Origin: a virus
IMG/VR virus record: IMGVR_UViG_3300025840_000356
Coordinates: 1 to 20,009 of that record
Strand: one strand, 5' to 3'
DNA: 20,009 nt
The position numbers and the translations under genes were made by a program. Below, piece by piece: positions 1 through 20,009 of this stretch (position 1 is its first letter; every line of letters begins with the position of its first letter). The notes under the pieces were generated by a model. The model searched no databases, was not told where the DNA came from, and saw only the letters and a list, made by a program, of their open reading frames with translations.

Positions 1-569
1 TCAGGGGCCGTTGGTTTCTTCAATCAGAAATTGTGGCAATCGACATGGGCATCGTGCGTTTTGCAGAAGTTCTTAGAAATGAACTTGCAATACGCTTTGC
101 GGCAGCATCCGAGGTAATAATCTATGGAGACCCTGCTGGTGACTTTAGAGCGCAGACTGATGAATCTACTCCCTTTCATATTCTGCGCGGTGCTGGCTTG
201 AGGGCGTTCCCCGCGCCTTCCAACTCTGTTGACCTTCGGCTTGAGGCTGTCTCTTCCCAGCTGACCAAGATGGTTGAGGGGAAGCCAGCACTTTTAATTG
301 ACAGGCGTTGCCCCCAGTTAATTAAGGGGTTTGAGGGCGGCTACGCATATAAGCGCATGGAAGTAAGTGGGGAAAGGTATGCTGATAAACCAGATAAGAA
401 TATGTTCTCGCATGTGCATGATGCCGCGCAGTATTTATTCTTAGGTGCTGGAGAGGGCCGAGCACTGATGAACTCACAGAAACCAGCGCGTCCTGTTATT
501 GCAAAACGTAACTTCGATGTGTTTAACAAAGGACCGAAGAAGAGGCAGAGCGTTTGGGCTAGGATGTAG
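1..569 (+). CDS. terL: Terminase large subunit, C-terminal part (5' partial)
   Basis: This is the C-terminal end of the DNA-packaging motor's large subunit. The reading frame is open from base 3 to the TAG at 567-569 with no stop, so the gene begins outside the window; the GTG at 33 is internal. Seen: a GDPAG motif at bases 126-140, an FEGGYAYK stretch in the last third, and HVHDAAQYL near the C-terminus with Asp at 420-422. Established: in terminase large subunits the C-terminal half is an RNase-H-fold endonuclease that cuts concatemers, and an Asp in an HDA-QY context near the end belongs to the conserved nuclease region. Exact catalytic assignments are not possible without alignment. The ATPase half with Walker motifs must lie upstream. 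The portal gene follows after one small gene, as expected for a packaging module. Confidence 0.9.
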   Translation, partial: RGRWFLQSEIVAIDMGIVRFAEVLRNELAIRFAAASEVIIYGDPAGDFRAQTDESTPFHILRGAGLRAFPAPSNSVDLRLEAVSSQLTKMVEGKPALLIDRRCPQLIKGFEGGYAYKRMEVSGERYADKPDKNMFSHVHDAAQYLFLGAGEGRALMNSQKPARPVIAKRNFDVFNKGPKKRQSVWARM

Positions 570-610
570 TTTGTGCATTGAGTTTTTTGCTCTTCTGTGT
601 TTACGAAGGA

Positions 611-620
611 AAAAAGGAGA
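611..620 (+). promoter_or_regulatory. Shine-Dalgarno fixing the start of the small gene at 626
   Basis: AAAAAGGAGA lies 5 bases before the ATG at 626. It is a much better initiation signal than anything before the in-frame TTG at 578, so the shorter product is preferred. Confidence 0.75.
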
Positions 621-625
621 TTGCT

Positions 626-850
626 ATGTGCCTTGGACCATCACCATCTGAAAAACGGGCTGCGGCTGCGCAGCGTGAAGCGGCTGACGTTGCAAAGCGT
701 GAGGAAGCTGAAAAGCGCGCTGGTCAGAAACGTGAAGACATTATGGAAGCCTTGGAGGCGTCTACTGTTCGCAGGGGAATGCGCGGTGGTATGGGGCGCC
801 GTTCTTTGTTTAGAGCAGGTGGCGGTGGATTTATGGGTAGGTTTGGATAA
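626..850 (+). CDS. Small Arg/Gly-rich hypothetical protein between terminase and portal
   Basis: This is a 74-residue protein of unassigned function. It begins Met-Cys-Leu-Gly-Pro, continues as a highly charged Ala/Glu/Lys/Arg-rich segment (about residues 8-45) that should form one long helix, and ends in a basic glycine-rich tail (RRGMRGGMGRR, then GGGG). There is no signal peptide or membrane segment. The ATG at 626 is chosen over an in-frame TTG at 578 because of the strong ribosome site at 611-620. Its stop overlaps the portal start (TAATG), so the two are probably translationally coupled. Small proteins starting Met-Cys and ending in Gly/Arg-rich tails are, from memory, common at this place in podoviruses of this type. 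A role in portal or packaging assembly is only a guess from position. Confidence 0.75.
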   Translation: MCLGPSPSEKRAAAAQREAADVAKREEAEKRAGQKREDIMEALEASTVRRGMRGGMGRRSLFRAGGGGFMGRFG

Positions 851-2379
851 TGCACGAAACGGCAAAGCACTATATTAAGTCATACCAGAGAGCAAAGGCT
901 CTTCGGGAAAACTGGGTTCCTCTTTTTGAGGAGTGTTATGAATATGCTTTGCCGCAGCGCGAATCATTTTACTATGAGGAAAGAGGCCAGCGCAGAGACG
1001 AGAAGATATTCGATGAAACTGCTGTTGTTGGCGTTCAAGAGTTTGCAAGCAGACTTCAATCTGGATTAGTGCCAAACTTTGCAAGGTGGGCTGATCTTAT
1101 GGCTGGTAGCGAAGTGCCGCCAGAGCAAAAAGAAGAAGTCGATAATGAGCTTGATGAAGTAACAGAATATGTTTTTGAGGTTCTACAGAACTCAAACTTT
1201 AGCCAAGAAGTACATGAGTCATTCATGGACTTGGCTGTCGGGACTGGTGTCTTGTGTGTCGAAGAGGGAGACGCACTTAACCCAGTAAACTTTTCTGCAA
1301 TCCCGCTCCCCCATGTTGTACTTGACACTGGTCCCGACGATAGGATTGATCACGTTTATCGTGAGCGCAAGAAGGTCAAGTTTGACCATCTTCCTATTAT
1401 GTATCCCAAGGGAAACTTTGATCCGAAGGTAACTTCGTTGATGGGGTCCGATAGAGAAACAACCGTTCTTGAAGTTGTTTGCAAGGACTATACCAAAAAA
1501 AATCAAGAGGCTTACTTGAGTTATGCAATCTGTATGACGACACAGACTTTGCTTTCTGAGAAAGAGATGTCTGGACTTGGGTCAAATCCTTTTGTTTGCT
1601 TTAGATGGTCAAAGTGTGCTGGTGAGGTTTATGGGCGTGGACCACTTATTAATGCACTGTCTGCAATTAAAACGACCAACCTTACCATCGAACTTATTCT
1701 TGAAAATGCTCAGATGGCAATCTCTGGCATCTATCAGATGGAGGATGATGGCGTAATCAACCCTGACACGATTCAATTGGTTCCCGGATCAATCATACCG
1801 AAAGCAATGGGCAGTCAGGGCTTGCAGCCACTACAGGCAGCGGGTCGCTTTGATGTAGCGCAGCTTGTTCTGAGTGACATGCGTTTGAATATTAAACGCG
1901 CACTTTACAATGATATGCTTGGTGATCCGAATAAAACGCCAGCAACTGCAACTGAGGTTGCTGAACGTATGGCAGACTTGTCTCGCCGTATTGGCTCTGC
2001 ATTTGGAAGATTACAGGCTGAACTCGTGCAGCCCGTACTTCAACGTGTAATATACATCTTAAAGAAGCAGGGCCGCATAGAAGTACCTACAGTAAACGGA
2101 CGGGAAGTTAAAGTCCGTTCTGTATCCCCATTAGCACAGGCACAGGCAAATCAGGATATATCCAGTGTTGCTAGGTTCTTGGAATTGGTTGGTGGTACGT
2201 TTGGACCTGAGATGTTGCAGCTTCTTATAGATGGAGAACAGACTGCAATTCACCTTGCTAAAAAATTTGGTGTGCCAGAGAGCTTGATTCGTGATGAAGA
2301 ACAGCGTAGACAAATAGCTGCAATAGCGCAGCAAATGGCGCAACAACAGCAAGGACAGATGGTTGCCGCAGAAGGTTAA
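850..2379 (+). CDS. Portal (head-to-tail connector) protein
   Basis: This 509-residue protein forms the dodecameric ring at the unique capsid vertex. DNA enters and leaves through it, and the terminase and tail tube dock on it. Its length is close to T7 gp8 (about 536). Seen: an N-terminal helical region with an aromatic YEYALPQRE stretch, a YGRGPLINAL motif near residue 261, an NDMLGDPNKTPATATEVAERM region around residues 355-375 typical of the podoviral head-tail connector family, and a Gln-rich C-terminus (QQMAQQQQGQ). The start ATG overlaps the preceding stop by one base. The last 17 bases overlap the next gene. Assignment rests on family motifs plus its place between terminase and scaffold; I am confident of the call. 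Confidence 0.93.
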   Translation: MHETAKHYIKSYQRAKALRENWVPLFEECYEYALPQRESFYYEERGQRRDEKIFDETAVVGVQEFASRLQSGLVPNFARWADLMAGSEVPPEQKEEVDNELDEVTEYVFEVLQNSNFSQEVHESFMDLAVGTGVLCVEEGDALNPVNFSAIPLPHVVLDTGPDDRIDHVYRERKKVKFDHLPIMYPKGNFDPKVTSLMGSDRETTVLEVVCKDYTKKNQEAYLSYAICMTTQTLLSEKEMSGLGSNPFVCFRWSKCAGEVYGRGPLINALSAIKTTNLTIELILENAQMAISGIYQMEDDGVINPDTIQLVPGSIIPKAMGSQGLQPLQAAGRFDVAQLVLSDMRLNIKRALYNDMLGDPNKTPATATEVAERMADLSRRIGSAFGRLQAELVQPVLQRVIYILKKQGRIEVPTVNGREVKVRSVSPLAQAQANQDISSVARFLELVGGTFGPEMLQLLIDGEQTAIHLAKKFGVPESLIRDEEQRRQIAAIAQQMAQQQQGQMVAAEG

Positions 2380-2623
2380 TATCGGAATAGATGGAATACA
2401 GCGCCCTTCCGATAGGGATGTGGAGATAAGCCACAACATTGCGCAAGTCTTTGAATCTCCTACTGGTAAGGCGGTTCTAAAGTATTTCCGTTCTATAACT
2501 ATCGAAATGGTTAATGGGCCTAATGTAACCACGGAAGAGCTTAGGCACATTGAGGGTCAGCGATATATTATCGGTCTGATCGAACAGCGCATAGCGCATT
2601 CACATAGGAGTAAAAACAAATGA
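2363..2623 (+). CDS. Bbp19-like small phage protein
   Basis: This 86-residue protein resembles the family named after Bbp19 of Bordetella phage BPP-1, which lies near the portal in many podoviruses. Seen: the pattern VFESPTGKAVLKYF, then TTEELRHIEGQRYIIGLIEQ, which fits the family signature of a (T/S)P-GK-(V/L)L motif followed by a LRH-EGQR motif. The function is not established to my knowledge; position suggests a head-assembly or connector role. The start is a TTG at 2363, inside the end of the portal gene, preceded by AAGGA at 2351-2355. There is no ATG in this frame until the middle of the protein, and a GTG at 2420 is the main alternative. It ends in an ATGA overlap with the scaffold gene. 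Confidence 0.8.
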   Translation: MPQKVNIGIDGIQRPSDRDVEISHNIAQVFESPTGKAVLKYFRSITIEMVNGPNVTTEELRHIEGQRYIIGLIEQRIAHSHRSKNK

Positions 2624-3360
2624 GTGAACAGCAAGCAGCAGTTCAAGCAGCAGAAGCAGATGGACGCGACTTTGTAACAGAAGCTGATGTGCAGCAAGCC
2701 TCAGCGCCAGAACGTCCTGAGTGGTTGCCTGAGAAATACAATACCCCAGAAGACTTGGCGAAAGCCTATAAAGAGCTTGAGTCTAAGCTAGGCGCTAAAG
2801 ACGAAGACATTCGCAATCAAATACTAGAAGAAATACAGGCAGAAGCATTTAGTGATCGGCCTGAGAAGGCTGGTGATTATCAACTGCCTGACATTGTAGA
2901 CGAGGAGCTTGCTGTTGATAGTGAGCTATTACAGTGGTGGTCGGAACATTCTTTTGAGAATGGGTATTCTCAAGAGGAGTTCCAGAAAGGTATTGAGATG
3001 TATGCTCAAGCTATTGCTGGATCACAGCCCGATATGGAAGCAGAAGCATCCAAGCTCGGCGATCAGGCTGAAAGCCGTATTGAGGCTGCGTCTTTGTTTG
3101 CCAATAAGTTTTTCCCAGAAGCAGCAATCCCTGCTATTGAGAGAATGTGTGAAAGCCATGAGGGGATCATAGCCCTTGAGACAATCATGGATGCAATGAA
3201 GGATGGTTCATTTGCTGGCAATACACAGCCTACAGCTGGACTCTCAGAGCAAGCACTTAGGGAGATGATGAATGACGAAAGATATTTCAACCCAGCCAAG
3301 CGCGACCCGTACTTCATTAAGCAAGTCGAAGAAGGCTTCCGACAACTCTACAGAGGTTAA
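2620..3360 (+). CDS. Capsid assembly scaffolding protein
   Basis: This 246-residue acidic, Glu/Ala/Gln-rich and mostly helical protein is predicted to guide procapsid assembly and then leave the head. Seen: a WLPEKYNTPEDLAKAYKELE segment near residues 35-55, found in scaffolds of T7-like phages, and a C-terminus with MNDERYFNPAKRDPYFIKQV followed by a GFRQLYRG end, typical of the coat-binding end in this family. Length is somewhat under T7 gp9 (about 307). The ATG at 2620 overlaps the previous stop (ATGA) and has TAGGAG at 2605-2610. The final 89 bases also encode the N-terminus of the next gene in another frame. Its place between portal and capsid supports the call. Confidence 0.88.
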   Translation: MSEQQAAVQAAEADGRDFVTEADVQQASAPERPEWLPEKYNTPEDLAKAYKELESKLGAKDEDIRNQILEEIQAEAFSDRPEKAGDYQLPDIVDEELAVDSELLQWWSEHSFENGYSQEEFQKGIEMYAQAIAGSQPDMEAEASKLGDQAESRIEAASLFANKFFPEAAIPAIERMCESHEGIIALETIMDAMKDGSFAGNTQPTAGLSEQALREMMNDERYFNPAKRDPYFIKQVEEGFRQLYRG

Positions 3361-3871
3361 GATTATTCAAAGGGGTGAGTATTATCTGACCCCTTTTACC
3401 TTGGCGCATGTGGATGAAGTTGTTGAGCATCTTTCCAAAGAGAACATACGCGAGCTAAAAATACTTGGTCACTTGGATGTTCGCCAAGCTATTGTTGAAA
3501 TGTATGAGTGCTCTGAGTGCTATATAGTCAGGCGGGAAGGTGAGATATTCTTAGCTGTAGCTGGCTTATGGTTTGGGGAAGACCAAGAGTTCCCGCAGAT
3601 GTTTGCAATGTTTTCTGATAAAATAAAGGATTGCTTTGTAGCCACAGCAAGAGGGTCAAGAATGCTTGTTGATTTCTTTGACAAGAGCCAGCCTATGATG
3701 ACTATGACTATTCTTGCTGATTATCAGTTTATTTTGGACTGGGCAGTCTGGCTGGGCTTTGATCCTGTAGGCGTTATTGACAGCACACCTCACAAGTATG
3801 TTGAATTTGTGCGTTGCAATCCAAACAAAAAAAATGTTTACGATGGCACATTACGGCCCGTAATGCACTGA
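3272..3871 (+). CDS. gp13-like / GNAT-fold internal virion-type protein
   Basis: This 199-residue protein resembles the family of T7 gp13 and its GNAT-like relatives. Seen: an ECSECYIVRREGEIFLAVAGLWF block (first strands), a hydrophobic centre, and a C-terminal FILDWAVWLGFDPVGVID segment like the -WL-(W)LGF- end of that family. No clear acetyl-CoA loop (Q/R-x-x-G-x-G/A) is evident, so enzyme activity is doubtful. The chosen ATG has AGGGAG at 3259-3264 with 7-base spacing, but it sits 89 bases inside the scaffold gene. The first 30 or so residues are Ser/Thr/Lys-rich and look unstructured, as might follow from sharing DNA with a conserved scaffold C-terminus. In T7, gp13 lies after the tail tube genes; here it lies between scaffold and capsid. 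Confidence 0.72.
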   Translation: MTKDISTQPSATRTSLSKSKKASDNSTEVKIIQRGEYYLTPFTLAHVDEVVEHLSKENIRELKILGHLDVRQAIVEMYECSECYIVRREGEIFLAVAGLWFGEDQEFPQMFAMFSDKIKDCFVATARGSRMLVDFFDKSQPMMTMTILADYQFILDWAVWLGFDPVGVIDSTPHKYVEFVRCNPNKKNVYDGTLRPVMH

Positions 3872-3950
3872 AAGGCCCGAAAGGACACCCTTGTTGATGT
3901 GGCGGAATGGACACCCGTAGGAACTGTAACTTCAAATCAGGAACTGAAAA
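3872..3950 (+). promoter_or_regulatory. Leader of the capsid gene with short direct repeats
   Basis: This 79-base non-coding gap is one of the longest in the window. It holds paired direct repeats: GGACACCC at 3883-3890 and 3909-3916, and AGGAACTG at 3919-3926 and 3939-3946. GGCCCG at 3855-3860 repeats at 3874-3879. The second AGGAACTG is also the likely ribosome site for the capsid ATG at 3951. No convincing sigma-70 promoter was seen. A regulatory role for the most highly expressed virion gene is inferred, not shown. Confidence 0.4.
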
Positions 3951-4760
3951 ATGGCTAATACTATCGATCAAGCCTTTATCAAGCAGTTTGAAACCGAAGT
4001 TCACATGGCGTATCAGCGTATGGGTTCTAAGCTACGGAATACCGTTCGTACTTCAAATGTGACAGGTTCAGTTGCTCGTTTCCAAGTAATTGGAAAAGGC
4101 ATAGCAAATACTAAATCCCGCAACGGTAATGTAACTCCAATGGAGTTGGCGCATACAAATGTTGAAGCTACTATGGCTGACTACTATGCACCTGAGTACA
4201 TTGACAAGCTGGACGAGTTGAAGATCAACATCAACGAGCGTCAAGCTGTTGCGCAATCCGCTGCTGCTGCTCTTGGTCGTAAGACTGACGAGATTCTTAC
4301 AACAGCAATGGATGCTGGTGCAAACTCATCACAAATCCACGACACTGGTTCTGCGCTTGAAAAAGCAGACTTGCTGTCTTTGTTTGAAACATTCGGTAAT
4401 GCTGACATCCCAGAAGACGGACAGCGTTATCTTGCAATGTCTCCAGCAGGATTTGCTGACTTGTTTGCAATCAATGAGTTCGCAAGCTCTGACTATGTTG
4501 GACCACAGAACCTGCCATACGCAGGTGGTATGACAATGAAAGAGTTCTTGGGCTTTAAAATCTTCTCTACATCGGCAGTCGCTGGTGGCAAAAACTTTGC
4601 TTACCATACAACTGCTGTTGGCCTTGGCATCAATGCTGATGTTCAAACTGAGGTCAACTACGTTGCAGAGAAAGTTTCACACCTTGCAACATCAATGATG
4701 TCCATGGGTGCTGTCGTTATTGATGACGATGGTGTCTATGAAGTCCTTGATAACAACTAA
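3951..4760 (+). CDS. Major capsid protein
   Basis: This 269-residue protein is the predicted HK97-fold shell subunit. Seen: MANTIDQAFIKQFETEVH at the N-terminus, followed by AYQRMGSKLRNTVR; a GNVTPMEL segment, then YYAPEYIDKLDELKIN (about residues 82-97). An Ala-rich helix QSAAAALGRKTDEILTTAMD follows (about residues 104-123), and the C-terminal part reads SHLATSMMSMGAVVIDDDGVYEV. These fit capsid proteins of marine podoviruses and related siphoviruses. It is shorter than T7 gp10A (345). No propeptide or frameshifted long form is evident. It follows the scaffold and gp13-like genes and is 11 bases ahead of a small capsid-linked gene. The codon pattern looks slightly richer in C-ending codons than the internal virion genes, as expected for strong expression; this was judged by eye only. 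Confidence 0.92.
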   Translation: MANTIDQAFIKQFETEVHMAYQRMGSKLRNTVRTSNVTGSVARFQVIGKGIANTKSRNGNVTPMELAHTNVEATMADYYAPEYIDKLDELKININERQAVAQSAAAALGRKTDEILTTAMDAGANSSQIHDTGSALEKADLLSLFETFGNADIPEDGQRYLAMSPAGFADLFAINEFASSDYVGPQNLPYAGGMTMKEFLGFKIFSTSAVAGGKNFAYHTTAVGLGINADVQTEVNYVAEKVSHLATSMMSMGAVVIDDDGVYEVLDNN

Positions 4761-4771
4761 GGAGATAGATC

Positions 4772-5035
4772 ATGGCTTATGCAGCAAGTGGACTAACTCG
4801 CGTTGGTGGTGATTCAAACGGAAGTCTGTGGATGTACACAACTACTGATCCAATCGCAGACATCAACACAACTGGTTATTTCAACAACGCAGCAGACATG
4901 CTGTCAGTTCGCGATCTAATCATTGTGCGTGACACGAATGTTCCAACCACTAACTTTTGCACCGTTCTTTCGAACACTGGAACTGTTGTAGACGTATCTG
5001 ATGGTACGGCTGTTGCAGAAACAGATGGTGACTAA
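4772..5035 (+). CDS. Small capsid-associated (head decoration-like) hypothetical protein
   Basis: This 87-residue Thr/Asp/Asn-rich, acidic protein is probably all-beta. Seen: a WMYTTTDPIADINTTGYFNN stretch (about residues 20-39), then a DMLSVRDLIIVRD strand pair. Proteins with this GYF-N-A-ML-V-D-I pattern follow the capsid gene in many marine phages and are usually annotated only as structural or hypothetical. A head decoration or fibre role is inferred from position. A strong ribosome site AAGGAGA lies just after the capsid stop, and the gene ends in a tandem TAATAA stop directly before a hairpin, consistent with it closing the head module. Confidence 0.7.
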   Translation: MAYAASGLTRVGGDSNGSLWMYTTTDPIADINTTGYFNNAADMLSVRDLIIVRDTNVPTTNFCTVLSNTGTVVDVSDGTAVAETDGD

Positions 5036-5036
5036 T

Positions 5037-5068
5037 AAAGGGATGGGGGCTTCGGCCCCCAAACTACT
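5037..5068 (+). promoter_or_regulatory. UUCG hairpin between head and tail genes (possible attenuator or SD-bringing structure)
   Basis: GGGGGC (5045-5050), TTCG (5051-5054) and GCCCCC (5055-5060) form a perfect six-pair GC stem with an extra-stable UUCG loop. No T-run follows (AAACTACT), so it is not a standard intrinsic terminator. T7 has its main terminator at the same place, after the capsid gene. AAAGGGA (5037-5043) is the only Shine-Dalgarno-like sequence before the ATG at 5069. It is too far away in linear sequence but about 10 bases away if the stem is folded out. Confidence 0.7.
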
Positions 5069-5653
5069 ATGCCTGATGTAGCAAACACACCGATAAAAAT
5101 ATGCTCTCGCGCATCTCTCTTGATTGGAGGTGACGCGATTCAGTCTTTTGAGGATGGCACTGCTGAAGCGACAGTAAGCTCTGCTATGTATGAAGACATG
5201 GCACGCTCTGCATTGACCAACTCTCGTTGGCGCTTTGCAACAGATCAGGCGATTTTAAACAGATTGGCTGATGCTCCAACTGGACGCTTTGATGCTGCGT
5301 ATCAGCTACCTTCTGAGTTTATTATGCTTTCTGGCGTTACTGTAGACGAGCGCCCTATCAAGTATGATCTTTATGGCAGCAAAGTTTTCTGTGATGCGGT
5401 AGCAACTGACACGGTTATTGCCGACTATGTATTTAGGGCTGATGAGTCTACTTGGCCTCCATATTTTGTAACGGCTGTTGAATATATGATGGCTGGTGTT
5501 CTGGCTGTATCTGTTGCTCGGGATGCAACCCTAGCCAGCTTGATGGATAACAAAGCCAACTTTCAAATGATCCAAGCTAGACGTTTACACTCACAACAAC
5601 AGACAACCCGCAAACTGGATACATCGAGGTTTATTGCTGAAAGGCGTAGTTAA
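5069..5653 (+). CDS. Tail tubular protein A (T7 gp11-like)
   Basis: This 194-residue protein matches T7 gp11 in length (196) and kind. It forms the ring that joins the portal to the tail nozzle. Seen: an N-terminal segment ICSRASLLIGGDAIQSFED, then AMYEDMARSALTNSRWRFA around residues 38-56, which is the hallmark Y---R---L---W-FA pattern, followed by AYQLPSEFIMLSGV in the middle and a charged helical end. The ATG at 5069 is the only good start, yet no ribosome site lies at normal distance; see the hairpin entry. The stop overlaps the next start as TAATG, coupling it to tail tubular protein B. Confidence 0.9.
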   Translation: MPDVANTPIKICSRASLLIGGDAIQSFEDGTAEATVSSAMYEDMARSALTNSRWRFATDQAILNRLADAPTGRFDAAYQLPSEFIMLSGVTVDERPIKYDLYGSKVFCDAVATDTVIADYVFRADESTWPPYFVTAVEYMMAGVLAVSVARDATLASLMDNKANFQMIQARRLHSQQQTTRKLDTSRFIAERRS

Positions 5654-7893
5654 TGCAGAAAGTAAGAGTTCCCATTAACAGCTTTCAGTTTGGTGAAGTA
5701 AGTGACTCCCTTACATCTAGGGTGGATACTGGTGTTTATGCTGCCTCTGCTCAACGCCTTGAGAATATGGTTGTTATGTCAGAGGGATCAGTTAAAAAAC
5801 GCACTGGCATGAAGTTTATCTATGACTATGGAATTACTTTTAATGCCACATACCCAGAGCAATCGCACCTCTTTCCATTTATCTTTGATGAGAATGAAGA
5901 GTACATCATATCTATTGAGCATCAAAAGGTTAGATGTTTCCGCGTAGTTGATGATACTATAACTTTAGTTACCACGCTTACGGCAGATACAAGTGCGGCT
6001 GCTCTGCCTTTTGATCGTGAGTATCTAAGAGAATATACCACGGCTCAGTTTGGCGATGTAATGTTTATCTGCCATCCTTTGTTTGCGCCACGATTGCTTA
6101 CTCGAACAAGCCTTGCTTCGTTTGAGATAAGCACCTTTTCATTTGATAAACGTGCAGACAACAGCATTACATTCCAACCTTACACCCAGTTTCAAGACCA
6201 TGAAACAACTCTTGATCCATCTGCCACAACAGGGACTGGCATTACGCTTGTTACCAGCACTGATTATTGGGATACTACTGGGGTGCAGACTGGTGGAGAT
6301 TATCTTGATTCTTTGCATGTTGGCGTGACAGTTCGTTATGGTGGCAATGAGATTACTATTACAAGCGTACAGTCTGCGACTTCTGCAACGGGAGATGTTG
6401 TTGACGAACTCTCAATAAGATTAGCTATTCTTAATCCATTTAGAACAACTAACGGTAGCGCAACTGTTGAAGTAACAATGATTAATCATGGTTTTGCTGG
6501 CGGTGAAGCTATTACAATTTCTGGTGCATCTGCGGTTGGTGGTATTAATGTTGGCAACTTGGATGGTGCTCGGACTGTAAGTGGTATTATTGATGAGAAT
6601 ATATTTACCTTTACGGCTGGTGGTTCTGCTTCAAGTGCTGAAGATGGTGGCGGTCAGGTAACAATAGCCACTCATGCAGCAAGCCGTTTCTGGGATGAGC
6701 AGTGCTTCTCAGCTAAAAGGGGATACCCTGCGGCAGTTGAGTTTCATGAAAACAGGTTGGTTTTTGCTGGTACAATTGCAGAGCCTGATGGAATATTTAT
6801 GAGTAAGATTGGTCAGTTCTTTAACTTTGATGTTGGGGATGCAGCTGATGATGATGCTATACAGATCAATGCTTCTATAGGTGATATTAATGAAATCAGA
6901 TATTTGATTTCTAACCGTGATCTTCAGATATTTACTGCATCAAGTGAACTCTATGTTCCTACTTACTTGAACCAAGCCATAACGCCGACCAATGCTCAGA
7001 TAAGACAGCAGACACCATACGGCATAGAGTTTATTGAACCGATGTCGATTGATGGTGCGACTATCTTTGCGCAAAGAAACGGTAAGATAATCAGAGAGTA
7101 TATCTATTCTGATGCTGAGAATGCTTATGTGGCCCCAGCTATTTCTACAATAGCTTCTCATTTGATTGACAGTCCTAAGTATATGGCGGTTGTTCATAGC
7201 GGCTTTGGGTTGCCTGAGTCCTATGCCGCGTTTACGTCTAACAATGGCGATCTTGTTTTGTTTTCTTCAAACAGAGCAGAGAAGAGAGCATCATGGACTA
7301 GGGTTACAACAAATGGAAACTTTGGCTCAGTCTGTGCAATTGAAGACAGATTGTTTGCCAATGCTTATGACAAAGATGGAAACTTGCAGCTATGCGAGTT
7401 TACTGGTGATGTTGGCTTGGATTTCTATGTCTATGGTGCGATCTCTAGCAACCTTGTTGATGTAAGCTCTGTTTACTCAAATGGTGACGTAGTAGATGTT
7501 GTTGTTACAGATGGGACTGATCTTTCCCATATTGGGAGTTTTACAGTAAACGCCAGCAATCAGGTTGACCTTACGGTAGTTGCTGGCTTGGGCTTTACTC
7601 ATGCTTACGTTGGAAGAAAGTTTACTTCTAAGATTGTGAGCAATCCAATTGATGCTGCAATAGGCAATGGCCCTGCAACTGGTAGTATTCGTGGCATTAC
7701 GAATGTGGTCTTGGATTTGAAAGATACCAGATCGGTTTCGGTGAATGGCACTAACTTGGTGACTGAGAGTAAGTTTACTGGCAAGAAAGAGTTTCGCGTT
7801 TTAGGTTATAGCCGTGATCCCAAGGTAACGATTGAGCAGAATGATCCGTTATCTTTGCAGGTCAATGGCCTTACAGTGGAGTTGATAGTCTAA
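5653..7893 (+). CDS. Tail tubular protein B (T7 gp12-like nozzle)
   Basis: This 746-residue protein is the likely hexameric nozzle of the short tail; T7 gp12 has 794 residues. Seen: INSFQFGEVSDSLTSRVD at the N-terminus, then NMVVMSEGSVKKRTGMKF (about residues 38-55), both typical of the gp12-like family, and a VEFHENRLVFAGT motif near residue 364. Between them, about residues 266-338, sits a Gly/Ser/Thr-rich module with NHGFAGGEAITISGA and LDGARTVSGI, resembling the small beta domain annotated as FCCH-like in some phage nozzle proteins. The C-terminal third is beta-rich (DVVDVVVTDGTDLSHIGSFT). It is joined by TAATG overlaps to the genes on both sides. Confidence 0.9.
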   Translation: MQKVRVPINSFQFGEVSDSLTSRVDTGVYAASAQRLENMVVMSEGSVKKRTGMKFIYDYGITFNATYPEQSHLFPFIFDENEEYIISIEHQKVRCFRVVDDTITLVTTLTADTSAAALPFDREYLREYTTAQFGDVMFICHPLFAPRLLTRTSLASFEISTFSFDKRADNSITFQPYTQFQDHETTLDPSATTGTGITLVTSTDYWDTTGVQTGGDYLDSLHVGVTVRYGGNEITITSVQSATSATGDVVDELSIRLAILNPFRTTNGSATVEVTMINHGFAGGEAITISGASAVGGINVGNLDGARTVSGIIDENIFTFTAGGSASSAEDGGGQVTIATHAASRFWDEQCFSAKRGYPAAVEFHENRLVFAGTIAEPDGIFMSKIGQFFNFDVGDAADDDAIQINASIGDINEIRYLISNRDLQIFTASSELYVPTYLNQAITPTNAQIRQQTPYGIEFIEPMSIDGATIFAQRNGKIIREYIYSDAENAYVAPAISTIASHLIDSPKYMAVVHSGFGLPESYAAFTSNNGDLVLFSSNRAEKRASWTRVTTNGNFGSVCAIEDRLFANAYDKDGNLQLCEFTGDVGLDFYVYGAISSNLVDVSSVYSNGDVVDVVVTDGTDLSHIGSFTVNASNQVDLTVVAGLGFTHAYVGRKFTSKIVSNPIDAAIGNGPATGSIRGITNVVLDLKDTRSVSVNGTNLVTESKFTGKKEFRVLGYSRDPKVTIEQNDPLSLQVNGLTVELIV

Positions 7894-8345
7894 TGGCTTT
7901 AGAAACAATATTGTTAGTAAGCACTATTGTAAGTGCTGGTGGGATGGTCTTAGGCGGCATTGGTGCAAAGCAAGAAGCTGACTTAACTGCTTTTAATATA
8001 GAAACACAAAAGCGGGAAAACAAAGTTCTTGCTATGCAGCAAGCAAGAGCGAGAAGAGAAGAATACGATTTGGCTACAGCTTCTAATGTTGCTGCCTTTG
8101 CTGCTGCTGGTCGTGATGTTGGAACTGACCGTAGTGTTCAAGCATTCTTGGAAAAACAAAAAGAAATTATTGCTCAAGACCTTGGTCGCATAGATCAACA
8201 GGCGCAGTTTGAGGGTTCTCGTATAAACTTGGCAGCTATGACTGAAAGACGTCGTGGTCGTAATGCTCTTTATGCTTCTTTGTTTAGTGCTGTTGGGACT
8301 GCGGGCGAAGGTTTGTACAGGGCAAAGCAAGTAAGGACTGACTAA
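7893..8345 (+). CDS. Internal virion protein B (T7 gp14-like)
   Basis: This 150-residue protein is probably packed inside the head and ejected to form the outer-membrane end of the DNA channel, as known for T7 gp14 (196 residues). Seen: a hydrophobic segment at about residues 4-24 (TILLVSTIVSAGGMVLGGIG), then a long Ala/Arg/Gln/Glu-rich helical region with coiled-coil character (residues 27-125) containing an AAGRDVGTDRS turn near residue 70. The C-terminus has a second, weaker Ala/Gly-rich helix. It lies between tail tubular B and the gp15-like gene, as in T7, and has TAATG overlaps on both sides. Confidence 0.82.
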   Translation: MALETILLVSTIVSAGGMVLGGIGAKQEADLTAFNIETQKRENKVLAMQQARARREEYDLATASNVAAFAAAGRDVGTDRSVQAFLEKQKEIIAQDLGRIDQQAQFEGSRINLAAMTERRRGRNALYASLFSAVGTAGEGLYRAKQVRTD

Positions 8346-11300
8346 TGGCTGTAATAAGACAAAGAACAGAAATCTTTAATAAGCCTGTTGGTGTTGTCCG
8401 AGCAGATGCTGGGGCTGCGTCAGTCGCTCAGTCTATAAGTAGAGCGGCTGAAAACATAGCAGCCCTTGCTTACAGAGATGCTGCAATAAGTGCAGAAGAA
8501 ACTGGAAAAAAAGCAGCTCTAGCTCAGCCTTCTGATAGAATCAGCACAATTGATCCCGATACAAATATGCCTGTAGCATATAGTCCACCTTCATCATATG
8601 GAACTATAGCTGCAAGATCATATCAGAATATGATTGATCGCAGATTTGAAGAGTCAATTCTAAAAGAATTAGAGAATAAAGGCTCTGAGTTTGCAAAGAA
8701 GTCTGCTTCGGCAGCTCAATATAAAGACAGTATGTCTAATTATGTACAAGAAATGTACAATGCTGAAGGCGAGGCTACAGCTTACAGTCGATATATCCAA
8801 GAAGCTGGTAAAGAATATATTGCAAGTACATATGCAACTCTAGCAAAGAAAGAAGCTGAAGCTGCAAAGGCTGCTTTAATTAGACAGCAGTTAATGGATG
8901 GTTACAAAGACAAAAGAAAACTTGCACAACTTATTTCTATTGGAGGTTCTAACGAAGAAATTGCTGATCTATCTGCCTCTCTTCGTGCAAGAAATTTAGA
9001 CTTATTAAATGTTGATGGTGTAACATTTAAGCAGTGGGTTTCTGAGAATGAAGCTATTGATGGGCTTCAAGCACTTCATGCAAATAACGATCTTGTAAGA
9101 ATATACTCAAGACTTTCCCCATCAGATCAATCGTTGTTGAAACTTTCTCTTACAAATCCCTCTGTTATTAGCAAACTTTCTATAGCGAGTGATGTTCAAA
9201 ACATAGAAAATTTACAAGGCTTAATACTTAAAGCAAAAACATCAACAAGTGTTACAAGTTTAATTGCTGCGTTTGATTCTTTTGCAGCAATTAGTGAAGA
9301 GTATGTAGAGTCAGAGGCTAATAGATTAATCTCTGAGCATTCTCCAACTATAAGTGCATCAAGTACAATTCAAGACATAGCAAGTATTGTTGCACCAATC
9401 GAAGACAAAAATGTTCAGTTAGAAGTTGGCAATGAACTTATTACTACATGGATAATGAAGAACCTAGATGTTGCCGGTAAAACTTCTGATGATATAGATA
9501 TGCTTTCTGAAGCACTGATGGATGAAGCAAATCCAAACTACACTATAATACAAGCTCTTATTGGTGGTAATCAAGGTAAGCAAATAGTTCGTGAATTGCA
9601 AAACATGTCGCAGGAACAACGCTCTACTCTTGCAACCAATCTTAGTGACAGACGCGCGGCTTTAAATAGAATTGAAAGTGCTCGTGATGCAAGGCTAGAG
9701 GATCGCTTTAGAAGCAATATTATTAGCTTACAAGATGCTGATAACTACTTAGATATATATGCTGATTTAAAAACAAGAGTACCCAAAAGCGGCTTAAACG
9801 CAACTGCTAAGTCAACATTATTAACTTTGCTTGATGAAAACTTTTCTGAAAGATCAAGAATAGAATCAGACAGAATAGGATTATCAACAGTTGAACTTGA
9901 AGAGTTGAGCGATGCTATAACTCAACCATCAACAACTTTAACTGGCAATGCTCTTGAGGCATGGAAACTATTGCGACCTGCGTACGAGTTAAACCCTTCA
10001 AGAATATCAAGCTATGTTTCAAACAGATTAAGAGCTTCTACTAATCAAAACACTAAAGAACTTAATAGGATTAGAATAAATGCAATTGAAGATGATTTGT
10101 CGTCTGTAAGTGAGGACGAATTAGCATTTTATGAAAAGGAAGTCTTAGGCGATATAGTAATAACAGCTGAGAACATGTTTGAATATGAAGCTATTAAAAA
10201 TGCTGCTAGTCAAGGTGTAATTTTACCTAAAATGAAAACAGCTTTGGAGAGCGCAATCTTTTCAAACAGAGAGGAAAATTTAAATACTGGTCTTCAAACC
10301 TTTGAAAGGTTCTCCAACATTGAAACAGTTACTACTGATGGTAGAATTGGTTCTTTAGATATAATGCGCAAGTCTCTTAGCCCTGAGATTTATGCTTTGT
10401 ACTCAGCAATAACTCAAACAGCTAGAGCAGAAGGTGTTGAACCATTATCTGTAGCACTTGATTTTAGAAACTATGATGGAAACATTGATGACGATATTAA
10501 AGCAGATTTAAAAATACCAAACGCTCAAAGCATTAATAGGGTGCTGGATGAATATCCAATGAGCAACAACTATAAAAAAGAAATACTAGCAATGCTAAGA
10601 ATGCAAAAGGCTAGGGGTAGGGTTATTACTGAGGATTCACTGTCTTCTATTATTGATGGGTACACTTCCAACATGGCAAAAGACCCTGCTGTTTTTGGGC
10701 CATACATTGGCGACTCGACTGAGTTTCCTAGAAATGCGTTTTTTAGCGACACCGAGATTACTTCTAATAGAAGTGCAATGACAGATTTAATGGCTGATTC
10801 TGGTCAGTTTAATGATCTACTTAAAGGCGGTACTTTTCTTGATCAACAAGCAGCGACTATAGCTGCAATGATTGGTGGAGACATATTAACGACAAGCAGA
10901 GCTATTGTTGAGCAGTTTACAACTGGTGTTGGCGCTAGTGAAAAGCTCTCTGATAGAGAAAGATTGAAAAGAGGGCTTGCTGCTTTAAACATTGAGTTGG
11001 CCTATAAGCCTGATGTTGCATCAATATATGCTGGTGAGCCAAGGTATTATGTAGGGTATGTTAATGATTATGGCTCATTTGAGCCAATCATTATTAATGA
11101 CAAACCTTACATGTTGGAAAAGCTAAATACCTTATCTTCGAATCAGGGTGAGTTAAGATTACAAGCTCTTAACAATTTAACAGTTGCTCTTAAGGGAAAT
11201 GCTCCAAAAGAGTTTAAGGCTATCGCTCAAATAAACTACTTAGCAACTCTGGATCATATGAACTATGATAAGTTTACTTCTGATGAGGCTGGGTTAAGAA

Positions 11301-11431
11301 AGTTTTCTGAAATCTTTGGCAATGATACAAGAGCAATAGAGATATACGAAACTAAAAGAAGAGAATATAACGATCTTTCTGGCTCAAAGCCTTTGAGAAT
11401 AAAAATTACAGAAGGTGTTGTAACGGAATGA
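8345..11431 (+). CDS. Internal virion protein C (T7 gp15-like)
   Basis: This 1028-residue, almost wholly helical and soluble protein has no clear enzyme motif. It is assigned to the gp15-like internal core or ejectosome role from its size, composition and position between gp14-like and gp16-like genes; T7 gp15 has 747 residues, so this one is longer. Seen: an N-terminal SVAQSISRAAENIAALAYRD helix (about residues 27-46), a KKEAEAAKAALIRQQLMDGY coiled region near residue 170, and long stretches rich in Ser, Asn, Ile and Leu. There is no signal peptide or transmembrane segment. Base composition is low in GC; line 9181-9240 is 28% GC by count. It overlaps the next gene by ATGA. Confidence 0.8.
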   Translation: MAVIRQRTEIFNKPVGVVRADAGAASVAQSISRAAENIAALAYRDAAISAEETGKKAALAQPSDRISTIDPDTNMPVAYSPPSSYGTIAARSYQNMIDRRFEESILKELENKGSEFAKKSASAAQYKDSMSNYVQEMYNAEGEATAYSRYIQEAGKEYIASTYATLAKKEAEAAKAALIRQQLMDGYKDKRKLAQLISIGGSNEEIADLSASLRARNLDLLNVDGVTFKQWVSENEAIDGLQALHANNDLVRIYSRLSPSDQSLLKLSLTNPSVISKLSIASDVQNIENLQGLILKAKTSTSVTSLIAAFDSFAAISEEYVESEANRLISEHSPTISASSTIQDIASIVAPIEDKNVQLEVGNELITTWIMKNLDVAGKTSDDIDMLSEALMDEANPNYTIIQALIGGNQGKQIVRELQNMSQEQRSTLATNLSDRRAALNRIESARDARLEDRFRSNIISLQDADNYLDIYADLKTRVPKSGLNATAKSTLLTLLDENFSERSRIESDRIGLSTVELEELSDAITQPSTTLTGNALEAWKLLRPAYELNPSRISSYVSNRLRASTNQNTKELNRIRINAIEDDLSSVSEDELAFYEKEVLGDIVITAENMFEYEAIKNAASQGVILPKMKTALESAIFSNREENLNTGLQTFERFSNIETVTTDGRIGSLDIMRKSLSPEIYALYSAITQTARAEGVEPLSVALDFRNYDGNIDDDIKADLKIPNAQSINRVLDEYPMSNNYKKEILAMLRMQKARGRVITEDSLSSIIDGYTSNMAKDPAVFGPYIGDSTEFPRNAFFSDTEITSNRSAMTDLMADSGQFNDLLKGGTFLDQQAATIAAMIGGDILTTSRAIVEQFTTGVGASEKLSDRERLKRGLAALNIELAYKPDVASIYAGEPRYYVGYVNDYGSFEPIIINDKPYMLEKLNTLSSNQGELRLQALNNLTVALKGNAPKEFKAIAQINYLATLDHMNYDKFTSDEAGLRKFSEIFGNDTRAIEIYETKRREYNDLSGSKPLRIKITEGVVTE

Positions 11432-14400
11432 AACTAACTATTCCAGACGCAGAGCCGTTTGCAATTGGCAGACAGCCAGTTCAATCTACTGTGCCTAGTA
11501 TTGGGCAAACAGGCAATGCTCAGTATGGAAGGTTATTTAATCCGATAATCAATCAACTTAATTTTTATGGTGGTGCTTCTACTTATGATCCAGAGTCGAT
11601 TGATCGTGTTGAGTCTATAATAGAAAGGCAGGGAATTACTGGTGATGACGCAAGGTATCTTAGAACTTTTGGCATTGGTTCTCAGGATAATTTCAATGCT
11701 GCACTAAAGTTTATTAAAAACAGGCAAGATAACTATAGTATTTTAAATCGGTCTACTGGTTTAAACTTGTTTCTTACTGACCCTAGTCTTCATGCTTCTG
11801 TAGTTATCCCTTATGCTGCTATTGGTTCTTCTAAATATATTGGTCAAGCATTTAACCAACTAAATTTTAATATCCCAGCTTTACGCACTCAGGCATTTAA
11901 GTCACCACTTAGGCAAGTTGTACGTGCAAGGCAGTTGATGAGAGGTAAAAATTTAACTGCCGCTGAGCTTGCTAAGATTGGTGCACTAGACGCAGCGCTT
12001 GTAGATGGCAGTATAACGCTCACTGAGGCACTTAGTGAGATTAGTGGTGGTGCTGACCCAATGGATGAAATAGGCAACGCAGCGCTTATTACAATGGGTA
12101 CTACAGCTGTTGGTGGTTTGCTTGGGTTTGGGCTTGGGTCTGCTCTTAACAGACCTGTGGCAGCGCAGGTTCGTCAGGAAATCTTTAATCGCAGATATAA
12201 GGAATATCTTAACAGTATCTCAGACAAACCAGCAGAAAGAGGCGAAGACTTATCCTTTACTGGCAAATGGTTTACTGAATCTTGGTTTATGAAAGCAGTG
12301 CCAACACCTATTCGCACTACAATCCAAGATAAAAAAATACCAGATTGGGCAAAAATGGACATGCTCCAACTTGGTGGTGACAATGGAATGCCTTTTGTTT
12401 TGAATCAGCTTGGTAAGAGTGTAGGTAATTCTACATTTACTGAGACCGCAAGGCGTCAAGGTGACTGGTTTAAAGCTCTTGATGTTATTAATGAAAACTA
12501 TCGGCAGGTTAGCCCACGCGGTTCTGCTGAGTTTTTTAATATCCCTGTTGGCGAATATGTAGAGCGGGTTCGCAGAAAACTTGGTAAAGAAAGTTTCGCG
12601 CCTGATGAATGGTATAATCATATTGGTCGTTTGATGGTCGATGAAGTACCATATGAAAAAATGACACCACAAGAAGCAGCTTCAGTGCAAGCAGCGCGTA
12701 CTTTCTTTGAGCAATATGGAAAAGAACTAGAAGAGCTTGGCCTTATAAACCCCAAAGACCTTTTTGAAGATACTGCTTTTAAAGATATTGGTCGTTTAAT
12801 AGAGCTTCAAAGCGTTACAAAAAACATTATTGCGCAGAACAAGCGTTGGATGACTCCACAAAGGGACAAACTTGTTACGCAAATAGAAAGAGTAAACAAT
12901 AAATTAAAACAGTTGAATAGAACTGCAACAACAAGAGGTCTAACAAACAAGCAAGTAAAATTAAAAGAGTCTTTGGAAAAAGAGCTTGTCGATTACCAGA
13001 CCTTTATGGGTAAGTTTGATGATGCTTTTGAGCAGATTAACAATGCAAAATCTATTGATGATCTTGCTTTGTTGTATAAAGACTTAGACCTTACACCAGA
13101 CATGCGCAGAGCTTTACAAGACTTGGCTAAATCTATGGATGAAACCAAATCTAGGATTGATAATGCTTTGGAAATGATTCAGCGCATGCCTTCAACAAAG
13201 TCACCGAATAATTATCTTATGCGTATTTTTAACAGGCGCAAAATAGAACAAGATCGTGAGGGATTAAAAACTATTTTAGTAAATCATTATCGGGAGAATC
13301 CTCAAGTTATTTCCAAAGGTGATGATGGGCTATTTAAGTATCAAGAATTAGCAACTGATCCTGCATCTCTTGAGCGAAGAGCAAATGAAACTATAGATAA
13401 TATTCTTGGTGAAACTGATGAGGATGCAATTGATGCAATTTTTACTGGGTTTGGTAGAACTGGGCCGCTTGTATCTAGGCGGTTAAATATTCCTAACCAC
13501 TTAATTAAAGATTACATTGTGACTGACATTAAGGAACTTATGATTGCTTACACCAATCGTGTTGCTCCTAGAATAGAATACCACAAAAGATTCCGTGATC
13601 CAGAAACAAATCAGTTGATGTCTTTAGAAGCAAGACTTGACTACATTAGGTCAAGATTAATTAAAGATGGCGTCGATGAAGCTACAATAAACAAGTATAT
13701 TAAAAACTTTGTAGCTACTTACGATCAGGTTGTTGGTACTACGTTAAAACGCCCTGATGCAATAGATACCAAGATTGCTGACTTTCTTAGAACTGCGACA
13801 AGTTGGACATTCCTTGGTGGTTCTGGATTGGCTGCTGTTGGGGATGCTGCTTCTCTGTTTATGGACCATGAGCTAAACGCTATTGGCAAGTCGTTCCTTG
13901 GTGCAATGGATGATATTTCAATCAAAATGGCTAAGAGGGAATTAAACTTAGCTGGTGAGGCTTTGGAAATTACTAGGGGTATAACTCACCTTAGATATAT
14001 GGAAAGTCTTACCAATGATGTATTTAGCAAAACTATTCCTGATAAGCTAAATAACGCTTTCTACATTATGAATGGTTTGGCTCCTGTTACTGTAGCTATT
14101 AAAACATTTGATGGTTTGCTGAGAGGGCATACAATTATTGATGCTTCGATTAAACTGGGTCAAAACAAAGCAAGCAAGTTTGAGAAAGAGTTTTTGGCTC
14201 GTTATAATATTACCCCAAAGATAGCAAAACAAATAGCTGACTCACCTTATGAAAAAAGCCAAGGTGGTTTGTATTTGCCAAACACCGAAGCGTGGACAGA
14301 TGAAGTTGCGGTTAGAGAGTTCAGGAATGCTTTGGCTTCTGGTGTTATGAATAGAGTTATTATGGGAACTCCTGCTGATAAGCCTATTACTATGAGCGGT

Positions 14401-15027
14401 GTTGCTTATATTCCAGAGACTGTAGCTAAATTATTGCCATTTGATCTTCCTGTTGATCCTAGAGTTAGAGGGTATCGTCGGGTTGAAAGTGGTTTGTTGG
14501 CTTTACCATTTACCTTCTATACCTACACTATGGGTGCATTAAGTAAGATTACAGCAAACCATGCCTCTGGTGCTGTTCGCAATCGTTTGTCTCATATGGC
14601 TGTTGCTATGGGTCTTGGCTATATGATTGTAAACGCTAGAACTCCAAGTTTTGCTTGGAATGAAATGGATATTGAAGACAAGATTATGAGGTCTTTTGAT
14701 TTCTCTGGTCTTGCAGCAATTTACAGTGATATGGTTTATCGTGCTATAGCAATGGCAAGCGAAATGGGATACGAAAATAACTTTCCTATTCAGCCAAAGT
14801 TTCAAGCTCCACCAGATCAAGTTGGCGCATTAATATCTTTAGGAGGCGCCCCTGCTGATTGGAGCTATGAGGTAATAACATCCATAGGGCAAATGCTTTC
14901 TGGTGATGTTCAAGACGGAGCTAAGGGTCTTATTCGCATGATGCCATTAATTGAGACTATGGCGACTGGCGATATTATAAAAGATACGGCAAAAGACTTA
15001 ACTGGCTATCTACCTAATAGGCAATAA
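11428..15027 (+). CDS. Internal virion protein D (T7 gp16-like)
   Basis: This 1199-residue protein is assigned to the gp16-like role: a large internal core protein that enters the cell with the DNA and spans the inner membrane. T7 gp16 has 1318 residues. Seen: a Gly/Ala-rich hydrophobic segment at about 215-240 (ITMGTTAVGGLLGFGLGSAL), a coiled-coil stretch near 480-545 (VNNKLKQLNR, then KESLEKELVDYQ), a hydrophobic TSWTFLGGSGLAAVGDAASL at about 790-810, and a C-terminal block with LPFTFYTYTMGALSKI and AVAMGLGYMIVNA at about 1026-1070 that may be membrane-active. The N-terminal lytic transglycosylase domain of T7 gp16 is not recognisable. It ends the ejection-protein block, 70 bases before the fibre gene. 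Confidence 0.82.
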   Translation: MKLTIPDAEPFAIGRQPVQSTVPSIGQTGNAQYGRLFNPIINQLNFYGGASTYDPESIDRVESIIERQGITGDDARYLRTFGIGSQDNFNAALKFIKNRQDNYSILNRSTGLNLFLTDPSLHASVVIPYAAIGSSKYIGQAFNQLNFNIPALRTQAFKSPLRQVVRARQLMRGKNLTAAELAKIGALDAALVDGSITLTEALSEISGGADPMDEIGNAALITMGTTAVGGLLGFGLGSALNRPVAAQVRQEIFNRRYKEYLNSISDKPAERGEDLSFTGKWFTESWFMKAVPTPIRTTIQDKKIPDWAKMDMLQLGGDNGMPFVLNQLGKSVGNSTFTETARRQGDWFKALDVINENYRQVSPRGSAEFFNIPVGEYVERVRRKLGKESFAPDEWYNHIGRLMVDEVPYEKMTPQEAASVQAARTFFEQYGKELEELGLINPKDLFEDTAFKDIGRLIELQSVTKNIIAQNKRWMTPQRDKLVTQIERVNNKLKQLNRTATTRGLTNKQVKLKESLEKELVDYQTFMGKFDDAFEQINNAKSIDDLALLYKDLDLTPDMRRALQDLAKSMDETKSRIDNALEMIQRMPSTKSPNNYLMRIFNRRKIEQDREGLKTILVNHYRENPQVISKGDDGLFKYQELATDPASLERRANETIDNILGETDEDAIDAIFTGFGRTGPLVSRRLNIPNHLIKDYIVTDIKELMIAYTNRVAPRIEYHKRFRDPETNQLMSLEARLDYIRSRLIKDGVDEATINKYIKNFVATYDQVVGTTLKRPDAIDTKIADFLRTATSWTFLGGSGLAAVGDAASLFMDHELNAIGKSFLGAMDDISIKMAKRELNLAGEALEITRGITHLRYMESLTNDVFSKTIPDKLNNAFYIMNGLAPVTVAIKTFDGLLRGHTIIDASIKLGQNKASKFEKEFLARYNITPKIAKQIADSPYEKSQGGLYLPNTEAWTDEVAVREFRNALASGVMNRVIMGTPADKPITMSGVAYIPETVAKLLPFDLPVDPRVRGYRRVESGLLALPFTFYTYTMGALSKITANHASGAVRNRLSHMAVAMGLGYMIVNARTPSFAWNEMDIEDKIMRSFDFSGLAAIYSDMVYRAIAMASEMGYENNFPIQPKFQAPPDQVGALISLGGAPADWSYEVITSIGQMLSGDVQDGAKGLIRMMPLIETMATGDIIKDTAKDLTGYLPNRQ

Positions 15028-15097
15028 TTTGTCCTAGATTATTTGTGCGTTGCTCTTCTTAGCTTTGCTATGAGAGAACAAGTCAACGAGGTGACAC
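15028..15097 (+). other. Gap between ejection-protein and fibre genes
   Basis: This 70-base gap is the longest untranslated stretch after the capsid leader. It is AT-rich at its start and ends in the fibre gene's GAGGTGA ribosome site. A weak AT-only inverted repeat (AATAAT, then ATTATT) overlaps the upstream stop but has no T-run. No promoter consensus was found. Confidence 0.35.
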
Positions 15098-17314
15098 ATG
15101 ACAATAGACATTTCCGCTAACTTACCACGAATTAGTTACACAGTTGCTGCTGGTGTTACTCAGACTTCTTTTACAGTGCCATTTGAGTTCTTTGATGACT
15201 CAGATTTAAATGTCTACATTGACCAAGTACTTCAAACAATTACTACGAATTACACGGTTACAGGTGGGAGTGGATCGACAGGCACAGTGACCATGACGGT
15301 GACTGGAGCTAAGACAGTAATCATTACTCGCGACACTACCATTGAACGCACGACTGACTTTACGGCTGGCGTTGATATTAACCGTGCTGCGCTGAATACA
15401 CAGCTAGATACTCTGACTGCTATTGCTGCTGACAACAAAGACTTCATAGAACGCAGTATTCGGATTAAAGATTTTGATCCATCGACAGCTTCTTTGGAAC
15501 TACCTGACGCCACCACCCGTGCTAACAAACTTCTCAGCTTTGACACAGAAGGGGGCATATCGGTTCAAGCTGCCTCAGACCTGCTCACAGGCTCTGTACT
15601 CGGCGCTAACTACATAAAGGCAAGCCATACTGGTGACGGTACTATTGTTGCATTTAGTACTACAGAGGCCGCTGGTTCTAAGAACAACATCCAAGTCTAC
15701 ATCGATGGTGTTTACCAAAACAAAGACACGTTCTCGATCAGTGGCTCTACGCTGACATTCACAGAAGCTCCACCCTTAAACTCTGCGATTGAGTTTATTG
15801 TTGGTAATGCTGTTACTTCGCTAACAACTGATCCTGATGTTGTGACCTACAATCAAGGCGGCACAGGCGCACAGGATCGCACACTGACAAGCAAGCTGCA
15901 AGACACTGTATCGGTCAAAGACTTCGGCGCTGTCGGTGATGGCGTGACGGATGACACTGCGGCTATTCAGGCTGCGATTGCTGCGTCTGCTGGAAAGGTT
16001 TTAAATTTTGTTCGTGGTGAAACATACTTAGTTACTTCCGAGCTAAACTTTCACACAGGATCAAATGGCCCAAAGGTTGAGGGCAACATGGCAACCATCA
16101 AAGCTGGTGCTGCCATGCAAAGCATTATGTATATTGGCAATACCACATCTATTAAAACTCAAATTAACAACATTGAGCTAGATGGTAATAGCAATGCAAC
16201 TTATTGTCTGTATGCTATCTTAGTTACTGAGAACAGTTCTATCTTTAGCAATGTTATTGTAAAAAATGCTACATCACACGGCATGTATTTAGACGGTTGT
16301 CAGGTGATGCGCTTGGAAAACATTGTTAGTCAGACAAATGGCGGTGATGGTATTCTTTTTGAAAGCTGCAATGGGGCATCAATCTCTAGTATTCGATGTG
16401 TATCAAATACTGGCAATGGTATTACCGTTCAACGTGGCACACGCAATTACACATCTGGCGTAAACATTGAATATGCAGACTGTGAATTAAACTCTGGTCA
16501 TGGTATTTCTGTTGTAGACACAAAATCTCCAGTAACTATTCTTGGTGGCTGGCTTGAAAGCAATGTCCAAGATGGCCTCAATATTGGTTCTCTTGCCGTT
16601 GGCGTTAGTGCTAATGGTATTGGAATTATTGGCAATGAGGGCACATCAAATTACAGGGCTGTTAGACTTCAAGATGGTGCGGCTGGTTGCTCAATAACAA
16701 ATGCTAAGTTTCAAATTACAAGTGGCTCTCAAGATTATGCAAACGTCAAAGATGAAAATACATCTCTTGCAACAAGCAACCTTTTAACGCCTAACTTTAT
16801 TCGATCAACAGGAACACTTGTTCTTCCACAAACTGTTGAAGATTACAAGTCAGGCTTCATTACTCAACAGCAAACAACAACAAACACCAGAGGTGCTGGC
16901 GGTTATCTCTCTGGATTTGCTTTGGCTGATACTGTTGCTGGTTCGAGTGGAACGAAAACATTTACTTGGACACCATCTGGTTCTTTTAACATTCCGGGCG
17001 CAGACAACCGTGGTGCATATATGATTGAGTTAGACATCATTGGTTATTTTACTGGTATAGATCAGTCTGTGTTTTTGCGGTTCCATTTGTTTGGCGCAAC
17101 TTTGGCTTCTACAATTTACGATGCATCTTCAAATGCGATCTATTCTTATGGAGATACACGCAAATCCGATTTGACATTGGCAACACCTACGGCTGCTGGT
17201 TCCTCTGGAATAAGTGCTGTCTTAACAAATGCCAATGCTTCAACCTTTAATGGCACATTTACATGGCGCACTATGATGACAACAACTGGTCAGCTTTCGT
17301 TGGCTGTTTCTTAG
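15098..17314 (+). CDS. Tail fibre/tailspike with T7 gp17-type N-terminus and pectate-lyase-like beta-helix
   Basis: This 738-residue protein is probably the main tail-attached receptor-binding protein. Domains seen: about residues 10-130, a T7 tail-fibre N-terminal type domain (SYTVAAGVTQTSFTVPFEFF, then VYIDQVLQ) for tail attachment; about 173-245, a second segment of similar pattern (FSTTEAAGSKNN, VYIDGVYQ, FTEAPP); about 271-570, a right-handed beta-helix opening with VSVKDFGAVGDGVTDDTAA, the start pattern of the pectate-lyase-3 superfamily, with later N-G-I repeats; and about 590-738, a C-terminal beta domain. The fold suggests binding or cleavage of surface polysaccharide, but active-site residues cannot be assigned by eye. 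GAGGTGA at 15088-15094 supports the ATG at 15098. Confidence 0.88.
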   Translation: MTIDISANLPRISYTVAAGVTQTSFTVPFEFFDDSDLNVYIDQVLQTITTNYTVTGGSGSTGTVTMTVTGAKTVIITRDTTIERTTDFTAGVDINRAALNTQLDTLTAIAADNKDFIERSIRIKDFDPSTASLELPDATTRANKLLSFDTEGGISVQAASDLLTGSVLGANYIKASHTGDGTIVAFSTTEAAGSKNNIQVYIDGVYQNKDTFSISGSTLTFTEAPPLNSAIEFIVGNAVTSLTTDPDVVTYNQGGTGAQDRTLTSKLQDTVSVKDFGAVGDGVTDDTAAIQAAIAASAGKVLNFVRGETYLVTSELNFHTGSNGPKVEGNMATIKAGAAMQSIMYIGNTTSIKTQINNIELDGNSNATYCLYAILVTENSSIFSNVIVKNATSHGMYLDGCQVMRLENIVSQTNGGDGILFESCNGASISSIRCVSNTGNGITVQRGTRNYTSGVNIEYADCELNSGHGISVVDTKSPVTILGGWLESNVQDGLNIGSLAVGVSANGIGIIGNEGTSNYRAVRLQDGAAGCSITNAKFQITSGSQDYANVKDENTSLATSNLLTPNFIRSTGTLVLPQTVEDYKSGFITQQQTTTNTRGAGGYLSGFALADTVAGSSGTKTFTWTPSGSFNIPGADNRGAYMIELDIIGYFTGIDQSVFLRFHLFGATLASTIYDASSNAIYSYGDTRKSDLTLATPTAAGSSGISAVLTNANASTFNGTFTWRTMMTTTGQLSLAVS
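15923..15942 (+). repeat. 20-bp repeat shared by two fibre genes, copy 1
   Basis: TTCGGCGCTGTCGGTGATGG occurs here and identically at 18250-18269. It encodes FGAVGDG at the opening of the beta-helix in each fibre gene. Perfect identity in a region free to vary at third codon positions suggests a shared origin or recombination. Confidence 0.85.
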
Positions 17315-17319
17315 GAGGT
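17312..17319 (+). promoter_or_regulatory. Strong Shine-Dalgarno overlapping the fibre stop
   Basis: TAGGAGGT contains the TAG stop of the first fibre gene and serves the ATG at 17325 with a 5-base spacer, so termination and re-initiation are tightly linked. Confidence 0.75.
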
Positions 17320-17324
17320 ATAAA

Positions 17325-18179
17325 ATGACTATCAAACAGCAAGGTGGCATTTTTGGACGCAACCCAACATTCAATGAAGTTGATATTGAAGGCACTCTTA
17401 GTGCAGAAACGGTTGATATTAACGGAGGCACTATCGATGGCACAGCTATCGGCGGGACTACACCCGCAGCCATTATTGGGACGGCTATGGAGGCTTCTAG
17501 CTTGGGGATTGGAACAACCCCTTCAGGCGGGGTTAAGTTAGACGTTGTAGGCACTTTGCGTTCAACTATTTCTGGTGGAACACCTGCTCTTTATTTGAAT
17601 AATGGAACAACTCAAAACTCCATTACAAATACATCGGGCAGTTTTTCATTTTCTACTGGGGCTGTAGAACGTTTGCGCATCGACACCAGTAATGTAACAG
17701 TATCCACTGGCAACCTCGTCATCGGCACATCAGGCAAAGGCATCGACTTCTCTGTCACCTCTGGCACTGGCACAAGTGAACTGTTCGATGACTATGAAGA
17801 GGGGACGTGGACGCCTGAGATCACAGGCACAAGCACAGCAGGCACAATCGCATACAACGCCCAGCACGGGTATTACACTAAGATTGGCCGAATGGTGCAG
17901 GTTGAGTTCTATGTTCAGTGGAACAGTGGAACTGGCACGGGCAACCTTCAAATTACAGGTTTGCCGTTCACCGCAGGCAACAATCTCACCCAACCGGGAT
18001 TGGCTATTGGCGACATTGAAAATGTAGCACTCACAGCCGCTAATGTCGCAACGCTTGCAGTAGCCAGCAACAGCACGAACATCAATATGCGGCAGGTTCC
18101 AACGGGCGGCGGAGGTTCTTCGCCAGTTCCTTATGATGCTGCTGGCTATATCAAAGCATCTGGCGTTTATTCAGTTTAA
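17325..18179 (+). CDS. Second tail fibre / adhesin protein
   Basis: This 284-residue Gly/Thr/Ser-rich beta protein has three parts. The N-terminal MTIKQQGGIFGRNPTFNEVD peptide with the following IEGTL is, from memory, a recurrent opening of marine phage fibre proteins and may be a docking segment. The middle (about 25-135) is a repetitive beta region (GTTPAAIIGT, GGTPALYLNNGTTQN, VERLRIDTSNV). The end (about 138-284) opens with KGIDFSVTSGTGTSELFDDY, then EGTWTPEITG, and has a YYTKIGRMVQVEFYVQW beta-sandwich region and TGLPFTAGN, a common phage C-terminal adhesin domain. It has no T7-type tail-attachment domain of its own, so it probably docks on another fibre protein. The second half is richer in GC (53% over 17701-17760). 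Confidence 0.82.
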   Translation: MTIKQQGGIFGRNPTFNEVDIEGTLSAETVDINGGTIDGTAIGGTTPAAIIGTAMEASSLGIGTTPSGGVKLDVVGTLRSTISGGTPALYLNNGTTQNSITNTSGSFSFSTGAVERLRIDTSNVTVSTGNLVIGTSGKGIDFSVTSGTGTSELFDDYEEGTWTPEITGTSTAGTIAYNAQHGYYTKIGRMVQVEFYVQWNSGTGTGNLQITGLPFTAGNNLTQPGLAIGDIENVALTAANVATLAVASNSTNINMRQVPTGGGGSSPVPYDAAGYIKASGVYSV

Positions 18180-18189
18180 GGACAAACAC

Positions 18190-19752
18190 ATGACACTGAC
18201 CAAAGTTCACAACCGAATGATTGACGACTCTGATGTCAACCCGATTGATTTCGGCGCTGTCGGTGATGGTGTCACTGATGATACCGCTGCGGTGACTGCG
18301 GCTATTGCTACAGGAAAGAATGTCTTTGTGCAGCTTGGCAAGACGTTTGCAATAACAGGAAATGTTACTGGCTTTGCAGATAATCAGAAGATTTATGGCG
18401 GCGGTGCTTTTAAAAAACTTGGTACAACGCAAACACCTATGTTTTTGTTACCTGATGAAAGTGATGGCGTTTGGTTCGATGGCATTGAGTTTGATGGCAC
18501 AAAAGCATCGTTTTCAGCTGGCGATCCTGTTCCAGCAATACTTGGTTATATTACATATAGCTTACAGGTAACTAATTGTTATTTTCACGACATAATTGAT
18601 GTTGGCATTAAATTACGAGATGGCGCAAATCTTTATGCCTCTGGTAATAGATTTATTGATATTGGTGAAAATGGTATTGAGTTACATAACTATGATAACG
18701 ATGTAAGAACAGGTTCCGCATACACAGGAACAAGACCTGTTGTGGAAGGAAATCATACAATTACAGGCAACCGTTTTGAACGTATAACTCGTTATGAAAA
18801 TCCTGCTGGCCCACTAGTTGATGCGTGTGGAATAATTTTTGTTGGGGATGATGGGTATCCTCAAAAAAATATTAGAATTACTGATAACGTAATTATTGAT
18901 TGTTTGCGTTACATATGGACAGAGAACAATGGAACAACTGATAAAGCAGATAATGTTATTATCAGTAATAATACATTGCATGGTGGTGTAAATGGTGGAA
19001 CTGCTGATGACATATATAGCAAAAATGGCATTGGAATAATTGGCGCAAAAAATGTATTAGTAACAAACAATACAATTAAGAATGTTGCAAACACTAATCC
19101 AGTAGGCTCAGATACAAGTTGCATTACCGTTTCAGGAACAGGTAATGAAAATATTCAAATTACTGGAAATCATTGTTCTGATGATTCTGGTTTATCAGAT
19201 AGAACTGAATATGGAATACGAGTAGTAAATGGCTCTGATCTTCGTATTTTTAATAACTATATTGCAGGGACTTCAACAGGGTCTATTACTGTAACAGAGG
19301 CTAATACATCTAATGTAACTATTTATTCTAATAGAAATGCAGAAGATGAATATAGCTGGACGCAGATTGTCCCGATTTACTTCATTCGAGAAAACATTCC
19401 AGCTAATGGCGATCAATCAACTTATGTCTTTGGGCAAACATGGGAGACTGAAGCAATCATCCCTGCGGATGGTCGGATTGTTGGCGTTGCGGTAAAACTG
19501 AGTGCAGCTATTTCTGCTGGCAACTTAACGGTCAAGTCCTACAGCAATGGTGTTGAAAGGACAAACCTACAGATTGTAAATTCTGATTTTAGTGGTGGCA
19601 CTATTGCTCAAAAGAAAATTGGTGCATCTAATGGTGCTCAAGTAAACGCAGGCGAGCGGTATAAGGTAGTCTTAACCACTGACGCTGCTTTTGCGCCGAC
19701 AACAATGGACGCAATCGTTACGATGTTTGTAGACATTGCGAAGAAAGATTAA
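18190..19752 (+). CDS. Third fibre protein, pectate-lyase-like tailspike
   Basis: This 520-residue protein starts at the ATG at 18190, 10 bases after the previous stop, with AAGGAC overlapping that stop. An in-frame ATG at 18133 lies inside the previous gene and lacks support. Seen: MTLTKVHNRMIDDSDVNP, then IDFGAVGDGVTDDTAAVTAA (residues about 19-38), the opening of a pectate-lyase-3 beta-helix. A long helix body with N-I-I-N-N-T repeats runs to about residue 385 (NVIISNNTLHGG, NVLVTNNTIKN, NIQITGNHCS). A separate C-terminal beta domain from about 392 starts WTQIVPIYFIRE. Polysaccharide binding or depolymerase activity is plausible but unproven. It has no tail-binding domain, so it is likely attached through the first fibre or the nozzle. 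The helix body is much poorer in GC than both ends. Confidence 0.85.
   Translation: MTLTKVHNRMIDDSDVNPIDFGAVGDGVTDDTAAVTAAIATGKNVFVQLGKTFAITGNVTGFADNQKIYGGGAFKKLGTTQTPMFLLPDESDGVWFDGIEFDGTKASFSAGDPVPAILGYITYSLQVTNCYFHDIIDVGIKLRDGANLYASGNRFIDIGENGIELHNYDNDVRTGSAYTGTRPVVEGNHTITGNRFERITRYENPAGPLVDACGIIFVGDDGYPQKNIRITDNVIIDCLRYIWTENNGTTDKADNVIISNNTLHGGVNGGTADDIYSKNGIGIIGAKNVLVTNNTIKNVANTNPVGSDTSCITVSGTGNENIQITGNHCSDDSGLSDRTEYGIRVVNGSDLRIFNNYIAGTSTGSITVTEANTSNVTIYSNRNAEDEYSWTQIVPIYFIRENIPANGDQSTYVFGQTWETEAIIPADGRIVGVAVKLSAAISAGNLTVKSYSNGVERTNLQIVNSDFSGGTIAQKKIGASNGAQVNAGERYKVVLTTDAAFAPTTMDAIVTMFVDIAKKD
18250..18269 (+). repeat. 20-bp repeat shared by two fibre genes, copy 2
   Basis: This stretch is identical to 15923-15942 and encodes the same FGAVGDG peptide at the start of the second beta-helix. 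Confidence 0.85.
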
Positions 19753-19779
19753 TGCGGTTCGCCCGTGGACAGTCCAGCC

Positions 19780-19787
19780 AAGGAGGT
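19780..19787 (+). promoter_or_regulatory. Consensus Shine-Dalgarno for the last gene
   Basis: AAGGAGGT lies 4 bases before the ATG at 19792. It is the closest match to the consensus in the window and fixes the start of the truncated last gene. Confidence 0.8.
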
Positions 19788-19791
19788 AAAC

Positions 19792-20009
19792 ATGGCACTG
19801 ACTAAAATGACAGTAAACGACAAGATCGAAGTCATCAATCATGGTGGCTGGTCATCGGTGCAAGTACGCACTGCAACGATCATCAATGAGGATGGCACAG
19901 AAATCAGCCGTACATTCCACCGTCATGTGGTAATGCCTGACGCTGATCTCTCAGCCGAAGATGCAGACGTATCTGCAATCTGCACTCCAGTATTTACAGA
20001 CGCAGTAAA
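19792..20009 (+). CDS. Small conserved phage protein of unknown function (3' partial)
   Basis: The frame is open from the ATG at 19792 to the window edge, giving at least 72 residues. It begins MALTKMTVNDKIEVINHGGW, continues with VQVRTATIINEDGTEISRTF and HRHVVMPDADLS, and reaches ICTPVFTDAV at the edge. From memory, short proteins with an SVQVRTAT--EDG-E-SR-FHRH pattern are common beside fibre genes in marine phage genomes, with no known function. It is soluble, has no membrane segment and is not a recognisable holin or lysin. It follows the third fibre gene by 39 bases. Confidence 0.75.
   Translation, partial: MALTKMTVNDKIEVINHGGWSSVQVRTATIINEDGTEISRTFHRHVVMPDADLSAEDADVSAICTPVFTDAV

Follow-up and report, generated by a model that had tools for sequence, protein, structure and literature searches.

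The leader of the tail tubular protein A gene that we analyzed most likely constitutes a split, hairpin-bridged ribosome binding site, the stem of which would have been inherited from an older hairpin following the capsid stop codon. The gene lies in a 20,009-base virus record (IMGVR_UViG_3300025840_000356, positions 1 to 20,009; the window). Specifically, the tail of 16S rRNA would pair with AAGGG at 5038-5042, just past the upstream stop codon, while the UUCG-capped stem at 5044-5061 would remain folded and be looped out, placing AUG 5069 at 8 nt instead of 26 nt from the Shine-Dalgarno sequence (SD). Bridging is supported because in relatives the SD lies on either one side of the stem or the other, because the SD-AUG spacing is constant once the stem is excised, and because the stem covaries. 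The stem itself would descend from an older hairpin right after the stop codon of the capsid gene (or of the capsid gene plus the gene of a small protein), and in the window's lineage a U tract and a downstream SD would have been lost and the SD shifted to the 5' side of the stem.

A distant SD and a stable stem precede the tail tubular A gene

The genes in this region of the window follow the order podovirus-type portal, scaffold-like, capsid, 87-aa ORF, tail tubular A, and tail tubular B; the features of the leader and its neighbors are listed in Table 1. ATG 5069 is the first ATG, GTG or TTG of its frame, and an upstream in-frame start is ruled out by UAA at 5036-5038. A leader peptide from AUG 5043 was also rejected: it overlaps the stem, comprises only 12 codons, and is not kept in relatives, which have GGAUUGG or GGGCGGG. 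As a separate observation, the 87-aa ORF and tail tubular A share their reading frame, and 5033-5038 reads as a double in-frame stop, UAAUAA. An SD at normal spacing precedes most of the window's clear genes, with anti-SD energies of -4.6 to -11.6 for most of the clear structural genes; tail tubular A has none, the best anti-SD energy in the 24 nt before ATG 5069 being -1.7.

Table 1 Features of the tail tubular A leader and its neighboring genes in the window.
Feature	Position	Strand	Basis and remarks
Major capsid protein gene	3951..4760	+	PHROG 3437 major head protein, E 8e-58; upstream neighbor
87-aa ORF, function unassigned	4772..5035	+	phrog_18004, E 1.4e-22; own strong SD AAGGAG
Candidate remote SD AAGGG, inside AAAGGGA 5037-5043	5038..5042	+	Sequence; relatives
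Stem-loop UGGGGGC-UUCG-GCCCCCA	5044..5061	+	Predicted pairing probability and pairing in relatives
Spacer AACUACU, seven nt single-stranded, stem to start codon	5062..5068	+	Without SD, without U tract
Tail tubular protein A gene, AUG 5069-5071	5069..5653	+	PHROG 394 tail protein, E 6.6e-34; N-terminus alignment with relatives

An initial annotation of the sequence had described AAAGGGA, the stem, its UUCG loop, ATG 5069, and the 26-nt distance correctly to the base. It had also stated that the eight bases before the ATG hold no ribosome site; these bases indeed lack an SD, but the first of the supposedly free bases, A5061, is paired, because the stem (GGGGGC 5045-5050, UUCG 5051-5054, GCCCCC 5055-5060) has an additional closing pair, U5044-A5061, and thus seven pairs. 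The remote SD is located directly after the stop codon of the 87-aa ORF (UAA 5033-5035, 33 nt before the AUG) and before the stem. Counted from the last G of AAGGG, the gap to the AUG is 26 nt in the linear sequence and 8 nt with the stem excised; the spacing upon folding is normal, as proposed, but not the suggested value of about 10 nt. We infer that the host of this virus uses the remote SD from the SDs of the other genes in the window.

In a predicted fold of 200 nt, the stem at 5044-5061 has pairing probabilities of 0.95-1.0, and six of its seven pairs are G-C. The 16-nt palindrome occurs once in the 20 kb, with none expected in shuffles. Because a G run and a C run pair readily, the single-sequence fold is not exceptional compared to shuffles (z -1.4), and the case for the hairpin rests on conservation, not on this fold. 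A known RNA family was rejected as the identity of the hairpin; a search of Rfam returned no match above the gathering score anywhere in the window.

The hairpin is conserved in relatives through compensatory changes

Loci encoding tail tubular A were collected by a viral-contig scan (80 loci), a profile scan (80 more), and a genome scan (5), and the two annotated phages Hodr and MEP301 were added. A hairpin is present between the upstream stop codon and the tail tubular A start in 161 of the 161 leaders with enough upstream sequence; two of them, L133 and L156, have a different stem with a long loop instead. Hairpins were called as a contiguous core; a caller based on the lowest-energy fold had fused the core stem with weak pairs outside it, and the contiguous-core caller itself is wrong for L133 and L156 and takes in A-U pairs in L154/L164.

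Among the 38 distinct bridged hairpins with a four-base loop, each with seven pairs, pairing is retained in all 266 of 266 cells. The foot pair can be G-C, U-A, A-U, or C-G and the loop-closing pair C-G, U-G, G-C, or U-A; two-sided changes affect 25 cells in three pairs. The covariation score is higher than in all 500 shuffles (0/500 reach it) and in all slid registers. Because the loop sequence varies freely (UUCG, UUAG, UUUG, UACG, AAAA, GAAA, and others), the important element would seem to be the helix and not the loop. A chance palindrome of a G run and a C run beside the start codon, for which the fold z of only -1.4 could be cited, is already refuted by this comparison, considering that the hairpin recurs in all 161 leaders, shows compensatory changes, and is unique in the window; we give chance practically no weight.

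Just outside the stem, pairing is inconsistent (9 of 38 hairpins at the ninth position from the loop). This bears on a translational brake, by which the hairpin would shield the SD and the AUG and thereby keep tail tubular A low relative to capsid. In the 200-nt fold, the predicted pairing of G5040-G5041 exceeds 90%; their most likely partners are C5064-U5065, on the other side of an internal loop, and this extension of the stem would partly hide the SD. However, the extension comprises only two pairs in a region without consistent pairing, and a brake does not require a normal excised spacing; we consider such a brake quite improbable.

Beyond the closer relatives, a strong hairpin stands at the same place in 45 of 55 distant homologues. 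Stemless leaders with an ordinary SD, which the initial annotation would have taken as evidence against bridging, do occur, but only in distant homologues (L084-L087; seven of ten stemless homologues). The stem of T4 gene 25 is likewise conserved in close T-even phages only and absent in distant ones (PMC3014915).

The side of the SD follows the stem-to-AUG gap

For counts of gaps and SDs, the leaders were collapsed to 92 distinct ones. Among these, the stem-to-AUG gap is bimodal, measuring 6-10 nt in 53 leaders and at least 17 nt in 39, and no leader has a gap of 11-16 nt. In none of the 53 short-gap leaders does an SD follow the stem; in 48, an SD-like tetramer stands in the 8 nt that precede it, and the other five are without a clear SD tetramer (e.g., UUGG, UGGG, UAGAG). 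Conversely, an ordinary SD follows the stem in 38 of the 39 long-gap leaders, and SD-like letters precede it in six (Fisher 1.5e-13 for an upstream SD in short- versus long-gap leaders, a value to be read in light of the kinship among leaders). The 39 distant long-gap homologues have the SD after the hairpin in 32 cases and before it in none. In a set of 74 leaders consisting of the short-gap leaders, the L190 clade, and a few distant homologues, the tetramer precedes the stem in 66, compared to 21.9 expected from shuffled pre-stem letters. Of note, all 15 leaders of a second tail tubular A clade are bridged, with SDs of the AAGGAG/AAGGGG type.

In 67 bridged leaders, in which the hairpins are 18-34 nt long, the raw SD-AUG spacing is 27.9 +/- 3.3 nt (range 25 to 41 nt) and the excised spacing is 7.9 +/- 1.4 nt. 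Even the hairpins of L158 (34 nt) and L161 (32 nt), both with 14-nt loops, leave an excised spacing of 7 nt. Because the ordinary SDs of the long-gap relatives have an aligned spacing of 6-9 nt, the bridged SDs reach the normal range only with the stem excised. The proposal that the hairpin brings a remote SD to the start is well supported: the SD is found on one side of the stem or the other, its excised spacing stays constant, and the stem covaries. The comparison of relatives that had been suggested as a check reveals a stem and a spacing that are both preserved.

We also considered translational coupling, in which ribosomes ending at UAA 5033-5035 would unfold the stem, be held by AAGGG, and reinitiate at AUG 5069 with the stem unfolded. 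The position of the SD right after the stop codon and the stop-to-AUG distance of 33 nt are compatible with coupling, and the stem, which begins 8 nt past the UAA, is within reach of a terminating ribosome that may open it; coupling via such neighborhoods of stop codon, SD, and start codon is documented (PMC12548453). Yet coupling gives no reason for a kept, covarying stem or for the excised spacing, and it is lowered by structure just past the stop codon, as found in a library screen cited in PMC12548453. That coupling plays a material part is therefore rather unlikely in our view, and if it does, it may act together with bridging.

The stem probably derives from a terminator-like hairpin after the capsid gene

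The stem has a constant place relative to the upstream stop codon, lying 2-8 nt past it whichever the architecture, apart from a single case at 18 nt, and the distance in long-gap leaders (mostly 5-8 nt) is nearly that of the bridged class. Long-gap relatives retain the stem, which is often followed by a U-rich tail, then the SD and the AUG, and the T content of the 9 nt after the stem is 4.8 in long-gap versus 2.6 in bridged leaders (p 6e-10). In T7, the region between capsid gene 10 and gene 11 has the succession of stop codon, T-phi, U run, SD, and AUG. The window shares with T7 the neighborhood (major capsid, then tail tubular A) and a strong hairpin at the same place, and the long-gap relatives share the whole order; the window differs in that its stem has no U tract and its SD precedes the stem. 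A further difference from T7 is that no T7-type RNA polymerase (PF00940) was found in 13 long relatives or in two isolates, whereas the T7 positive control matches; a terminator for a phage polymerase was therefore rejected (0 of 15 records match).

The stem coexists with an ordinary SD in many closer relatives, which shows that it has a role older than bridging or additional to it; judged from these leaders, it cannot exist for bridging alone. In long-gap relatives, the hairpin probably serves, in the manner of T7 T-phi, as a partial terminator or an element of the 3' end. The simplest history that we infer would begin with a terminator-like hairpin downstream of the capsid gene; this hairpin would later have become the spacer of a split site in some lineages, including that of the window.

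It could be argued that the hairpin is still nothing other than a terminator or a 3'-end or processing element of the capsid transcript, that the upstream purines are incidental, and that tail tubular A starts by another route. The similar place of the stem in both architectures, its retention in long-gap relatives with an ordinary SD and often a U-rich tail, the strong hairpins of most distant homologues, and T-phi at the same place in T7 all agree with this, and with no T7-type polymerase found in the 13 long relatives, host-type termination is plausible. However, no U run directly follows the window stem on the + strand, where AACUACU stands instead, and a terminator scan lists the window hairpin on the - strand only. 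Moreover, a terminator alone leaves unexplained why an SD precedes the stem exactly when none follows it and why the excised spacing is constant. We consider this alternative improbable and suggest that a terminator role probably explains the origin of the stem rather than its present use in the window. The partial terminator suggested in the initial annotation fits the long-gap relatives, given their U-rich tails, far better than it fits the window.

On a tree of the tail tubular A protein, six changes of architecture are needed, of which at least five are forced by well-supported branches; changes counted in this way cannot separate gain from loss. Among five independent pairs, an average of 4.5 combine the upstream SD with the short gap, and essentially none shows the opposite combination (sign test, median p 0.06; with five pairs, 0.05 is out of reach). 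The loci L112 (bridged) and L113 (ordinary) encode identical tail tubular A proteins and differ in the upstream sequence. We rejected the small upstream gene as an explanation for the switch, since its presence is not consistently associated with the architecture. Separately, we observed that the 87-aa ORF (phrog_18004) is optional: about a third of the relatives whose upstream gene is readable lack it and have the hairpin directly after the capsid stop codon.

As a tentative extension, for which we would not claim quite even chances, terminator hairpins may have been converted repeatedly into split-site spacers by shortening of the downstream leader and movement of the SD across the stem. Phages would then switch back and forth between a terminator with an ordinary ribosome binding site and a bridged ribosome binding site, and swap transcriptional for translational control of tail versus capsid. 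If this were true, similar arrangements in unrelated phage genes would reflect a common route to such sites.

Similar hairpins precede unrelated genes

A scan for AGGAG followed by a GGGGC-UUCG-GCCCC stem, 6-10 nt, and AUG gave at least 87 listed matches, at least 78 of which open an ORF of at least 60 aa. Among the matches listed are genes unrelated to tail tubular A, namely a 92-aa HTH-like family, a Cas4-type exonuclease, and a 776-aa phrog_2220 protein. When the scan was not conditioned on an SD, SD-like letters preceded the stem at 12 of 30 gene starts versus 7 of the 83 remaining places (p 2.4e-4). Every tail tubular A start found in this way had such letters before the stem. In unrelated gene families, a hairpin also lies 6-9 nt before the AUG without an SD on either side. 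Because such families exist, bridging cannot be concluded from a hairpin close to an AUG alone, and the succession of SD, hairpin, and AUG is not a universal rule.

The 92-aa family (L181:3975-4250 and its relatives L515-L594), which is unrelated to tail tubular A and weakly matches the PHROG 8 transcriptional regulator, has one subclade with SD, hairpin, and AUG, while in other subclades ACCCCCACC lies a short distance ahead of the AUG and there is no SD. A 60-78-aa phage protein with an HPxHGxKVA motif (L295, L299, L311, L313, L360, and others) starts 6-11 nt past a stem of the GGGGC-UUCG-GCCCC type, mostly without an SD on either side. Within the window, another hairpin (GGCGGAGG-UUC-UUCGCC, 18108-18124) lies just upstream of an ORF at 18133; this ORF has no SD other than the GGAGG inside the 5' arm of the hairpin, and its ribosome site may be sequestered or bridged.

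Discussion

Split ("accommodated") ribosome binding sites have been described in phage T4 (Nivinskas 1999; Malys and Nivinskas 2009; both as reviewed in PMC3014915), and our search of the open-access literature found no earlier description for the phages studied here. The initial annotation was right to compare the leader with T4 gene 38, in which a stem reduces the SD-AUG gap from 22 to 5 nt; gene 25, with a reduction from 27 to 11 nt (PMC3014915), is an even closer precedent for the 26 and 8 nt in the window, and phage tail genes are involved in both systems. As far as can be tested by sequence, the window leader has every defining feature of the gene 25 and gene 38 sites: the SD is too distant and none is nearer, a stable stem normalizes the spacing, and the stem is conserved through pair changes. 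The phages and the gene are unrelated to those of T4, and the nature of the evidence differs. In T4, mutations that destabilize the stems of genes 38 and 25 lower initiation, and for gene 25 there is also evidence from lacZ reporters and DMS probing (PMC3014915), whereas the window leader is described here from the comparison of sequences. The leaders described here differ from those of T4 also in that the stem is kept together with an ordinary SD, the SD has switched sides several times, and the stem looks terminator-derived. The split site of E. coli thrS is alike in that the ribosome accommodates a folded hairpin within its binding region; it differs in that its 5' leader is long and comprises large structures as well as several standby-site modules, in place of a 26-nt gap closed by a small stem (PMC3936740).

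By comparison of relatives, the stem, the side of the SD, the spacing, and the switching between architectures are established features of these leaders, and ribosomes would use the bridged site in the manner outlined above; control of the tail-to-capsid ratio by the hairpin, as proposed in the initial annotation, is possible. Gene callers and predictors of ribosome binding sites that score only the last ~20 nt would label starts of this type as lacking a ribosome binding site. In the record of the phage Hodr isolate, a ribosome binding site is annotated for several neighboring genes and none for the tail tubular A homologue. Hairpin-bridged sites are known from a few T4 genes, and the relatives analyzed here provide natural variants in the loop, the foot pair, the hairpin length, and the side of the SD that can serve as a test set. 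We suggest that the tail tubular A leader would be a broadly conserved bridged site across dozens of related marine podoviruses, and that it offers a testable account of how split sites may arise from a terminator-like hairpin.
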